Of a stretch of 64,000 nt of DNA, positions 1 through 64,000 are shown one piece after another. The notes beneath the pieces are model-generated. The model saw only the letters and a list, made by a program, of their open reading frames with translations, searched no databases and was not told the DNA's origin. The DNA is taken from assembly GCA_030145205.1 (NCBI GenBank), contig JAQYVZ010000023.1:1-64000 (forward strand), written 5' to 3'. Both the position numbers and the translations under genes were made by a program. Origin of the DNA: Desulfuromonadales bacterium. Its GTDB lineage: Bacteria; Desulfobacterota; Desulfuromonadia; Desulfuromonadales; BM103. How positions within the stretch are numbered: the stretch's first letter is position 1; each line of letters begins with the position of its first letter.

Positions 1-320
1 ATTTTTTTCGTGCCGACTCGGCCAGGGGATAGAACACCTGCACGACAATCAGGGTTTCTAGGGATTTTCCGCATCGGGTGATTCGGCCCGGAGAAAGATG
101 CTGACACGACTGGCCGGACGGTTTCGTCATTCCTAGATTGCAGGATCAATAAGAACCTAGCGTTTCAGTCAAACTGAATACAGCAAAACGATGCAAGAGG
201 ACTTATAAAAAAGAGCGCCCCCAGGAAGGGCGCTCCTTGTGAATACTGGTCGGGATGACTGGATTCGACGTAGCAACCCCCTAGGCTCGATTATTTAAAC
301 TTACCTCAGTCATCCCTTAT
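1..320. other. Intergenic region at left edge, no gene seen
   Basis: No convincing coding region is visible. The only clear element is the hairpin at about 206-236, annotated separately. A short stretch near 133-155 (attcctagattgcagg) resembles the cttacattgcagg motif that recurs at about 2000, 2550 and 3035. Confidence 0.5.
206..236 (-). terminator. Intrinsic terminator of the 321-1217 gene
   Basis: A perfect 8-bp stem (gagcgccc / gggcgctc) with a 7-base loop, followed on the minus strand by a run of six T. It lies about 85 bases past the stop codon of the minus-strand lipoprotein gene. Confidence 0.8.
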
Positions 321-1217
321 TTACTTCACACATAAATCTACCCATGACTGCGTAGTGTCGTAAGTCATCCACAGGGCACTTGTAAATCGATTCGCATCAT
401 CACTATATTTTCGTCTTAGGGAAATGGAATATCGATAAGCTGTCTTATTGTTTGCCATATGAGGCTTATGGCTGGGGTCAACAGCATAAGTTCTGATTGC
501 CCAGCCTGTCTCATGGTAAATTACATTTAAACCTGAATTTGACAACCAATCAGCAAACTCGTTTTCTGTAAATGGCCAGTATTTTCCATCTTCTAATTTT
601 GTTGGCTTAAACTCTAAATGCACCATGCCACGGTTATAACCTTTTTGATAGCCAATGAAAGATATTTCTCCCTGAAAACCCTGTGAGTTAAATTCATTAG
701 ACCATTTTCTAGAATACATACTTATGTTTAGAAAATCCATGATCTTGGGAAAGGCCTCTGTGTCGTTTATCAAGAGTCCGCAGATAAACGGGTTTAGTTT
801 TTCAAGCAGGTATCTTTCTCCTTTGGTTGGAGCCCTCGCATTCTTAGGGAAATCTGCTTCCTTTGCCTTACGAATCAAACGTGCCGGCTGCTCTTTTTTA
901 GGAGGCGTTTTCTTGGTCTTTACCATTTCGCCTTGGTGCTTAGACTGACGTTTAAGGCTTCTTTCAGCTTCAACCTCTTCTTTAGTTTTCCAGCTAATGC
1001 AATAATCCTCCGTATATGGTTCTGTTTTATAGTACGAACACGTATCTCCTCTCCAACTCGCGCATACTTGACGGTATGCCGTTCGCTGCGACCATTGTTT
1101 GCAACCTGGCTCACCGTACTTCGCTTCGATACCAGGGAACCCTCCACATCCATAGACGACCAAGAGCATGAACGTACTGAGAAAAATCAACCTGTTTCTC
1201 GTACTTGAGTTCTTCAT
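321..1217 (-). CDS. Putative lipoprotein, function unknown
   Basis: 298 residues, not recognised as a known family. The N-terminus is a type II signal peptide: a charged start, a hydrophobic segment (LIFLSTFMLLVV) and lipobox VYGC with Cys at about residue 24, so it is probably lipid-anchored. A Cys-rich stretch follows (about 39-73), then a Lys-rich basic linker (about 85-120) and a globular C-terminal half rich in aromatic residues. GGAG lies six bases before the ATG, which supports this start. The region is AT-richer than the main genome and the neighbours are small orphan genes, so this is probably accessory. Confidence 0.6.
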   Translation of the reverse strand: MKNSSTRNRLIFLSTFMLLVVYGCGGFPGIEAKYGEPGCKQWSQRTAYRQVCASWRGDTCSYYKTEPYTEDYCISWKTKEEVEAERSLKRQSKHQGEMVKTKKTPPKKEQPARLIRKAKEADFPKNARAPTKGERYLLEKLNPFICGLLINDTEAFPKIMDFLNISMYSRKWSNEFNSQGFQGEISFIGYQKGYNRGMVHLEFKPTKLEDGKYWPFTENEFADWLSNSGLNVIYHETGWAIRTYAVDPSHKPHMANNKTAYRYSISLRRKYSDDANRFTSALWMTYDTTQSWVDLCVK

Positions 1218-1320
1218 ATCCGTCTCCGTTGGCTAATTGTTCTCCGTTACGAGTCTGCAGCAAATCATAGTTCTGGATTCGTCGACCGAACAATCATGGA
1301 AGGTTGTTTCTAGGATCCCG

Positions 1321-1662
1321 TCAATCATTATCCAGTATCATTTCCCAGTAGCGCTCAAAGCTTCGCTCTGCGGCCTCGCGTGTACTGAATGGCCCACTGA
1401 TAGCTCTCGGTTTGTGACCACCGTCCATTGCAACCGCAACCTCTTCAGTTGATAAAACATGAAGACCGGACCTGTCTTCCGCGCCTTGGCACTTTAACTT
1501 CCCTTTCAGTTCAACGAACCAAAACTGTCCTGCTAGAGGGCTCAACGGTCGGTCTTGCTCATCGGGTCCCATGGCGTTCGGGGAGACAGTTGCAAATTTT
1601 CCGTCAAGAGGATCCGAACCTTGACCTAGGTTCTTCTGGCAGAAGTATGTCGGTTTGCTCAT
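1321..1662 (-). CDS. Small hypothetical protein
   Basis: 113 residues, no signal peptide or membrane segment, not recognised. The C-terminus (GPFSTREAAERSFERYW) looks like a short helical segment. GAGG lies four bases before the ATG. It is separated from the lipoprotein gene by about 100 bases on the same strand and may be independently expressed. It could be a spurious ORF, but length, ribosome binding site and composition favour a real gene. Confidence 0.45.
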   Translation of the reverse strand: MSKPTYFCQKNLGQGSDPLDGKFATVSPNAMGPDEQDRPLSPLAGQFWFVELKGKLKCQGAEDRSGLHVLSTEEVAVAMDGGHKPRAISGPFSTREAAERSFERYWEMILDND

Positions 1663-1966
1663 ACAACCTCACAAAACATAATTTCACTTTCCAGTTTAAT
1701 ATATTTCCCATTAAAAGCACTTCAACTCAAAAAGAATATGAAGCATGCCTGGTTTAGCAAAAAGTTGCTGGCTTAGGCTCGACTTCAATCAAGTCGAGAA
1801 TGCAAGAGATTTTTGAGATGTATTTGTTAGGGCTCAGCTTGAAGTGAGTAAAGTAATCTTATGTTGGGGGCGCTCGATGGCAATTAAAGCGGTCGATATA
1901 TTCCGTAAGCTTCCCCTAAAGGTGCCAGACTAAAAGTAGATCTTATAAGTCACTACTTATAAAGCA

Positions 1967-2013
1967 CGAAAGCCCTCAATCTTCGGATCGGGGGCTTTCT
2001 TACATTGCCGGGG
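1967..2013 (+). repeat. Terminator-like repeat, copy A
   Basis: Hairpin with gaaagccc / gggctttc arms followed by cttacattgc. Nearly the same block recurs at 2509-2555, and its tail recurs at about 3027-3043. The arms and position suggest an intrinsic terminator or a small dispersed element. Confidence 0.7.
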
Positions 2014-2037
2014 TTCTGAGAGCAAAATCAGCCTTTT

Positions 2038-2102
2038 TTGATATAGTTCAGAAAGCAAATTTAATTTCTGCTCCCTGTAGGTTAATGTGCCAACCTAACT
2101 CA
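2038..2102 (+). promoter_or_regulatory. Probable promoter and operator of the 2117 gene
   Basis: TTGATA (2038-2043), a 17-base spacer, then TTAATT (2061-2066). Further on, an inverted repeat taggtt / aaccta (about 2080-2099) sits just before the ribosome binding site and could be an operator or a leader hairpin. The -35 side with its T-run is repeated at 2678-2690. Confidence 0.45.
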
Positions 2103-2116
2103 GGAGGAAACCAAAC

Positions 2117-2449
2117 ATGACGCGATTATCAAGGAAGTTATTCATTGTTGGTGCCAGCATTTTTTTATTGATAATGGCTAGCGCAGCCAGTTCACAGGAG
2201 CTTAAATGGGTCAACAGTAACAATGAATCCTGTTACATCACTTGTGATCGACAGGAGATGAAACCGGTCGCTTCAGGAGAATACACAAATGGTAAGCCAT
2301 ATTATGTTTGCGCTGCGGAGGTCGGCGGAACGATGCAGGGGTATAGACCCGGGTATAATCTATCACCGAAATGGGACAATGTGTGCACTGTAGGCTACGG
2401 AGGTAATGAAAGAATGATACATCGGTATAAATGCTTATGTGTCAAATAA
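2117..2449 (+). CDS. Small secreted Cys-rich protein, function unknown
   Basis: 110 residues. The N-terminus is a signal peptide (basic MTRLSRK, hydrophobic core, cleavage after about ASS at residue 26). The mature part is about 85 residues with six Cys (SCYITC, YYVC, NVC, YKCLC), suggesting a disulfide-stabilised exported protein. AGGAGGAAACC precedes the ATG. It has its own promoter-like block and a terminator-like hairpin downstream, so it is monocistronic. Not recognised as a family. Confidence 0.6.
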   Translation: MTRLSRKLFIVGASIFLLIMASAASSQELKWVNSNNESCYITCDRQEMKPVASGEYTNGKPYYVCAAEVGGTMQGYRPGYNLSPKWDNVCTVGYGGNERMIHRYKCLCVK

Positions 2450-2453
2450 TGTA

Positions 2454-2488
2454 AAATGGCCCGTTCCGCCCTGGACTGGCCATTCTCG
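2454..2488 (+). terminator. Hairpin after the 2117 gene
   Basis: tggcc / ggcca arms with a GC-rich middle. A very similar hairpin sits after the next gene (2999-3030), so each small gene seems to carry the same 3' structure. Confidence 0.5.
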
Positions 2489-2508
2489 TGTTGCACCATC
2501 TATAACAG

Positions 2509-2555
2509 ACGAAAGCTCTCAATCTTAGGATCGGGGGCTTTCTTACATTGCAGGG
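2509..2555 (+). repeat. Terminator-like repeat, copy B
   Basis: Second copy of the block at 1967-2013 with only a few differences in the loop and arms, followed by the same cttacattgc tail. Confidence 0.7.
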
Positions 2556-2733
2556 GCTATTCAACTCTTTCTGGGTCAAAAACAGGTCGAGGAGCTTAAT
2601 TACAAAATGTGTTGGCTAAGTTGTGGCAATCAAGGCCTGATTCCTAAAAATCGGGTTATGAGAGAGCAATTCCCTCTTTTTTGATATAGTCTAGAAGCTC
2701 ATTCTTTGCCATTTTTTTTCAGAGTGCCTTCAT

Positions 2734-2976
2734 ATGGTAGAAGATCCAATTACTTTAATGGCTGTGGTGATTATGGTTTTCACCCATGTCAAGATGGCGA
2801 TCAAGGCAAGGGACGATTCCAGGACAAAAGGCTTTGAGGCACTTCTGTTCTTGTGTTGTCCACCTTTCGCCCTTTTGTATTATATGCGAATGCCAAAAAG
2901 AAAGAGGTCTAGGATTGGTTGCCTGCATTGGATATTTCTAGCGTCTTTGACTGTTGTTATATACAAGGTCTCCTAG
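2734..2976 (+). CDS. Small membrane protein, function unknown
   Basis: 80 residues with two or three hydrophobic segments (about 8-20, 36-51, 66-79) separated by basic stretches (KAIKARDDSRTKG; RMPKRKRSR), as expected for a small inner-membrane protein. The ribosome binding site is weak (gagtgcc). It is followed by a hairpin like that after the 2117 gene. Not recognised as a known family, and coding status is less certain than for the 2117 gene. Confidence 0.4.
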   Translation: MVEDPITLMAVVIMVFTHVKMAIKARDDSRTKGFEALLFLCCPPFALLYYMRMPKRKRSRIGCLHWIFLASLTVVIYKVS

Positions 2977-3427
2977 AGGCCACCATCAATAAGATGACAA
3001 AATGGACCTTCCGTCCAGGATGGGCCATTCTTACATTGCAGGATTTCTAGGATTTACCTCTGACGCCCCGCTAGTGATACGTCTAAATCAGAAATAGAAC
3101 CTGTAGAAAAAACCAATTGCTTAATGAGAGTACGGACACTGGCTGTAGGTACACTTTTTCCCGGAGAACTTAATTTTATAGTCCGCTAAATCACGTGCTT
3201 TTCTGCGTGATATGCCCGGTTTTTGATGTCCATATATCGCTAAAAATCCACAATAAGACATCTTCCCAAATTTAGTTTAATCCTGCCCCTATCTTTTCAG
3301 GCAGTTATGCGTTCAAAAAAACTCTTGCCAATTTTTAACCATTCCCTGGTTGGCCCCAAAGCGATGGCATAGATTTTGATAACTTTTTTTGTAAAGCATT
3401 CGTTCCAAGCTCTCAGGGGAAGGAACT
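2977..3427. other. Intergenic region
   Basis: Contains the hairpin tggacc...gggcca (about 2999-3030) and a third, partial copy of the cttacattgcagg motif (about 3027-3043). Beyond this I see no gene. An AT-rich stretch at about 3370-3400 probably holds the promoter of the hemerythrin-like gene. Confidence 0.5.
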
Positions 3428-3784
3428 ATGGGACAGGCGCTCCATTCAACTTGCATTCCAGATATTGATCGACAACATCAGGCACTTCATACCCTGCTTG
3501 AACACTATCGTTGTGCTTCCTCTCAACAAGAAGAACAACAAACTCTTGTACGCTTAACAGCTTCTTTGCGCGTGCATTTCGATTTTGTCGCAGCTTTCTT
3601 TGACATCAAGTTCCCTGCCGAATTTAAAAATAGACAAGATGAAATCCTTAACTGGGTTGATATCAAGATTCAACAACGCAACTTGGGCATGATTACCCAA
3701 GAAACGCTGTCTAAGGAACTCAGTGGCATGTTGTTACATAACAGCAACATAATGGGCACAAAGTTCCAGGATTTGGGGAGCTAG
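3428..3784 (+). CDS. Hemerythrin-fold protein lacking most iron ligands
   Basis: 118 residues, the normal length for a bacteriohemerythrin. The family layout is recognisable: IDRQHQALH (17 = first His ligand), LRVHF (His50), the FP pair at 62-63 that matches YP of the family, and C-terminal NIMGTKF matching the usual HILGTDK. Of the usual iron ligands only His17 and His50 remain. The usual Glu is Val54, the later two His are Asn68 and Glu72, and the C-terminal His and Asp are Asn107 and Lys112. It is therefore unlikely to bind a diiron site or O2 normally. GGGGAAGG precedes the ATG. Family assignment rests on pattern matching by eye. Confidence 0.6.
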   Translation: MGQALHSTCIPDIDRQHQALHTLLEHYRCASSQQEEQQTLVRLTASLRVHFDFVAAFFDIKFPAEFKNRQDEILNWVDIKIQQRNLGMITQETLSKELSGMLLHNSNIMGTKFQDLGS

Positions 3785-3843
3785 CTAGTAGCTTTTTCTA
3801 AGATTGGGAGTGTTTGCAAAAGATAAAACACAGGGGGGTAAGA

Positions 3844-4193
3844 ATGATAAGGGGCAAGTTAAGCTGTATCGTCTGTCTGTTGGCTTTGTGTGGCTGGCTA
3901 CATTCGGCACCCGCATTTGCCACCATTGAAGGTGGTGATGAGCGGCACGGAGAGGTCGTTGCACGGGAGCACTGCAAAGTTTGCCACGCACAGGGAGCCG
4001 AAGCCGGCACCATGACGCCACTTTCGCGGACCCAGCGACAGTGGGAACGTTTCTACAGCAACGACGGCATGATAAAATTGTTCCAGGCGCCTGGGACGAT
4101 CTTTCGGATAAGGATTTGCTGGATACCCTGCAGTTCATGTACAACCACGCGGCCGATTCCGATCAGCCGAGTATCTGCAATTCCGCTGGATGA
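3844..4193 (+). pseudogene. Monoheme cytochrome c, frameshifted
   Basis: Begins MIRGKLSCIV with a signal peptide (cleavage after about AFA, residue 26) and one heme site CKVCH (44-48). The frame is intact to about 4066; the family-like C-terminus (GAWDDLSDKDLLDTLQF, then AADSDQPSIC) continues in another frame from CAT at 4068 to TGA at 4191-4193. Loss of one base around 4066-4068 (GAC GGN CAT becoming GAC GGC AT) explains the shift. Read in the first frame the protein would run to 4338 with an unrelated tail. It is either a real pseudogene or a sequencing error. It is similar in plan to small Geobacter-type c-type cytochromes ending in HAADSDQP. Translation from the earlier ATG at 3814 is possible but less likely. 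Confidence 0.7.
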
Positions 4194-4408
4194 AACAGAC
4201 CCTGATTTTGCGGTACTTGAAGATTGGCCCTGGAGGGCCGTCAGGGGTTTTAGGAATCGTTCGGTTCAGCAACTTTTGAAGCCAGATCATCTTGGAGGAG
4301 GACAAACAAGAGTCCTCTACTTTAACATCCCCGCGTAGCTCACACTAGATTGACATATCTTATTTATACAAGGTTCAGATGGCTAGATCTAATATGAGAG
4401 GGGTGCAA

Positions 4409-4774
4409 ATGAAAAAGAAAATACTGATTGTTGAGGACGAGCCAAACATAATAACACTTGTAAGTATTCTGTTGACTGCCAGAGGTTACGAAGTCAAAGG
4501 CGTCGGTGATGGTCAGGCTGCGCTGGATGCAGTGGCTACAATGAAGCCAGACCTGCTGCTTCTAGACATTATGCTTCCTGAAATTGACGGGCTTGAGGTC
4601 TGTCGGAAAATTAAGGCCAACGAGGCGACTCGCCATATTCCGGTTGTTATGCTTACTGCCAAAAGGACCAATGAAGACCTTGCCAAAGGTGAGCAAGCGG
4701 GTGCTGACGAGTACATAACAAAACCGTTCAAGGCTGAGAAGGTCATAAGAACCATTCAGAGGGTCCTTTCTTGA
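4409..4774 (+). CDS. Single-domain response regulator
   Basis: 121 residues, a complete receiver domain with no output domain. Acidic pocket ED at 9-11, phosphoacceptor Asp53 (LLLLDIMLP), Thr in VMLTAKR and Lys in ITKPF are all present. It therefore acts as a CheY-like phospho-relay or adaptor. The ATG at 4409 is chosen over the in-frame ATG at 4379 because GAGGGG lies about six bases before it. No histidine kinase is next to it, so the partner is encoded elsewhere. Confidence 0.85.
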   Translation: MKKKILIVEDEPNIITLVSILLTARGYEVKGVGDGQAALDAVATMKPDLLLLDIMLPEIDGLEVCRKIKANEATRHIPVVMLTAKRTNEDLAKGEQAGADEYITKPFKAEKVIRTIQRVLS

Positions 4775-4824
4775 GCATCGAAGCCCTACCGCAGATTCCT
4801 GATATTTTGAAGCCTAAACAATTT

Positions 4825-4858
4825 GGCCACTAGGGTTAGTTCCTTGGTGGCCTTTCTT
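4825..4858 (+). terminator. Terminator of the response regulator gene
   Basis: ggccac...gtggcc stem extended by taggg / cctt pairs, then a T-rich run (tttctt). Confidence 0.75.
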
Positions 4859-4989
4859 ATTTGTCACGAAATTTAGTAAGCAGCGACATCTAGAGGATGC
4901 TCTTTATTATATTTCCTATTGCATGTCATTCTCAGATTATCTAAGAAGATCCGAGACGCATATTCTCAACAGTAGATACCGAAGACCAA

Positions 4990-5034
4990 ATAAAACGCCA
5001 TCAGACCGCTGTAAGGGCCTGATGGCGTTATTGT
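4990..5034 (-). terminator. Terminator of the Fe-S protein gene
   Basis: Strong stem aacgccatcag / ctgatggcgtt, followed on the minus strand by ttttattt. It lies just past the stop of the minus-strand gene at 5088-5867. Confidence 0.8.
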
Positions 5035-5087
5035 ATTCTGGACTCCGAGTCCGGCTATATTGCCGACAGCCACCCCATTACCTTCCG

Positions 5088-5867
5088 TTATTTCAAATCG
5101 CCTTGCACACCGATCTTGACCGTTTCGAACGGCAAGTCAACACCGCTGGCGTCAAGCGCCTGCCGGGCGATGGCGATCAGGCCGGAGCAGCAGGGGACCT
5201 CCATGTGTGCGACGACAATCTTGGTAATGCCGCCCGACTTGATCATGGCGGTGAGTTTTTCGATGTAAAGTTGTGCGTCATCAAATTTCGGACAACCGAC
5301 AACCAGGGAGCGCCCCTTGAGAATGTCCTTGTGAAAATCGGCATAGGCGAAGGGCGCGCAGTCGGCCGAGAGCAGGAGCTCCTTCCCTTCCAGGAAAGGG
5401 GCCGTTGGCGGCACCAGGTTCATCAGCACCGGCCACTGTCGTAATTCTGAGGGCCTTTGCCCCGGGGTGTCGCTGCTTGAGGATTCTGTCTTTTCGAAAT
5501 TCATCAGACGTGCAGACGGGCAGCCCCCGCCAGCGTGGGCCGGCGGCGTAAAACTTTTCACCTGGGCCGAAGGGCATCCGCCCGCCGCGGGCGCCGGGTG
5601 AGCATGCGCAACCGGCTCACGCCCCATTTTTTTCAGATGTGTTTCCACAGCATCTTCATCAAATTCGTCCGCTTCCCGCCTCTCGATCGTGATCGCTCCT
5701 TGCGGGCAGTCACCAAGACAGGCGCCGAGGCCATCGCAGAGGTTGTCCGCGACCAGTCGCGCCTTGCCGTCGATGATCTGAATCGCACCTTCCGCGCAGG
5801 ACGGCACGCAGAGACCGCAACCGTCGCACTTGTCCTCGTCAATATTCACCATTTCACGGGTCGCCAT
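5088..5867 (-). CDS. Ferredoxin-domain iron-sulfur protein
   Basis: 259 residues. The N-terminal ferredoxin-type domain (1-65) has one complete CxxCxxCxxxC motif (Cys14, 17, 20, 24). The second motif (CDGLGACLGDCP) has Cys44, 50 and 54 but Leu where the second Cys should be. A linker holds two similar short motifs, GGCPSAQ and GGCPSAR (about 95-120). The C-terminal half (150-259) has a GCP and a PCCSG motif and may carry another metal or thiol site. AAAGGAG precedes the ATG. This architecture occurs in anaerobic bacteria as a probable electron carrier; the partner is unknown. It has its own terminator. Confidence 0.75.
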   Translation of the reverse strand: MATREMVNIDEDKCDGCGLCVPSCAEGAIQIIDGKARLVADNLCDGLGACLGDCPQGAITIERREADEFDEDAVETHLKKMGREPVAHAHPAPAAGGCPSAQVKSFTPPAHAGGGCPSARLMNFEKTESSSSDTPGQRPSELRQWPVLMNLVPPTAPFLEGKELLLSADCAPFAYADFHKDILKGRSLVVGCPKFDDAQLYIEKLTAMIKSGGITKIVVAHMEVPCCSGLIAIARQALDASGVDLPFETVKIGVQGDLK

Positions 5868-6132
5868 GTTTAGCTCCTTTATAAGCAGAATGATTTTGTT
5901 GTCATCGTGGTTAAAACTTACATCGAACAGGCCGGTTAAACCTTGACCCTGATCAAAGAATGGCCAAAAATATCATTTTTCTCATCAGACGCTGCGCTCA
6001 AGGCCTAGGAATAGACAACAGCCCAAATTAGCAGTATCCTGCCCTGAAAAAGGTCAGAGAACAGCCTTGCCCCCCTCTCCCTGGCGGGAAAGGGTGTTTT
6101 TGTGTGATACTGTACAGAGAAAGGAACGTGCT

Positions 6133-6537
6133 ATGGAGACTATTGGCGAACAGATTGAGACTTTCCTGGCCGCGCCCAGTTTCGGCGTGATCGGTGCTTC
6201 TATCAAGCGTGAAAAGTACGGCAACAAGGTGCTGCGCTGCTACCAGCAGAACCAGCGCAACGTGATCCCGGTCAACCCGGTCGAAAAGGAGATCGAAGGC
6301 GTTGTCTGTGTTGTCTCGGTCGACGCCCTGCCGGCGGAAACCGTCAGCATTTCGGTGATCACACCGCCCAAGATCACCGAGCAAGTGGTCGAGCAGGCGA
6401 TCGCCAAAGGGATCAGGAACATCTGGATGCAACCCGGCGCAGAGAGCCCGGCAGCGGTCGCAGCCTGCCAGACGGCGGGACTCAATGTGATTGCCGACGG
6501 CAGCTGCGTGCTGGTCGTGCTGGGGTATCACGAATAG
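6133..6537 (+). CDS. CoA-binding protein (Rossmann fold, YccU-like)
   Basis: 134 residues covering one CoA_binding_2 domain. Visible landmarks: FGVIGAS near the N-terminus (nucleotide loop), VIPVNP, TPPKIT and NIWMQPGAES, all typical of the family. Members bind CoA or acyl-CoA; the physiological role is not established. The start is at METIGEQ because AAAGGA lies upstream of it. It stands alone between an Fe-S protein gene and an XRE regulator, and ends in a strong shared terminator. Confidence 0.85.
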   Translation: METIGEQIETFLAAPSFGVIGASIKREKYGNKVLRCYQQNQRNVIPVNPVEKEIEGVVCVVSVDALPAETVSISVITPPKITEQVVEQAIAKGIRNIWMQPGAESPAAVAACQTAGLNVIADGSCVLVVLGYHE

Positions 6538-6574
6538 ACAACTGCGCGACACGCAGCCTGTCTGCTGAAAATCA

Positions 6575-6614
6575 TAAAAAAGGCGACACGTCGAATGACA
6601 GGTCGCCTTTTTTG
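6575..6614. terminator. Bidirectional terminator
   Basis: aaaaaaggcgac / gtcgcctttttt stem, T-run on either strand. Serves the CoA-binding protein gene (plus) and the XRE-cupin gene (minus). Confidence 0.85.
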
Positions 6615-6678
6615 ATGAATCTTCGAAATCTACTGTTCAAAGTGGCAATCTTTAATATGTACTGTCTCGCAAGCGTTG

Positions 6679-7233
6679 CTAGGATAGATAACTAACTTGC
6701 ATGATGGCGGTTGCGGTTTGATCTCCGAGACATTCGTAATCGTGCGGACAATTTGCTTCAAATTTAAGAAATTCCCCCTCGTTGATAACATAAACTTTCC
6801 CATCTAAGCTCAATTGCAGTTTTCCTTTGATCAAAAAGATATACTCATAGACACGACCCTTATGCGGTTCACCATGAAACTGCGTCCCTGGGTCTATTTC
6901 AAAATAATAGGATTCAAAAGACTGTTGTGGGTCGAAAGGGATAAGAGGAAAGAGCCTGTAATGTTCCCCTTCGGCAGTAAGGGGCGTCTCTTCTCGAAAC
7001 GATTTTACCTCTGCCTGAATCGGTTGCTTACAAAGCAGTGAGGTAAAAGAGACCCTCAGTCCATTTGCAATTTTCCATAAAGTGGCAATTGTCGGACTGG
7101 AATTGCCCGTCTCAATCTGTCGCAGCATGCTTTTGCTGACTCCGGTCAGCTCGGCTAATTGGTCGAGACTTAGCCCGCGCGTTTCACGATGGCAACGTAG
7201 ATTGGCAGCAATTGACTCGATGGATTGTTCCAT
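6679..7233 (-). CDS. XRE-family regulator with cupin domain
   Basis: 184 residues. Helix-turn-helix at about 8-62 (RETRGLSLDQLAELTGVS, then LRQIETGNSSPTIATLWKIA) and a C-terminal cupin (about 105-182) with HGEPHKGRVYEYIFLIKG as the metal or ligand-binding strand. The family binds a small molecule in the cupin and represses or activates nearby genes. It is divergent from the radical SAM gene at 7387, and the shared intergenic space holds a near-perfect 22-bp palindrome that is the likely operator. The ligand cannot be read from sequence. Confidence 0.85.
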   Translation of the reverse strand: MEQSIESIAANLRCHRETRGLSLDQLAELTGVSKSMLRQIETGNSSPTIATLWKIANGLRVSFTSLLCKQPIQAEVKSFREETPLTAEGEHYRLFPLIPFDPQQSFESYYFEIDPGTQFHGEPHKGRVYEYIFLIKGKLQLSLDGKVYVINEGEFLKFEANCPHDYECLGDQTATAIMQVSYLS

Positions 7234-7272
7234 ATAGCGTACCCCTTGATAACAGACTGAACTAATGTTAGC

Positions 7273-7294
7273 TTAGCGATCAAATGATTGCTAA
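7273..7294. promoter_or_regulatory. Likely operator palindrome of the XRE-cupin regulator
   Basis: Arms ttagcgatca and tgattgctaa around a 2-base centre, matching as inverted repeats at 9 of 10 positions. It is placed between the divergent regulator and radical SAM genes, as expected for an autoregulated site. Confidence 0.6.
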
Positions 7295-7386
7295 ATAATA
7301 CATATAGCGGTGAATTTTTACAAGAGACAACTGTCGAACAAGCGCCCGGTGAGTAGGGATACAAACAGAGACACGAGGCCCAGGAA

Positions 7387-8538
7387 ATGACGGCATCAGA
7401 CAACTATCACGGTTTTGAGCTGGGACCAATCCGGCCACCGAGCGAGGCGAGCAGCCTGCTACTACGAATCACCCGCAACTGTCCCTGGAACAAGTGTAAG
7501 TTTTGTGGCCTCTATCGGGGAGAAAAGTTCAGTCTCCGGCCGGTCAAACACATTATCCAGGATATCGACACGATTCGTTTTTTTGTCGATCAGATCCAAG
7601 ATGTCCTGCAACAGACCGGAACCAATTACCAGCAGGTGTCAGCCCTGCAGGCAGATCTATCCGCCAGCGACCAGCTGGCATTTCACTCTGCGTTGAGCTG
7701 GCTTCGCGGTGGGATGAAATCGGTCTTTCTGCAGGATGCCAACACTCTTGTTATGAAACCGGCCGGCCTGATTGAGATTCTGGAGTATCTGCGTCACGTT
7801 TTTCCCGGGATCGAGAGGATCACCTCGTACGCTCGTTCGCAATCGGTGGCCCGGATTAACGATGGGGACCTGCTACGCATGGCGAAGGCAGGCCTGAACC
7901 GAATCCATATTGGGATGGAATCAGCGGCAGACGATGTGCTCGACTTCATCAACAAAGGGGTCGATAAGCAGACCCACATCCTCGCCGGACAGAAAGTGAA
8001 ACGGGCCGGGATTGAGCTTTCCGAGTATTTCATGCCGGGCCTGGGGGGCAAAGAGTTCTCAACGGCCAACGCCCTGGAAACAGCGGAGGCCTTGAATCAG
8101 ATCAACCCGGACTTTATTCGGATCCGCACCCTGGCGATCCCTGAAGCGGTAGACCTTTATCAGGATGTGCAATCGGGAAGGTTCACCCCACTCGGCGACA
8201 TTGAGAAGGCGGCAGAGCTGTTGCTGCTGCTCGATCACCTGGAGGGCATTACCAGTACCGTAAAAAGCGATCACATCCTCAACCTGTTTCAGGAGGTCGA
8301 GGGGCGCTTGCCGGAAGATAAGCTGAAAATGACGGCCCCGATCCGCAGCTTTTTAGCGATGGAGTCAGATCAGCAACTGCTCTACCTGGTCGGCCGTCGC
8401 TGCGGTATCTTTACCGAGCTGAGTGACATGGAAGATACGGAACTGCGCAGGCATGCGGAAAAAGCATTGGCCGCTCACCACGTCACCCTGGATAACGTCG
8501 AAAGCTGGGCGGCAGAAATGATGCAGCGCTTTATTTGA
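7387..8538 (+). CDS. Radical SAM protein with CX4CX2C cluster motif
   Basis: 383 residues. The cluster motif is NCPWNKCKFCG (about 38-48), so the spacing is CX4CX2C instead of the usual CX3CX2C. Other radical SAM landmarks follow: GLNRIHIGMESAADDVL (SAM-binding strand), GVDKQTH and a GG-containing segment FMPGLGG. The reaction is unknown. It is divergently paired with an XRE-cupin regulator through a shared palindrome and followed after 43 bases by a threonine aldolase fragment. GAGG and AGGA lie just upstream of the ATG. Confidence 0.8.
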   Translation: MTASDNYHGFELGPIRPPSEASSLLLRITRNCPWNKCKFCGLYRGEKFSLRPVKHIIQDIDTIRFFVDQIQDVLQQTGTNYQQVSALQADLSASDQLAFHSALSWLRGGMKSVFLQDANTLVMKPAGLIEILEYLRHVFPGIERITSYARSQSVARINDGDLLRMAKAGLNRIHIGMESAADDVLDFINKGVDKQTHILAGQKVKRAGIELSEYFMPGLGGKEFSTANALETAEALNQINPDFIRIRTLAIPEAVDLYQDVQSGRFTPLGDIEKAAELLLLLDHLEGITSTVKSDHILNLFQEVEGRLPEDKLKMTAPIRSFLAMESDQQLLYLVGRRCGIFTELSDMEDTELRRHAEKALAAHHVTLDNVESWAAEMMQRFI

Positions 8539-8581
8539 TCTGGAGAAACCCGAGGGGACGACAACTCGATGAGGGCAAAGA

Positions 8582-9139
8582 ATGATGCTGAATAATTCAC
8601 TGAAGCAAGGGTTTACCAGCGACAACATTGCAGGAGCCTCTCCTGAAATCCTCGCGGCACTCACCGCTGCGAATTCAGACCAGGCGGACCCCTACGGTGC
8701 CGACAAAGAAACAAAGCGCATCGAAGCACAGTTGAGTGAGATTTTCGAAACGGAGACATCTGTGTTTCTCGTTTCCACAGGATCGGCAGCCAACAGCTTA
8801 TGTCTCAGCACCTTAACACCCCCCTGGGGGTCCGTATTGTGCCATCCCGATAGTCATATCAATAATGATGAATGTGGCGCACCGGAATTCTATACTGGAG
8901 GCGCAAAGCTTGTACCGGTAAAGGGTGAAAACGCAAAAATCGCCGTGGCAGACCTCAAGGTAAAGGCTCGGGACAAGATCGGAGATGTGCATACGGTCCA
9001 ACCGTCAACTGTCAGCACCACCCAGGCGACTGAAACAGGGAGTATCTATACCCTCGAGGAAATAACAGAAATCATGCATTCCAAAACTCAGGGCTCAGCA
9101 CTGACAAGCACGACCACCGACTGTCCTCCCACCCGGTAG
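8582..9139 (+). pseudogene. Low-specificity L-threonine aldolase, C-terminally truncated
   Basis: The first about 165 residues match the start of an LtaE-type beta-eliminating lyase: FTSDNIAGASPEIL, PYGADKETK, VSTGSAANSL, TPPWGSVLCHPDSHINNDE, DVHTVQPSTVSTTQATE, YTLEEI. Family members are about 340 residues and carry the PLP lysine in the second half. Here the reading frame crosses near 9075-9090 into the antisense of the glgX 3' end and stops at 185 residues, so the PLP lysine region is absent. A deletion or rearrangement probably joined it to glgX. It is very unlikely to be active. Confidence 0.75.
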
Positions 9140-11196
9140 CAGGCCTGATCTTCCAAGGCCTCCTCTGCTCCCGACTCACAACTTCCTGCCCTCCCGGCCA
9201 AGCTGGTATCCACGCAACGGGCCCAAAAGCCTTTGTCCAGCAACGGCAACTCAAACGGATGGGCGCGTTGACCGGCATTGGCGATCAGGTAGATCTCCGG
9301 TTCGCCGGCCAGCCCCTGCAAATGCATCGCCAGCGACTTGGAACGACCCGACCAATCGGGAGCATGTAAGTGCACGCCATGCCAGGTGAGTCGCCGCTCA
9401 CCGCTCTCCTCTCCTTCGAAGTGACGAGGACGCAACAAGGCGTGCTTCTGTCGAAAAGCGATCAGGTGCCGGAAGAACGCGAATAACTCGGTCTGTTCAT
9501 CGAGGTCATTCCAGTTGAGCCAGCTGACCCCGTTGTCCTGGCACCAGGCATTGTTGTTGCCGCCCTGACTGCGGCCCATCTCATCACCGGCCAGGAGCAT
9601 CGGGACACCATGGGCCAGGATCAGCAGCGTGGTAAAGTTGCGGACCTGGCGGGCCCGCAACGCCAGAATAGCTGCGTCATCGGTCTCGCCTTCAACCCCG
9701 TAATTCGCGCTCAGGTTGTGGTTGTCACCGTCACTGTTGAATTCACCGTTCGCCTCGTTATGCTTCTCGGTGTAGCTGACCAGATCGGCCAGGGTGAAAC
9801 CATCGTGGCTGGTGATGAAATTGATGCTGTGATAAGGCGCCCGACCATCATCCTGGTAGAGGTCGGAGCTGCCTGCAAGACGGGTCGCCAGCACCGGCAC
9901 CATGCCGCGGTCGCCGCGCACAAAGCGCCGGATATCGTCCCGAAACTTGCCGTTCCATTCCGCCCAGCGGCCGAAGTTCGGGAAGGTGCCGACCTGATAG
10001 AGTCCGGCAGCGTCCCAGGCTTCGGCGATCAGCTTGGTCTCAGCCAGCACCGGGTGGCCAGCAATCCGTTCCAGCAGTGGCGGGTTGGCCAAGACCTCAC
10101 CATCCGGACCACGACCGAGGATTGAGGCGAGGTCAAAGCGGAAGCCATCGACATGCATCTCGGTCACCCAGTAGCAGAGGCAGTCGACAATCAGGTCGCG
10201 CACCACCGGGTGGTTGCAGTTGACGGTGTTGCCGCAGCCGGAGTAGTTGGCGTATGCGCCGGTCTCTTCGTCAACCAGGTAGTAGACGCTGTTGTCGAGA
10301 CCGCGTAGGGAGAGCGTTCGGCCCTGTTCGTTGCCCTCGCCGGTATGGTTGAACACCATATCAAGAATGACCTCGATGCCGGCGGCGTGCAGCGCCTTGA
10401 CCATCTCCCGAAACTCGCGCACCTGCGCTGCGGCATCCTTGCCGACAGCATAGGCGGCCTTCGGCGCGAACCAGGAGATCGGATGATAGCCCCAGAGGTT
10501 GTGAAGCGATTCGCCTGTTTCGGGATTCTTTCGGTAGTTGTCCGCTTCGTCAAATTCGGTGACCGGCAACAGCTCGACCGCAGTTATCCCCAACTGCTGC
10601 AAGTAAGGAATCTTCTCGATCACACCGCGGAAGGTCCCCGGCGCAGCTACACCTGCTGACGGGTCACGGGTAAAGCCCCGCACATGCAGTTCGTAAATGA
10701 CCGTATCCGCCAGATGTCGATTCAGCGGCCGGTCCATGCCCCAGTCGAAACCATCTTCGAGCAGCAGACCGCGCCAGTTGCCCTGGCGAGCCGCCTCGCG
10801 CTGAGCACCCCGCCACAGAGACGGTCCAGAGATTGCCCGGGCGTAAGGATCGAGCAGCACGGCATCGGGATCGAAGCGATGTCCTGGCGAAGCCTTCTCC
10901 CCCTCTCGGGCCATCCGAAAGCCATACTCGAAGCCGGGGATCAACCCATTCAGCAGCATGTGCCAGACATCACCAGTGCGGTTGATCACCGGATCAAACG
11001 GCAACTCCACCAACGGCTCAAGATCACCGGGCCGGAACAGCACCAGAGACACCGCCGTCGCATGCCGGGAAAACACCGCAAAATTGACCCCGGCCGCCAG
11101 ACGGCTCACCCCATACGGCTGGGCAAAACCTTTACCCACGGCAAAGTCGGTCGTGATTGCGTCGAAGAAACGCTGATGATCGGAGGTTGTTTCCAT
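9088..11196 (-). CDS. glgX: Glycogen debranching enzyme (isoamylase type)
   Basis: 702 residues. N-terminal CBM48-like domain (about 15-110), then a GH13 barrel with conserved region NHTGEG, nucleophile DGFRFDLA, general acid LIAEAWDAAG and FITSHDGFTLADLVSY. It hydrolyses alpha-1,6 branches in glycogen in the cytoplasm. The ATG at 11196 (METTSDHQRF) is chosen over an upstream in-frame start because a GGAA lies eight bases before it and the family starts here. The last codons overlap the truncated aldolase ORF on the other strand. No other glycogen gene is seen in the window. Confidence 0.9.
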   Translation of the reverse strand: METTSDHQRFFDAITTDFAVGKGFAQPYGVSRLAAGVNFAVFSRHATAVSLVLFRPGDLEPLVELPFDPVINRTGDVWHMLLNGLIPGFEYGFRMAREGEKASPGHRFDPDAVLLDPYARAISGPSLWRGAQREAARQGNWRGLLLEDGFDWGMDRPLNRHLADTVIYELHVRGFTRDPSAGVAAPGTFRGVIEKIPYLQQLGITAVELLPVTEFDEADNYRKNPETGESLHNLWGYHPISWFAPKAAYAVGKDAAAQVREFREMVKALHAAGIEVILDMVFNHTGEGNEQGRTLSLRGLDNSVYYLVDEETGAYANYSGCGNTVNCNHPVVRDLIVDCLCYWVTEMHVDGFRFDLASILGRGPDGEVLANPPLLERIAGHPVLAETKLIAEAWDAAGLYQVGTFPNFGRWAEWNGKFRDDIRRFVRGDRGMVPVLATRLAGSSDLYQDDGRAPYHSINFITSHDGFTLADLVSYTEKHNEANGEFNSDGDNHNLSANYGVEGETDDAAILALRARQVRNFTTLLILAHGVPMLLAGDEMGRSQGGNNNAWCQDNGVSWLNWNDLDEQTELFAFFRHLIAFRQKHALLRPRHFEGEESGERRLTWHGVHLHAPDWSGRSKSLAMHLQGLAGEPEIYLIANAGQRAHPFELPLLDKGFWARCVDTSLAGRAGSCESGAEEALEDQACYRVGGQSVVVLVSAEP

Positions 11197-11277
11197 AAGG
11201 GTTCCAAACAAAAGGAAAGTCGTTGAACTCAGTTTACCAGAATTACCGTAATGTGACACGTGTCTGCGCGCGATGCA

Positions 11278-11341
11278 CAGAGGACCCCCTCACCCTAACC
11301 CTCTCCTTTAGGGCCCGCTGGTCCGCCAGGGGAGAGGGAAC
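11278..11341. repeat. Dispersed ccctcaccctaaccctctcc element
   Basis: Imperfect palindrome ending in ggggagaggg. Related copies lie at 12075-12162 (two arms), about 6066-6093 and about 36216-36250. These resemble the extragenic palindromes common in GC-rich proteobacterial genomes. Confidence 0.6.
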
Positions 11342-11461
11342 ACTTCGACGGCCGGGCCCGCTGACTCTGCCTTTGATTTCACTCAATCCCTCCCACAGCC
11401 TTGCATCCCCAAACCAAATCCGCTATCTTGAGTCTGCTTTAATTTCTTGCAGGAGGACACC

Positions 11462-11650
11462 ATGCCGGTCATCACCATGGAAGGCCCGCCCATCGCCGAT
11501 CTTGATAAAAAACGGCAGCTGACCAAGACCATCACCCAGGCCGCTGCAGAATTATACAGCCTGCCGGAACAAACGATCATCATTCTGTTCAAGGAAAATG
11601 CTCCGGAGAATGTAAGCGTGGGTGGAGAACTGATTGTCGATCGGCGTTGA
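11462..11650 (+). CDS. 4-oxalocrotonate tautomerase family protein
   Basis: 62 residues, the typical size of a single 4-OT subunit. After removal of Met the N-terminal Pro (PVITMEGP) would be the catalytic base of the family. The alpha-helix (DKKRQLTKTITQAAAELY) and the second beta strand (TIIILFKENAPENVSVGG) follow in the normal order. An AGGAGGA ribosome binding site precedes the ATG. The physiological substrate is not indicated by context; the next gene is a small membrane protein. Confidence 0.85.
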   Translation: MPVITMEGPPIADLDKKRQLTKTITQAAAELYSLPEQTIIILFKENAPENVSVGGELIVDRR

Positions 11651-11687
11651 CACGCCGCTTCGGATTGAATGTCGCCAGGAGGCCATT

Positions 11688-12044
11688 GTGGAAGAACACG
11701 TCGAAGAAAAACCGACCCCGAGCCCGGCTGAAATCAGCCAGGGCCTGTCCAAAATCCGCGCGCGTCGCTGGTTCTTCTTCGGCGTCGTGTTGATCTACGT
11801 CCCCGCCCTGCTGATCGTGCTCAAGGTGTCCCAGTCAGGCAAGCTCACCCTGTCACTGTTTGGCCTCTGGGTCTTCGTGCTGATCATTGCGGTCGTGCTG
11901 GCGGCCATTGTCCGCTGCCCCCGCTGCAAGGAGTATTATCACACCAACGGGCCAACCTTCCTGCCGGTCCGCAAGTGCGTTCACTGCGGCCTGTTTGTCA
12001 ACGCCGACAAACAAAAAAAAGCCCCAAAGACGGACACGCCCTGA
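11688..12044 (+). CDS. Small membrane protein with zinc-ribbon-like CXXC pairs
   Basis: 118 residues. A short acidic and Pro-rich N-terminus, two membrane segments (FFFGVVLIYVPALLIV; LFGLWVFVLIIAVVLAAI) and a C-terminal pair of motifs CPRCKEYY and CVHCGLF that form a probable zinc ribbon on the cytoplasmic side. The GTG at 11688 is the likely start: a perfect AGGAGG (11677-11682) lies five bases before it, whereas an in-frame ATG at 11634 lies inside the tautomerase gene. Function unknown. Confidence 0.6.
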   Translation: MEEHVEEKPTPSPAEISQGLSKIRARRWFFFGVVLIYVPALLIVLKVSQSGKLTLSLFGLWVFVLIIAVVLAAIVRCPRCKEYYHTNGPTFLPVRKCVHCGLFVNADKQKKAPKTDTP

Positions 12045-12074
12045 GGGGTTGTAAAAGACAACTTCACAAGAACT

Positions 12075-12162
12075 GCCCCCTCACCAAGGCCCTCTCCCTC
12101 CAGAGGAGAGAGGATTCTTTTTAGCTCCCTCTCCCTTGACGGGAGAGGGTTGGGGTGAGGGT
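12075..12162. repeat. Inverted pair of the ccctcacc element
   Basis: ccctcaccaaggccctctccctcc and its inverted partner gggagagggttggggtgaggg separated by about 30 bases. Same family as 11278-11341. Confidence 0.65.
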
Positions 12163-12183
12163 GGCTACCTCAAAGAAAGCTAC

Positions 12184-12217
12184 AAAAAAGCCGGGGTGTT
12201 TGCCCCGGCTTTTTTAT
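12184..12217. terminator. Bidirectional terminator
   Basis: aaaaaagccggggtg / gccccggctttttt hairpin between the plus-strand zinc-ribbon gene and the end of the minus-strand DUF4301 gene. Confidence 0.85.
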
Positions 12218-12232
12218 GGTTTATGCGTAATT

Positions 12233-13771
12233 CTAGACACCCGTTCCCCTCTGATGCGCCGGCCGCAACAGATCAAACAACGTCTTTACCGGATTGAAGG
12301 CCGCTTCCGGAATTTCTACGAACAAGGTATGCCAGTGCGCCATGGCGCCGTTCCACAAGCCAGGCAGTTCCAGAACCCGCACCGATTCTCCCCGCTGTGA
12401 TTTTTCCGTGACGATGACCGCGTCATCATCCACGAAACCACTCAAATCGTAAGGCTGGCCACGCCAGTCACGCACGCCACAAACCAGATCGACCGGGTTG
12501 AAGTGGGTCGACTGCTGCAGGACCGCCAGCTGCTCCGGGTCGTTTTTGTCGATCTGCGCACCCTCGACAATCTGCCGACTCAGCCTCCCCTCGGCGTCGC
12601 GCACCCAGAAAGGGCCACCTCCCGGTTCGCCGCTGTTCGGCACCATGCCGCAGACCCGCAAGGGCCGGTCGAGCAGGGCGATCAGCTCCGGCAGGGGCAG
12701 ATCGAACGGCACCTCAAGCTGCAGACGGTCACACAAAAAGGAAAGGCAAAGATCGCGAATGATCAGGTCGTCGCCCTCGCTGTGCAGGCTGCGTAACAAA
12801 CCGTGCTGCTCCTCCTGCAGTTCGAGCAGCAGACCGGTCAGCAGCCGCGTCGCCGTCAGGTTGGCACCTTTTTGCGCATCTGGAACAACATTGTCAATGT
12901 TGCGGATCAGCAGAATATCGCCCTGCAGATCATTCAGGTTTTCAATCAGAGAGCCATGCCCGCCGGGACGCAGAACCAACGCACCGGCCGGGTCACGCAG
13001 CGGCTGGCCATCGCCACCGAGCGCCAGGGTGTCGGTCGACAGTTTCTGCACCGAATAGCTGATTTCGAATTGGCACCCGTAGGTCTCGTCGAGCTGCTTC
13101 TGCCAGGCCTTACGCTGCGCTTCGAACAACGGCAGATGGCTCGGCGTAACAGTAAAATGCAGCTTCATCCGGCTTTCCGACCCACAGAGGAGCGCCGCTT
13201 CCGCCTGGTGCTCCACAAAGGGTGTGCGCGCACCGTCGACCTCCGCATGGAATGCCAGCAGCCCTTTCGGTAGTTCGGCATAGCCGAGGCCACACGGCTC
13301 CAGCAAATAGCGCACCAGGGTCGCGATGTCCCGTACCGCTATCACTGTATCGATCGCCACACCATCGTCGGCCATTGCCCGAGTCAGATCGGTATAAAAG
13401 GCAAACTGCGGTAAAGCATCGAAGAAACGACGCAGCGCCAGCTCCTGCTCATCTGCCGACACAGAGGCCTCTTCCGCACGACAGGCGCCAAACACCTCCG
13501 CGCCGACATGCAGCGGCGCAAACATGCGGGAGGCCGCACCGGAGGCCGGCACAAATCGGGTCAGACGCCCGGCAGCTACCGCCTGAGCAAAACGTTGCCC
13601 ATAGAGCGTCGTCTGCTCATCCAGACGCAGGAGCCCGTCACCGGGCACGCACGGTCGTTCCAGACGGGTCCAGGACTGGCCAGCCCGCAACAGCTCAATC
13701 TGCCGGTTCGCGCGCGCCGGATCAATTCCCAGCATTGTCAGTTGTTGGATATCAGCAGGTGAAAAGGACAC
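12233..13771 (-). CDS. DUF4301 family protein
   Basis: 512 residues. The segment LTRFVPASGAASRMFAPL (about 70-87) is the hallmark of the family, and FHAEVDGARTPFVEHQ, LRPGGHGSLIENLN and LLIRNIDNV further support it. Family function is unknown; the fold is thought to resemble sugar-nucleotide transferases. The GTG at 13771 is the likely start because AGGAGGG lies five bases before it; an ATG six codons upstream would swallow that site. It is the last gene of the TRAP / stress protein run, with the USP stop at 13790. Confidence 0.8.
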   Translation of the reverse strand: MSFSPADIQQLTMLGIDPARANRQIELLRAGQSWTRLERPCVPGDGLLRLDEQTTLYGQRFAQAVAAGRLTRFVPASGAASRMFAPLHVGAEVFGACRAEEASVSADEQELALRRFFDALPQFAFYTDLTRAMADDGVAIDTVIAVRDIATLVRYLLEPCGLGYAELPKGLLAFHAEVDGARTPFVEHQAEAALLCGSESRMKLHFTVTPSHLPLFEAQRKAWQKQLDETYGCQFEISYSVQKLSTDTLALGGDGQPLRDPAGALVLRPGGHGSLIENLNDLQGDILLIRNIDNVVPDAQKGANLTATRLLTGLLLELQEEQHGLLRSLHSEGDDLIIRDLCLSFLCDRLQLEVPFDLPLPELIALLDRPLRVCGMVPNSGEPGGGPFWVRDAEGRLSRQIVEGAQIDKNDPEQLAVLQQSTHFNPVDLVCGVRDWRGQPYDLSGFVDDDAVIVTEKSQRGESVRVLELPGLWNGAMAHWHTLFVEIPEAAFNPVKTLFDLLRPAHQRGTGV

Positions 13772-13789
13772 ACAACCCTCCTGAAACAT

Positions 13790-14221
13790 TCAGAATAACA
13801 GCACCGGACAAGCCACATTATGCAGCACATAGTTGGCCACCGACCCGAACAGCACGTCCCGAATCTCGCCGGTGCTCTGGCGCCGGCCGATGATCAACAG
13901 TTGAAAGCCCTCTTCGTTGGCGACCTTGCAGATGGTCTGGCGGGGCGAACCGAACTCCAGTCGGCCGGTCACCTGGAAACCGGCAGCGGCCATGGCACGA
14001 CAGTGGTCGTCAAGAATCTTCTGTCCCGCCTTGCCCGCACTTTCACGGACCATTTCCATCTGGAAATCGGGGATCATCCGGTAGGCAAGCTTGTCGATAT
14101 CGACCACATACAGCAGGGTCACCCCCTGCGGAAAAGAGATACGGTCGGCGATAATACTCTGCAGGGTCTGTTGTGCTGTCTGCGAGCCATCAACCGGAAT
14201 GATCGTGCGGCGATTTTCCAC
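13790..14221 (-). CDS. Universal stress protein (UspA family)
   Basis: 143 residues, a single Usp domain. IIPVDGSQTAQQ at the N-terminus and the ATP-binding C-terminal motif GRRQSTGEIRDVLFGS are visible. It follows the TRAP permease gene by 34 bases on the same strand. In Halomonas the TeaABC TRAP transporter is followed by the ATP-binding Usp protein TeaD, which regulates transport; the same order here suggests a similar regulatory role (inference). Confidence 0.85.
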   Translation of the reverse strand: MENRRTIIPVDGSQTAQQTLQSIIADRISFPQGVTLLYVVDIDKLAYRMIPDFQMEMVRESAGKAGQKILDDHCRAMAAAGFQVTGRLEFGSPRQTICKVANEEGFQLLIIGRRQSTGEIRDVLFGSVANYVLHNVACPVLLF

Positions 14222-14255
14222 GAGAACCTCCTTCTTGGCAAGCGGTGAAACCGGA

Positions 14256-15551
14256 TCAGCCGCCGTAACCGTAGACCAGCTTCGGCAACAGCAGAACCAG
14301 GGCGGGCCAGTAGGTCAGAAGCAACAGGATCGCGATCTGGATTGCCAGAAACGGCAGGACCGCCTTGGAAACATACAGCAGGTCGCGGTCAACGACCGCC
14401 CCGGAGATATAGAGGCTGACCCCGAGCGGCGGCGTGCAGTAGCCGATGCCGAGGTTCAGGGTCATCAACAGGCCGAAGTGCATGGTGTCAATGCCGAACT
14501 GGCTGAGCAGTGGCAGAAAGATCGGCGTCAGGATCAAAGTCGCCGAGATGATGTCCATGAACATGCCGATAATCAGCAGCAGGATATTGACCGCCAGCAG
14601 GAAAGCCCAGGGGGAAGAAATATTCGACACCACCGCAGTAGCGATTTTGTCGGGAATCTGCTCGAAGGTCAGATATTCGCCGAACACCGAGGCCCCGGCG
14701 ACGATTACCAGCAGGGTAGACGAGGTCACTGCCGACGAGATGACCACCTTCTTAATATCCCGCAGCCTCATGTCGCGGTGAATGCAAGTCTCCACGAAAA
14801 AGGCGTAGAAGCAGGCCACCACCGCCGCTTCGTTGGCAGTGAACAGGCCGGAGTAGATGCCGCCGAAGATCAACACCGGCAGGCAAAGCGCCCAGATACT
14901 CTCCCGCAAGACCGTCAATACCTCCCTGGTACTCGGTCGCGGCATGGTCGGCAGGTTGCGTTTCTTGCAGTAGATGTACGCGTAGATCGACATGCCGATC
15001 ATGATCAGCACACCGGGCACAAAGCCGGTCAGGAACAGGGCTTCGAGCTGGTCGTTGGTGACCATGGCGTAGAGGATCATTGAAATCGATGGCGGGATGA
15101 TCACGCCGAGAATCGGCGCAGTGGTCATCACACCGACACTGAATTGATGATCGTAGTTATTCTCGATCAGCGCCGGAATCATGAAGCCACCGATTGCCAC
15201 CACCGTGGCCACGGTCGACCCGGAAATGGCGCCGAAAAAGCCACAAGCCAGAATCCCCGCCATCGCCAGACCTCCGGGCAGAGAACCGACCAGCACGTTG
15301 GCCGTGCGCACCAGCTTCTGGACGATGCTGCCGGTGGTCATGATATTGCCGCAGAGCACAAAGAAGAGCACCACAATCAGGGCGAACTTGTCCATGCTGC
15401 GATACAGTACTTCGATCAGGATCTGTGGGTCGATGCCGATCATCCAAACCAGGCCGATGGCGCCAGTAAAGAACAGCGCCATAAACACCGGGACGGTAGC
15501 GGCAAGCATGCCGAGCAAAGCGGCAATAATAATCAGGTAGGAGGTCTCCAT
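14256..15551 (-). CDS. dctM: TRAP transporter large permease (DctM)
   Basis: 431 residues, about 12 membrane segments. Family landmarks: GAISGSTVATVVAIGGFMIP, PPSISMILYAMV and GLLMTLNLGIGYCTPPLGVSL. It is the ion-coupled translocation subunit in the inner membrane. The order on the minus strand is dctP, dctQ, dctM, usp, DUF4301. It starts 21 bases after the dctQ stop. Confidence 0.92.
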   Translation of the reverse strand: METSYLIIIAALLGMLAATVPVFMALFFTGAIGLVWMIGIDPQILIEVLYRSMDKFALIVVLFFVLCGNIMTTGSIVQKLVRTANVLVGSLPGGLAMAGILACGFFGAISGSTVATVVAIGGFMIPALIENNYDHQFSVGVMTTAPILGVIIPPSISMILYAMVTNDQLEALFLTGFVPGVLIMIGMSIYAYIYCKKRNLPTMPRPSTREVLTVLRESIWALCLPVLIFGGIYSGLFTANEAAVVACFYAFFVETCIHRDMRLRDIKKVVISSAVTSSTLLVIVAGASVFGEYLTFEQIPDKIATAVVSNISSPWAFLLAVNILLLIIGMFMDIISATLILTPIFLPLLSQFGIDTMHFGLLMTLNLGIGYCTPPLGVSLYISGAVVDRDLLYVSKAVLPFLAIQIAILLLLTYWPALVLLLPKLVYGYGG

Positions 15552-15572
15552 GAAACGATCGGCAGCCGCCCG

Positions 15573-16070
15573 TCAGGCGCCCGCCCCCCCCTTCCAGTCT
15601 TCAACCATCACGATCAGGGTCCGAAAAAACATCATCACACCCATCAATGGCAAGACCGCATAAAAATACCATTCGGGAATCCGCAACGAAGTGGTCAACA
15701 GATATTCGTCGTGAAAAGCAGACACCGTCATTTTTAAGCCGAGGTACACCATCCCGCAGGAGAAGACCAGTACCGCCAGGTGACTGATCAGAGCAAGTGG
15801 TTTCTTCAAGGCAGGAATCAGTTGCGGCAGGGCGTCAATCCGGACCAGAGAGCGGTTGCGGATCGCCGAGACGCTGCCGATATAGGTCGAAAAATAGATG
15901 GTCTTACGCACAATCTCGTCAGACCAAAACAGATTGAAATCGCTGGTCGTCTTGCGCAAGATCACGTTGGCCATCGCCACGGCCAACGCGATGCACACCG
16001 TAGTGAACAGGGTCCAGTCTTCGAACTGGGCAAAGACCTTATCGATGGTTTTGAAGGTCGTCTTAATCAT
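15573..16070 (-). CDS. dctQ: TRAP transporter small permease (DctQ)
   Basis: 165 residues with four membrane segments (about 18-38, 52-68, 90-108, 130-150), the standard DctQ layout. FWSDEIVRKTIYFSTYIGS and an RIDAL stretch match the family. It pairs with the large permease encoded next and with the binding protein encoded upstream. Confidence 0.88.
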   Translation of the reverse strand: MIKTTFKTIDKVFAQFEDWTLFTTVCIALAVAMANVILRKTTSDFNLFWSDEIVRKTIYFSTYIGSVSAIRNRSLVRIDALPQLIPALKKPLALISHLAVLVFSCGMVYLGLKMTVSAFHDEYLLTTSLRIPEWYFYAVLPLMGVMMFFRTLIVMVEDWKGGAGA

Positions 16071-16088
16071 TTTTCACTCGAGAAAAAA

Positions 16089-16112
16089 ACCGGGGAGATG
16101 ACCTCCCCGGTT
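16089..16112 (-). terminator. Hairpin between dctP and dctQ
   Basis: ccggggag / ctccccgg perfect stem, followed on the minus strand by a T-run. Such a partial terminator would make the binding protein more abundant than the permeases. Confidence 0.75.
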
Positions 16113-16143
16113 CAGCTTGAGCGTGATTATACAGAGAAACGTT

Positions 16144-17256
16144 TTACTTGCCAAGTTTGCTACGCACCTTGTCGAAATAGTCTCGACCGACCTTGTCGCC
16201 CCAGGTCTGATAAACCGGAGCGGCCTTTTTGACCAGTTCAGCCTTGTCCGCGTCAGACACCGCGATGAACTCGACGCCGGCCTCTTTCGCTTTGGCCACC
16301 TGGTCGGTGTGCTGCTGTTTGGTCAGCTCACGCGTCTTGGCGCTCTCCTCCTGAATGGTCTCCAGCAGAATAGTCTGTAGATCGGCAGGCAGTTTGTCGA
16401 ACCAGGCCTTGTTCATCAAGTGGACAAACAGCCCCTGAGCATAATCAAGCTCGCTGAAGTACTTGGCGATAGTGAACTTTTTGGTGATGTTGCAGACGAT
16501 AGCGGTGTGGTCGAGACCATCGATGACGCCGGTCTGCAGAGCCTGCGGCACGTCGGGCCAGGGCATAACCGTAAATTTCAGGCCCCAGGCCTTGTAAAAA
16601 TCAGCGTTGACTGGTGCTTCGGCAATCCGGAAGTTGACCTTGTTGGCGTCATCCAGGTTGCGTACCGGAACGGTCGTCGCCCAACCGTAGGGGCCATAAC
16701 CGGTGATGTCCGCCACGAACAAGCCGGCCGAGGCAGGGGCAGCAGCAAACTCGTCCCAGAGGTCAGCATCGTTGCGGAAAGTATCGAGCTTGTCGAAGGT
16801 GTCAACCACGTAAGGGACGTTAACAATACCGAGTTTGTCAGACACATTGGCCGCGGCAACCGAGGAGCTGAGCATGCCCTGGATCGCACCGAGCTTGAGC
16901 TTGGCGATCACATCCTTTTCACCGCCCAGCTGCGACAGAGGCCGGTAGTCAACGTAGAGGCGCCCGCCCGATTTCTCCCAGACAGCATCACGAATTCGGT
17001 AACCGACACCCACACCCTCAATCACCGGGTGGGAGACATTCGACACCAGATAAGTATATTCGGCACCACTCGGGTCAAACGTTGGTTTCCAGGCCGCCAA
17101 GGGATCTTTCTTTTCAGGTGCGGCTTCCGGCTTGGGTGCTTCCTGCTTTACTTCAGCCTTCTGAACTGGCTTTTCCGGTGCAGGGGGCTCATCCGTACAA
17201 GCTGCTAGCCCCAAACAGAACATCGCAGCAATTAACAGGGTCAAGATCTTCTTCAT
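16144..17256 (-). CDS. dctP: TRAP transporter solute-binding protein (DctP), lipoprotein
   Basis: 370 residues. The N-terminal signal ends in lipobox LAAC (Cys at about 20) followed by a long Pro/Glu/Lys linker, so the protein is membrane-tethered, which is unusual for a Gram-negative TRAP binding protein. The DctP fold follows (about 60-365); NFRIAEAPVNADFY carries the conserved ligand-binding Arg, and GVIDGLDHTA matches the family's usual GxxDG. The likely ligand is a carboxylate, but which cannot be told. AAAGGAG precedes the ATG at 17256; an upstream start at 17340 would add a non-signal extension. Confidence 0.88.
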   Translation of the reverse strand: MKKILTLLIAAMFCLGLAACTDEPPAPEKPVQKAEVKQEAPKPEAAPEKKDPLAAWKPTFDPSGAEYTYLVSNVSHPVIEGVGVGYRIRDAVWEKSGGRLYVDYRPLSQLGGEKDVIAKLKLGAIQGMLSSSVAAANVSDKLGIVNVPYVVDTFDKLDTFRNDADLWDEFAAAPASAGLFVADITGYGPYGWATTVPVRNLDDANKVNFRIAEAPVNADFYKAWGLKFTVMPWPDVPQALQTGVIDGLDHTAIVCNITKKFTIAKYFSELDYAQGLFVHLMNKAWFDKLPADLQTILLETIQEESAKTRELTKQQHTDQVAKAKEAGVEFIAVSDADKAELVKKAAPVYQTWGDKVGRDYFDKVRSKLGK

Positions 17257-17591
17257 GGTCGATCTCCTTTTCAATGTCTTCAATCCAAACGCTAAGGCAA
17301 CACAAAACACTACAACAAACGGTAAAAAGTCTGTGATCAAAGAGAATAGTTGTCAGGTTAGTTCAAACACTGTTTTAATTCAAAACGTTTTTTTGTAAAA
17401 CTCTATGCAAATTCAAGTCGTTTCTGCGGTTATACGGAGGAATGGCTCGCTGTGCAAAAGATCCGACCGATCCCGGCCAATTTAATTTTCTAACACCAAC
17501 CCACACAATCCGCATCATTTATGTTAGATTTATATGTTCCTAATGAATGGTTTCTCTTGACCCCTAGAATACATTCATATATATAAATGTT
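17257..17591. other. Divergent intergenic region
   Basis: Separates the TRAP operon (minus) from the efflux operon (plus). No gene seen. The plus-strand promoter at 17557-17585 is annotated separately; the minus-strand promoter is not obvious. Confidence 0.6.
17557..17585 (+). promoter_or_regulatory. Promoter of the efflux operon, probably leaderless transcript
   Basis: TTGACC (17557-17562), a 17-base spacer, TATATA (17580-17585). With a start six or seven bases further on, transcription begins at or within a base or two of the ATG at 17592, and no ribosome binding site is visible upstream of that ATG. Confidence 0.6.
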
Positions 17592-18944
17592 ATGAAAAAT
17601 ACAGCTCTTTTCTCAATCGTTCTCCTGGTGTTCTTCTGTTGCGGTTTGCCGGGCATCGCCCAGGCGGAGCAAGTCTCCCTGCACCAAGCCCTGCAAGCGG
17701 CACTGGAAGACCGGCCGCTGGTCCAGGCCCAAGCGGCCGAGCAGGCCGCAGCGGCAGCCAATCAGGCGGCAGCTGTCAGCCGCTACCTGCCACGTCTCAG
17801 CCTGAGCGAGCAGTTCTACGCAACCAATGAACCGGGTGGGAGCCTGTTCATTTCCCTCAACCAGCAACAAATGAAGTTGAGCCCCACAGCCGACACCTAC
17901 AATGATCCACCGAGCCGCAAGGATTTCGAAACCCGCCTGACACTTAGTCAATCCCTGTTCAACACCGACAACCTGTTTCAATCAAAGCGCGCTGCCGTCC
18001 TCAGTGAAGCTGCCGTCGCCAATGCCCGCCAGGGACAAGCCGGTGCAGCAATGACCGTCATTGAGGCATATCTGGATGTGCAGCAGAGCGCTGCGGATAT
18101 CAACCGCGCGACAACCGCGCTGCGGGAAGCGGAGGAAGTGCTGAACATGGCCCGGCAACGAACCGAGGTGGGCACAGGCCTGAAAGCAGAAACCCTGCGA
18201 GCGCAAACCCGGGTCAATGACGCGCAACTCGGTCTTCTGACCGCACAACATGCACAGCAGCTGGCCCGTCACCGACTCGCTTTCAGCATGGGCCGTCGCG
18301 AGGGTGAAGTCGATATCGCTGGGCCCCTGCGCCTTATAGACCTACCTGTGCCGACAGACCACGACCGGCTGCAGCGCGGCGACTTGCAAGCCCTGCGCCT
18401 GCAATCCCGGGAGGCCCAGCTGGCGACGCGTCAGACGCGGGCGACGTTCCTTCCCCAGGCTGACCTGCAAGCCTCGTACATCATGCATGATGAAACCACA
18501 CCGTTTGGCAACGATGCTGACGCATGGAGCGTTATGGCCGGCCTGCGCTGGGAGTTTTTCGACGGCTTTGAGCGCAGCCACCGCCAGGCCAGTGCGACCG
18601 CCCGCCACAAAGCCGCAACCGCCCGCTCCGAGGAGCAGGCGCGGCAGGCCCGACTGGCATTGATCACCGTTCGGCTGCAGGCGGAACAGGCGCAGCTGGC
18701 CGTCATTATGGCAACAACCGCGCGCCAGGCCGCCGAGGAAGCCAGACAGATCACCCTGAATCGCTATGAAGCCGGCCTTGCCTCTTTGACCGACCTGCTC
18801 GCCGTACAGTCTGAACTGGAACACGCCCGCCACGCCCTGATTGCGGCGGAGACCGGACAGATCAAGGCGCGAGCCATGACCCATTTTCAACAGGGCACCC
18901 TGCTTGATGCCCTATTTATTTCGGAAGGGGAGGACTCCCTGTGA
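17592..18944 (+). CDS. TolC-family outer membrane efflux protein
   Basis: 450 residues. Signal peptide (MKNTALFSIVLLVFFCCG, cleaved after about AQA). The mature part has the two repeats of the family: LHQALQAALEDRPLVQ and a long helical, Gln/Ala-rich body, with the repeat RYEAGLASLTDLLAVQSELEHAR near the C-terminus. It forms the outer membrane channel and periplasmic tunnel. It is the first gene of an operon with the adaptor and pump. The ATG has no Shine-Dalgarno sequence, in line with a leaderless mRNA. Confidence 0.9.
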   Translation: MKNTALFSIVLLVFFCCGLPGIAQAEQVSLHQALQAALEDRPLVQAQAAEQAAAAANQAAAVSRYLPRLSLSEQFYATNEPGGSLFISLNQQQMKLSPTADTYNDPPSRKDFETRLTLSQSLFNTDNLFQSKRAAVLSEAAVANARQGQAGAAMTVIEAYLDVQQSAADINRATTALREAEEVLNMARQRTEVGTGLKAETLRAQTRVNDAQLGLLTAQHAQQLARHRLAFSMGRREGEVDIAGPLRLIDLPVPTDHDRLQRGDLQALRLQSREAQLATRQTRATFLPQADLQASYIMHDETTPFGNDADAWSVMAGLRWEFFDGFERSHRQASATARHKAATARSEEQARQARLALITVRLQAEQAQLAVIMATTARQAAEEARQITLNRYEAGLASLTDLLAVQSELEHARHALIAAETGQIKARAMTHFQQGTLLDALFISEGEDSL

Positions 18945-20041
18945 AACAGTCTATTATCTGGTTGGTAGGCCTGCTGCTCCTGGCCGGCTGCGGCGGAGAC
19001 ATTGAACCAGGCCGGACCGAGCCGGAGACACTCATCATCAAAGGACTGAGCGTTGCCCCGGTTGAAGCAACAGCAGCCGTGTCGCGACGTGTCCTCGACG
19101 GCACCGTCGAAGCCTTTGACCAAAGCCGGATCATGGCCCGTCTGCCGGGCCGCGTAGGGCAGGTCCTGGTCCGTGAGGGCGACACCGTTCAGGCCGGGGC
19201 CATGCTGATTGCTCTGGACGAACAGACCGCCACCGACCAGCTGCAAACCGCTCTGGCTGCAGTACACGCTGCCGAAGGCCGGTTGGCGGAAACCCGGGCG
19301 CAGCAGCAGCTGGCCCAAACAACCCTGCAACGCTACCAGAAGCTACGCGCCGGTGAAGCGGTCACCCCGCAGGAGCTTGATCAAGTCACGGCAGCCGCTG
19401 AAGCCGCCCGACAAAAGGTCCTGACGGCAGAAGCCGCCCTGGCCGGAGCACAAGCCAACCACGGCTCAGCCCGCACCCTGGCCGGCCAGGCCAGGATCAC
19501 CGCACCCTACGCCGCCCGCATCAATCGGATTCTGGTCGACACCGGCAGCACAGTCATGCCGGGCACACCATTACTCGAAATCGACCGGGTCGGTCCCTGG
19601 CACGTTCGGATCGAGGTCCCGGAAAGCCGGGCCGAATCCTTCCAGTCAGACGGCCTCTTCGCCGTGACCATCCCAGCCGCGAAATTGACCGTCGAGGCCG
19701 AGGTTTCGGAGATTTCCACCGCGGCCAATCCGGCCACCCGAACCGTTACGGTCAAGTTGGACCTGCCGGACAGCCCTGGCCTGAAATCAGGTCAGTTTGC
19801 CCGGGTTGAACTGCCGTCAAGCGAAGCAACCAGCCTGCTGGTACCGACTTCAGCAATTGCCACCCGTGGTCAACTGACCGCGGTCTACGTGGTCGCAGAC
19901 CAGACCCTGCACTACCGTCTGGTCTGCCTCGGTGCAACCACGGAGGGTCAAACCGAAATTCTGGCCGGCCTCAGATCAGGCGAAACCATCGTGACAACCG
20001 ATGTCAACCGAGCCCGCCACGGCGCGCGCGTGGAGGAGTGA
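18941..20041 (+). CDS. RND efflux periplasmic adaptor (MFP), lipoprotein
   Basis: 366 residues. Lipobox LLAGC near residue 17. Barrel-sandwich and coiled-coil hairpin are visible: GRVGQVLVREGDTVQAG and ARINRILVDTGSTVMPGTP flank a Gln/Ala-rich coiled coil (about 100-165). It links the TolC protein to the pump. It starts with GTG overlapping the previous stop (GTGA), indicating translational coupling. Confidence 0.9.
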   Translation: MKQSIIWLVGLLLLAGCGGDIEPGRTEPETLIIKGLSVAPVEATAAVSRRVLDGTVEAFDQSRIMARLPGRVGQVLVREGDTVQAGAMLIALDEQTATDQLQTALAAVHAAEGRLAETRAQQQLAQTTLQRYQKLRAGEAVTPQELDQVTAAAEAARQKVLTAEAALAGAQANHGSARTLAGQARITAPYAARINRILVDTGSTVMPGTPLLEIDRVGPWHVRIEVPESRAESFQSDGLFAVTIPAAKLTVEAEVSEISTAANPATRTVTVKLDLPDSPGLKSGQFARVELPSSEATSLLVPTSAIATRGQLTAVYVVADQTLHYRLVCLGATTEGQTEILAGLRSGETIVTTDVNRARHGARVEE

Positions 20042-20044
20042 TCG

Positions 20045-23000
20045 ATGGCTGCCCAACGGCACTCCCTGCCAACCCGGATCGTTGACAAATTTCTTGACGG
20101 CAACCTGTCGGTCATCCTGATCATTCTGGCCGTCGTCGCCGGATTCGCGGCTTTGGTCCTGACCCCGCGGGAAGAAGAGCCGCAGATCGTCGTGCCGCTG
20201 GCAGATGTCTATGTGCACCTGCCGGGCGCCAGTCCGGCCGAGGTTGAACGGCAGGTGGCGACACCACTTGAGAAGCTGCTCTGGCAGGTCGACGGCGTCG
20301 AGTACGTCTACTCCATGTCCCGCCCCGATATGGCCGTAGTCACCGCCCGCTTCTTTGTCGGCGAAGACCGGATCGATTCTCTGGTCAAACTGCACAACAA
20401 ACTCTCCACGCACACCGACATCATGCCGCCGGGCGTTGCCGGCTGGGTGATCAAGCCGATTGAGGTGGACGATGTCCCGATCGTCAACCTCGCCCTCTAC
20501 TCCGACCAGGTCTCGGACCACACCATCCGTCGGGTCGCCGAGGAAGTGCTTGACCGGCTACAGTCGGTGCCACAGACCTCAGTCACCCAGATCATCGGCG
20601 GTCGGCCGCGGCAGATCCGGATCGACGCCGACCCGGAAGCTCTTGCGGCACGCGGCCTCGACCTGCTCAGCGTCAACCGGGCTCTGGCAGCGGCCAACCT
20701 GGAGTTGCCGGCAGGGCGTTTCAGCCGCGACAACCAGGATATCCTGATCCGCGGCGGCGGGTTTTTGACCTCTGCCGAAGAGGTCGCCGACCTGGTCATC
20801 GGCGTCGCTGATGGCGCCCCGGTCTACCTGCGCGACGTGGCCCATGTGGCCAACCACATGACGGAGACCGAAAGCTACACCCGACTGCGTTTCGGCCCGG
20901 CCACTGGCCAGGATCCGGATCGTGACTTCCAGGCGGTCAACATCGCCGTGGCCAAGCAGAAAGGCACCAACGCCGTCGTGGTGGCGGATGATGTGATCGC
21001 AGCAGTCCATGCGATGCAGGGCACCATCATCCCGGAACAGATCGAGGTTCGAATCACCCGCAACTACGGTGAGACCGCCAATCACAAAGTCAACGAGCTG
21101 ATGACCCATCTGATCATCGCCATCGTCACCGTGCTGGCCCTGGTCCTGTTTGCGCTCGGCTGGCGCGAGGCCCTGATCGTGGCGGTCTCGATCCCGATCA
21201 TCTATTCGCTGACCCTGCTGGTCAATTACCTGTGCGGCTACACCATCAACCGGGTCACCCTGTTCGCCTTGGTGCTCGCCCTGGGCCTGCTGGTCGACGA
21301 TCCGATTGTCGATGTTGAGAACATCTTCCGGCACTTCAAGATGAAGAAGGAGCCGCCCCGCGACGCCGTCCTGACCGCCATCGACGAGGTTCGCCCGCCG
21401 GTGATTCTCGCGACTTTGGCCGTAATCCTCTCCTTCCTGCCGATGATGTTCATTACCGGCATGATGGGCCCCTACATGCGGCCGATGGCGATCAACCTGC
21501 CGCTGACCATGATCATGTCGCTGCTGGTTGCCTTCACCGTCACCCCCTGGATGAGCTATCACGTCCTGAAAGGCGAGTACGGCAAAGAAGAGAAAGAGTT
21601 TGTCCTTGAGGAGAGCAAAACCTACCGGGTTTATCGCAAGCTCCTGCTGCCCTTTTTACAGTCGCGCGGCAAGGCCTGGTTGCTGGTCGGCGCGGTGTTC
21701 CTGCTGCTGCTGATCTCGGTCGCCATGCCGGCACTCAACATGGTGCCGCTCAAGATGCTGCCGTTCGACAACAAGAATGAGTTTCAGCTGGTGCTCGACC
21801 TACCGGAAGGTGCGCCGCTCGAACAGACCGACCAAGTGGTGCGGGAGTTGGAAGACTACCTGACCCGTGTCAACGAGGTGACCGATGTCTCCTCCTACGT
21901 GGGCACGGCGAGCGCTATGGATTTCAATGGATTGGTCCGCCATTATTACATGCGCGAGGCGCCGAACCTGGCCGACCTGCGCGTCAACCTGGTCGACAAG
22001 TCGGAGCGCGCCCAGCAGAGTCACGCGATTACCCTGCGCCTTCGCGATGACCTGACCACGATTGCTGAAGCACATGGTGCCGAACTGAAAATTGTCGAGG
22101 CACCGCCTGGCCCGCCGGTGATATCCACCCTCGCCGTGGAAGTCTACGCCGATCCGGGTGTCAGCCACGCCGAGCAGATCGCTGCGGCCAATATCATCCG
22201 GGAACGGATGGCGATCGAAGACAAGGTGGTGGATGTCGATGATACCGTCGAATATCCCCAGGAACGCTTCCGGTTCGTTCCGGATCGCCAGAAGGCTGCC
22301 CTATCAGGCATCAGCACCGAGCAGATTGCCCGCACCCTGAGCATCGCCCTGCAAGGACAGAGCGTCGGCACGCTGCACGTTGATACAGAGCGCCGGCCGC
22401 TCAACATCATGCTACGCCTGCCGGAAGCCAACCGCTCCTCACTCGAGGCGCTGGCCGGTCTCAAAGTCAGCAACGCCGCCGGTACGCTCGTTCCCCTTTC
22501 CGAGCTGGGCCGCTTTGTCGCCGAGCCGCTGACCCCGACCATCTATCACAAGAACCTGGAGCGGGTCACCTATGTCTTCGGCGAGATGGCCGGCAAAAGC
22601 CCGGTGAACGCCATCCTCAACCTGATCGGTCATTTCGACGACACTCCCCTGCCGGAGGGGACCCACGCCGTCTGGAGCGGTGAAGGGGAATGGAAGATCA
22701 CCCTCGATGTGTTCCGCGACTTGGGCCTGGCCTTCGGTGCGGCCCTGGTGCTGATTTACATCCTGTTGCTGATCGAGACCCGCTCCTACGGCATGCCGCT
22801 GATCATCATGGGCGCCATCCCGCTGACCATGATCGGCATCATGCCCGGCTTCTGGCTACTCAACCTGGTGATGGACACGCCGGTCGGCGGCTACAACACG
22901 CCGGTCTTCTTCACGGCCACGGCTATGATCGGCATGATCGCTCTGGCCGGCATCGTGGTGCGCAACTCGATCATCCTGATCGACTTCATCCACCACGCTC

Positions 23001-23257
23001 TGAAGCGCGGGGCCACCCTGGAAAAAGCCCTGGTGGAGAGCGGCGCGGTCCGGCTCCGGCCGATCCTGCTGACTGCAGGGGCTGCCCTGCTCGGCAACTG
23101 GATCATCACCCTTGACCCGATTTTCTCCGGACTGGCCTGGTCGATAATTTTCGGAGTGTTCGCCTCGACCGGCTTCACCCTGATCGTCATCCCCGTGGTC
23201 TACTGGCTGATTTACGGCAAAAAGGCCGAACAGCATGCAAGGAGTTTCCAATCATGA
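20045..23257 (+). CDS. RND-family efflux pump permease
   Basis: 1,070 residues with 12 membrane segments and two large periplasmic loops, the normal AcrB-type size. The proton-relay acidic pair is present in GLLVDDPIVDVENIFRHF. The N-terminus (VILIILAVVAGFAALVLTP, then EEEPQI) and loop GASPAEVERQVATPLEKLLW are typical. Which compound is exported cannot be read; the distal small genes hint at redox or metal stress (inference). It starts three bases after the adaptor stop. Confidence 0.9.
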   Translation: MAAQRHSLPTRIVDKFLDGNLSVILIILAVVAGFAALVLTPREEEPQIVVPLADVYVHLPGASPAEVERQVATPLEKLLWQVDGVEYVYSMSRPDMAVVTARFFVGEDRIDSLVKLHNKLSTHTDIMPPGVAGWVIKPIEVDDVPIVNLALYSDQVSDHTIRRVAEEVLDRLQSVPQTSVTQIIGGRPRQIRIDADPEALAARGLDLLSVNRALAAANLELPAGRFSRDNQDILIRGGGFLTSAEEVADLVIGVADGAPVYLRDVAHVANHMTETESYTRLRFGPATGQDPDRDFQAVNIAVAKQKGTNAVVVADDVIAAVHAMQGTIIPEQIEVRITRNYGETANHKVNELMTHLIIAIVTVLALVLFALGWREALIVAVSIPIIYSLTLLVNYLCGYTINRVTLFALVLALGLLVDDPIVDVENIFRHFKMKKEPPRDAVLTAIDEVRPPVILATLAVILSFLPMMFITGMMGPYMRPMAINLPLTMIMSLLVAFTVTPWMSYHVLKGEYGKEEKEFVLEESKTYRVYRKLLLPFLQSRGKAWLLVGAVFLLLLISVAMPALNMVPLKMLPFDNKNEFQLVLDLPEGAPLEQTDQVVRELEDYLTRVNEVTDVSSYVGTASAMDFNGLVRHYYMREAPNLADLRVNLVDKSERAQQSHAITLRLRDDLTTIAEAHGAELKIVEAPPGPPVISTLAVEVYADPGVSHAEQIAAANIIRERMAIEDKVVDVDDTVEYPQERFRFVPDRQKAALSGISTEQIARTLSIALQGQSVGTLHVDTERRPLNIMLRLPEANRSSLEALAGLKVSNAAGTLVPLSELGRFVAEPLTPTIYHKNLERVTYVFGEMAGKSPVNAILNLIGHFDDTPLPEGTHAVWSGEGEWKITLDVFRDLGLAFGAALVLIYILLLIETRSYGMPLIIMGAIPLTMIGIMPGFWLLNLVMDTPVGGYNTPVFFTATAMIGMIALAGIVVRNSIILIDFIHHALKRGATLEKALVESGAVRLRPILLTAGAALLGNWIITLDPIFSGLAWSIIFGVFASTGFTLIVIPVVYWLIYGKKAEQHARSFQS

Positions 23258-23445
23258 CCGTTAACCGCTACCTGCGCATGGCCGCCGGTTTTTTCGTTCT
23301 GCTCAGCCTGGCGCTGTCCCAGCTCCATTCCCCCTACTGGCTCTGGTTCACCGCTTTTGTTGGCCTGAACCTGCTGCAAAGCGCATTTACCAACTGGTGT
23401 CCGCTGATTACGATTCTGCAGAAGCTTGGGGTCAAAGAGGGGTGA
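23254..23445 (+). CDS. DUF2892 inner-membrane protein (YgaP C-terminal-like)
   Basis: 63 residues with two membrane segments. The end NWCPLITILQKLGV is the conserved tail of DUF2892 proteins. It overlaps the pump stop codon (ATGA), so it is co-translated. Homologous domains occur with rhodaneses; the role here is unknown. Confidence 0.85.
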   Translation: MTVNRYLRMAAGFFVLLSLALSQLHSPYWLWFTAFVGLNLLQSAFTNWCPLITILQKLGVKEG

Positions 23446-23840
23446 AAATCGACCTGAACTCTCCGGTGGGACAAGGCCGCCAGGCTGGCGTCCTGTTTGA
23501 TGAGGGGCTGAACTGCGCCCAGGCCGTCCTGCAGGCTGTAACCGGCAGAGACGATGCGGACCTGCTGGCGATGCTCGACGGTTTTCGTGGTGGGATTGCT
23601 GATACCGGCTGCCTGTGCGGCGCAGTTACGGGGGGCGTCATGGCGCTGGGGCTGGCCGGCCAATCGCATCAAGCCAAAAAACTGATGGCGGCCTTTACTG
23701 CGCGGTTCCAAACAACCTGCTGTCGGGGCCTATCCAAAGATTACACCTGGCTCAGCAGAAAGCACCTGGCCAACTGTCGGATGATTACGGTCGAAACGGC
23801 CGTCATGGTTGCCGAACTCATCAACACACCGTCCGATTGA
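23442..23840 (+). CDS. C_GCAxxG_C_C family probable redox protein
   Basis: 132 residues. LNCAQAVLQ, GGIADTGCLCGAVTGGVMALGL, TTCCRGLS and ANCRMIT reproduce the Cys pattern that names the family. It is probably a redox-active or metal-binding cytoplasmic protein. The GTG at 23442 overlaps the preceding TGA and has AAAGAGGG upstream; an earlier in-frame ATG lies deep in the DUF2892 gene. It is the last gene of the efflux operon. Confidence 0.85.
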   Translation: MKIDLNSPVGQGRQAGVLFDEGLNCAQAVLQAVTGRDDADLLAMLDGFRGGIADTGCLCGAVTGGVMALGLAGQSHQAKKLMAAFTARFQTTCCRGLSKDYTWLSRKHLANCRMITVETAVMVAELINTPSD

Positions 23841-23851
23841 CCGCTCCAAGC

Positions 23852-25570
23852 TTATGATCCTGCCGGAGCAGGCGTCTTCCGATCTTTGACCACCAGGGAA
23901 AATTCCCTGGAATCTTCGCGCAGCCGGGCGGTCAACTCTTCCAGGGCCGTTGTCTCCTCGAAAACAACCCGAGATTTCTCCGCATTGCTCTCCAGCCGCT
24001 CCGACGAGCGGTTGAAATGCTCGAAGATCCGTTCGACTGTCTCCATCTGGAACCGGGTCGCCTCGTAAATAGCCCGCACCTGGTCTTCACGAGACAACAT
24101 ACTGCGATCAAACTCACGGTTTGCCTTGACCTGCTCGTCGAAGCCGCGCGCGATCTGGTCGGCAGCCGCCTTCATTTCGTCGACCCCGGCCTGGATACGG
24201 CCGAGAGCCGCCTCCTGCTGCTGCATATTCTGGGCAATCGCCCGAACCGAACGTAAGCTACCACCGGCATCGTCCAGCAGTCCACGGGCGCGCTCACGCT
24301 CCTCTTCGGAGTGGGCTGCCAGCTGGTGGGATTCGAGAGCAGCCTGACGGGAACTGTCTAAAATCGTCCGCAACGCATCCCCGGTCGACTCAGAAAGCAC
24401 GGTGCCGCGGCTGATAAACTGACTGGTTGAATCGACCGTGTTGTTAACCTGCGCCGTCTCTTCTCGAATATGTCGGACAATCTCTTCGATCTCGCCAGCA
24501 CTGTTGGTGGTCCGGTCTGCCAGTTCACGCATCTCTTCCGCAACAACTGAAAAACCACGCCCTTCAGAACCTGCCTTGGCGGCAATAATCGCCGCATTGA
24601 ACGCCAGCAGCTCCGTATCGGACACCAACGACTTGATCACCTCGATAATCCGGGTGGCGTCATCGGTCTGACGGGCCAGCCTCTGCATGGCATCCTGGGC
24701 CCGCTGACCGCTCTCGTCGATGCGCCCCATTTCCGAAATAAAGGATTCAACCACCTTCAGGCCCTGTTCCGCGTTCCGGTTGACCGTGTCCGCGTTCGTG
24801 GCACTACTTTCTACGCCGTTGCGCAGCTCGTTGAATGCGCGACCGATTTTATCAAGGTCTTCCGCCGTCCTTTCCATGTTGCGGGCTAATTGGTCCGCCT
24901 GCCGGGTTGAATCCTGCGTTGCAGCAACCAGTTCGTCGGCGCTCTGGGTGGTTTCCTGAAATTTATTATTAGAGCGGTCAAGCGCCCCGGCGATCTCTTC
25001 CAGCGAAGCCGAAAGCTCCCTGGACAGAGCTGCTTCGTCCTGGGACTGGTCGGACAAGACCGAGACCTCTCCCATGACTGCCTTCTGCTTCTCAAACATG
25101 CCATTGACATCGGCACGCGCACTCTCGGCAGCCTGCATGCCATCTTCGGCCCTGGCCAGCAGAAACCGGCTGGCATCGGCTAGCGTCTTGTAGCGGGGCG
25201 CAGCCTGCTCGGTATTTTCGCGCATCACAGAGACAAAGGTCTGAATCGAGGTAACGGTTCGCGCCACTTCGTTGGAAACACTTTCAATGGTACCGGTCGC
25301 GCTGTCCCGCTGGCTGCCGGTCAAGCCGCGCAGCAGGGCCAAATGCTCCCGCATCTGCCGCTTGAGGACCAGGTGCGCCAGCAGGAGGAACACCCCGCCG
25401 AGCAACAGCGCGTAGCCGAAAGAAATCACCCAGAATTTCGTTGGGAGAAGGGTTTGGTCCAGCAGGAACCAGAGCAGCACGGGGAAGGCTAGGCCGGCAG
25501 CAACGCCGAACAGAAGGAGAAGAACCAATCCGCGAAGATAGCCGGAGTGGGAACGTAACCTCTCAGTCAT
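23852..25570 (-). CDS. Methyl-accepting chemotaxis protein without periplasmic sensor
   Basis: 572 residues. Two close membrane segments (about 12-33 and 41-62) joined by a loop of only about 10 residues leave no periplasmic sensor domain. A long coiled coil follows with the signalling hairpin tip LLAFNAAIIAAKAGSEGRGFSVVAEE (about 325-350, written here in two overlapping parts with GRGFSVVAEEMRELAD). It probably senses an internal or membrane signal. The ATG at 25570 is preferred because GAGGAG lies upstream; the longer TTG start would include that site. It ends 12 bases from the convergent redox gene. Confidence 0.85.
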   Translation of the reverse strand: MTERLRSHSGYLRGLVLLLLFGVAAGLAFPVLLWFLLDQTLLPTKFWVISFGYALLLGGVFLLLAHLVLKRQMREHLALLRGLTGSQRDSATGTIESVSNEVARTVTSIQTFVSVMRENTEQAAPRYKTLADASRFLLARAEDGMQAAESARADVNGMFEKQKAVMGEVSVLSDQSQDEAALSRELSASLEEIAGALDRSNNKFQETTQSADELVAATQDSTRQADQLARNMERTAEDLDKIGRAFNELRNGVESSATNADTVNRNAEQGLKVVESFISEMGRIDESGQRAQDAMQRLARQTDDATRIIEVIKSLVSDTELLAFNAAIIAAKAGSEGRGFSVVAEEMRELADRTTNSAGEIEEIVRHIREETAQVNNTVDSTSQFISRGTVLSESTGDALRTILDSSRQAALESHQLAAHSEEERERARGLLDDAGGSLRSVRAIAQNMQQQEAALGRIQAGVDEMKAAADQIARGFDEQVKANREFDRSMLSREDQVRAIYEATRFQMETVERIFEHFNRSSERLESNAEKSRVVFEETTALEELTARLREDSREFSLVVKDRKTPAPAGS

Positions 25571-25741
25571 GGGGAACTCCTCGATCAACAATACATTGAA
25601 AAATCCATAGATATCATGATTTTAGTTAAACGAACAAGCATAAATAATCGCTCCGGCCACCCACGCCTCGACCTGATCTGCCTACGGGAAAGATGACCTT
25701 GCCGAGCGAAACGCGTATAATCACCCGTTGAAAGGGGAGCC

Positions 25742-26503
25742 ATGACCGGCCTGATCGATACGCATGTTCACCTCGATTTTTTTGATACTCCTGCCGCCGT
25801 GGTTATGCGCGCCCGGCAGCATGGTGTCGCACAGTTTGTCATTCCGGGCGTCGCCCCGGCGGCATGGCCTGCCCTGATCGCGATTGCAGAGGCCGAGCCG
25901 GACGTCTGGATTGCTCCGGGAGTCCACCCGCAGGCCGCCGGGCAGTGGACCCGGCAGGCAGAAGCACTCCTGCAGGACATTCTGGCTCACCCTCAAACGG
26001 TCGCCATCGGTGAAGTCGGTCTCGACAAGCAGGTGAACTGCCCTCTTGACCAACAGGAGCAGGTTTGCCGGCAGATGATTGCCCTGGCCCGCGAACATCA
26101 TCTCCCGCTGCTGCTGCACGTCAGACGCGCCACAGACCGGCTACTCACCCTGCTGCGTGAAGCAGGGCGTGGGGAGTTGACCGGCATCATCCATGCGTTT
26201 TCAGGCAGTCTGGAAACCGCCGAACAGTTCATCGATCTCGGCTTTTCACTCGGCATCGGCGGCGTGCTCACCTATCCGGAAGCGACGCGCCTGCCCGATG
26301 TGGTCCGACAGGTTCCCGCAGACAGGCTGGTTTTGGAAAGCGATGCCCCGGACATGACGCCGCACCCTCATCGCGGCAGGCCGAACCACCCGGCCTACCT
26401 GCCGCTGATCGCCGAAAGCCTGGCCCGGATACGCTGCTGGAGTCTGGAACAGACCATTCAGATCACGACGGACAATGCTACGAACCTTTTCCGGCTGACC
26501 TAG
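25742..26503 (+). CDS. TatD-family metal-dependent hydrolase
   Basis: 253 residues. Metal-binding motifs in order: DTHVHLDFF, AIGEVGLD, LLHVR, HAFSGS and ESDAPDM. The family includes nucleases acting on DNA 3' ends and D-aminoacyl-tRNA deacylases. AAAGGGGAG precedes the ATG. It is followed 123 bases later by tcdA. Confidence 0.88.
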   Translation: MTGLIDTHVHLDFFDTPAAVVMRARQHGVAQFVIPGVAPAAWPALIAIAEAEPDVWIAPGVHPQAAGQWTRQAEALLQDILAHPQTVAIGEVGLDKQVNCPLDQQEQVCRQMIALAREHHLPLLLHVRRATDRLLTLLREAGRGELTGIIHAFSGSLETAEQFIDLGFSLGIGGVLTYPEATRLPDVVRQVPADRLVLESDAPDMTPHPHRGRPNHPAYLPLIAESLARIRCWSLEQTIQITTDNATNLFRLT

Positions 26504-26626
26504 TCGGCACTGGCGACCTGGCAAACTTCATGGTACTAATAACACCCTGGGGACTGACCAACCGCGACCTCAACGACCCGCAGACCCAACCTTTGGCCCG
26601 CCAGACGGCCAACGCGAGAGAACCAC

Positions 26627-27340
26627 ATGACCCGCTTTGATCGACTTGAACGCCTGATCGGCCAGCCTGGCCTGGCCCGCCTCGCAGATTGCTCCGTTGC
26701 CGTGTTCGGGCTGGGCGGCGTCGGCAGCTTTGCCGTCGAGGGTCTGGTCCGGGGGGGCATCGGTCATCTGACCCTGGTCGATTATGACCAGGTCGAGCTC
26801 AGTAACATCAACCGCCAGATCGAGGCGCTGGAAGAGACCATTGGCCAGCCCAAAACAACCGCCCTGGCGGCCCGTTGCCGCGCCATTAATCCGGCGGTCA
26901 GCCTTGACCCACGGCCGCTGTGTTACAGCCAGGAAACGGCCGAAGCGCTCCTCGACCGCCCCTTCGATTACGTTCTGGACTGCATCGACCAGGTGACCGC
27001 CAAACTCCACCTGATCGAGCAATGCCGGGCAAAGCACCTGCCGGTGATCTCGTCAATGGGCGCGGCCAACAAACTGGATCCGGGCGGCATCCAGGTAACA
27101 GACCTGTCGGAGACCCACTCCTGTGGACTGGCGCGCATCATGCGTAAGGAACTCCGCCGCCGTGGTATCGTCAACGGCGTCACGGCCGTCTATTCGACCG
27201 CACCAGACCTGGTGTCTGAGCAGACCACCCAGCGATCTCGCTCCGAACCGCTGGGCAGCTCCTCGGTGGTCCCTCCCCTGTTCGGCCTGACCATGGCGGG
27301 CACCGTCCTGCAGGCGCTGCTGACAAAGGAAGAGCCTTAA
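26627..27340 (+). CDS. tcdA: tRNA threonylcarbamoyladenosine dehydratase (TcdA)
   Basis: 237 residues, the ThiF/MoeB fold. ATP-binding loop FGLGGVGSFAVE, NINRQ and DCIDQVTAK are visible, as is HSCGLARIMRKELRRRGI, which matches the TcdA subgroup. It forms cyclic t6A on tRNAs reading ANN codons. It ends two bases before the TauE/SafE gene, so the two may be co-transcribed. Confidence 0.85.
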   Translation: MTRFDRLERLIGQPGLARLADCSVAVFGLGGVGSFAVEGLVRGGIGHLTLVDYDQVELSNINRQIEALEETIGQPKTTALAARCRAINPAVSLDPRPLCYSQETAEALLDRPFDYVLDCIDQVTAKLHLIEQCRAKHLPVISSMGAANKLDPGGIQVTDLSETHSCGLARIMRKELRRRGIVNGVTAVYSTAPDLVSEQTTQRSRSEPLGSSSVVPPLFGLTMAGTVLQALLTKEEP

Positions 27341-27341
27341 A

Positions 27342-28094
27342 ATGGATGCGTATTTGTGGCAGGTACCGGTCCTGATCCTTGTCGGCACTCTGGCCGGTTT
27401 TCTCAACATTCTGGCCGGCGGCGGCTCGCTGCTGACCCTGCCACTGCTGATTTTCATGGGGCTGCCGGCAGCCACGGCCAATGGCACCAACCGGATCGCC
27501 ATTTTCTGCCAAAACATTTTCGCCATCGTCGGGTTCAAACGTCAGGGCGTCTTTCCGATCCGTCTGGCCATGCTCTGTACCCTGCCCGCCCTGGCCGGTA
27601 GCTACATCGGCGCCAACCTCGCTGTCTCCGTCGACGACCAGACCTTCCGGCGCCTGCTGGCCCTGGCCATGATCGGCGCCCTGGTGTTCATCACCCTGGA
27701 TCCGGCCAAGCGGCTACGACAGCAAGAAGTCCACATGTCGGCCTGGCGGGTCATCGCCCTGCTCGTCTCCTTTTTCCTCGTCGGCATCTATGGCGGATTT
27801 GTCCAGGCCGGCGTCGGCTTCCTAATCATCACCGCCCTGCTCGTTCACGGTCTCGATCTAGTCAAGATCAACGCCGCCAAGGTTCTGGTGATCTTTGCCT
27901 TTACCATCGTCGCCCTGAGCGTGTTTATCGTGCATGGCCAGGTTGACTACGGCTTGGGGTTGGCCCTGGCCATCGGCAATTCTCTGGGGGGCTGGATCGG
28001 CACTCACGTCGCCGTCAAGCGCGGCCACAACTGGATCAAACGATTTGTCTCATTGACGGTTCTGGTCTTCGCGATCAAACTTTTGTTTTTCTGA
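27342..28094 (+). CDS. TauE/SafE (TSUP) family permease
   Basis: 250 residues with about eight membrane segments. The internal repeat NILAGGGSLLTLPLLI and GIYGGFVQAGVGFLIITALL is the family signature. Members move sulfite, sulfonates or other organic anions; the substrate is not indicated. Confidence 0.85.
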   Translation: MDAYLWQVPVLILVGTLAGFLNILAGGGSLLTLPLLIFMGLPAATANGTNRIAIFCQNIFAIVGFKRQGVFPIRLAMLCTLPALAGSYIGANLAVSVDDQTFRRLLALAMIGALVFITLDPAKRLRQQEVHMSAWRVIALLVSFFLVGIYGGFVQAGVGFLIITALLVHGLDLVKINAAKVLVIFAFTIVALSVFIVHGQVDYGLGLALAIGNSLGGWIGTHVAVKRGHNWIKRFVSLTVLVFAIKLLFF

Positions 28095-28166
28095 ACCGGG
28101 AGATGCCTTTTGCCCGCTCGGAAACTATGTTAGGATAAATCCGTTCTTCCTGACCGGTTGATTAAC

Positions 28167-30095
28167 ATGTCCCGAAACGTACCGCCAATATCGCCCTCCT
28201 CAGCAGACCTCACGATCATGGACGTTGCCCGTCCAGACCGCAGGGATACGATTGCGCGGCTTCTGGTTGCCAACGACCTGCTGACCGAAGAACAACTGAT
28301 CTACGCCAAACGGGTGCAGGAAAAGCTCGTCTCCCGCCGCGCCCTGATTGATGTCCTCAAAGAGCTCAACTTCCTGACAGATCAGAACTTGGTCGCTGTC
28401 CTCCAGAATGAACCGATCACCATCCGCATCGGTGAACTGCTGGTTGAGCTCGGCCACCTGCAGCAGGACGACCTGGACGCCGCCCTGGCTATCCAGAAAG
28501 AGACTCCCGGCGATCAGAAGCTTGGTGATATCCTGGTTGAGTACGGCTTCATCGACGAACACCGGGTGATCGAGATCCTCGCTTCGCAACTCGGCTTCCC
28601 CTTCGTGATCCCGAATTTTGCCCAGATCGACCGTGACCTGTTGCAGCAGGTCCCCTTGAAAGTCTTTGCTCAGCACTGTTTTGTGCCGGTTTCCAGCGAA
28701 AACGGTAGAATCCGGGTTGCATTCGCCGATCCGCTCGATCTGGAAGACCGCGAGGCGGCCGACCGAATCTTCAGCAAACTGGTCGTCCCGGCCATCGGCC
28801 CTCGGCAGGCGATCCGCGAAACGGTCGAGCTGTTCCGACGCGGCATCCAGCGCGGCGAGGTTGCCGAGGCGGATGATTCCACCATTATCGGTATCGTCAA
28901 CAGCATCCTGGACGATGCCATGCAGGACCAGGCCAGTGATATCCATATCGAGCCGATGAAAGACCGGCTGCGCATCCGCTTCCGACGCGACGGCGTGCTC
29001 GCCACCTACAAAGAACTGAACCTCGACCTGGCGCCGCCGATCACCACCCGGCTCAAAGTCATGGCTGAAGCCGACATTGCCGAACGCCGCCGTCACCAGG
29101 ACGGACGGATTTTTTACGAAAACAGCAGCACCGGCATCACTCTCGACCTGCGGGTCTCCTTCTATATCACTGTACATGGCGAAAAGATTGTCCTACGCCT
29201 GATGAGCAAGAAAGGGGAACTGCTCGCCATTGAAGATATCGGCATGGCGCCCCGGATGCTGCGCCAGTTCAAGGAAGACGCCCTGGCAGTGCCGAGCGGC
29301 ATCATGGTGGTCACCGGTCCGACTGGCGCAGGCAAAACCACGACCCTTTACAGCTGCGTCAATTCCCTGAACGACCTGGAGACCAGCATCATCACGGCCG
29401 AGGAGCCGGTCGAATACGTGATCGAAGGCATCTCGCAATGCTCGATCAACCCGAAAATCGGCGTTACCTTCACCGAAACCTTGCGGCATATTGTCCGGCA
29501 AGACCCGGATATCATTGTCATGGGTGAGGTTCGCGACTCCTTTTCAGCGGAAACCGCAATTCAGGCCGCCCTGACCGGCCACAAAGTTCTGACCACTTTC
29601 CACACCGAAGATACTGTCGGCGGCCTGTTACGCCTGCTCAACATGGGCGTTGAAGCCTTCCTGATCGCATCGACCATCACCTGTCTCCTGGCGCAGCGCC
29701 TGTTGCGCCGCGTTTGCCCGCGCTGTGCCGTCAGCTACACGCCGACTCCGGAGGAGTACCGCCGACTCGGCTATACTCACGGCGACCTGGCCGGAGCCAA
29801 GTTCATGATGGGCCGCGGTTGCTCTGACTGCCGCTTTACCGGACACAAGGGCCGAGTCGGAATTTTTGAACTGCTCCTGCTCAACGACCAGGTCAAGGAA
29901 GCCGTACTGGCCCGCAAGACCGTCCATGACATGCGTCGAATCAGCACTGAAACCTCTGGCATGGTCACCTTGCTGGAAGACGGCATTGCCAAAGCCGCTC
30001 GCGGCCATGTCTCTTTGCAGGAGGTCCTGCGCCGCCTGCCCAGAGTCGATCGCCCCAGACCGCTGCATGAACTGCGGCGCCTGTTGGGAGAATAA
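28167..30095 (+). CDS. GspE/PulE-like secretion or pilus assembly ATPase
   Basis: 642 residues. Two N-terminal MshEN-like repeats (LLVANDLLTEEQL and IGELLVELGHLQQDDLDAAL; about 20-150), which in relatives can bind cyclic di-GMP. Walker A VTGPTGAGKTT, Asp box VMGEVRD, His box LTTFHTED and the zinc tetra-Cys (CPRC...CSDC) are intact. It should power type II secretion or type IV pilus assembly, but no other such genes are nearby. The ATG at 28167 is chosen over a TTG nine bases upstream. Confidence 0.85.
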   Translation: MSRNVPPISPSSADLTIMDVARPDRRDTIARLLVANDLLTEEQLIYAKRVQEKLVSRRALIDVLKELNFLTDQNLVAVLQNEPITIRIGELLVELGHLQQDDLDAALAIQKETPGDQKLGDILVEYGFIDEHRVIEILASQLGFPFVIPNFAQIDRDLLQQVPLKVFAQHCFVPVSSENGRIRVAFADPLDLEDREAADRIFSKLVVPAIGPRQAIRETVELFRRGIQRGEVAEADDSTIIGIVNSILDDAMQDQASDIHIEPMKDRLRIRFRRDGVLATYKELNLDLAPPITTRLKVMAEADIAERRRHQDGRIFYENSSTGITLDLRVSFYITVHGEKIVLRLMSKKGELLAIEDIGMAPRMLRQFKEDALAVPSGIMVVTGPTGAGKTTTLYSCVNSLNDLETSIITAEEPVEYVIEGISQCSINPKIGVTFTETLRHIVRQDPDIIVMGEVRDSFSAETAIQAALTGHKVLTTFHTEDTVGGLLRLLNMGVEAFLIASTITCLLAQRLLRRVCPRCAVSYTPTPEEYRRLGYTHGDLAGAKFMMGRGCSDCRFTGHKGRVGIFELLLLNDQVKEAVLARKTVHDMRRISTETSGMVTLLEDGIAKAARGHVSLQEVLRRLPRVDRPRPLHELRRLLGE

Positions 30096-30097
30096 TC

Positions 30098-30991
30098 ATG
30101 TCGAGCCGCTCCCTCGCCGAAGCCCTGCACGATATTGTTGACGCTGAAAGTGTTAACCTGCCGATCTACCCGGCCATTGCCCGCCGCGTCAAAGCCCGCG
30201 AGGGGTCAGTTGAGTCCCCGGACGACCTGAAGGCCCTGATCGAAATGGATCCGGCTCTGGTCTGCACCCTGTTCAGGGCAGCCAACGCCGCTTTTTTCAA
30301 AGGCCTCAAGCAGACCAGCTCACTCGAAGAAGCGATCTCCCGGCTTGGACTTGAGCGCAGTCTGCAAGTCGTTGAGCAGGCCTGTCGCAATGGAGAGGGT
30401 TGTCTCGGCGGCGAATTGATCCCACGCTACGCTCCACCGCTCTGGCAGCACGCCGTGGGCTGCGCCCTCGGCTCCTGGTGGCTGGCCAACCGCTGCGGCT
30501 ACCAGAGTCTGGCCCAGCAGGCCTATCTGGCTGGACTGTTGCACGACATCGGTAAACTGTTTCTGATCGCCAGTCTTGAAAAAATCGTCTCTTGCGACAA
30601 CTTCGGGGGCCCCTTGTCTGATCAGATCATCCATGAAATCCTGCAGACCATGCACATCGAGCAGGGTCTGCATCTGCTTAGGAGCTGGCAGCTACCGGAG
30701 ATTTTCCACCAGACAATCGACAACCACCACACGCACGACCTCGACAGCCAGGACATTACAGTCGCCCTGGTCAAGCTTGCCAACCGAGGCTGTCACAAAG
30801 TCGGTCTGGGCCTGGAGCAGGATCGCACGCTGGTGTTGCCGACCACAGCTGAAGCCCAGTTCCTCGGCATCAGTGAAGTTGCCCTGGCGGAATATGAAAT
30901 CATGTTGGAGGATCGCTTTTTCGGTAACGAACACACTATGCTGCAAACCGGTCTGGCCCACGGCTCACCGGCGACGTGGTCGAACGAGTGA
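30098..30991 (+). CDS. HDOD domain protein with intact HD residues
   Basis: 297 residues, single HDOD domain. LAGLLHDIGKLF keeps the HD pair, and QHAVG, MHIEQG and DNHHTHD supply further histidines, so a metal-dependent phosphohydrolase site could be intact. Many HDOD proteins lack these. It starts two bases after the ATPase stop, so it may act in the same signalling or assembly process. Confidence 0.8.
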   Translation: MSSRSLAEALHDIVDAESVNLPIYPAIARRVKAREGSVESPDDLKALIEMDPALVCTLFRAANAAFFKGLKQTSSLEEAISRLGLERSLQVVEQACRNGEGCLGGELIPRYAPPLWQHAVGCALGSWWLANRCGYQSLAQQAYLAGLLHDIGKLFLIASLEKIVSCDNFGGPLSDQIIHEILQTMHIEQGLHLLRSWQLPEIFHQTIDNHHTHDLDSQDITVALVKLANRGCHKVGLGLEQDRTLVLPTTAEAQFLGISEVALAEYEIMLEDRFFGNEHTMLQTGLAHGSPATWSNE

Positions 30992-31027
30992 GCCCGATTC
31001 GTTTCACTTTCAGGAGAGACACGCATC

Positions 31028-31462
31028 ATGATCAAAACAATTGCCAAAATCCTGCAAACCAAAGGGGATGAGGTCTGGAATGTTTCGCCGGACACAACCA
31101 TTTACGAAGCGCTGGAAATCATGGCCGGCCACGGGGTCGGTGCCCTGCTGGTCATGGAGGGCGATAAGATTGCGGGAATTTTTTCGGAGCGCGATTACGC
31201 CCGCAGTGTTGAATTAGAAGGCTTGGAATCGCGGACAACCCTGGTCCGCCAAGTCATGACCGATATGGTGTACCATATCAGCCCGGAGAAATCGGTCGAA
31301 GAGGCTATGGCCATGGTGACGGAAAACCGGTCGCGCCACCTGCCGGTCCTCAACGGAGACAAGCTGGTCGGCATGGTCTCGATCGGTGACCTGGTTAAGG
31401 CCTCACTGGCAGAGAAGGACTTCCTGATCAAGCAATTACAGAGTTACATCAAAGGGAAGTAG
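31028..31462 (+). CDS. CBS domain pair protein
   Basis: 144 residues with two CBS repeats: DTTIYEALEIMAGHGVGALLV...GIFSERDYAR and KSVEEAMAMVTENRSRHLPVL...GMVSIGDLVK. Stand-alone CBS pairs bind adenosine nucleotides and regulate partners. AGGAGAG precedes the ATG. Possibly the last gene of the run that starts with the ATPase. Confidence 0.88.
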   Translation: MIKTIAKILQTKGDEVWNVSPDTTIYEALEIMAGHGVGALLVMEGDKIAGIFSERDYARSVELEGLESRTTLVRQVMTDMVYHISPEKSVEEAMAMVTENRSRHLPVLNGDKLVGMVSIGDLVKASLAEKDFLIKQLQSYIKGK

Positions 31463-31469
31463 ACAGGAC

Positions 31470-31499
31470 AATAAGCCCTCGCAAGAGGGCTTATTTCAT
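31470..31499. terminator. Bidirectional terminator overlapping the dctM2 stop
   Basis: aataagccctc / gagggcttatt, a perfect 11-bp stem between the CBS gene and the second TRAP permease gene. Confidence 0.8.
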
Positions 31500-32792
31500 C
31501 AGGCTCGGCAAGAAGAGCGCGATCTGCGGGAAGATGATCAGCAGCAGGTTGCAGACCAACATGGCCAGCAGCATCGGCAGCACCCCGCGAAAAATGGTTT
31601 CGAGGGGAACATCCTTGGCCACGCCATGCACCACATAGACATTCACGCCGACCGGCGGGGTGATCACCCCCATTTCCGTTACCAGTACGATAATCACACC
31701 GAACCAGATCGGGTCAAAGCCAAGAGCCTGGACCACCGGAAAGAAAATCGGGACGGTCAGCATAATCATGGCTAGAGCGTCCATGAAGCAGCCGCCGATC
31801 AGATAGACCAGGATGATCAGGCCGAGCACGGCGTGCGGCGGCAGCGGCAGAGAGCCCACCCATCCGGCCAGGTCGAACGGCACCCGGGTGATCGCCATAA
31901 AATGGCCGAACACCACGGCGCCGGTCACGATGACCATTACCATGCAGCTGATTTTAGTCGTGTCGCTGAGTGACTGCACGAACCCGCGCCAGGTCAACTG
32001 ACGGCGCAGCAGGGCAATCATCAGGGTAAAAAACGCTCCGGCCGCAGCTGCTTCGGTCGGGGTGAAAATTCCGAAAAACAACCCCCCCATCACCATAAGA
32101 AACAGAGCCAGAGTTTCGAGCACACCGGTGAAAGAACGGATTTTTCTCTTCAGGGTCGTTTTCGGCCCCGGCGGCGCCAGATCTGGATGTTTTCGCACCT
32201 GCAGATAAATCGTCAGCAAGAAGAGACTGCACAGCAACAGACCGGGCAGAATACCGGCGGCGAACAGCTTACCGATCGACTGCTCGGTGAGGATGCCGTA
32301 GACGATAAAGATCACGCTCGGCGGAATCAGGATGCCAAGACTGCCGCCGGCGGCGACCGTGCCGGTAGCCAGACCCATATCGTACTTGCGACGCTTCATT
32401 TCCGGAATGGTGACCGTCGCCATCGTGGCCGCGGTGGCATTGGTCGAGCCTGAGATGGCCGAGAAACCGGCACAGGCTCCGATGGTGGCAATCGCCAGAC
32501 CGCCACGGCGGTGGCCGGCAATCACGTATGCGGCATGGTAGAGCCGCCGGCTGATGCCCGACTGATAGGCGAGCTGCCCCATGAACACAAACAGGGGGAT
32601 AACCGTCAATCCGTATGAAGAAAAGGTGTCCCAGATGTCGCGGGCCAGCAGGTTGAGCCCCGCCTCGAAATTGACCACGTAGCTAAAACCGGCCAGGCCG
32701 AGCAAGGCCATCACGAAGCCGACCGGCATGCGGGAGAAGAGCCCGATCAACAGCAGAACAATCCCGATAATCCCAATGGTTGACAGACTCAT
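31491..32792 (-). CDS. dctM: TRAP transporter large permease (DctM), second system
   Basis: 433 residues, about 12 membrane segments. GFSAISGSTNATAATMATVTIPEMKRR is represented by GFSAISGSTNATAATM; GILIPPSVIFIVYG, GVITPPVGVNVYVVHG match DctM. The start at 32792 overlaps the small permease stop (ATGA); an upstream in-frame start lies inside that gene. Confidence 0.92.
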   Translation of the reverse strand: MSLSTIGIIGIVLLLIGLFSRMPVGFVMALLGLAGFSYVVNFEAGLNLLARDIWDTFSSYGLTVIPLFVFMGQLAYQSGISRRLYHAAYVIAGHRRGGLAIATIGACAGFSAISGSTNATAATMATVTIPEMKRRKYDMGLATGTVAAGGSLGILIPPSVIFIVYGILTEQSIGKLFAAGILPGLLLCSLFLLTIYLQVRKHPDLAPPGPKTTLKRKIRSFTGVLETLALFLMVMGGLFFGIFTPTEAAAAGAFFTLMIALLRRQLTWRGFVQSLSDTTKISCMVMVIVTGAVVFGHFMAITRVPFDLAGWVGSLPLPPHAVLGLIILVYLIGGCFMDALAMIMLTVPIFFPVVQALGFDPIWFGVIIVLVTEMGVITPPVGVNVYVVHGVAKDVPLETIFRGVLPMLLAMLVCNLLLIIFPQIALFLPSLMK

Positions 32793-33274
32793 TTGCCAAG
32801 CACTCCTGCAAGATGTTGCCACAGCTGGGCCAGCAGAACCAGGCAAACGGCCGCCGAGGACAGGGCGATGCCGTACACAAAGGGGTAGAAGGGGAGCTCC
32901 AGAGTAAGAGACACTTCACCAACCTGCCGCAGACTGCTGGCATACAGAAACGAACGCCAGGCAATCATGGCAAACAGGAAAATTCCGAGTGTGGTGGTGA
33001 CACTGTCGAGCAGAGACTGCAACCGTGCCGGCAAAAGCTGCACCAGGACGCTGACGGCGATATGTCCCTTTTGCACACTGGTATGGGCCATGGCAAAAGA
33101 CACGGAAACGGCGCTCAGGAAAGAGACCAGTTCATAGGTGCCAGGGATCGGCATGCGAAACAGCCGCAACACGATATCCGCACTGGTCAGCAGCATCATG
33201 GCGACAATCGCCGCGCCAGCCACAGCGAACAGACCGCGTGACACCTGGGCTCCAGTTTTCTCCAACAGCATCAT
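32789..33274 (-). CDS. dctQ: TRAP transporter small permease (DctQ), second system
   Basis: 161 residues with four membrane segments. IPGTYELVSFLSAVSVSFAM and KGHIAVSVLVQLL match the family. The start at 33274 (MMLLEKTG) is preferred to one further upstream that would lie in the hairpin region; no strong ribosome binding site helps the choice. Confidence 0.85.
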   Translation of the reverse strand: MMLLEKTGAQVSRGLFAVAGAAIVAMMLLTSADIVLRLFRMPIPGTYELVSFLSAVSVSFAMAHTSVQKGHIAVSVLVQLLPARLQSLLDSVTTTLGIFLFAMIAWRSFLYASSLRQVGEVSLTLELPFYPFVYGIALSSAAVCLVLLAQLWQHLAGVLGK

Positions 33275-33326
33275 AACTTGTGGCAAACCTTCATAAAAAC
33301 GGCCTTTCAAAAGGCCCGGGTGAAAC

Positions 33327-33418
33327 CAAACCACCCCGCCGTTCCGGTCAGTACGCCGGAAACGTCGGGGTGGTTCACTTCTTGTTCCATCAAGCGAAGG
33401 GAGCCTTTAGGCTCCGGC
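33327..33418 (-). terminator. Hairpins between dctP2 and dctQ2
   Basis: A long imperfect stem aaccaccccg...cggggtggtt (33328-33375) and a shorter one ggagcc...ggctcc (about 33404-33417). They probably limit read-through from the binding-protein gene into the permease genes. Confidence 0.65.
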
Positions 33419-33423
33419 AGCCA

Positions 33424-34434
33424 CTACTTGGCCGCGCCAGCAATCATTTCCTTGATGCGGGCCACGTAAGCAGCGCCGTCCGGTGTATTGGCGATGTAAT
33501 CATTGATCACCGGCTCAACCGCTTTGCGCCAGCGGGCGCTCTCCTCGGGGGACAGGCTGATCAGCTCGTTGCCGAGGCTCTGGGTAAAGGCACGGCCATC
33601 AGCATCCGCCTTGTCCCAGCTGGCGCCATGGACAGCGGCCCACTCCTGGCTCACTTCATCAATGACCTGCTGGATATCCGCCGGTAGCGCGTCCCAGGCC
33701 TTGCGGTTCATCACCACAAACATGGAGGTCGTATAGCCGATATCGAAGCATTCGGTAGTGTACTTGATGACTTCGCCCTGCTTCCAGCCCTTGAGCACTT
33801 CAATCGGACCGAGCGTGCCTTCGACAACGCCCTTCTGCAGAGCTTCATAAGTGCCCGGCTGCGGCATGGCGACCGGAACAGCCCCGAGAGCCTCGACTAC
33901 CTTGGCGCTCAGACCGGTTGCACGGATCTTCATCCCCTTGAGGTCTTCCAGGCTACGCACCGGCTTCTTGGTGTGCAGCAGGCCGGGGCCATGGGCATGC
34001 ACGTACAGGACCTTGACATCCTGCAGTTCCGGCGGGTTCACCTCTTTAACAAAAGCGTTAACCACCTGGCTGGCCACCTTGCCGTTCGGGTAGCCGAGCG
34101 GCAGATCCAGGGCAGCAGTCACCGGGAAACGACCCCGGGTATAGGCAAAGCAGGAGTTGCCCATATCGGAGATACCCGTCACCACACCGTCATACACTTG
34201 GGGTGCCTTGGTCAGGGTCCCGCCGGGGAAAGGCGTCACCGTAACCTGACCGTTGGTCCGTTTTTCAACTTCCTTGGCGAAATCGACCGCTGCAACTGCC
34301 TGGTCGTGGGTCGGCGGGAAGAAAATGCTGAATGTCAGATTTTTCGAAGCTGCGCTGACAGGTAAAGCACCCAGCAGCAACAGGGCCGTGCAGAGTAAGG
34401 CAAGACAAAGTGACCGGAACTGTTTCGTCATCAT
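33424..34434 (-). CDS. dctP: TRAP transporter solute-binding protein (DctP), second system
   Basis: 336 residues. Cleavable signal peptide ([18 protein letters not shown], cleaved after about residue 28), so it is free in the periplasm. [11 protein letters not shown] holds the conserved ligand Arg; [10 protein letters not shown] near the N-terminus and [16 protein letters not shown] follow the family layout. The ligand is probably a carboxylate. GGGAGGAG precedes the ATG at 34434. Confidence 0.9.
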
Positions 34435-34802
34435 TAATCTCCTCCCGTACAAATCAGAGTCAAAAAAAACTGGCCGCCACCCGTCTGGCGCCAGCAGCTA
34501 CGAGCCTCAAGCAGACAAAATCTTCTGCAAAAATAAGGAATTACATGAAAAATCGATCAAATTTAACCGAGGGGCAGTAAAAGGTCAAGTGAAAACCGGG
34601 AGATCGGCGCCCAGCCCGACAGGGCCACTGGCAAATCGTCTCGTGACCGAGAAAAAACCTTACGGGGTTGTGAAAACGCCATGAAGCGTTATTCTTTAAT
34701 CTTCTCGCCCAGTTGGGTGATCCTTCATACATTGACGACATCAGGTCTTGAGAACAAGTGATATCCGCATATCGACAACCACCGCGATGGGAGGTCATCA
34801 TC
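34435..34802. other. Divergent intergenic region
   Basis: Between the second TRAP operon and the octaheme cytochrome gene. No gene or clear promoter identified by eye. Confidence 0.5.
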
Positions 34803-36143
34803 ATGAAGAAAGCCCTGTTTATTGCATCCTGCCTGGCTGCACTGCTGATGTGCAGTGCAGGTGTTGTTTCCGCCGCGACAGAGAGGCTCTCGCCGGAAAC
34901 GGCCCAGTGCCTCACCTGTCATGAGGAGATGCCGGGGGTCGTTAGGCAATGGGAGGACAGCGCCCACTGGAGTGCCGGCGTCGGCTGTTATGAATGTCAT
35001 CAGGCGAATGCGGGAGATGCTGACGCCGTCGATCATTACGGCTTCACCGTCGCCGTGATTGTTTCGCCGCGCGACTGTGCCCAGTGCCATCCGAACGAAT
35101 CCGCCGAACAGGAGGGCAGTCATCATGCCAAGGCGGGCGATATCCTGAATACCAAGGACGGTCTCCTCGGTCAGACCATCGGCGGCGAACCGGCGGTTGC
35201 GGTCGGCTGTCGCCAGTGCCACGGCTCGATTGTCAAGGTCAACGCAGACGGTACACTCGATCCGGCAACCTGGCCCAACACAGGCATCGGCAGGGTCAAC
35301 CCGGACGGCTCCAAAGGCACCTGCTCCGCCTGTCACACGCGCCATCGTTTCAGCAAAGAGCAGGCTCGCCAACCGGAGACCTGCGGCAAGTGCCACCTCG
35401 GTCCCGACCACCCACAGAAAGAAGTCTACGAGGAATCAAAGCATGGCATCCTTTACCGGGCCTTCAAGGACGAGCTGAATATGGACCAACCGAAATGGAT
35501 CGCCGGCCAGGATTACTTCGACGCGCCAACCTGCGCCACCTGCCACATGAGTGCAACGCCGAACCAGGACGTCACTCACGATGTCGGCACCCGCCTCTCC
35601 TGGAACCTGCGCGCGCCGATCTCCAAGCGGACCGCCGACTGGGAGCAGAAGCTGGCCGACATGCAGGATGTCTGTGTCGCCTGCCATGGCACCCCCTTTA
35701 TTGAAGGCTTCTATCTCCAACTCGACGCCTTCGTCGGCTTCTACAACAACAAGTTCGCCATTCCCGCCAAGGAGATCCGCGAGCTGCTGATGGAGGAGGG
35801 CGTACTCACCAAGAGAGACTTCGATGACAAGATTGACTGGATCTACTGGGAGCTCTGGCACCATGAGGGCCGCCGCGCCCGCCACGGTGCCGCCATGAGC
35901 GGACCGGATTACGCTTGGTGGCATGGCATCTACGATGTCGCCAAGGCCTTCTACACCCACCTGCTGCCCGAAGCGAAAGAAGCCTGCGAGAAAGCCGGCA
36001 AGCCGGAGCTCTATGAGCAGATCGTCGCGAAATACATCGACGGCCGCCCCGAGCACCAGTGGTATACGAAGGGATTTGATCCAAAACAGCTGGAGGAGAT
36101 CAAGAAGTATTACCAGGAGCGCTATCAGCAGGATGTGAAATGA
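34803..36143 (+). CDS. Octaheme hydroxylamine-oxidoreductase-like cytochrome c
   Basis: 446 residues with a signal peptide (cleaved after about VSA, residue 24). Eight CXXCH sites: 36-40, 62-66, 92-96, 136-140, 174-178, 194-198, 244-248 and 291-295. All lie in the first two thirds, followed by a helical C-terminus with YAWWHGIYDVAKAFY and HQWYTKGFDP, as in HAO-family octahemes. It belongs to the periplasm. In bacteria without ammonia oxidation such proteins are thought to reduce nitrite or hydroxylamine; the P460-crosslink tyrosine cannot be judged by eye. No electron-donor gene is adjacent. GGGAGG precedes the ATG. Confidence 0.85.
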   Translation: MKKALFIASCLAALLMCSAGVVSAATERLSPETAQCLTCHEEMPGVVRQWEDSAHWSAGVGCYECHQANAGDADAVDHYGFTVAVIVSPRDCAQCHPNESAEQEGSHHAKAGDILNTKDGLLGQTIGGEPAVAVGCRQCHGSIVKVNADGTLDPATWPNTGIGRVNPDGSKGTCSACHTRHRFSKEQARQPETCGKCHLGPDHPQKEVYEESKHGILYRAFKDELNMDQPKWIAGQDYFDAPTCATCHMSATPNQDVTHDVGTRLSWNLRAPISKRTADWEQKLADMQDVCVACHGTPFIEGFYLQLDAFVGFYNNKFAIPAKEIRELLMEEGVLTKRDFDDKIDWIYWELWHHEGRRARHGAAMSGPDYAWWHGIYDVAKAFYTHLLPEAKEACEKAGKPELYEQIVAKYIDGRPEHQWYTKGFDPKQLEEIKKYYQERYQQDVK

Positions 36144-36165
36144 TTTTTTGTCGGACGTGATGTGC

Positions 36166-36202
36166 AACAGCCGTCGAGGATGCCCTCGACGGCTGTTTTT
36201 TA
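36166..36202 (+). terminator. Terminator of the octaheme gene
   Basis: acagccgtcgagg / cctcgacggctgt, a perfect 13-bp stem with a 4-base loop, then a T-run. Confidence 0.9.
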
Positions 36203-36215
36203 TGAATGAGGCATC

Positions 36216-36250
36216 CTCACCCCAACCCTCTCCTGTTAAAAGAAAGGGCG
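36216..36250. repeat. Partial ccctcacc-type extragenic element
   Basis: Contains tcctcaccccaaccctctcc, related to 11278-11341 and 12075-12162. A matching inverse fragment (ggtgagggc) lies near 36285. Confidence 0.5.
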
Positions 36251-36296
36251 CAAAACAAGAAACTCCGTGCCCTCCTTAACCCCGTGGTGAGGGCTT

Positions 36297-37187
36297 TTAC
36301 TTTAACTCACGCCTGAGCATGTACTGCCCCACCCAGTAGCGGGAGAACTGCAGGGCGGTGCGCCCACAGCGTTTGCTCTTTTCATGCGACCATTTGATAG
36401 CGGCGTCAGCGACCGCTTCGCTCCAGAGAGGCTCTATACCCTGCTCGCAGCAGATGCGGGCGACGGTGCGCTGGACCACTTCGAGGTACTGATCCTGCTT
36501 GAGCACCCGGAAGGAAACCCAGAGGCCGAAGCGATCCGACAGGGAGATCTTCTCTTCGACCGATTCGCCGTGGTGGATTTCTCCCTCCACCATCTTGGCG
36601 CCGAGGTTGTCCTGGAAGTACTCCGGCAGCAGGTGGCGCCGGTTGGAGGTAACATAGATCAGCACATTGTCTGGTGAAGCGTAGACGGAACCATCCAGTA
36701 CGCTTTTGAGGACCTTGTAGCCCGGATCGCCCGGTTCGAAGGAGAGGTCGTCGCAGAGGATGATGAACCGGTAGGGCTCCTGACGAATTTGTACGAAAAT
36801 GTCGGAGAGGTGGTGCAGGTCGTTTTTGTCAACCTGGATGATGCGCAACCCCTGCCCGGCATAGCTGTTCAGCAGGGCTCGTACCAGCGAGGACTTGCCC
36901 GTACCGCGAGAACCCCAGAGCAGGACGTTATTGGCCGGGAAGCCTTTGATGAACTGCTGAGTGTTTTCCGTCAGAATTTTCTTCTGCCGTTCGATGCCAA
37001 GCAGATCGTCCAGTTCTATCCTGTCGACCTCCGCCACCGGGTCGAGGTAGCCGGAGAAGGAGTGGCAGCGCCAATTGGCCGCCCAGACCGCTGCCCAATC
37101 GATGGCGCCAACGGCCGGCGGTAGCAGTTGTTCAACAGATGAAAGCACACGCTCGAGTTGCGCGACGACTTCTGGTTTTAACGGCAT
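36297..37187 (-). CDS. DUF815 family AAA ATPase
   Basis: 296 residues. Walker A LLWGSRGTGKSSLVRAL, Walker B FIILCDDLSF and LIYVTSNRRHLLPEYF are typical of DUF815. The function is unknown. The start at 37187 is chosen for AGGGAGAG placed five bases before it; an alternative ATG at 37211 overlaps the decarboxylase stop (ATGA) but has no ribosome binding site. It is co-transcribed with the decarboxylase gene. Confidence 0.85.
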   Translation of the reverse strand: MPLKPEVVAQLERVLSSVEQLLPPAVGAIDWAAVWAANWRCHSFSGYLDPVAEVDRIELDDLLGIERQKKILTENTQQFIKGFPANNVLLWGSRGTGKSSLVRALLNSYAGQGLRIIQVDKNDLHHLSDIFVQIRQEPYRFIILCDDLSFEPGDPGYKVLKSVLDGSVYASPDNVLIYVTSNRRHLLPEYFQDNLGAKMVEGEIHHGESVEEKISLSDRFGLWVSFRVLKQDQYLEVVQRTVARICCEQGIEPLWSEAVADAAIKWSHEKSKRCGRTALQFSRYWVGQYMLRRELK

Positions 37188-37207
37188 CGGGTCTCTCCCT
37201 GATCCAA

Positions 37208-38677
37208 TCATGACGTTTCTGTATTTCGACTGCCCGGCAACAACCTTCGCAAGCCTGAAAGATTCGTCAACGAGGAGCCTTCCTCGCGCAACAGGTTACG
37301 GACGCGGGATGCAGAAGCAATCCGTTTTTCCATAGAGTAGGCTTCGATATTCTGCTTTATTTCTTCAAGACGATAACAGTAGTTCACCATCAGACCGCAC
37401 GACTCGCGCAGCCCTTTTTCGGACAGGTCTCCCTGCCAGTTAATCTGCTCGATGCGCGCACCGTTGCCAAGATGGAAGCGGGCAACCGGGTCAAGCGGCG
37501 CACCATCTTTCTGGCGACGTTCATACAGGTAGCGCGCACATAGCACCAGTAAGGGTTCTTTCAAGATATCCGCAGCATCCTGCGGGCTCTCGGCAAGGTG
37601 TAGCGGGTCCAACACTGCAGACAACGTAGACTCTGTACCTAACCGGGCAGCGGCTTCCTCAAGGGCTACCTTGCAAGCGATGACCTCCTCGGACTCTTCT
37701 TCGGCCAGCACAGTTTCAAGCCATCGCCTGAAGCCGGGAATCGGCGACAATGTCGAGAAAATTTTCAGGTTCGGCAGGCTTGCTTGCAGCGAATCGACAA
37801 CTTTTTTAATCAGAAATGGGCCGAAACTGATCCCCTTGAGTCCTGCCTGGGCGTTGGAAATTGAGTAGAAAATAGCCGTATCAGCCCGGGCAGGTTCAAC
37901 GTCCGGCTGCGTTTCATCGAGGAGCGACTGGATACTGGTCGCCAAGCCTTTGACCAAAGCCACTTCGATAAAGATCAGGGGTTCATCCGAAATGGCCGGA
38001 TGGAAAAAGGCATAGCAATGACGATCAGATTCGAGTCGGTGATGCAGGGCGTTCCAGGAGGTGATGGCGTGCACAGCCTCATACGCCATTAATTTTTCAA
38101 GCAAGGCCGCAGGACTTTTCCACGTGATCCGCTCCATCCTCAAAAAACCGATATCAAACCAAGTGGCAAGCAGCTGCTTCAGGTCATTATCAAGAGCCTT
38201 AAGGTCGGGGCTCGCCTGCCGGAAGTCGAGCAGGTCGGCACGCATGTCAATCAGAAATTTTACGCCTTGCGGCAAGGCATTGAACTGCCTTAACAACTGC
38301 TGCCGGGGGGCGATGACAGCCTCCTGAAGCTCCCTGACCTGTTCGGCAAAAACTGCATCATCCTCCCGCTCCGACAGCAGGCGGGCCGCCTGCTGAACCC
38401 GTTCACGGTCGATGGAAAATCGGCTGGCCAAAATTTCCAGGAAGTGCTGCCGACCCATCGAATTGAGCGTCAGGTAAAGCTCTCCCAGGGCGGCGGCATG
38501 TTGTCGGGCGGAGACTTCACCATGCCGAGCAGCCAGACACTCTGCCATCAACGCTTCCACCTGCTCCCACTCTTCCGGGGGCAACTCTGGAGCAATCGTC
38601 GGAATTCCGTCGAGCTGGCGCCAGTCCCGCCAGGCGCGTTGCAACCTCTGCCAAGGGGGCAAAAAACGCGTATTCAT
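37208..38677 (-). CDS. Malonyl-CoA decarboxylase
   Basis: 489 residues. ISNAQAGLKGISFGPFLIK, STLSPIPGFRRWL and DPVARFHLGNGARIEQINW, with the catalytic His in ARFHLGNG, match the MLYCD/MatA family, which converts malonyl-CoA to acetyl-CoA and CO2. A helical N-terminal domain (1-180) is present. No malonyl-CoA synthetase or malonate carrier is next to it. ATG at 38677 follows GGAGAG by five bases; other in-frame starts lie 3 and 24 bases upstream. Confidence 0.88.
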   Translation of the reverse strand: MNTRFLPPWQRLQRAWRDWRQLDGIPTIAPELPPEEWEQVEALMAECLAARHGEVSARQHAAALGELYLTLNSMGRQHFLEILASRFSIDRERVQQAARLLSEREDDAVFAEQVRELQEAVIAPRQQLLRQFNALPQGVKFLIDMRADLLDFRQASPDLKALDNDLKQLLATWFDIGFLRMERITWKSPAALLEKLMAYEAVHAITSWNALHHRLESDRHCYAFFHPAISDEPLIFIEVALVKGLATSIQSLLDETQPDVEPARADTAIFYSISNAQAGLKGISFGPFLIKKVVDSLQASLPNLKIFSTLSPIPGFRRWLETVLAEEESEEVIACKVALEEAAARLGTESTLSAVLDPLHLAESPQDAADILKEPLLVLCARYLYERRQKDGAPLDPVARFHLGNGARIEQINWQGDLSEKGLRESCGLMVNYCYRLEEIKQNIEAYSMEKRIASASRVRNLLREEGSSLTNLSGLRRLLPGSRNTETS

Positions 38678-38717
38678 CATCTCTCCATACACAGAAGCCA
38701 CACCGAAGTGACCGGCT

Positions 38718-40322
38718 TCATAACAGGGTCAGAATGACCAAATTCAGCAGCCCGATCAAAAAACCGAGCAGGGCGCCGAACAGGTTGATGTACTTGAACT
38801 GCTCCTGCATCACGCCGAGTAACAAGTCTTCTACCTTGAGGATGTCGAGGGAGTTGACCTTCTCTTCCACCATGCGTGTCACGTTGAGCGTCTCGATCAG
38901 CGGTGGAACCTCCTTGGTGAGGACATCACCAAGCTGCCGGCAGAGACCCTCGCCCAGCTCCGCCCGGACATCAGCCGGTAGACGCGCCGACAATCGTCCC
39001 AGCTTGCGCCGATAGACCTGCTCTTCAACCTGTCCCTGCAGGACGCGGTCGAGTGCCTTCTCTGCCTCGGTGGAGCGCAACAGAGTCAGCAGTTTGTCGG
39101 CAGCTGTGTCCTGCAAGCCATCCACGCCACCATCCGGCAGCGTCTGGTCGAGCAAGCTGCGGAAGGAGCGGTCCTTAATTTTCTGCACGGAGGTATCGAC
39201 CATCGAGAGCGCCATCTCCGTCGCCCGCCGGCTCTGTACAGCGCTGACTGCACGCTCTCTTAAGAAGCGACGCATACCGGCGACCTTCTCGTAAGGCACC
39301 TTCTCCATGAAGCTGCAAACCGGCTTGTCGAGAAAGCCCTCCAGCCGCTCCCGCAGCATCGCGGCCACCTGCTGCTGGGTCTTCTCCTCGCGCAGCCAAT
39401 CGGCCATTTCTTCTGCCGCTTTATCCAGAAACTCAGGGATCTTGGCGTAGACCTGGTCGAGGTTGATGAAGCCGGAAAGCAGGCCGGCCAGGCCGCCGAG
39501 AGAATCGAGGAAGCTGTCGATCCCTTTATGAATTCGGTCCACCAGCCGCGCCCGAAAGGCCGGGTCATGCAGCAGTCCACCAAAGCGCTCCAGCAGAGGT
39601 GGGATTTCACGCTCCAGCTGGGTAAACAGGACTTCGATCAAATCCTCCGGCAACAGCTCACGCAGGCAACGATCACTCTGCAGCAACCGTTCGAGCCGGT
39701 CATCCACGAAGTGGGCTATGGCCTCGGCCAGCTCCGGCGAAGCGAGCAAGGTGCCGAGCCGTTCGTCGAGATGAGTCTGCAGGGTGCGGTAGTTTTCCGG
39801 GGTCAGGAAGCTTTCCAGGTCACGGGACAATAACTGGTCACCGGTGCGCCGCAGGTAACTGCGCAGGCTGGTTTCAAAATTGGGGCTGTTCAGGTAGGCG
39901 CCGATCAGGCCAAGCAGTTTCCAGCGAACCAGTTCGATGAACTCGCGGAAGCGCTCACGATAGTCCTCCGGGATGAGACTCTCGACCGTACCGAGTTCCC
40001 GGTCGAGAAAATCGGTCAGTTTCTCATCGACCGCCCTCTTCAGCTCGGACCGGAAACCGGGGCGCGCCAGGGCCAGACGCACATCCTCGCCGGTGAGCAG
40101 GTGACTGCCGACCATCTCGCCCATGCGCTCGGCCAGTTCACCCCGCTTGGACGGGATAATCCCGGGGGTCAGGGGCAGGCGCAGACCGAAGATCCGCCAG
40201 GGCCGCAGTGGCCGGAACAACATGCGGATGGCGATCCGGTTGGTTACGTAGCCGATAACCGCCCCCAACAGGGGCGGCACCAGGTATGTCAGGAAAGCCC
40301 AGTCGTTTGGCATGGTTTCCAT
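38718..40322 (-). CDS. DUF445 family membrane protein
   Basis: 534 residues. An N-terminal membrane segment (LVPPLLGAVIGYVTNRIAIR) with the signature GYVTNRIA and RPLRPWRIFGLRLPLTPG, a long helical soluble middle (about 60-500), and a C-terminal membrane segment (FGALLGFLIGLLNLVIL). The fold resembles YheB of Bacillus. Function unknown. An alternative ATG nine bases further in is possible. Confidence 0.85.
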   Translation of the reverse strand: METMPNDWAFLTYLVPPLLGAVIGYVTNRIAIRMLFRPLRPWRIFGLRLPLTPGIIPSKRGELAERMGEMVGSHLLTGEDVRLALARPGFRSELKRAVDEKLTDFLDRELGTVESLIPEDYRERFREFIELVRWKLLGLIGAYLNSPNFETSLRSYLRRTGDQLLSRDLESFLTPENYRTLQTHLDERLGTLLASPELAEAIAHFVDDRLERLLQSDRCLRELLPEDLIEVLFTQLEREIPPLLERFGGLLHDPAFRARLVDRIHKGIDSFLDSLGGLAGLLSGFINLDQVYAKIPEFLDKAAEEMADWLREEKTQQQVAAMLRERLEGFLDKPVCSFMEKVPYEKVAGMRRFLRERAVSAVQSRRATEMALSMVDTSVQKIKDRSFRSLLDQTLPDGGVDGLQDTAADKLLTLLRSTEAEKALDRVLQGQVEEQVYRRKLGRLSARLPADVRAELGEGLCRQLGDVLTKEVPPLIETLNVTRMVEEKVNSLDILKVEDLLLGVMQEQFKYINLFGALLGFLIGLLNLVILTLL

Positions 40323-40380
40323 CGCTCAAAAGGTGACATGGTGCACGGCCGAACGCTTCAGAAGCCTCGGCCTCCACAGG

Positions 40381-40932
40381 TTATTCATCTTCCCGGAAAG
40401 GAGCGTACTGCCGCAGCCGTTCCAACAGGACGACTGCAATCCAGCCGGTCAGCAGACCGGTCAGCACGGCCATCAGCAGAAACAGCGGAAAGATCTGCCA
40501 GATGCCGGCATGGCGAACCAGCAGGAGCCAGGCGATCAGCAGCTGCCCGCAGACATGCCCAACCGCCCCCAGCAGGGAGATCCCGATCGGCCCGAACCAG
40601 CGTCGCCACCAGCGCCAGGCCAGAATCATCACCCCGGTGGCACACACGGCTCCGGCCAATGCCAGCCAGAACCCCGGACCAAACAAGCGACCCATCACCA
40701 GGGAGCCAAGACCAACCCGGGTCAGACTGACCGTCCAGGCAGCTCGCCCGCCATAAAGGAACAGGGCCACCAGTGTCAGCACATTGGCCAATCCCAGGCG
40801 AAACCAGGGGAGAGGCGTTGGCATCAGCACTTCGAGCGCATGCACGGCCACCGCCAGCGCAGCAAACAGGGCCAGAAAAATCTTGCGTCGAACCCGGGCT
40901 AATTCCTGCGGGTCAGCGGCTGAGCAGGTCAT
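40381..40932 (-). CDS. Gx transporter family membrane protein (EetB-like)
   Basis: 183 residues with five or six membrane segments. Segment MPTPLPWFRLGLANVLTLVA is characteristic of the Gx transporter / heptaprenyl diphosphate synthase component I family. GGAGGAGG precedes the ATG. It overlaps the end of the NusG-II gene by 20 bases, and together with the next two genes forms a trio. In Listeria, homologues of this kind are encoded with flavin-based extracellular electron transfer genes; I infer a related role. Confidence 0.8.
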   Translation of the reverse strand: MTCSAADPQELARVRRKIFLALFAALAVAVHALEVLMPTPLPWFRLGLANVLTLVALFLYGGRAAWTVSLTRVGLGSLVMGRLFGPGFWLALAGAVCATGVMILAWRWWRRWFGPIGISLLGAVGHVCGQLLIAWLLLVRHAGIWQIFPLFLLMAVLTGLLTGWIAVVLLERLRQYAPFREDE

Positions 40933-41299
40933 AATCCTCCTCCGCCTGAGGGCCGACCACTTCCACCAGAATCCGGTTCGGCAGACAGGCGAGCAGTTCG
41001 CCGTCGCGCCGCGCCGGGCCCATCCCCATGCAGACCTTCAACGGACAAGGCGACGCCAGGATGCGGGCGCCCTGCGCATCGATCCGCAGGCGGGTGACCC
41101 CGAGCGGACCTTCAAGATCGACATCTTTGACCTCATCCAGCGCCGCGGTGTACAAAACCCGCTCGCCATCGGAGACGACAACGCGAGCTCCAGCCGGCGC
41201 CGACGCCATCCGAACCAGCCCTGCCAGCGCAACCAGTAGCAACAGGATTGCGAGCAGAAGGTCGCCGCGGGTCATCCGCTTTTGCCTGGGACGCATCAT
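40913..41299 (-). CDS. NusG domain II protein (EetA-like)
   Basis: 128 residues. One N-terminal membrane segment (LLLAILLLLVALAGLVRM), then a small beta-rich NusG-II domain outside the membrane, with SPCPLKVCMGMG (two Cys) and ACLPNRILVEVVG, the usual landmarks. The ATG overlaps the apbE stop (ATGA). Confidence 0.82.
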   Translation of the reverse strand: MMRPRQKRMTRGDLLLAILLLLVALAGLVRMASAPAGARVVVSDGERVLYTAALDEVKDVDLEGPLGVTRLRIDAQGARILASPCPLKVCMGMGPARRDGELLACLPNRILVEVVGPQAEEDYDLLSR

Positions 41300-42312
41300 G
41301 AAGATTTCCGGGAGCCCCCGTTCTTAGTCACGACCTCTTGCCATCCCACGCTGCGATGCAGGGCGCCGTCCGCCGTCACGAGCAGCGCCTCGGCTCCCGG
41401 ATAGGCGCTCAGCAAGGCGAGGCCTTTTTCCGGGCCGAGTACGAACAGCGCTGTCGCCAGAGCGTCCGCCACAGCGACCGTATCCGCAATGACCGTCACA
41501 CTCTGACAACGTCCGGACGGGTAGCCGGTGGCCGGGTCGAACAGATGATGATAACGCTGCCCGTTCTGCTCGAAAAAGCGTTCATAATCACCCGAGGTCA
41601 CCACCGCCCGGTTGCTGACATCGACCGCGCACAGAACGGTCCCGGGTTGCCTGGGATGCTGGATGCCGATGCGCCAGGGGCGCCCCTGGCGCTGGCCGAG
41701 CAGGTACATATCGCCGCCAGCATTCACCGCGGCGCTGGTCACGCCGTGCTGACGCAGGAGGGCTATTGCCCGATCGACCGCATAGCCCTTGGCAACCCCG
41801 CCGAGGTCGTGCTGCAGGGCCGGGGCCGCTTTGCGGGCGGTGCGGCCATCCATGACCAGGGAACCAGGACCGCTCCCCCGCAGAGCCACTGTGATCTCCG
41901 CCACGGCGGGAAGGTGTGGTTGTTCGCCGTCCAGCCCCCAGAGCGCCTTCAGCCGCCCCAGGCTCATATCGAAAGCACCGCTGCTGCGCTCGGCGAGCGC
42001 CTGCCCCAGGGCAATCACCTCAGCCGTTTCAGGTGAAACGACCAAAGCCTTCGCCGCAACCGACAGGCGCGCCACATCGCTGTTGGGCCGAGCCGGATCC
42101 ATCAGCCGTTCAATCCGCGCGATTTCATCAAAAGCAGCGGCTACGGCCTGGTTGAGTTGGGCGCCATCGGGGTGAACCGCAACGATCTCGACGGTGGTAC
42201 CGAGCAGAAGGCGAACCTGGCGAACCTCACCCGGCTCAGGCGACAGAACCCACCAGCCCACCCCGAGCAACAACAGCAAACCGGCAACAAGAAGGGTCCA
42301 GCGCCCGGACAT
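41296..42312 (-). CDS. apbE: FAD:protein FMN transferase (ApbE family)
   Basis: 338 residues, N-terminal membrane anchor (TLLVAGLLLLLGVGWWVL). Family motifs: RIERLMDPARPNSDVAR, DLGGVAKGYAVDRA, NAGGDMYLLG, HHLFDPATGYP and ADALATALFVLG. It attaches FMN covalently to extracytoplasmic proteins at a (S/T)GA(S/T)-type site. The substrate is not among the adjacent genes. ATG at 42312 follows GAGG by six bases. Start and the rimO stop are separated by one base. Confidence 0.9.
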   Translation of the reverse strand: MSGRWTLLVAGLLLLLGVGWWVLSPEPGEVRQVRLLLGTTVEIVAVHPDGAQLNQAVAAAFDEIARIERLMDPARPNSDVARLSVAAKALVVSPETAEVIALGQALAERSSGAFDMSLGRLKALWGLDGEQPHLPAVAEITVALRGSGPGSLVMDGRTARKAAPALQHDLGGVAKGYAVDRAIALLRQHGVTSAAVNAGGDMYLLGQRQGRPWRIGIQHPRQPGTVLCAVDVSNRAVVTSGDYERFFEQNGQRYHHLFDPATGYPSGRCQSVTVIADTVAVADALATALFVLGPEKGLALLSAYPGAEALLVTADGALHRSVGWQEVVTKNGGSRKSS

Positions 42313-42313
42313 G

Positions 42314-43654
42314 CTAGACCTCGACAATTTCACCGATCAGGTCGTATTCCGAAGAATCGGTGATTTTTAAAGAGACAATATCGCCGACATTTGCCAGGCC
42401 GGCCGTGATATAGACCTGGCCGTCGACATCCGGCGCCTGACAAACCGCCCGACCAGCCAGCAGCAGGTCGGTTTCATCACTATAGCCCTCCACTAACACC
42501 GGTTCGACCCGACCGACCAGGGCGCGGTTTTTGCGATAGGAGATCCGTGACTGAGCCTTCATCAAGCGCCGGTAACGCGCCTGTTTGGTCCGCTCCGGAA
42601 CCTGGCTGTCCAGCGTAGCCGCCGCCGTGCCCTCTTCGCGGGAATAACGGAACACACCCAGTCGCTCGAAATGGCCTTCTTCGACAAACGCCAGCAGCTT
42701 GCGAAACTGGTCATCGGTTTCGCCCGGGAAGCCAACAATCAGCGAGGTACGCAAGGTGGCCTCGGGCATGTGCTCACGGATCTGCTCCAGCAACCTGCGG
42801 ATACCGGCCTCATCGACCCGGCGGTTCATCGCGGTCAACATGGAATCATCGATATGCTGAATCGGCAGGTCGAGGTAATTGCAGATTTTCTCTTCGGCCG
42901 CCATCAGTTCAAGCAGTTCTTCGCTGATGCCATCCGGGTAGGCGTAGAGCAGGCGCAGCCAGGTCAAGCCCTCGATCTGCACCAGTTCGCGCAGCAATGG
43001 AACCAGCGCCGCCCCATCATCCCGATCTGCACCATAGGCGGTTACATCCTGGGCAATCAGGTTGATTTCCTTGACGCCTTCGTCGACCAACCGCTTTACT
43101 TCGGCGACAACGGATGCCATCGACCGGGAACGCAGCGTCCCCCGGATACTGGGAATCACGCAGTAGGAGCAGTGGTTGGAGCAGCCCTCGGCGATCTTGA
43201 CATAGGCGGAATAGTACGGAGAGGAGGTCACCCGAGGGGTGGCATGGTCATACAGGTAATCAGGCAGGCCGATGGCATGCTCGGGCACAACCCCCTGCAG
43301 ACTGGCATCCAGCAGTTCAACCAGGCGCGGCGCATCGGCCGTACCCAGAAACAGGTCGACCTCGGGCAAATCCTCGGCCAGCTCAACCTGGTAGCGCTGC
43401 GGCATGCAGCCACTGACAACCAGCAGACGGCAACGGCCGTTCAGCTTGTTATCAGCGACTTCGAGAATGGTTTCGACCGACTCTTCCTTCGCCTCCCGGA
43501 TAAATGCGCAGGTGTTGACGATGATGATCTCCGCCTGACTTTCATCCGTGACAATCTCGTAGCGATCGGCAGGCAGATGCCCGAGCATCACTTCGGCATC
43601 CACCAGGTTTTTCGGGCAACCCAGACTGACAAGGCTGACGGTATGCTTCGACAA
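42314..43654 (-). CDS. rimO: Ribosomal protein S12 methylthiotransferase RimO
   Basis: 446 residues. N-terminal UPF0004 with three Cys ([21 protein letters not shown]), radical SAM motif [13 protein letters not shown], and a C-terminal TRAM domain. It methylthiolates Asp of S12. TTG at 43654 is the likely start: AAGGA lies seven bases before it and homologues begin just before VSLGCPKN. An in-frame ATG 60 bases upstream lacks such support. Confidence 0.92.
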
Positions 43655-43844
43655 CGACTTATCCTTTCCGTACAGACCCCGCACAATAACGGCGAGGCGC
43701 ACTCGTCGGCCCACAGACCACCCTTCTGGCGGCCTCGTGCCGAGTAGAAACTTTCTTTATATAAACCAACTATTTATAGCATGGAATGGCCCCTGAAGGA
43801 AGGGGGCTCTCCAGGACAAACACCCTCTGGCAGACAGACAACTG

Positions 43845-44621
43845 CTAGAATCCCGCAGGTGCATCCAGGGAATCCACCACGTCGACACCTTCCGGAACCA
43901 CGAACCGGAACCCTTCGACCGGGGGATTGATGTTCACCGCGACGTTGGCAAAGGTCAGCACTGAACGGTTATTGTTCGTATCGGCAACCGTTGCCGAGAG
44001 CACCGGGAACAGCGGGGCAGAGCCCTGCCCGGCAGCCGGCTTTTTCCGGGAGAGTTCGACTGCAGCCTGATCGATCACCAGGTAGAGTTTTGAAATCAAC
44101 GGATTCGGCTGGCGGGGCTGCAACTCCAGGCGGTAATCCCCTGCAGCGCTGCGCTTTGGCTCAGCCCAGCTGATCTCAAAATCCCGGGCCAGATTACCCA
44201 AGCCGGTCAGGAAGGTCGTCGGGTTGCTCTCTCCCGGCTGCAGCAGCTTGGCCGCCTCGGTCTTAATGACCTGGTTGTTTTCGGGCAGGTACACCCAGAC
44301 GGTTTCACCATCCGAGATAATCTGCTGCTGCGCAGGCGGCTGATATTCCCAGCGGAACCGGACTTTCGACGTCGCATCATTGCCCGTTGCGTCAAAGCGC
44401 ACCACGACCATGCCGTCAACCTGCTGCAGCCGATTGAGCGAGACAATATGCGATTCCTGGACAAAATCCGCACGATAATCATGAATCCGCCGCCCGGCTG
44501 CGGTGTCCGTCCGAAAAGGCGTCTCCACGGCGGCGATCACCTCAGGCAGTTCGGCACTCAGCGCCGGCACGGCCAGCAGTACAAAGAGAAAGCAGACTGG
44601 CATTATCATGCGTCGGATCAT
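43845..44621 (-). CDS. lolA: Outer-membrane lipoprotein carrier protein LolA
   Basis: 258 residues, signal peptide (MPVCFLFVLLAVPALSA). HDYRADFVQESHIVSLNR and GMVVVRFD...VRFRWEYQPPAQQQIISDGETVWVYLPE reproduce the LolA beginning. It ferries lipoproteins across the periplasm. ATG at 44621 follows AGGAGA by six bases. It is the last gene of the chemotaxis run, 34 bases after cheD. Confidence 0.85.
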   Translation of the reverse strand: MIRRMIMPVCFLFVLLAVPALSAELPEVIAAVETPFRTDTAAGRRIHDYRADFVQESHIVSLNRLQQVDGMVVVRFDATGNDATSKVRFRWEYQPPAQQQIISDGETVWVYLPENNQVIKTEAAKLLQPGESNPTTFLTGLGNLARDFEISWAEPKRSAAGDYRLELQPRQPNPLISKLYLVIDQAAVELSRKKPAAGQGSAPLFPVLSATVADTNNNRSVLTFANVAVNINPPVEGFRFVVPEGVDVVDSLDAPAGF

Positions 44622-44655
44622 CTTATCTCCTGTCATCACGTCCTGCAGCGTCGGG

Positions 44656-45138
44656 TCAAAGACGCAGGGTTGATCTGTCCCGCGCACAGTAAACGATCAG
44701 CTGTCCTGTCGCAAGGTCAAACTCCACAGTCCGGCCGCGGTTGCCGCCGATATCTTCAGCGACCAGAGGGATGCCCTGTTCGATGAGAGCAGCCCGGGCG
44801 GAATGGGCACTGCGGGCACCAATCCCGTCAACCTGGCTGAGGAACTCCACCTCGAACATATTCGCTCCACCGGCCAGTTTGGCGACCAGCCGGGAGGCCT
44901 GCGCGCCATCATCCAGCAACGCCTGACGCATCAGACAGATGGCATCCACCACGTACTTCGCCGAGCCCACCAGAGGCCCTTCTTGGCGACGACCCGGCAA
45001 GAGAGTGTGCGCCAGCCCACCCAGGCCGAGTTCCCCATCGTACAGGCTGACCGCCAGACAGGATCCCAACCCGGCGGCCTTGAAAATCTCCGGGCGGCAA
45101 CCGACCCGGTATTCGGCAATTCCGACCCGCCAGGCCAT
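44656..45138 (-). CDS. cheD: Chemoreceptor glutamine deamidase CheD
   Basis: 160 residues. Catalytic Cys27 in GLGSCLAV and His44 in LAHTLLP are present. The Thr that normally precedes the Cys by six residues is Ala21. GARSAHSARAALIEQGIP follows. CheD deamidates receptor glutamines and, in other species, binds CheC and increases its phosphatase activity. ATG overlaps the cheA stop by one base. Confidence 0.88.
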   Translation of the reverse strand: MAWRVGIAEYRVGCRPEIFKAAGLGSCLAVSLYDGELGLGGLAHTLLPGRRQEGPLVGSAKYVVDAICLMRQALLDDGAQASRLVAKLAGGANMFEVEFLSQVDGIGARSAHSARAALIEQGIPLVAEDIGGNRGRTVEFDLATGQLIVYCARDRSTLRL

Positions 45139-45749
45139 CAGATCTGCGCCTCCTGCAAAAACGATTCAAAGGTTTCCGGGTCGGGAATCAGAAAGAAATG
45201 ACCGCGCACCTTGTGGCCCTGGCCCAGCTCGCCGCCGAATTCAGTTTCCACCATCAGCGCCAACTCGCCCTGGCGACCCAGGTCGATCAGCAGGGCATCA
45301 ACCAACGCCCCGGCCATATCGTAGGCAAACCCCGGAATCGAAGGGAGTAAGGTTTTACCGATCAGACTACCCAACGCATTGAGATAGGCCGAGGACAGAA
45401 TGTTCCCCACCTCCTTGAGCGTAGAGACTGTCTCTTGCGTCTCCAGAGACGTCACTTCCTCACCCAGCAGGGCGCTGCAGAGACGGCAGGCGCTCTCTTC
45501 CGGGAAGAGCAACATGATACTGCCGGGGGTCTCCCCTTCGATCCTCAGGACAATCCCGGCCATCAGTTTTTCGGCGCCCCCCAGGCGCTCCGGCACTTCG
45601 GCCAGGGGCAGAACCAACACCCGCGGGACATAGATCTCGATCCGCTTACCAACCAGCTGCGACAGGGCGGTCGCGGCATGGCCCATGCCGATGTTGCTCA
45701 CTTCCTTGAAAGCATCACGCTGAATCTCGCTCAACTGCTGGAAAGGCAT
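45138..45749 (-). CDS. Possible separate CheC from internal start in cheA
   Basis: ATG at 45749 (MPFQQLSEIQ) with AGGAG at 45754-45759 region five bases before it, in frame with cheA. The product would be a full 203-residue CheC. Alternative: only the fusion is made and this is a relic of the once separate gene. Confidence 0.45.
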   Translation of the reverse strand: MPFQQLSEIQRDAFKEVSNIGMGHAATALSQLVGKRIEIYVPRVLVLPLAEVPERLGGAEKLMAGIVLRIEGETPGSIMLLFPEESACRLCSALLGEEVTSLETQETVSTLKEVGNILSSAYLNALGSLIGKTLLPSIPGFAYDMAGALVDALLIDLGRQGELALMVETEFGGELGQGHKVRGHFFLIPDPETFESFLQEAQI

Positions 45750-47675
45750 CGTCTCTCCTGTTCCGGTCTGGACATCCGTCGACCAGGCGGCCAGCAGCGG
45801 CTGCGGGTCGACAACAAACAGTACAGAGCCATCCCCTTCGATCGTGGCGCCGCTCAGCCCAACCATCTGGTCAAACGGGAAACCGAGGTTCTTGACGAAG
45901 GCATCACGGTGACCGATAAACCCGTCCACCTGCAGACCAAGCGGTGCACCCTGCCACTCCGTCAGCACAATACAGGTCTCCGGTCCGACCGGGTCGGCCG
46001 ACTGGCCGAGCCGACCGAGCAGCCCAGCCAACGGGACCACGGGAACGCGCGCCCCATCGAGCGAAAAGAAAAGGACACCCTCTTGCGACTCGACCTGGTT
46101 CCGCGGAATCTCGATGATCCGCTGAACCCGTGTCACCGGTAAAGCCACCGGCAGGCCGGCGCAGCGCACCAGGACCAGCTTGATAATGGCAATCGACAAA
46201 GGCAGCTTGAGCCGGAAGCAGGTGCCCTGTCCCGGTGCGGAATCGATTTCCAGGTTGCCCCCCAAGTTTTCCACAGCCGCCTTGACCACGTCCATCCCCA
46301 CCCCACGACCCGAGGTTTCCGTTACCTCAGCGGCTGTCGAGAAACCGGGGCGACAGACCAGAAGCAGCGCCTCCCGTTCACTCAAAGCATCTGCCTGCGT
46401 CTGGGTCAGCAAACCTTTCTGCACCGCCTTTGCACGCAGGGTCGCCGGGTCCATGCCGACACCGTCATCACTCACCTCGACCAGCACCAGATCCCGTTCG
46501 CGACGCGCCTTGACGATCACCTCACCGCAGTCACGAATCCCGTGATCAACCGCATTCCGAACCAGGTGCACCAGGGGATCCGCCAGTTCGTCAAGGATGA
46601 CACGATCCAGGCCGACCTCGCCGCCGATCAGATGAAAGGTTACCCGCTTGCCGGTTTTCCGGCCGAGGTCACGCACAATCCGGGGGAGCCGACCGGCGAT
46701 GGTTTCCAGCGGCATCAGCCGCGTGCGCAGCACGTGGTGATGCAGATCCCTCACCAGACGTTCGGTACGCTCCAGAGCGGGATCCAGGGTTGTCCAGTCC
46801 CGTTCCCGGGCACAGGACTGCAACACATGCCGCTGGGTGATCAGTTCGCCGGCCAGATTGACAAAACGGTCCAGCAGATCAGTCCGAACCCGCACCGTGC
46901 GTGCGGCCTCGGCTCCCGGCGTCGACTTCGGGCTCCGCCGGTCCTCGACAAACACAACCTCTGCGGCATCCGGAAAGGCAAGCAGCAGTTCCCGGACATG
47001 GTCGCGCTGCAGGCTGGTGCGGAACCACGCGCTGATCTGCTCAAAGACCTGGCCGGTCAGCAAGGCGTCCTTGTCCGGCGTGGACGAAACGATTTCGCCG
47101 TGTTTCCCCAGTTCACGCAGCAGGAGCAGCCCGCGGGCCGCCGGCATGGCGACGTCCGGCGCCAGAGTGACACTGATCTGGAACACCTCCGTCTCTGGCA
47201 AGACTTCGATGTCCTCCTCTTCGACCGGGGTCAAAACCAGCTCTTCGTCTATTTCGATCAGGGCATCCAGGGGCAGGTCGGGAGGATCTTTCGGAGCAAC
47301 GGCCAAGACTGCCGGCTCAACCACATCCGCCAGGAAGGCGGAGATGTCTCGTTCGGGGAGGTCGGCTGCGATATCATCGACCAGCCCTTCCAGCAGGTCG
47401 ATGGCGTCCAGCAGACGATCAGCCACGGCGACGGGCAAGCCGCCGGATTTGCGACAATGGTCAAGAGTGTCTTCGAGCTGGTGGGCCAGTTGAGCAGTCT
47501 GCTCGAACCCCATGGTCGCGGCCATCCCCTTGATGGAATGGGCTTCACGAAACAGGGCATTGACAGCCTCCGTATCGCCAGGCTCCCGTTCGAGTGCGAC
47601 CACCAGTTGATTCATCTGGTCGAGATGTTCGCGGGCCTCTGAAAGGAACAGGGCTCTGTACTGCGACATATCCAT
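45138..47675 (-). CDS. cheA: Chemotaxis histidine kinase CheA fused to CheC
   Basis: 845 residues. P1 (1-110) with phospho-His46 in EAHSIKGMA; P2-like (about 165-245); P3 (about 270-330); P4 with VRNAVDHG, DDGVGMD and GRGVGMDVV; P5 CheW-like (about 500-630); and a CheC domain (643-845) with both phosphatase sites intact (Glu658/Asn661, Glu755/Asn758). The CheA part ends at the normal length, and a strong internal ribosome binding site (AGGAG five bases before ATG at 45749) would also make a free 203-residue CheC. The P2 boundary is inferred. Confidence 0.85.
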   Translation of the reverse strand: MDMSQYRALFLSEAREHLDQMNQLVVALEREPGDTEAVNALFREAHSIKGMAATMGFEQTAQLAHQLEDTLDHCRKSGGLPVAVADRLLDAIDLLEGLVDDIAADLPERDISAFLADVVEPAVLAVAPKDPPDLPLDALIEIDEELVLTPVEEEDIEVLPETEVFQISVTLAPDVAMPAARGLLLLRELGKHGEIVSSTPDKDALLTGQVFEQISAWFRTSLQRDHVRELLLAFPDAAEVVFVEDRRSPKSTPGAEAARTVRVRTDLLDRFVNLAGELITQRHVLQSCARERDWTTLDPALERTERLVRDLHHHVLRTRLMPLETIAGRLPRIVRDLGRKTGKRVTFHLIGGEVGLDRVILDELADPLVHLVRNAVDHGIRDCGEVIVKARRERDLVLVEVSDDGVGMDPATLRAKAVQKGLLTQTQADALSEREALLLVCRPGFSTAAEVTETSGRGVGMDVVKAAVENLGGNLEIDSAPGQGTCFRLKLPLSIAIIKLVLVRCAGLPVALPVTRVQRIIEIPRNQVESQEGVLFFSLDGARVPVVPLAGLLGRLGQSADPVGPETCIVLTEWQGAPLGLQVDGFIGHRDAFVKNLGFPFDQMVGLSGATIEGDGSVLFVVDPQPLLAAWSTDVQTGTGETMPFQQLSEIQRDAFKEVSNIGMGHAATALSQLVGKRIEIYVPRVLVLPLAEVPERLGGAEKLMAGIVLRIEGETPGSIMLLFPEESACRLCSALLGEEVTSLETQETVSTLKEVGNILSSAYLNALGSLIGKTLLPSIPGFAYDMAGALVDALLIDLGRQGELALMVETEFGGELGQGHKVRGHFFLIPDPETFESFLQEAQI

Positions 47676-47701
47676 AATGAGGCCGTCGACTGCTGATCAG
47701 G

Positions 47702-48064
47702 TCAGCTCGTCACCCGACGAACGACCTCGAGAACCTTGTCTTCCTTGAACGGCTTGACGATGAAGTCGCGCGCGCCGGCTTCAACCGCTTCGAGGACCAG
47801 GGAGTCCTGGCCGAGAGCGCTGACCATCACCACGCAGGCCTGTGGGTCTGCCGCGATAATGTCGCGCAGCGCCTCGATCCCGCTGCGCTTCGGCATCACG
47901 ATATCCATGGTCACCAGCTCGGGCTGAATCTCCTGATAGCGTTCCAGCGCCTGCTTGCCATCTTCCGCTTCGGCAACAACCTCGTGACCTGCGCGGGTGA
48001 AGATATCCTTGAGCATGTTGCGCATGAACAACGCATCATCAACGATCATTACTCTCAAGGGCAT
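47702..48064 (-). CDS. cheY: Chemotaxis response regulator CheY
   Basis: 120 residues, receiver domain only. Asp9-Asp10, phosphoacceptor Asp54 (VTMDIVMP), Ser in VMVSALGQ and Lys in IVKPFKE are intact. Overlaps the cheW end by ten bases. Confidence 0.9.
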   Translation of the reverse strand: MPLRVMIVDDALFMRNMLKDIFTRAGHEVVAEAEDGKQALERYQEIQPELVTMDIVMPKRSGIEALRDIIAADPQACVVMVSALGQDSLVLEAVEAGARDFIVKPFKEDKVLEVVRRVTS

Positions 48065-48495
48065 AATGTTCCTCCATTGTCGTTAAACAACTGTTCCAGT
48101 TGCGTATATACGGTCGTCACATCGAGCAGGCGCACCGGCGGGCTGTCATCCCGTTCAATGAGCGCCTGACAGTAAGGATCAGAATCGGGGTCGGGGACGC
48201 TCCGCTCCAAGTCGAGAGGAACAATCCGTTCCACCCGGCTAACCAGCAGCGCCAACCCCCTGAATTCGGGGGCCAACACGACCAGGCGCGCATCCCGCGC
48301 GGCACCAGAAACGTCCATCAATGCCGGCAGGTCGATCACCGGCAGAACCTCACCGTGCGCGTTGATTGCGCCCTCGAGGAAGGGGGCCGGCTTCGGAACC
48401 GGGTAGCGTGGCGGACTCTCCATGATTTCCTGCACGGCATCAATATCCAGGCCGTAGGCCCGGTCACCGATCCGGAATATCAGCGTCAGAGTCAT
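48055..48495 (-). CDS. cheW: Chemotaxis coupling protein CheW
   Basis: 146 residues, one CheW domain. FRIGDRAYGLDIDAVQEIM and GAINAHGEVLPVIDLPAL are the family landmarks. It links receptor and CheA-CheC. It starts five bases after the receptor gene. Confidence 0.88.
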   Translation of the reverse strand: MTLTLIFRIGDRAYGLDIDAVQEIMESPPRYPVPKPAPFLEGAINAHGEVLPVIDLPALMDVSGAARDARLVVLAPEFRGLALLVSRVERIVPLDLERSVPDPDSDPYCQALIERDDSPPVRLLDVTTVYTQLEQLFNDNGGTLCP

Positions 48496-48500
48496 CGGCT

Positions 48501-49775
48501 TCAGTCCTGTGCTTCACGCTCCAGCTTGAACTTCTTGACCAACATCAGGAGTTCCTCGGCCATGGTCGCCATCTCCTTGGCGGAGAGTGTCATCTCCTCC
48601 ATTGAGGCACACTGTTGCTGCGTGGCGGCCGACACCTGTTCGGTCGCCGCGGCGTTATCGGACACCACCTTGTCGATCTCATCGATCGCCCGTGAAATCT
48701 GTTCCGCACCCTCAATCTGGTGCTGGGTCAGATCTGAAATGACCTGCGCCTTGCCGCGGGTGTCTTCGGCCGTGCCGGTAATCTCGGCAAAAACCTGGTT
48801 GGTCCGGTCCACCGCTGCATGCCCCGCCTCCATCTCCTGAATGATCTGCGCCATGCGGCTCTGAACCTGGGTCCCCTCTTCCTGAATGCCGTCCACCAGA
48901 CGGGTAATCTCCCCGGAGGAATCCGTGGTCGAATCGGCCAGTTTGCGGATCTCCTCGGCGACGATCGTGAAGCCGCGGCCGTACTCTCCCGCCCGGGCGG
49001 CCTCGATGGTGGCATTCAGGGCCAACAGGTTGGTTTTATGGGCAACGCCATTGATCACCTCGACAATCTGGCCGATCTGCTGAACCCGGGCGACAAAGGA
49101 GACCATCTGCTCACCGCTGCCCTCAACCTCCGTCAGGACCTGGCGGATGGTGTCGGTGCTGCCCTTGGCCAGGTCCGTGCCGCGCTGTGCTGTGGCGACT
49201 GTGGCTTCGGCCGCCTCGGCCACTTTTTGCGCAGACAGTGCAACCTGGTTGATCGCCACAGCCATCTCCCGGAAGGATTGGTTTGACGCCTCGACCATTT
49301 CGGCCTGGGTTTCGGCGCCCTTGCTGATCAGATCAACCGTTCCAGCCACTTCATGTGAGGACGCCGTCATCTCTTGAGCCGTCACCGACAGTGACATCGA
49401 AGCCTCGGTCACCTGAGAAGCAAACCCCCTGATTTCACCGACCAGCTCGCGCAGGCTGGCCTGCACGCGATTCATCGCCAGAGCGATATCATCGGTTTCA
49501 TCACAAAACAGGTTGCTGACCTGCACATCCTGGGACAGATCGCCTTGGCCCAAGCGGTCACCTGCTTCTGTCAGGGCACGGATGTTCTTGGCAAACGCCC
49601 TGGAGAAGAGCGCCCCAACCACCAATCCCACCAACAGAGCGCAGCCGATCGTCAAGGGCTGACGCAGCCAGGACGGGACCGGCCAGTAAGGAACGGTCAG
49701 GCTGACGACAACCACCGCAGCGATGACAATCAGGAACCCAACAATGAATTTGTAACTGATTTCGACACGCATCAT
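48501..49775 (-). CDS. Methyl-accepting chemotaxis protein
   Basis: 424 residues. Two membrane segments (about 8-29 and 40-60) with a short loop, so little periplasmic sensing surface; then HAMP (about 60-115) and a signalling domain with tip [19 protein letters not shown]. It is the receptor of this chemotaxis cluster. Confidence 0.88.
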
Positions 49776-49943
49776 TTTGCTCCCTACAAACGCGGCCTGT
49801 TCAGAAACCCCGTCTCAACAGGGCCAGTCACCGCCAGTCCTTTGTAAAACAGAGCAAGAATACCACGGGAATGAGGCAAACTCTATCGGGAAGCCTCCCC
49901 TTTTGCCCGCCGCCGCAACATTGTGGCAAATCCACCGACAACA

Positions 49944-50807
49944 TCATTCCTGGGTCGGAAGACGCCGATAAATGCGCTCCACCGGAAATTCGGAACGATA
50001 ACTTCCGCGGATCGCCCCGATCAAGGTTTCGGAACGACCCAACACCAGAGCCCCTTCTTCAGACAGGGCCTCGCTGAAACGCGTCAGAATCCGTTCCTGC
50101 TCCGCCCGGGAGAAGTAGATCAAGACATTGCGGCAAAGGATCAGATCTACAGCCGGGAAAGCCGTTGAAGACATGACATTGTGGCGTTCGAAACTCACCA
50201 TACTGCGGACCCGCTCGATCAGCTGGTAATCCTCGCCGACCGGCTTGAAATAGCATTGCAGAACCGATGGCGGCACTTCCGTAAGCCGCTCCCGGCTGTA
50301 GCACCCTGCCCGCGCTATCTCCAGAATGCTGGTGCTGACGTCTGTTCCGAGAATCTCGATCTGCAGCCCGGCCGGTTTTAATTCATCCATAAGCAGAGCC
50401 AGCGAGTAGGGTTCCTCGCCGCCGGCGCAACCGACACTCCAAAAGCGCAGGCTGGAGCGCCCGGCAGCCTTGGCGCGGCGGCAAAGATCAGGCAGGACGT
50501 CCTGCTCGAGCACTTGGAAGGTCCCCGGGTTACGGAAAAACCGTGACACATGGATCGACAGAGTAGCGAGTAGAGCATCCAGTTCATCATCATCATGGTG
50601 CAATTGGTCCAGGTAGGCGGACATATCGGCCACCCCGGCCGCACGCAGACGCTTGGCGATCCGGCGTCGCACACAGCGATCTTTGTAGTGATCGAGCCGG
50701 AAAGCGCGACGCTCGCGCAACAGGTCCATGATGGCCATGAAATCCTGTTCCTTGAGATCCTCGCCGGTCCAGCGGCCGAGCGTCATTTTTGCAGACAGGT
50801 CGCTCAT
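49944..50807 (-). CDS. cheR: Chemotaxis protein methyltransferase CheR
   Basis: 287 residues. N-terminal helical CheR domain (MAIMDLLRERRAFRLDHYK), SAM-binding WSVGCAGGEEPYSLA, then DLILCRNVLIYFSRAEQERI. It methylates receptor glutamates. Its ATG overlaps the thiL stop (ATGA). No cheB is seen in the window. Confidence 0.9.
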   Translation of the reverse strand: MSDLSAKMTLGRWTGEDLKEQDFMAIMDLLRERRAFRLDHYKDRCVRRRIAKRLRAAGVADMSAYLDQLHHDDDELDALLATLSIHVSRFFRNPGTFQVLEQDVLPDLCRRAKAAGRSSLRFWSVGCAGGEEPYSLALLMDELKPAGLQIEILGTDVSTSILEIARAGCYSRERLTEVPPSVLQCYFKPVGEDYQLIERVRSMVSFERHNVMSSTAFPAVDLILCRNVLIYFSRAEQERILTRFSEALSEEGALVLGRSETLIGAIRGSYRSEFPVERIYRRLPTQE

Positions 50808-51817
50808 GCGTCGTCTCGTTGTTTGCGGGCAGCAAAATGATCGAAACCCCGGGTCTGACAGGAACGCTCGGCGCCAGAGGCTTCCCGCAGAAGGAGTGAA
50901 GGCTCACCGGCTTGTATGACCCCGACCGGCGTCAGCGGCAGGTTGAGCTGGCGGCCCAAGTCGAGCACAGCCGGCAGGTCCGCCTCCGCCAGGGTAAACA
51001 GCAGTTCGTAATCCTCGCCGCCGCTCAAGGCCAGCTCAAGCAGTTCGGGATCGGCCTGCAAGGCAGCCGTAAAGGGTTCGGACAAGGGCAAAGCGGCGAG
51101 ATCCAGGCGCGCTCTGACGTGAGAAGCCTCCAGGATATGCCCCAGGTCGGAGGACAAACCGTCCGACAGGTCGATCATGGCCGACACGCAACCAGTCGCC
51201 GCCAGCGCCTGCCCCAGAGCCACCCGCGCCTCCGGCCGATGATGCCGCCGGGCCAGAAACTCCGCCGGACTCTGGCCGCGTTGCAGCTGCGCCAGGGCGA
51301 GAGCACTGTCACCCAGAGAACCCGAAACGACCACGACATCGCCGGGACGCGCGCCATCCCGACCGATGGCACGACCGGTCGCCGCCGTTCCCTCGACAGT
51401 CACCGAAACCACCCAGGGGCCAGGACTGCGGCAGGTGTCGCCACCGACCAGAGTCACGCCGTGCGCTTCCGCCAGGGCGAGAGCCTCCGTCATGAACGCC
51501 TCGATCGCACTGACCTCGGCAGAGCCGGGACACGCCAGCCCCAGGTAAAGATAACGAGGGGTCCCTCCCATGGCGGCGATGTCGCTCAGGTTGACCGCAA
51601 CCGCTTTATGTCCCAGATCGGCAGGGGTGGTCCAGGCAAAGTCAAAATGGCAGGATTCGATCAGCAGGTCGGTCGAGGTCAGCAGCTGCTCACCAACCGG
51701 GAGTTCGAGCTGGGCAGCATCATCGCCGATACCGCGCAAGACACCGGCGCCGGGCTTGACCTGCGCCCGGATCCGATCGATCAATGCAAATTCGCCCAAC
51801 TCGTTCAGTTTCATCAT
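50804..51817 (-). CDS. thiL: Thiamine-monophosphate kinase
   Basis: 337 residues. IGDDAAQLE, DLLIESCHFDF, AVAVNLSDIAAMGGTPRYL, GGDTC and SGGEDYELLF are typical of ThiL (AIR-synthase fold). It makes thiamine diphosphate from thiamine monophosphate and ATP. It starts the run leading to cheR. The ATG is doubled at 51814-51817, so the start may be three bases later. No TPP riboswitch was recognised upstream. Confidence 0.92.
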   Translation of the reverse strand: MMKLNELGEFALIDRIRAQVKPGAGVLRGIGDDAAQLELPVGEQLLTSTDLLIESCHFDFAWTTPADLGHKAVAVNLSDIAAMGGTPRYLYLGLACPGSAEVSAIEAFMTEALALAEAHGVTLVGGDTCRSPGPWVVSVTVEGTAATGRAIGRDGARPGDVVVVSGSLGDSALALAQLQRGQSPAEFLARRHHRPEARVALGQALAATGCVSAMIDLSDGLSSDLGHILEASHVRARLDLAALPLSEPFTAALQADPELLELALSGGEDYELLFTLAEADLPAVLDLGRQLNLPLTPVGVIQAGEPSLLLREASGAERSCQTRGFDHFAARKQRDDA

Positions 51818-51873
51818 TCAGTAGCCAACTCCATAACAAGGAGTCAACATCTTATAATTCTTGTGTTTTTTCG

Positions 51874-52641
51874 TCAAGGAAAGCCTGACAGATTAAAACT
51901 GGCGTCATGCCACTCTGCCGGCGGGCTGGAGTAGGTCCGCTCCGTGAGAACCCTCTCTCCCCTGCAGTCAGCGGTCAGCAACGAAGTGGACCTTGTGCCG
52001 TATTGTGGCGTCAGGATAAACATGGACGACAAGGCGCGCTCCCAATCGAGCGGCACACCAGTGGCCGGCAGGTCGGCATCAGCCGCGCGGGTCGGGTCGC
52101 ACATCAGCGTCAGGGCATCGTCCGATTGCCAGTTCGGCCGGGCCAGCAGGGCTTCCAGCTTCTGCTTGCCCTGGCTCACCTTCGGCCATGGGGCATCGAA
52201 ACGGCCGTTGCTCATACCGTAGATCCCCGGCGTCAGCTGCCGCACCTCCGGATCACGATTGCTATAAAACCAGAGATTTTGTGGTTCGCCGAGCAGCAGG
52301 TTGAAGCCGGCGTGTTCTTCACCCTGCCGGGCGACCTTGTCGAGATAGTCCGGCACCGACCAGGTCCCGAGCAGAAAATCACGGACCAGCCAGCCGCGCG
52401 ATTTCTTGGCGTGCTGATCGTTGCGCGGTTCACGGTAGTTGGTCACCGCCGCCCAACAACCGTCGCGGCGCACGCCCATCCAAGAGCCGCCCGACTGCAG
52501 ATCCCGGCCAGCCAGGACATCGGGCGCACCCGGCCAGGGACCGAGCGTCGCAGTCGGCCGCGTATAGTACTCATCCCGGTTATCGAGAATTACCAGCGGC
52601 CAGGCCGGGTCGGCTTGATAGGCAATCAGGATCAGACACAT
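51874..52641 (-). CDS. NRDE family protein (TANGO2-like)
   Basis: 255 residues, beginning MCLILIAYQ with Cys2 at the N-terminus, then LDNRDEYYTRPT, AGRDLQSGGSWMGV and AVTNYREP, which define the family. The bacterial function is not established; animal homologues have been linked to heme trafficking. It stands alone before the thiL gene. Confidence 0.88.
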   Translation of the reverse strand: MCLILIAYQADPAWPLVILDNRDEYYTRPTATLGPWPGAPDVLAGRDLQSGGSWMGVRRDGCWAAVTNYREPRNDQHAKKSRGWLVRDFLLGTWSVPDYLDKVARQGEEHAGFNLLLGEPQNLWFYSNRDPEVRQLTPGIYGMSNGRFDAPWPKVSQGKQKLEALLARPNWQSDDALTLMCDPTRAADADLPATGVPLDWERALSSMFILTPQYGTRSTSLLTADCRGERVLTERTYSSPPAEWHDASFNLSGFP

Positions 52642-52735
52642 GGGTTCACTCGCTCAAGGGTTCCAGTTTTGAGTGTGACAGAAAAGTGAGGGGATGACAA
52701 ACACCCCCGTGCTGCGTACCAGGAGGTCACAAACA

Positions 52736-52765
52736 AAAAAGGGGCCACATGGCCCCTTTTTCATA
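52736..52765. terminator. Terminator between NRDE gene and serA
   Basis: aaaaaaggggcc / ggccccttttt hairpin. On the minus strand it serves serA. Confidence 0.85.
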
Positions 52766-52798
52766 ACGTATTGCTCAACCCACAGGAAACAGCACGAT

Positions 52799-54391
52799 TT
52801 ATGCGCCGAGGTTCACCGCCTTTATGAAACAGGCGCCGATCGCATCGTGCAACTCCGCCAGAGTTTCTGTAGACGCCGGGGAGTCGATTGAAAAAACGAC
52901 CATCGCTTCGCCGCCTTTGGCGCTCCGACCGAGGTTCATGGAGCCGATGTTGATGTTGGCATTGCCGAGGATGGTACCAATCTTGCCGATCAGGCCGGGC
53001 TGGTCAGGGTAGGTCATGACCAGCATGTGCTCTTCCGGTGTGAAATCCGTGGCAAAGTCGCGCATCCGCACCACCTTTGGCATCCCTTCGAACAAGGTGC
53101 CAGCGATGGTCCGCTGACCGGTCGGCGTCGTCAGGGTCAGGGTAATCAGGTTGGAGAAGAACTCCGACTCGGTCGATCGCCCCTGCTCAACCACCAAACC
53201 GCGCCGCTCTGCCACCAGGTTGGCGTTGACCATGTTGACCTCCTGGTCAGTGCAGCGGTTAAGCAAGGCGGCCAGGCCGGCCACGGTAATCGGCATGCAG
53301 TCGTAAGACGCCAGTTTGCCGTTGTACTGGAAAGAAACCTTGCCCGGGTTTTCCGGAGCCAGCTGCGAGATAAAATCGCCGAGCACCTTGGCGAGCTCCA
53401 TGAAGGGGCCCATCTGTGCCATAAGGTCGGGGTCGAAATGAGGAATGTTGACAGCATTCTCTACCGACCGGCCTTCCAGCAGGTTGAGAATCTCTTTACT
53501 GACATCGACCGCCACGTTGGTCTGTGCCTCGAAAGTGTTCGCTCCCAGGTGCGGCGTGACGATCATCTGCGGATGTGTGATCAGTTGTCTGATGACGTCA
53601 CCCTGTGGCGGCTCCTCGCTCCAGACGTCGAAGGCCGCACCAGCAACCTTGCCGCTGTTCAGAGCGTTCAACATCGCCTCTTCGTTGATAATGCCGCCAC
53701 GCGCACAGTTGACGATCAGCACGCCATCTTTCATCCTGGCGAAATGTTCGTCGGTGATCAGGTTGCTGGTTTCGTCATTGAGCGGGGTATGCACGGTGAT
53801 CACATCCGCGACCTGCACCAGCTCGTCGAGGTCAACCAGACGTGCGCCGAAGTCGGTCGCCCGCTTTTCGCTGATATAGGGGTCGTAGACCACAACATCC
53901 ATTTCGAAGGCACGGGACCGCAGGGCGACCCGGCCGCCGACCTTACCGAGACCGATCACCCCGAGCGTCTTGTGCTTCAGCTCGTAGCCGGTAAAGGGCG
54001 CGCGTTGCCATTCGCCCGATTTGAGGCTGCTGTTCGCCCCCGGAACGTTACGGCAGAGAGAGAGCAGGATCGCCATGGTGTGCTCGGCCGCAGAGTTGGT
54101 GTTGCCAAACGGGGCGTTAACAACGATGATCCCTTTTTCGCTGGCAGCGACGACATCGACGTTGTCGATGCCCACCCCGGCCCGGGCCACCATTTTCAGG
54201 TTGGTGGCGTGCGACAACAGCTCGGCATCCACCTGGGTGCCAGAACGGGTGATGATGGCATCGTAGGCGCCGATCGCCTCGTAGAGCTCTGGCTTGCTGA
54301 GACCGAGGCGCACGTCCATCTCAATGCGGGGGTCTTTCTGCAACAGCTCCAGACCTTTTTCAGAAATTTCGTCAGTAACGATAACTTTCAT
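52799..54391 (-). CDS. serA: D-3-phosphoglycerate dehydrogenase (long form)
   Basis: 530 residues. NAD-binding GLGKVGGRV, catalytic NCARGG and PHLGANTFEAQTN, then a substrate-binding insertion and a C-terminal ACT domain (MLVMTYPDQPGLIGKIG) for feedback by serine. First step of serine synthesis. ATG at 54391 follows AAGGA; a longer start at 54415 is less likely. A second, shorter dehydrogenase is encoded at 56171. Confidence 0.92.
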   Translation of the reverse strand: MKVIVTDEISEKGLELLQKDPRIEMDVRLGLSKPELYEAIGAYDAIITRSGTQVDAELLSHATNLKMVARAGVGIDNVDVVAASEKGIIVVNAPFGNTNSAAEHTMAILLSLCRNVPGANSSLKSGEWQRAPFTGYELKHKTLGVIGLGKVGGRVALRSRAFEMDVVVYDPYISEKRATDFGARLVDLDELVQVADVITVHTPLNDETSNLITDEHFARMKDGVLIVNCARGGIINEEAMLNALNSGKVAGAAFDVWSEEPPQGDVIRQLITHPQMIVTPHLGANTFEAQTNVAVDVSKEILNLLEGRSVENAVNIPHFDPDLMAQMGPFMELAKVLGDFISQLAPENPGKVSFQYNGKLASYDCMPITVAGLAALLNRCTDQEVNMVNANLVAERRGLVVEQGRSTESEFFSNLITLTLTTPTGQRTIAGTLFEGMPKVVRMRDFATDFTPEEHMLVMTYPDQPGLIGKIGTILGNANINIGSMNLGRSAKGGEAMVVFSIDSPASTETLAELHDAIGACFIKAVNLGA

Positions 54392-54416
54392 GATGACTTG
54401 ATCCTTCTTATGCAAA

Positions 54417-54446
54417 ATTTTAACGCTGAGGCGCTAAGGCGCCAGA
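54417..54446. repeat. aacgc...gaggcgc repeat, copy 1
   Basis: ttttaacgctgaggcgctaa, related to 59203-59234 and (inverted) 59316-59348. Small extragenic palindromic element. Confidence 0.55.
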
Positions 54447-54466
54447 GCACCATATCTTCTGTTCAT

Positions 54467-54952
54467 TCAAGCTTCGGCCGGGATGGATTCCGGTTTGAGT
54501 TTGATACAAAGACACTCCGCTGTGGCGTAAACGATACCATCCGGTCCGCAGATCTGACCCTCCACCATGACCTTGCGCCCTTGCACGGATACCACCCGAC
54601 TCTCCACCTGGACGACCGTCTCCAGTGGCAGCATGTTGCGGAAACTGACATTCAGATTGCCGACCACGATGGCATGGCCGGCGGCCCAGGCGGCCAGACC
54701 GAGCACCTCGTCAAGCACCGCCGCCGCACTGCCGCCATGGGCATGCCCGGGCGGGCCTTCTGCCTGGGGTCCGAACCAGAAACGCGCCACCAGGTTCTGT
54801 GCCGAGTCGCGAAAGTAGCGGGCTTTAAAACGCTGACCGGTCCGGTCACCCGACACGAAGCGCAGTGAGCTGCCGACCAGAGCCGGCGCATCAAACGCCT
54901 CCCAGTCCGACTCTCCCTCGAGTTGCAGCGGCGCTGCGTTCATCTGCTCCAT
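54467..54952 (-). CDS. PaaI-type hotdog thioesterase
   Basis: 161 residues, hotdog fold. GPPGHAHGGSAAAVLDEVLGLAAW holds the usual HGG loop and helix; NLNVSFRNMLPLETVVQVE is the following strand. Hydrolyses an acyl-CoA of unknown type. It ends before a hairpin and lies between serC and serA. Confidence 0.85.
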   Translation of the reverse strand: MEQMNAAPLQLEGESDWEAFDAPALVGSSLRFVSGDRTGQRFKARYFRDSAQNLVARFWFGPQAEGPPGHAHGGSAAAVLDEVLGLAAWAAGHAIVVGNLNVSFRNMLPLETVVQVESRVVSVQGRKVMVEGQICGPDGIVYATAECLCIKLKPESIPAEA

Positions 54953-54988
54953 ACCGTGTCTCCAACCCAGTTAAATCTGGCAAAAGCA

Positions 54989-55022
54989 AAGGGGACACTT
55001 CCCGCAGGAAGCGTCCCCAAGC
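54989..55022 (-). terminator. Hairpin after serC
   Basis: ggggac...cttcc / ggaag...gtcccc stem downstream of serC on the minus strand. T-run is poor, so strength is uncertain. Confidence 0.5.
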
Positions 55023-55040
55023 GTTCATAATCAGCGCGAA

Positions 55041-56132
55041 TCAGCCGTTGTTCTGCTCGAATTCACGCATGAAGGTCGCCAACGCTTCAATGCCGGCCAG
55101 CGGCATGGCGTTGTAGATCGACGCACGGATACCGCCGACGCTGCGATGGCCCTTGAGGGCGTACAGGCCACGCTCGCCAGCTTCCTTGAGGAACTTGGCT
55201 TCGAGGTCTTCGCTCGACAGGTTGAAACTGACGTTCATGGTGCCGCGGCACTCCGGCTTGATCACGCCACGGAAGTAGTCAGTACCGTCGATCAGATCGT
55301 AGAGAGTCTTTGCCTTCTGCTCGTTGACCTTCTCAATCGCAGCCACGCCGCCCTGCTGCTGCAACCACTGGAGCACCAGACCAGTGACGTAGATGGCGAA
55401 GGTGTTGGCGGTGTTGGTCAGGGAGTTGTCCTTGGCGCAGACCTCGTAGTTGAGCAGGGTCGGTGTTTCGGCAACCGCGTGACCGAGCAGGTCCTCACGG
55501 ATCACGACGATGGCGGTGCCGGCCGGACCGAGGTTCTTCTGTAGACCGGCGTAGATGCAGCCGAACTTGCTGTAATCGATCACCCGGGAAAGAATTTCCG
55601 AGGTCTGATCAGCAATCAACGGCACAGCACCCGTCTCCGGGAAACTGTTGTAACGAGAACCGTAAAGAGTGTTGTTGCTGGTGATGTGCAGGTAGGCCGC
55701 ATCCTGATCGACCATCTCCGAAGTAATCTCGGGGATGTGATCGTAATTACTGTCGGCCGAGCTGGTGATCACCCGGATGTCACCGTACACCTTCGCATCT
55801 TTGTTGGCCAGTTTGGCAAAGTTGCCGGTTTCTGCGTAGAGGCACTTCTTCGTGGCAGAGCGGGCTGCCAGATTCATCGGCAGGGCAGCGAACTGCATGC
55901 GCGCGCCGCCATGTACAAACAGGATCTTGTAGTTGTCAGGCAGGTTGGTCAGCTGACGGAAGCTTTCCTGGGCATCGAGAAGCACCTTTTCAAACTGCTT
56001 GGCGCGGTGGCTGACCTCGATGACGGAGACGCCCAATCCCTGAAAGTCAAGAAATTCATCGCGAATCTGTTCCATAACTGGCACGGGCAGCATAGCCGGC
56101 CCGGCTCCGAAATTGTAAACCTGCTTGGACAT
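55041..56132 (-). CDS. serC: Phosphoserine aminotransferase
   Basis: 363 residues. YNFGAGPAMLPVPVMEQ, the PLP lysine in YAGLQKNLGPAG and HRSVGGIRASIYNAMP match SerC. Converts 3-phosphohydroxypyruvate to phosphoserine. AAGGAGGA precedes the ATG. It follows the second dehydrogenase gene by 38 bases. Confidence 0.93.
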   Translation of the reverse strand: MSKQVYNFGAGPAMLPVPVMEQIRDEFLDFQGLGVSVIEVSHRAKQFEKVLLDAQESFRQLTNLPDNYKILFVHGGARMQFAALPMNLAARSATKKCLYAETGNFAKLANKDAKVYGDIRVITSSADSNYDHIPEITSEMVDQDAAYLHITSNNTLYGSRYNSFPETGAVPLIADQTSEILSRVIDYSKFGCIYAGLQKNLGPAGTAIVVIREDLLGHAVAETPTLLNYEVCAKDNSLTNTANTFAIYVTGLVLQWLQQQGGVAAIEKVNEQKAKTLYDLIDGTDYFRGVIKPECRGTMNVSFNLSSEDLEAKFLKEAGERGLYALKGHRSVGGIRASIYNAMPLAGIEALATFMREFEQNNG

Positions 56133-56170
56133 AGGTTCCTCCTTGAATATGGTGTTCGATACCGTTCGAA

Positions 56171-57340
56171 TTAAAGCGTGCGAACTTTGATGACGCCGTC
56201 GATCGCTTCAAGCGCGGCGACCAGATCGGGTGTCGGTTCGGATTCGATATCGATGATGTTGTAAGCCACTTCGTCGCGGCTCTTGTTGATCATGTCGATG
56301 ACGTTGATGTCATTATCCGCCAGCACCTCAAGCACCTGTTTGAGCATTTTCGGCACATTGCGGTTGGAGAAGGCAATCCGGTGCCCGCCGTTGCGCTCAA
56401 GCGCAATATTCGGGAAATTGACCGAGTTACGGATGTTGCCGTTTTCGAGGAAATCGATCAGCTGATCAGCCACCATGATGGCACAGTTCTCTTCCGCTTC
56501 TTCGGTGCTGGCACCGAGGTGAGGGATGGCCATCACGTCATCACGGCCCATCATCTCGACCATCGGGAAATCGGTGACATACTTGCCGATCTTGCCGCTG
56601 TCGAGGCCGAGCAGGATCGCGTCGGTGTCGACCACTTTCTCGCGAGAGAGGTTGATCAGGGTCGCGCCCGACTTGAAGCTCTCGACCAATTCCTTGTTGA
56701 TCAGGTTGCGGGTCGCCTCAAGCACCGGCAGGTGCAGAGTGACGATATCCGCCTTGGACAGCAGCGACTGCATGTTCTCCATGCGCTGCACATCGCGCGA
56801 CAACCGCCAGGCCGCCTCCACCGACAGGGCCGGGTCGTAGCCGAGCACTTTCATGCCGAGCATCAGACCGGTCTCGGCCACCAGGGAGCCGATGGCGCCC
56901 AGGCCGACCACACCAAGGGTCTTGCCCTTGAGTTCGGTGCCGCCGTAGGTTTTCTTACCGCCTTCCACCAGCTTGCTCAGCGCAGCAGCGTCCTTGCCAG
57001 AGCCTTCCTGCTTGACGAAATCGATGGCGCCGACAATGTCGCGGGTGGAGAGCAGCATCGCCGCTACGGCCAGCTCCTTGACAGCGTTGGCATTGGCGCC
57101 GGGCGCATTGAACACCACGATGCCCCGCTCAGTGCAATTGTCAACCGGGATGTTGTTGACGCCGGCACCGGCCCGGCCAATCGCCTTGACACTGGTATCG
57201 ATATCATCCGGCGTCAGCACGTGGCTACGCAGCATGATGGCGTTGGGCGTACCGATTTCGCTGGCGATTTCATACTTATCAAGAGAGAATTTCTCGAGGC
57301 CCTTGACCGAAATTTTATTGTAGGTGCGGATCTTGTACAT
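56171..57340 (-). CDS. D-3-phosphoglycerate dehydrogenase, short form with ACT
   Basis: 389 residues. GLGAIGSLVAE, NLSREKVVD and PHLGASTEEAEEN are the NAD and catalytic sites; the C-terminal ACT-like part (MLKQVLEVLADNDINVIDMI) is shorter than in the SerA at 52799. ATG at 57340 follows AAGGAGAAAA; an upstream in-frame start would add an unlikely leader. With serC it forms an operon. Confidence 0.88.
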   Translation of the reverse strand: MYKIRTYNKISVKGLEKFSLDKYEIASEIGTPNAIMLRSHVLTPDDIDTSVKAIGRAGAGVNNIPVDNCTERGIVVFNAPGANANAVKELAVAAMLLSTRDIVGAIDFVKQEGSGKDAAALSKLVEGGKKTYGGTELKGKTLGVVGLGAIGSLVAETGLMLGMKVLGYDPALSVEAAWRLSRDVQRMENMQSLLSKADIVTLHLPVLEATRNLINKELVESFKSGATLINLSREKVVDTDAILLGLDSGKIGKYVTDFPMVEMMGRDDVMAIPHLGASTEEAEENCAIMVADQLIDFLENGNIRNSVNFPNIALERNGGHRIAFSNRNVPKMLKQVLEVLADNDINVIDMINKSRDEVAYNIIDIESEPTPDLVAALEAIDGVIKVRTL

Positions 57341-57386
57341 GCTTTTCTCCTTGGACGAGAGCAACAGACAACTGCATATCAGAAAC

Positions 57387-57435
57387 AAAAAAAGCCGTAC
57401 CGCTCGCAAGGGGCGGCGATCGGCGGCTTTGTGGT
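57387..57435 (-). terminator. Hairpin upstream of the short dehydrogenase gene
   Basis: aaagccg...cggcttttttt on the minus strand, 47 bases before the ATG. It may be a second terminator or an attenuator for that gene. Confidence 0.55.
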
Positions 57436-57465
57436 CTGGCGGAGCGAAAAAAAACTATCGCAAAA

Positions 57466-57508
57466 AACCCCGCTGAAAAGCCGTTTTTACACCTTTTCAG
57501 CGGGGTTG
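57466..57508 (-). terminator. Terminator of the DUF1015 gene
   Basis: ccccgctgaaaa / ttttcagcgggg, a perfect 12-bp stem followed on the minus strand by ttttttgcg. Confidence 0.85.
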
Positions 57509-57516
57509 TCAATGTT

Positions 57517-58863
57517 TCAGCGGATGATCTTTCGGGCTTCCAGATAGAAGCGTTTTTCATCCGCCTCGCCCATCGAAAATGTCTTGCGGGGCAAGGCGCC
57601 ATCCTTGACGATCGTCAAGAACAGATCGTGCTTGGAAATTGCCGGCAGGGTAAAGCCAATCGCGTCTTTACCGCCCCCCAGCCGGGCCACCGTATCGTCG
57701 CCATGAATATAGTCGATCCGTGCCGCCGACTGCTGCCTCTGGTAGTCATCCAGAAACGCCTGCAGGGTCGCCACTACCAGCGTAAAGGCCGGCTGATCGA
57801 TGGTCAGCAGACCGCAACGGTCGCCAGCCACCAGGGGAATAGCATGGGCCCCGGCCGAGGCCGCAGCAGCGGTCGCGGCAACAGCCGTAGCATCCGCCAG
57901 CCACTCCCACTGACAGGGCGTACCGGCAGCGGCAAAGAACGCCTGCGCTGCGGTTGCCATCTGGTCGGCGTCGATATCGAACATTACCCGGTGGATCGCC
58001 TCAAACTCAAGGCCAGGATCATGCAGGTTGACCAGTTCTACCAAGGCATAACGCGCCGGATGATCCATCAGGGTTGTGGGATCGTCAGCGTCCGCCTTCA
58101 GGTTCTCCCAGATCGCCTTGGCGGTGGCGAAGCTGTGATTGCCGTCGCCCATAGCGTAGAGCATGACCTTGTCATCGTTCACCTGGTAACGACTGCGGAA
58201 GCGATCCAGATCAGCCAGAGCGGCCAGTCGCTCGCCAACCTGGCTGGTCAGGCCTTCGCCAGCCACATGCCAGCCGCGCAGATGCCCGCCATTCTGCATC
58301 AATTCGAAATCGTAGAGCTCGGGCAGACCCTGCTCGAACAGCGGCTCGATCACCGTACACTCCGGGTCATCGATCAGCACCATGATGTGCGGCAGCTCAA
58401 TCGGCGCATTTTCACGTACGCGGATACGCGGCGGCAACCGGTCGACAATGGTGCCCTCGGTGGCGCGGATCAGGGTACTGGCGCCAGGCCGATAGTCATA
58501 TTCTTCCAGATCGAGCGCCACCACCAACCCCTTGCGGGAGGGGGCATGGGCCGTCTTGCGATCAATCAGTACAAAACCAGGCTCAAGCGCCTGCAGACTA
58601 CCGTCTTCCAGATAGTGCGCCATGGTCTGATTGATCGACGCGATGCGTGCCGCCGTCTCTGTCTCTCCCTCTTCCAGGTAGACTTCGGGAAAAACCAGAG
58701 GCAGAGTTGACGGCTGGCCGCCAACCTGCTTCTCGACCTCCTGCCAATATTCCGGCTCGGAAGTGTACTGATCGCAAGCGATGACGGCCCAGCGGGCCAG
58801 GTCGACCGCCTTGTTCGGCAACAGAATTTGTGGAACCTTCAGGGCGAGTTTGCTCAAATCCAT
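57517..58863 (-). CDS. DUF1015 family protein
   Basis: 448 residues. WAVIACDQYTSEPEYW near the N-terminus, ALDLEEYDYRPG, MLYAMGDGNHSFATAKA and YIHGDD match DUF1015. The function is not established; neighbours for the dehydrogenase and aminotransferase suggest a serine-related role. ATG at 58863 is typical for the family; longer readings run into the next gene. Confidence 0.85.
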   Translation of the reverse strand: MDLSKLALKVPQILLPNKAVDLARWAVIACDQYTSEPEYWQEVEKQVGGQPSTLPLVFPEVYLEEGETETAARIASINQTMAHYLEDGSLQALEPGFVLIDRKTAHAPSRKGLVVALDLEEYDYRPGASTLIRATEGTIVDRLPPRIRVRENAPIELPHIMVLIDDPECTVIEPLFEQGLPELYDFELMQNGGHLRGWHVAGEGLTSQVGERLAALADLDRFRSRYQVNDDKVMLYAMGDGNHSFATAKAIWENLKADADDPTTLMDHPARYALVELVNLHDPGLEFEAIHRVMFDIDADQMATAAQAFFAAAGTPCQWEWLADATAVAATAAAASAGAHAIPLVAGDRCGLLTIDQPAFTLVVATLQAFLDDYQRQQSAARIDYIHGDDTVARLGGGKDAIGFTLPAISKHDLFLTIVKDGALPRKTFSMGEADEKRFYLEARKIIR

Positions 58864-58915
58864 GATTGTATCTCTTTCACACTGTTCAATATGGTTCAAT
58901 GGTCCAAAGTCGTAA

Positions 58916-59191
58916 CTACTTGATCCGCCGCAGATGTCCACCCGGCGCGGGGGTCGGTGATTCTGGAGGCGGCTCCGGCGGATTCTGCACCGGCTCGCCT
59001 TCTTCGCCTTCAAACCGGGGCAGGTTGTTCGACTCCAGCATCTGCGAAACGCCCTCGGCAACCCCAAGACACTGCTTCATGCACACCTTGTGAACCGGGC
59101 AGGTTTTGCAATCAGCTTCCCCACCCGCCATCCGCAGGGCATGGATCACCAGCTCAACACTTTCAATCTGGTTCAATGGAATCAGGAACAT
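58916..59191 (-). CDS. Small protein with four-Cys motif
   Basis: 91 residues. CKTCPVHKVCMKQC (about 28-41) could bind metal or form disulfides; the tail is Pro-rich (NPPEPPPESPTPAPGG). AAAGGACAAGAG precedes the ATG. It overlaps no real gene and ends 52 bases before DUF1015. Unknown family. Confidence 0.6.
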   Translation of the reverse strand: MFLIPLNQIESVELVIHALRMAGGEADCKTCPVHKVCMKQCLGVAEGVSQMLESNNLPRFEGEEGEPVQNPPEPPPESPTPAPGGHLRRIK

Positions 59192-59202
59192 CTCTTGTCC
59201 TT

Positions 59203-59234
59203 TTTAACGCCGAGGCGCTGAGACACCGGGGAAA
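59203..59234. repeat. aacgccgaggcgctgag repeat, copy 2
   Basis: Inverted relative to the copy at 59316-59348, with about 80 bases between them. Confidence 0.6.
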
Positions 59235-59315
59235 ATCAAAAGTCCGTTAGTACAAACCAAACGTTTATTCTCATACCTTTTTGGGGTTTAAACGGTCTTT
59301 ATCCAAAAACGACCA

Positions 59316-59348
59316 ACCTCAGCGACTTTGTGTCTCGGCGTTAAAACG
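59316..59348. repeat. aacgccgag repeat, copy 3 (inverted)
   Basis: cctcagcgactttgtgtctc then ggcgttaaaacgcc, the inverse of copy 2, next to the end of the DAHP synthase gene. Confidence 0.6.
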
Positions 59349-59352
59349 CCTT

Positions 59353-60372
59353 TTAGATCGTCTTCCCGACAACCGCCGCAAATTCGCGTAGCTTGGTCAT
59401 CATCTCAGCGAACTCGGCCGGACGCAGCGACTGAGGCCCATCACTGGCAGCCGTTTCAGGTGTCGGGTGGACTTCGACGATCAAACCGTCGCAGCCAGCG
59501 GCAACCGAGGCGTAGCACATGCTAGGAACCAGGGCGGCATGGCCGGTGGCGTGCGAAGGATCAATCATGATCGGCAGGTGGGTTTGCTGGCGCAGCACCG
59601 GGATTGCCGAGATATCCAACGTATTGCGGGTCGCAGTCTCAAAGGTGCGGATACCACGTTCGCACAAAATTACCCGGCGATTACCTTCCGAGAGAATGTA
59701 TTCGGCACTCATCAGGTATTCCTGAATGGTGGTTGCCATGCCGCGCTTAAGCAGGATCGGCTTGTCGAGCTGACCGAGCATCTTCAGCAAAGCGAAGTTC
59801 TGGACGTTGCGTGCGCCCACCTGCATGACATCGGCATATTTCGCGACCAGCTCCACATCACGCGGATTGACCACCTCGGTGACAATCGGCAGACCGGTCA
59901 CTTCGCGAGCGGCTGCGAGCAATTTGAGGCCTTCCTCTTCCATCCCCTGGAAGGAGTAGGGGCTGGTGCGCGGCTTGAAAGCTCCGCCGCGCAGCACGGT
60001 CGCCCCGGCAGCCTTGACCGCATGGGCCGTCTCGAGGATCTGTGCTTCGCTTTCCACCGCACAGGGCCCCGCCATTACGATGAGAGAGTCGCCGCCGACG
60101 CTCACGCCGGGAGCGATCTCAATCACGGAGGGTTCCGGTTTGACTTCGCGACTGGCCAGTTTGTACGGCTTGAGAATCGGTACAACGTTCTCGACACCGG
60201 ACATCGATTCCAGCGCCTGCAGCACCGACTTGCCGCGCTCATCGCCGACGGCGCCGACCACATTGCGGGTTTCGCCATGGATCACATGCGGCATATAGCC
60301 CAGAGCCTCAATGCGCTTCTTGACGTCAGCAAGCTCTTGTTTGCTGGCGCCCTGCTTCATAACGATGATCAT
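59353..60372 (-). CDS. aroF: 3-deoxy-7-phosphoheptulonate (DAHP) synthase, type Iβ
   Basis: 339 residues. N-terminal ferredoxin-like regulatory domain (1-70), then the synthase barrel: [38 protein letters not shown] in the form [11 protein letters not shown], and [14 protein letters not shown]. First step of the shikimate pathway. AAAGGA lies eight bases before the ATG. Expression is controlled by the leader described at 60410-60660. Symbol given for function; type Iβ enzymes are also called AroG or AroF. Confidence 0.92.
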
Positions 60373-60409
60373 GGGTCAAATCCTTTCGGGAGAGCGTTGT
60401 GTGGTTTTA

Positions 60410-60449
60410 AAAAATAGAGAAGGCCGCAGATTGTCCCGGCGGCCTTCAT
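60410..60449 (-). terminator. Second hairpin before aroF
   Basis: gaaggccgc / gcggccttc perfect 9-bp stem, followed by tctattttttaa on the minus strand, 38 bases before the ATG. It lies inside a possible 26-codon ORF that ends overlapping the aroF ATG. Confidence 0.75.
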
Positions 60450-60464
60450 TCGTTTTCTCTCCCA

Positions 60465-60512
60465 AAACGAAAAAACCACGAGCAATCTGCTTTAAAGCCT
60501 GCCCGTGGTTTG
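60465..60512 (-). terminator. Attenuator terminator of aroF
   Basis: Minus strand: aaaccacgggca / tgctcgtggttt, a 12-bp stem with one G-U pair, then a run of six T (ttttttcgtttt). The 5' part (gggcaggc, 60497-60504) is complementary to gcctgccc in the leader-peptide region (60555-60562), giving an antiterminator. Confidence 0.85.
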
Positions 60513-60537
60513 TCTGGTTGCGATCAATTGCTGGTCG

Positions 60538-60624
60538 TCAACACACCTCAGCCTGGGCAGGCAGCCTAAAAAAGCTGCTAAACCAGAAAGAAAAGTTGTT
60601 GAACATCCAGCTCATGGAAATCAT
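60538..60624 (-). CDS. Aromatic leader peptide of aroF
   Basis: 28 codons from ATG at 60624 to TGA at 60538. It encodes six Phe and two Trp within 14 residues (FNNFSFWFSSFF core, Trp also at position 6), ending at QAEVC. AGGAA lies eight bases before the ATG; a second in-frame ATG at 60615 is possible. As in pheL, low charged tRNA-Phe would stall the ribosome and free the antiterminator. It is too short for ordinary gene finding. Confidence 0.85.
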   Translation of the reverse strand: MISMSWMFNNFSFWFSSFFRLPAQAEVC

Positions 60625-60734
60625 TGTCGCCGTTCCTGTGAATTTGTGAGCCTGATTGGTAACAAAAACCCTCAAGGAAATCAAGCAAAGAATCCCATTT
60701 CACGCACTAAAGCCAGTATTTCACAGAATCCCCC

Positions 60735-60763
60735 TTGACAGTCCGTGCGTCTTTGGATATAAA
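60735..60763 (+). promoter_or_regulatory. Promoter of tRNA-Phe
   Basis: Consensus TTGACA (60735-60740), 17-base spacer, TATAAA (60758-60763), 14 bases before the tRNA. Confidence 0.85.
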
Positions 60764-60777
60764 CAATCTCCTGTTTC

Positions 60778-60853
<76 letters not shown>

Positions 60854-60862
60854 CAAGTTATA

Positions 60863-60900
60863 AGGGCTTAGCATACCGACGCTAAGCCCTTTTTCTTTTT
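60863..60900 (+). terminator. Terminator of tRNA-Phe
   Basis: agggcttagc / gctaagccct, a perfect 10-bp stem, then tttttcttttt. Confidence 0.85.
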
Positions 60901-60933
60901 GTGTGTAATTTTGGTGTAATTGTGCCAGAAACT

Positions 60934-62127
60934 CTATGAAACATCCCCTAACCTCTGCTCCAGCCTGTCCATTGCATCCTGAATATGCTCCCCGTTCTGA
61001 TGCGCATACCTTAGGACCATTGCCAGGGTCTTATGCCCTGATATCCTCATTACCGTTGGCAGGTCTATACCTTCCTGAACAAGATGTGTAACTGCCGTGT
61101 GCCGCATGGTGTGTCTGACTATCTCCCTGGGGTCTAAACCTGCCGCCGTAACAACCCGCCTAAAAGCCTTGTCCATATTTGTAATGTGACCGGTTGCCGA
61201 CTTGGTGGAAGGGAATAGCCATTCCTGTTCCTCCGGCACCGTGTCAATCACTTCTTTTAATTGAATAGCAAGCCGCTTGGTGATTGGCTGCTCTCTCGTA
61301 CCTGCCTTTGCAACAGGAATATGAATTAACCTCCTATCAAGGTCGATATGCTCAAGCCCTATTTTTAGAATTTCTGACTTACGCATTCCGGTATCAATGC
61401 CAATCATTATGAACAGGTAGACTAGGGGATTTTTATCTTTTAAGGACTCTTCTTTGAGCTTGGAAATCTGCTCCCTGGTGAGGTAGACCCGCTTTTTCAT
61501 CTCTTCATGAAACCGGTTTATTTTAGCAGGCCTATACGGAAGCCACTGCCACTCGACCGCCTTGCTGAACAGATGTGAAATTGCTGCCAGCTCTCTGTTG
61601 ATTGTTCCTTTACTTGTGTACTTCAATGCCGAGATATCAAGGGGCTTGTTCTTCTCTCCCCCTGGCACAGCCTTTTCTTTCAAGCGCATTACCTTATAAC
61701 GGTCAATTTCGCTTGTCGTAATTTTCGTTAACGGTTGATTGCCAAAGTACGGGACAAGATGCTGTTCAAGGCGGCGCTGCTTTGCCTTAATATCTTTACC
61801 ACCCTCCTCTTCCAACTTCTCAATATACTTCTTAGCTGCTTCCCGAAATCCCATCGCAACCTTTCGGCCCTTGGGAAGGTTCAGCCTGTCTTCCCTAGCT
61901 TTTGTTCTCATCCCGGCAATGGCGCTCTCTGCTTGCTCTCGGGTCACACCTTCGGATTCTTTTCCGATGGCTCTATGAATCCTTTCCCCATCCACCATGA
62001 CATTGATTGCAAAACGACCGTCACCGCTTTTCAGGCGAGTGAATACAATGCCGTGTTCTTCAATTCTTTCGCCAGCATTTAGCCGCCTCATTTGTGGACG
62101 TGTGAGCTTCTTGAATTTAATTGCCAT
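60934..62127 (-). CDS. Tyrosine recombinase (integrase)
   Basis: 397 residues. N-terminal arm-binding (1-70), SAM-like core-binding domain (about 90-195) and catalytic domain. Catalytic residues: Arg in GIDTGMRKSEIL, HTMRHTAVTHL (His and Arg), SGHKT (His) and the Tyr of MVLRYAH. It directs integration at the adjacent tRNA-Phe. Confidence 0.92.
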   Translation of the reverse strand: MAIKFKKLTRPQMRRLNAGERIEEHGIVFTRLKSGDGRFAINVMVDGERIHRAIGKESEGVTREQAESAIAGMRTKAREDRLNLPKGRKVAMGFREAAKKYIEKLEEEGGKDIKAKQRRLEQHLVPYFGNQPLTKITTSEIDRYKVMRLKEKAVPGGEKNKPLDISALKYTSKGTINRELAAISHLFSKAVEWQWLPYRPAKINRFHEEMKKRVYLTREQISKLKEESLKDKNPLVYLFIMIGIDTGMRKSEILKIGLEHIDLDRRLIHIPVAKAGTREQPITKRLAIQLKEVIDTVPEEQEWLFPSTKSATGHITNMDKAFRRVVTAAGLDPREIVRHTMRHTAVTHLVQEGIDLPTVMRISGHKTLAMVLRYAHQNGEHIQDAMDRLEQRLGDVS

Positions 62128-62141
62128 GCCCTACTCCCTTA

Positions 62142-62555
62142 TTATTGCCTTGCTTGCTTCGCCTTCATCTTTATTGCATCCCAATCAGCTTTGATTCTTT
62201 CATAGTTTGGGACCCTATGGCTTTTCCAGTACGCCTTCTTATCTGACTCAATGGCACGCCATATAAGCTCTTCATCATAGGTCAGCAAGTCCGAGCGATG
62301 GAGACACAGATTGACGAAGCAAGTCACTTCTTCATCATCAAATATCAGGTCTGGGAGGTAGTCTCCTTTTTCATTCAAGAGGCCTGTTTCCTTGTCGTGC
62401 AATAGCCTCTCAATGGCAAACTCAACTACTGCCGTTATTGAATTCCTTCGTTGAACCCTGGCTAACAGCTCCACCGAATACCTCATCTTAGGTGTCAGTC
62501 TCACCGTCATGAGCTTTCCCTTTCCACTACTTGGCCTTCCTGCCTTTTTTGACAT
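62142..62555 (-). CDS. Small protein, possible ribbon-helix-helix type
   Basis: 137 residues. The basic start (MSKKAGRPSSGKGK) and MTVRLTPKMRYSVELLARVQ look like a ribbon-helix-helix DNA-binding segment; the rest is helical. GGGAGGTG precedes the ATG at 62555; longer readings run over the excisionase-like gene. It is read towards the integrase gene, 14 bases apart, so both may be in one transcript. Confidence 0.6.
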   Translation of the reverse strand: MSKKAGRPSSGKGKLMTVRLTPKMRYSVELLARVQRRNSITAVVEFAIERLLHDKETGLLNEKGDYLPDLIFDDEEVTCFVNLCLHRSDLLTYDEELIWRAIESDKKAYWKSHRVPNYERIKADWDAIKMKAKQARQ

Positions 62556-62613
62556 CGTTTCACCTCCCTGTGAGTAGTCATTCTGGAAAAACCTTACCAC
62601 TTCTTTTTTTGTC

Positions 62614-62642
62614 TTGCAAGTCAAAATGTAATACTGTATGTT
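62614..62642 (+). promoter_or_regulatory. Possible promoter of the excisionase-like gene
   Basis: TTGCAA, 17-base spacer, TATGTT. It lies in the 115-base divergent space between the two DNA-binding protein genes. Confidence 0.4.
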
Positions 62643-62670
62643 TTGTCTTACGTAATAGGAGGAAGGGAAG

Positions 62671-62931
62671 ATGAAAACCAAAGACATAGAGATACTACCA
62701 GGCGGACGGCTCGACACTGTTAACACAGGTCTGTATCTGGACAAAGCGCCAAAAACTTTGGCAATGATGCGCTGCAAAGGGACTGGCCCCCCATTCATCA
62801 AGAGGGGGAAAATTTATTATTTCAAAGAGGACCTAGACCGTTGGATTGCCGAAGGAGCGGGCTTTAAAAGTACAGCACAAGCTCGACTCGCAAACCTGAA
62901 GTCTAAACATTGCGAATTGGAGAATAAGTGA
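62671..62931 (+). CDS. Excisionase-like HTH protein
   Basis: 86 residues. YLDKAPKTLAMMRCKGTGPP and FIKRGKIYYFKEDLDRWIAE form the short winged helix typical of excisionase/AlpA-like (HTH_17) proteins. AGGAGGAAGGG precedes the ATG. Divergent from the 62142 gene. Confidence 0.75.
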   Translation: MKTKDIEILPGGRLDTVNTGLYLDKAPKTLAMMRCKGTGPPFIKRGKIYYFKEDLDRWIAEGAGFKSTAQARLANLKSKHCELENK

Positions 62932-63212
62932 AAATGGAATCCATGAGCCTGGAGGCAACGTCCATAAAGTTTTCGATAGAGGACAAAGACCTAAATAACA
63001 CCATTGAGCTGCAAGGGAGCTTGGCGGATTTCTTCGTCGGGGTCATTCTCACTTCCGGTTTATCTAAGGACGGCATCTTCTGTGTGTTGTCAGAGCTTCT
63101 CCAATCGAAGGACACTCAAATCATCAAAACTGAGAACAAAGAAATTGTTGTTCGGAGCAAACCTCATCCACCCTGCAAACAGCCCCACCTTTCTAATAAG
63201 CAAGCTGTATAG
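62928..63212 (+). CDS. Hypothetical protein of the element
   Basis: 94 residues, not recognised. GTG at 62928 overlaps the preceding TGA and has GGAG five bases upstream, so it is translationally coupled; an ATG lies two codons later. Confidence 0.5.
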   Translation: MKMESMSLEATSIKFSIEDKDLNNTIELQGSLADFFVGVILTSGLSKDGIFCVLSELLQSKDTQIIKTENKEIVVRSKPHPPCKQPHLSNKQAV

Positions 63213-63250
63213 ATTAGAACATTAAAACAATACAAGTAATGGAATAGGAT

Positions 63251-64000
63251 ATGCCTGTAACAATAGTACCTAAGCCAACGGACGCCTTCATTGATAAGCT
63301 GAGCTTGACGTCCCCGGTTCCAACTGAAAAGCACGAAGAAGTTGTCCTAAACTCTGAGGCGCTTGTCCAGGATGGGTACGCCAAAAACGGGGGGTATTCG
63401 AGCATATATGAGCGGTCATTTGAATGTCTGGTGGGAGGCCACAAAACCAAGCTCTACCTTCAGCTTGAACCACGGGGTAAGTTCATCAAAACCCACAATT
63501 TTTTGAGAGTGGAGTTTAATGCAAACAAGGCCAATCTTGGAGAGGTAAAGCAGATACTGGATAGCCTGTTGCCTAGTGGCTATCAAAGAATCATGAAGGC
63601 GGGGAAGGTTACTAATTGCGAGGTAGCTACTGACATAAACTGGCTTCACATGAGCCAGACAATCATTCACTACCCAAACTTCATAAAGGGCAGCCTCCAC
63701 TATAGTAGCGACAATATCGAAACCATCAACATAGGCTCCTGCACCTCTGACAATAGCGTGAAAGCCTATGACAAGACTCTCCAATTGATTGCAACCGGGC
63801 AGCCTGCAAAAAGCGGCATCTACAATGACGTAACCCGTGTTGAATTCACCTTATCGGGTTTCAACAAACCCCTTGAATATCTCCCGAATCTTCCCAACCC
63901 TTTTGAAAAGTTAAAGATAGCCGCCTTCCCCAAACACCACCTGGAACACGATTTTCACTTGGCCGCTATCTTGGCTTTAAGCAGTGTTGTTGGCTACCCT
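63251..64000 (+). CDS. Probable phage/plasmid replication initiator, partial
   Basis: Open from ATG at 63251 through the window edge (250 codons, no stop). NCEVATDINW, KAYDKTLQ and VTRVEFTLSG resemble motifs of Rep_trans-like replication initiators of rolling-circle plasmids and filamentous phages. The assignment is by motif pattern only. If right, the element can replicate as a circle. Confidence 0.5.
   Translation, partial: MPVTIVPKPTDAFIDKLSLTSPVPTEKHEEVVLNSEALVQDGYAKNGGYSSIYERSFECLVGGHKTKLYLQLEPRGKFIKTHNFLRVEFNANKANLGEVKQILDSLLPSGYQRIMKAGKVTNCEVATDINWLHMSQTIIHYPNFIKGSLHYSSDNIETINIGSCTSDNSVKAYDKTLQLIATGQPAKSGIYNDVTRVEFTLSGFNKPLEYLPNLPNPFEKLKIAAFPKHHLEHDFHLAAILALSSVVGYP

Follow-up and report, generated by a model that had tools for sequence, protein, structure and literature searches.

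Analysis of a 64,000-nucleotide stretch of DNA from a Desulfuromonadales bacterium (hereafter the window) revealed a single open reading frame of 845 amino acids, cheA::cheC (45138-47675, minus strand, as are all features given below), in which a CheA portion of 642 residues continues into a CheC portion of 203 residues with zero internal stops. CheA and CheC/CheX domains thus lie within one uninterrupted frame, as expected of a CheC/CheX-CheA fusion. A sequence-only reading of the window had proposed that a full CheA runs in frame into a full CheC, and it was right as to coordinates, strand and frame. We consider it fairly probable that the gene, through loss of the cheA stop codon, gives one CheA-CheC kinase-phosphatase protein and free CheC in addition.

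All CheA and CheC domains of the fused frame gave Pfam matches exceeding the cut-off, and the five domains of CheA were found in order. The P1/Hpt domain (PF01627; residues 5-95; 47391..47663) carries the phospho-acceptor His46 within AHSIKG, as judged by motif position, and is followed by the P2 response-regulator-binding domain (PF07194; residues 164-240; 46956..47186), the P3 dimerisation domain (PF02895; residues 259-317; 46725..46901) and the P4 kinase domain (HATPase, PF02518; residues 366-494; 46194..46580), the latter with NAVDHG at 374, DDGVGMDP at 403 and SGRGVGMD at 455. The CheW-like P5 domain (PF01584; residues 500-629; 45789..46178) completes the series. Pfam and motif search therefore place the protein among the CheA kinases by P1, P3, P4 and P5 together with the phospho-acceptor histidine and the ATP-binding motifs. 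When P5 and CheC rows were aligned together, P5 was wrongly placed onto CheC, and a smaller set and a CheC-only set were used instead. In the first AF2 model (P5 plus CheC) the P5 block reached a pLDDT of ~73-94 with one dip to 63, the CheC half was poorly modelled with two aligned rows only (mean pLDDT 69), and pLDDT fell below 50 at model residues 147-158, in the linker. The second model was also low in the linker; no aligned CheA rows covered its residues 1-47, which comprise the CheA tail and the linker. From the low-confidence stretch at residues ~636-647 in the models, which falls around the P5-CheC linker (approximately residues 630-646; 45738..45788), we infer that P5 and CheC fold as separate domains; the tether between them should be flexible and roughly 12-18 residues long.

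The CheC domain occupies residues 643-845 (45141..45749; PF04509/PF13690), counted from an internal ATG. Within it, Pfam gave a CheC match at 651-687 and a CheX-type match at 709-781, both above cut-off, and the NCBIfam model CheC_Thtogales spanned 647-842 with 127.8 bits, which is under its curated cut-off of 250. The CheC part matched Thermotoga maritima CheC (1xkr) with an E of 6e-22 by sequence, and its predicted structure, with a block pLDDT mostly above 90, matched the same protein by fold with an E of 2.1e-19 and a TM of 0.90 over the target. Both phosphatase sites named by the sequence-only reading were found, beginning at residues 654 and 751. They follow D/S-x3-E-x2-N-x22-P, which we take to be the consensus of the CheC phosphatase motif: the first (D-x3-E-x2-N-x22-P; residues 654-684; 45624..45716) is present in 37 of 41 aligned CheC sequences and the second (S-x3-E-x2-N-x22-P; residues 751-781; 45333..45425) in all 41, the window's being included in both counts, and the E and N of the motifs are invariant or nearly so across the alignment. 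Sequence and predicted structure thus agree on a CheC fold with a pair of E-x2-N motifs, and with both motifs intact the fused CheC is a putative CheY~P phosphatase. A Pfam search of the genome returned the CheC of the fusion as its only CheC and only CheX-type match. Comparison with the CheC of G001, a genome of the same genus, gave a dN of 0.23 and a dS of 1.55 (NG86), indicating that CheC is constrained, although a large part of the period compared may lie before the fusion.

The internal ATG at 45749 is preceded at five bases by AGGAG (45755..45759), as had been noted from the sequence, and would release a CheC of 203 residues. Its position is that of the cheC start in relatives, where the ribosome-binding site is similar; hence the internal start represents the original start of cheC, kept in place, rather than a new feature. 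The 57 gene-like open frames of the window contain 322 internal ATGs in frame, among which this one alone has AGGAG at 4-9 nt upstream. The predicted anti-SD pairing at this ATG (-7.4 kcal/mol) equals the median SD pairing of the cheC starts of 46 relatives, also -7.4 kcal/mol (the value of locus L148 is shifted, its anchored cheC start lying three bases before its ATG). Since 12 of the 322 internal ATGs, this one included, pair as strongly or more so, the pairing energy alone is modest evidence. At the DNA level the gene thus carries both elements needed for a second product, a ribosome-binding site and an in-frame start codon, and because these are retained ribosomes probably start there too, giving free CheC alongside the fusion.

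To place the fusion among relatives we compared cheA/cheC junctions across the order. Homologues of cheC were found at E <= 1e-30 in 49 of 136 genomes, the window's own included, and among the other 48 matching genomes the junction was read in all but G043 and G070 (open frames of 206 and 98 aa), giving 46. None of the 46 junctions was fused. The fusion is thus not conserved among these relatives, and lack of conservation was half of what the sequence-only reading had itself named as grounds for refutation. A cheA stop was present in all 46, between -110 and +14 relative to the cheC start: 18 at +4 (ATGA or GTGA overlap), six at +14, seven at -14 and the remainder from -110 to +11, the stop in L120 being sought beyond an in-frame stop inside cheA. 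By anchored starts cheA overlaps cheC in 27 of the 46; taking the ATG of L148 as its start lowers this to 26. In three (G003, G045 and G023) the two genes share a frame and are separated by the stop alone.

Alignment of the junction of the window with those of five relatives set the GGA of fusion codon 638 (45762..45764) against the cheA TGA of G001, G014 and G003, gap placement in the tail being uncertain. The spacer from the position of codon 638 to the cheC ATG measures 12 nt in the window and 15 nt in G003, which keeps the frame in each, and 14 nt in G001 and G014. In the window genome the two shifted frames (+1 and +2) run into backup stops at +19 and +35, and the cheC frame is free of stops until the end of cheC. 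In G012 and G009 the position of their kin's TGA reads TGT (Cys) and TGG (Trp), respectively, and CheA extends to the +14 stop inside cheC. Stop loss in frame 0 thus yields a fusion and stop loss in another frame a slightly longer CheA. The tail of CheA beyond P5 varies in length and sequence, the stop position shifts among relatives, and G001 carries cheA and cheC unfused. Together, these comparisons indicate that a lineage-specific stop loss is the likely origin, cheA having lost its stop when its tail and cheC shared a frame, and the fusion looks recent and limited to this lineage. It is known from one draft assembly of 317 contigs and, not being conserved, bears no sign of selection in its favour.

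Wider samples comprised 277 genomes of the class (102 with a cheC match at E <= 1e-15) and 395 of the phylum (39 at E <= 1e-10), own genome included in both. They were judged by open-frame length except where the junction was read, leaving out G049 (442 aa), G148 (451 aa) and several shorter frames; fusions split by contig ends or carrying a highly divergent CheC would escape this search. Several candidates raised by long frames were rejected on reading. An 889-aa frame in G563 suggested a second fusion, and there cheA ends in TAA, cheC begins 95 nt later in another frame, and the long frame is off-frame. The 553-aa frame of G071 (L129) has a cheA stop at +4, as does each of the frames of 384-489 aa in G026, G032, G033, G040 and G046. 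When the whole fusion was used as query against genome contigs, 79 of the best 80 matches covered no more than a portion of the CheA region, for the most part generic segments of the kinase domain, and in the remaining one (L032, a Bacillota MAG) cheA and cheC are separate genes.

The fusion lies within a syntenic operon, which points to orthology of its genes with those of the relatives. In 40 larger loci of the order the genes found run thiL-cheR-mcp-cheW-cheY-cheA-cheC-cheD-lolA-rimO on one strand; some of the 40 lack edge genes, in most cases where the locus or contig ends, and three gave no cheD match. In the window, cheD (44656..45138; PF03975; 2f9z_C, E 2.4e-25) follows the fusion directly, as had been claimed, its ATG sharing one base with the fusion stop (TGATG). 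Domain matches identified a single-domain response regulator, cheY (47702..48064), cheW (48055..48495), mcp (48501..49775) and cheR (49944..50807). The product of mcp was read as having two TM segments and a short periplasmic loop; the arms of its hairpin measure 148 and 166 aa, approximately 22 heptads each, and are consistent with class 44H, the end of HAMP being taken from a sub-cutoff Pfam match. This content (a two-TM small-loop MCP with CheA, CheW, CheY, CheC, CheD and CheR) agrees with the available description of the "Dif-like" che clusters of Geobacter, which combine a two-TM MCP with a tiny periplasmic loop and CheA/W/Y/C/D/R (Tran et al. 2008, PMC2577667). The available text of that report mentions no CheA-CheC fusion in the Geobacter cluster, and the genes are separate in the relatives read here. 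Myxococcus xanthus Dif, as far as the accessible parts of the sources describe it, has the same kinds of protein (kinase DifE, CheY-type DifD, CheC-type DifG) but as separate proteins, and Geobacter-type clusters have CheR in place of its difB. In M. xanthus, DifG dephosphorylates DifD~P, the two acting together as a sink for phosphate from DifE, which lowers exopolysaccharide (PMC4671073, PMC12802240, from the portions available). Given the match of the gene set to the Geobacter cluster, a link that stands on gene content and published comparison, the pathway may control extracellular matrix rather than swimming. The genome encodes four CheA-type P3 domains, that of the fusion included, and two flagellin matches; CheZ gave a sub-cutoff match only, within a 519-aa frame. 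With these flagellin and CheZ matches a role in swimming may still be envisaged.

Taken together with the Dif analogy, these data suggest how the protein could act. Barring a base error, cheA and cheC, adjacent and separate in the relatives read, have become one gene through loss of the cheA stop. The product should be a CheA with a complete CheC attached to its P5 by a flexible linker, and free CheC would probably be made alongside from the kept ribosome-binding site and ATG. In the receptor-CheW-CheA complex, CheY~P would be made by the kinase and dephosphorylated right beside it by the tethered CheC, which could also keep CheD near the receptors. By analogy with Dif, where CheY and CheC serve as a sink that drains phosphate from the kinase, the tether might strengthen or localise this sink. 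A more tentative extension, possible though on the doubtful side, is that a single gene sets the ratio of tethered to free CheC in a Dif-type sink pathway, so that phosphate addition, phosphate drain and CheD-CheC feedback on the receptors would meet on one array as a recent evolutionary step.

The same junction may be read in other ways. A tether that is useless, arisen by neutral stop loss and tolerated since nothing constrains the CheA tail and the work falls to free CheC, would fit the variable tail and stop position of relatives, the intact cheC start and the presence of the fusion in one genome only. Relative-rate counts against G001 showed some excess change in CheA-P5 and in CheC in this lineage, but lolA showed it too, so that the excess is not specific to the fusion or to CheC. 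The fused CheC is, however, the sole CheC/CheX match of the genome, and without a cheA stop ribosomes would not terminate and restart at cheC, so that free CheC may drop; on balance we hold a purely neutral fusion to be rather unlikely. Lower still is the chance we give to a gene from which all CheC is tethered, translation through cheA or RNA pairing blocking the internal start. Translating ribosomes do pass over the internal site, and in the fold predicted for the junction RNA the SD is paired with bases immediately following the ATG, yet this fold is not more stable than shuffles (z -0.72), the AGGAG is well spaced and singular among the internal ATGs of the window, and E. coli CheA-short arises from an internal start in cheA (PMC7696710, from the part available).

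Least probable, in our view very unlikely, is a base error by which a real TGA was read as GGA, CheA and CheC being made separately. That none of the 46 relatives read is fused speaks for such an error, as does the in-frame spacing, with which a single wrong base at codon 638 of a draft assembly suffices. Against it, the tail holds no homopolymer beyond TTT, making an indel error unlikely, and nine of the ten genes of the locus can be aligned with a relative over almost their full length, the exception being rimO, whose best match covers 3-373 of 466, probably because the fetched loci end there. Moreover, the same-genus G001 departs from the window in stop codon and in spacer length alike, although the latter may reflect ordinary divergence. 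We retain stop loss giving a tethered and a free CheC as the preferred explanation.

Kinase and phosphatase are also combined in one CheA-type protein in Rhodobacter sphaeroides CheA3, the phosphatase region of which is not known to be a CheC domain. The idea of a CheA-CheC/CheX fusion is itself not new: the accessible part of Berry et al. 2023 (PMC10782961) describes CheC/CheX fused to F1 CheA in Leptospirae and suggests a dual kinase/phosphatase function. By that description, the Leptospirae proteins, like the one in the window, hold a CheC-type phosphatase domain in one chain with CheA; they belong to a different bacterial class, whereas the window's fusion was found in one genome and can be traced to stop loss in a pair that relatives keep separate. 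Within the openly licensed literature searched, as far as its text was available, no report of a CheA-CheC/CheX fusion outside Leptospirae was found. A second parallel is E. coli CheA-short, an internal-start product of cheA that brings CheZ to the receptor array, where a model set array-bound CheZ approximately 2.5-fold more active to fit data (PMC7696710, available sections). As proposed here, a second product there comes from an internal start within cheA and a phosphatase is found at the array; the E. coli short form is a truncated CheA that binds CheZ, whereas the window's internal product would be the phosphatase itself.

The fusion appears to have been caught early, since unfused lineages, lineages one stop away, lineages that lost the stop in another frame and the fused lineage can be compared on one syntenic operon. 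In the literature available to us CheA-CheC/CheX fusions are reported once, for Leptospirae, and the present case would add a second, independent lineage. It also offers a natural kinase-phosphatase with a tether that can be cut, which makes it possible to examine if signalling changes when a sink phosphatase sits on its own kinase.

In the genome of the window itself (G000), a CheZ-like match was found on the reverse strand of contig C92 (G000:C92:13977-14351), lying within a 519-aa frame and scoring 21.3 bits, below the cut-off of 30.7; it perhaps reflects a coiled-coil resemblance. Among the loci of relatives, the cheA of L120 (G015:C75:97500-106600) carries a stop in frame about 30 codons after its start while the rest of the gene remains alignable, and this early stop may be an error or mark a pseudogene. 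The cheC of L152 (G563:C3:79500-88500), separated from cheA by 95 nt, contains, downstream of its first phosphatase motif, a Pro-, Gly- and Leu-rich insertion resembling a translated repeat element.

In three other relatives, G003 (locus L121), G045 (L128) and G023 (L137), cheA and cheC share one frame and are separated by a single stop, which is TGA followed by C in G003 and TAG immediately upstream of the ATG in G023. Given this arrangement, readthrough of the stop could yield the fusion protein at a low level in these genomes.
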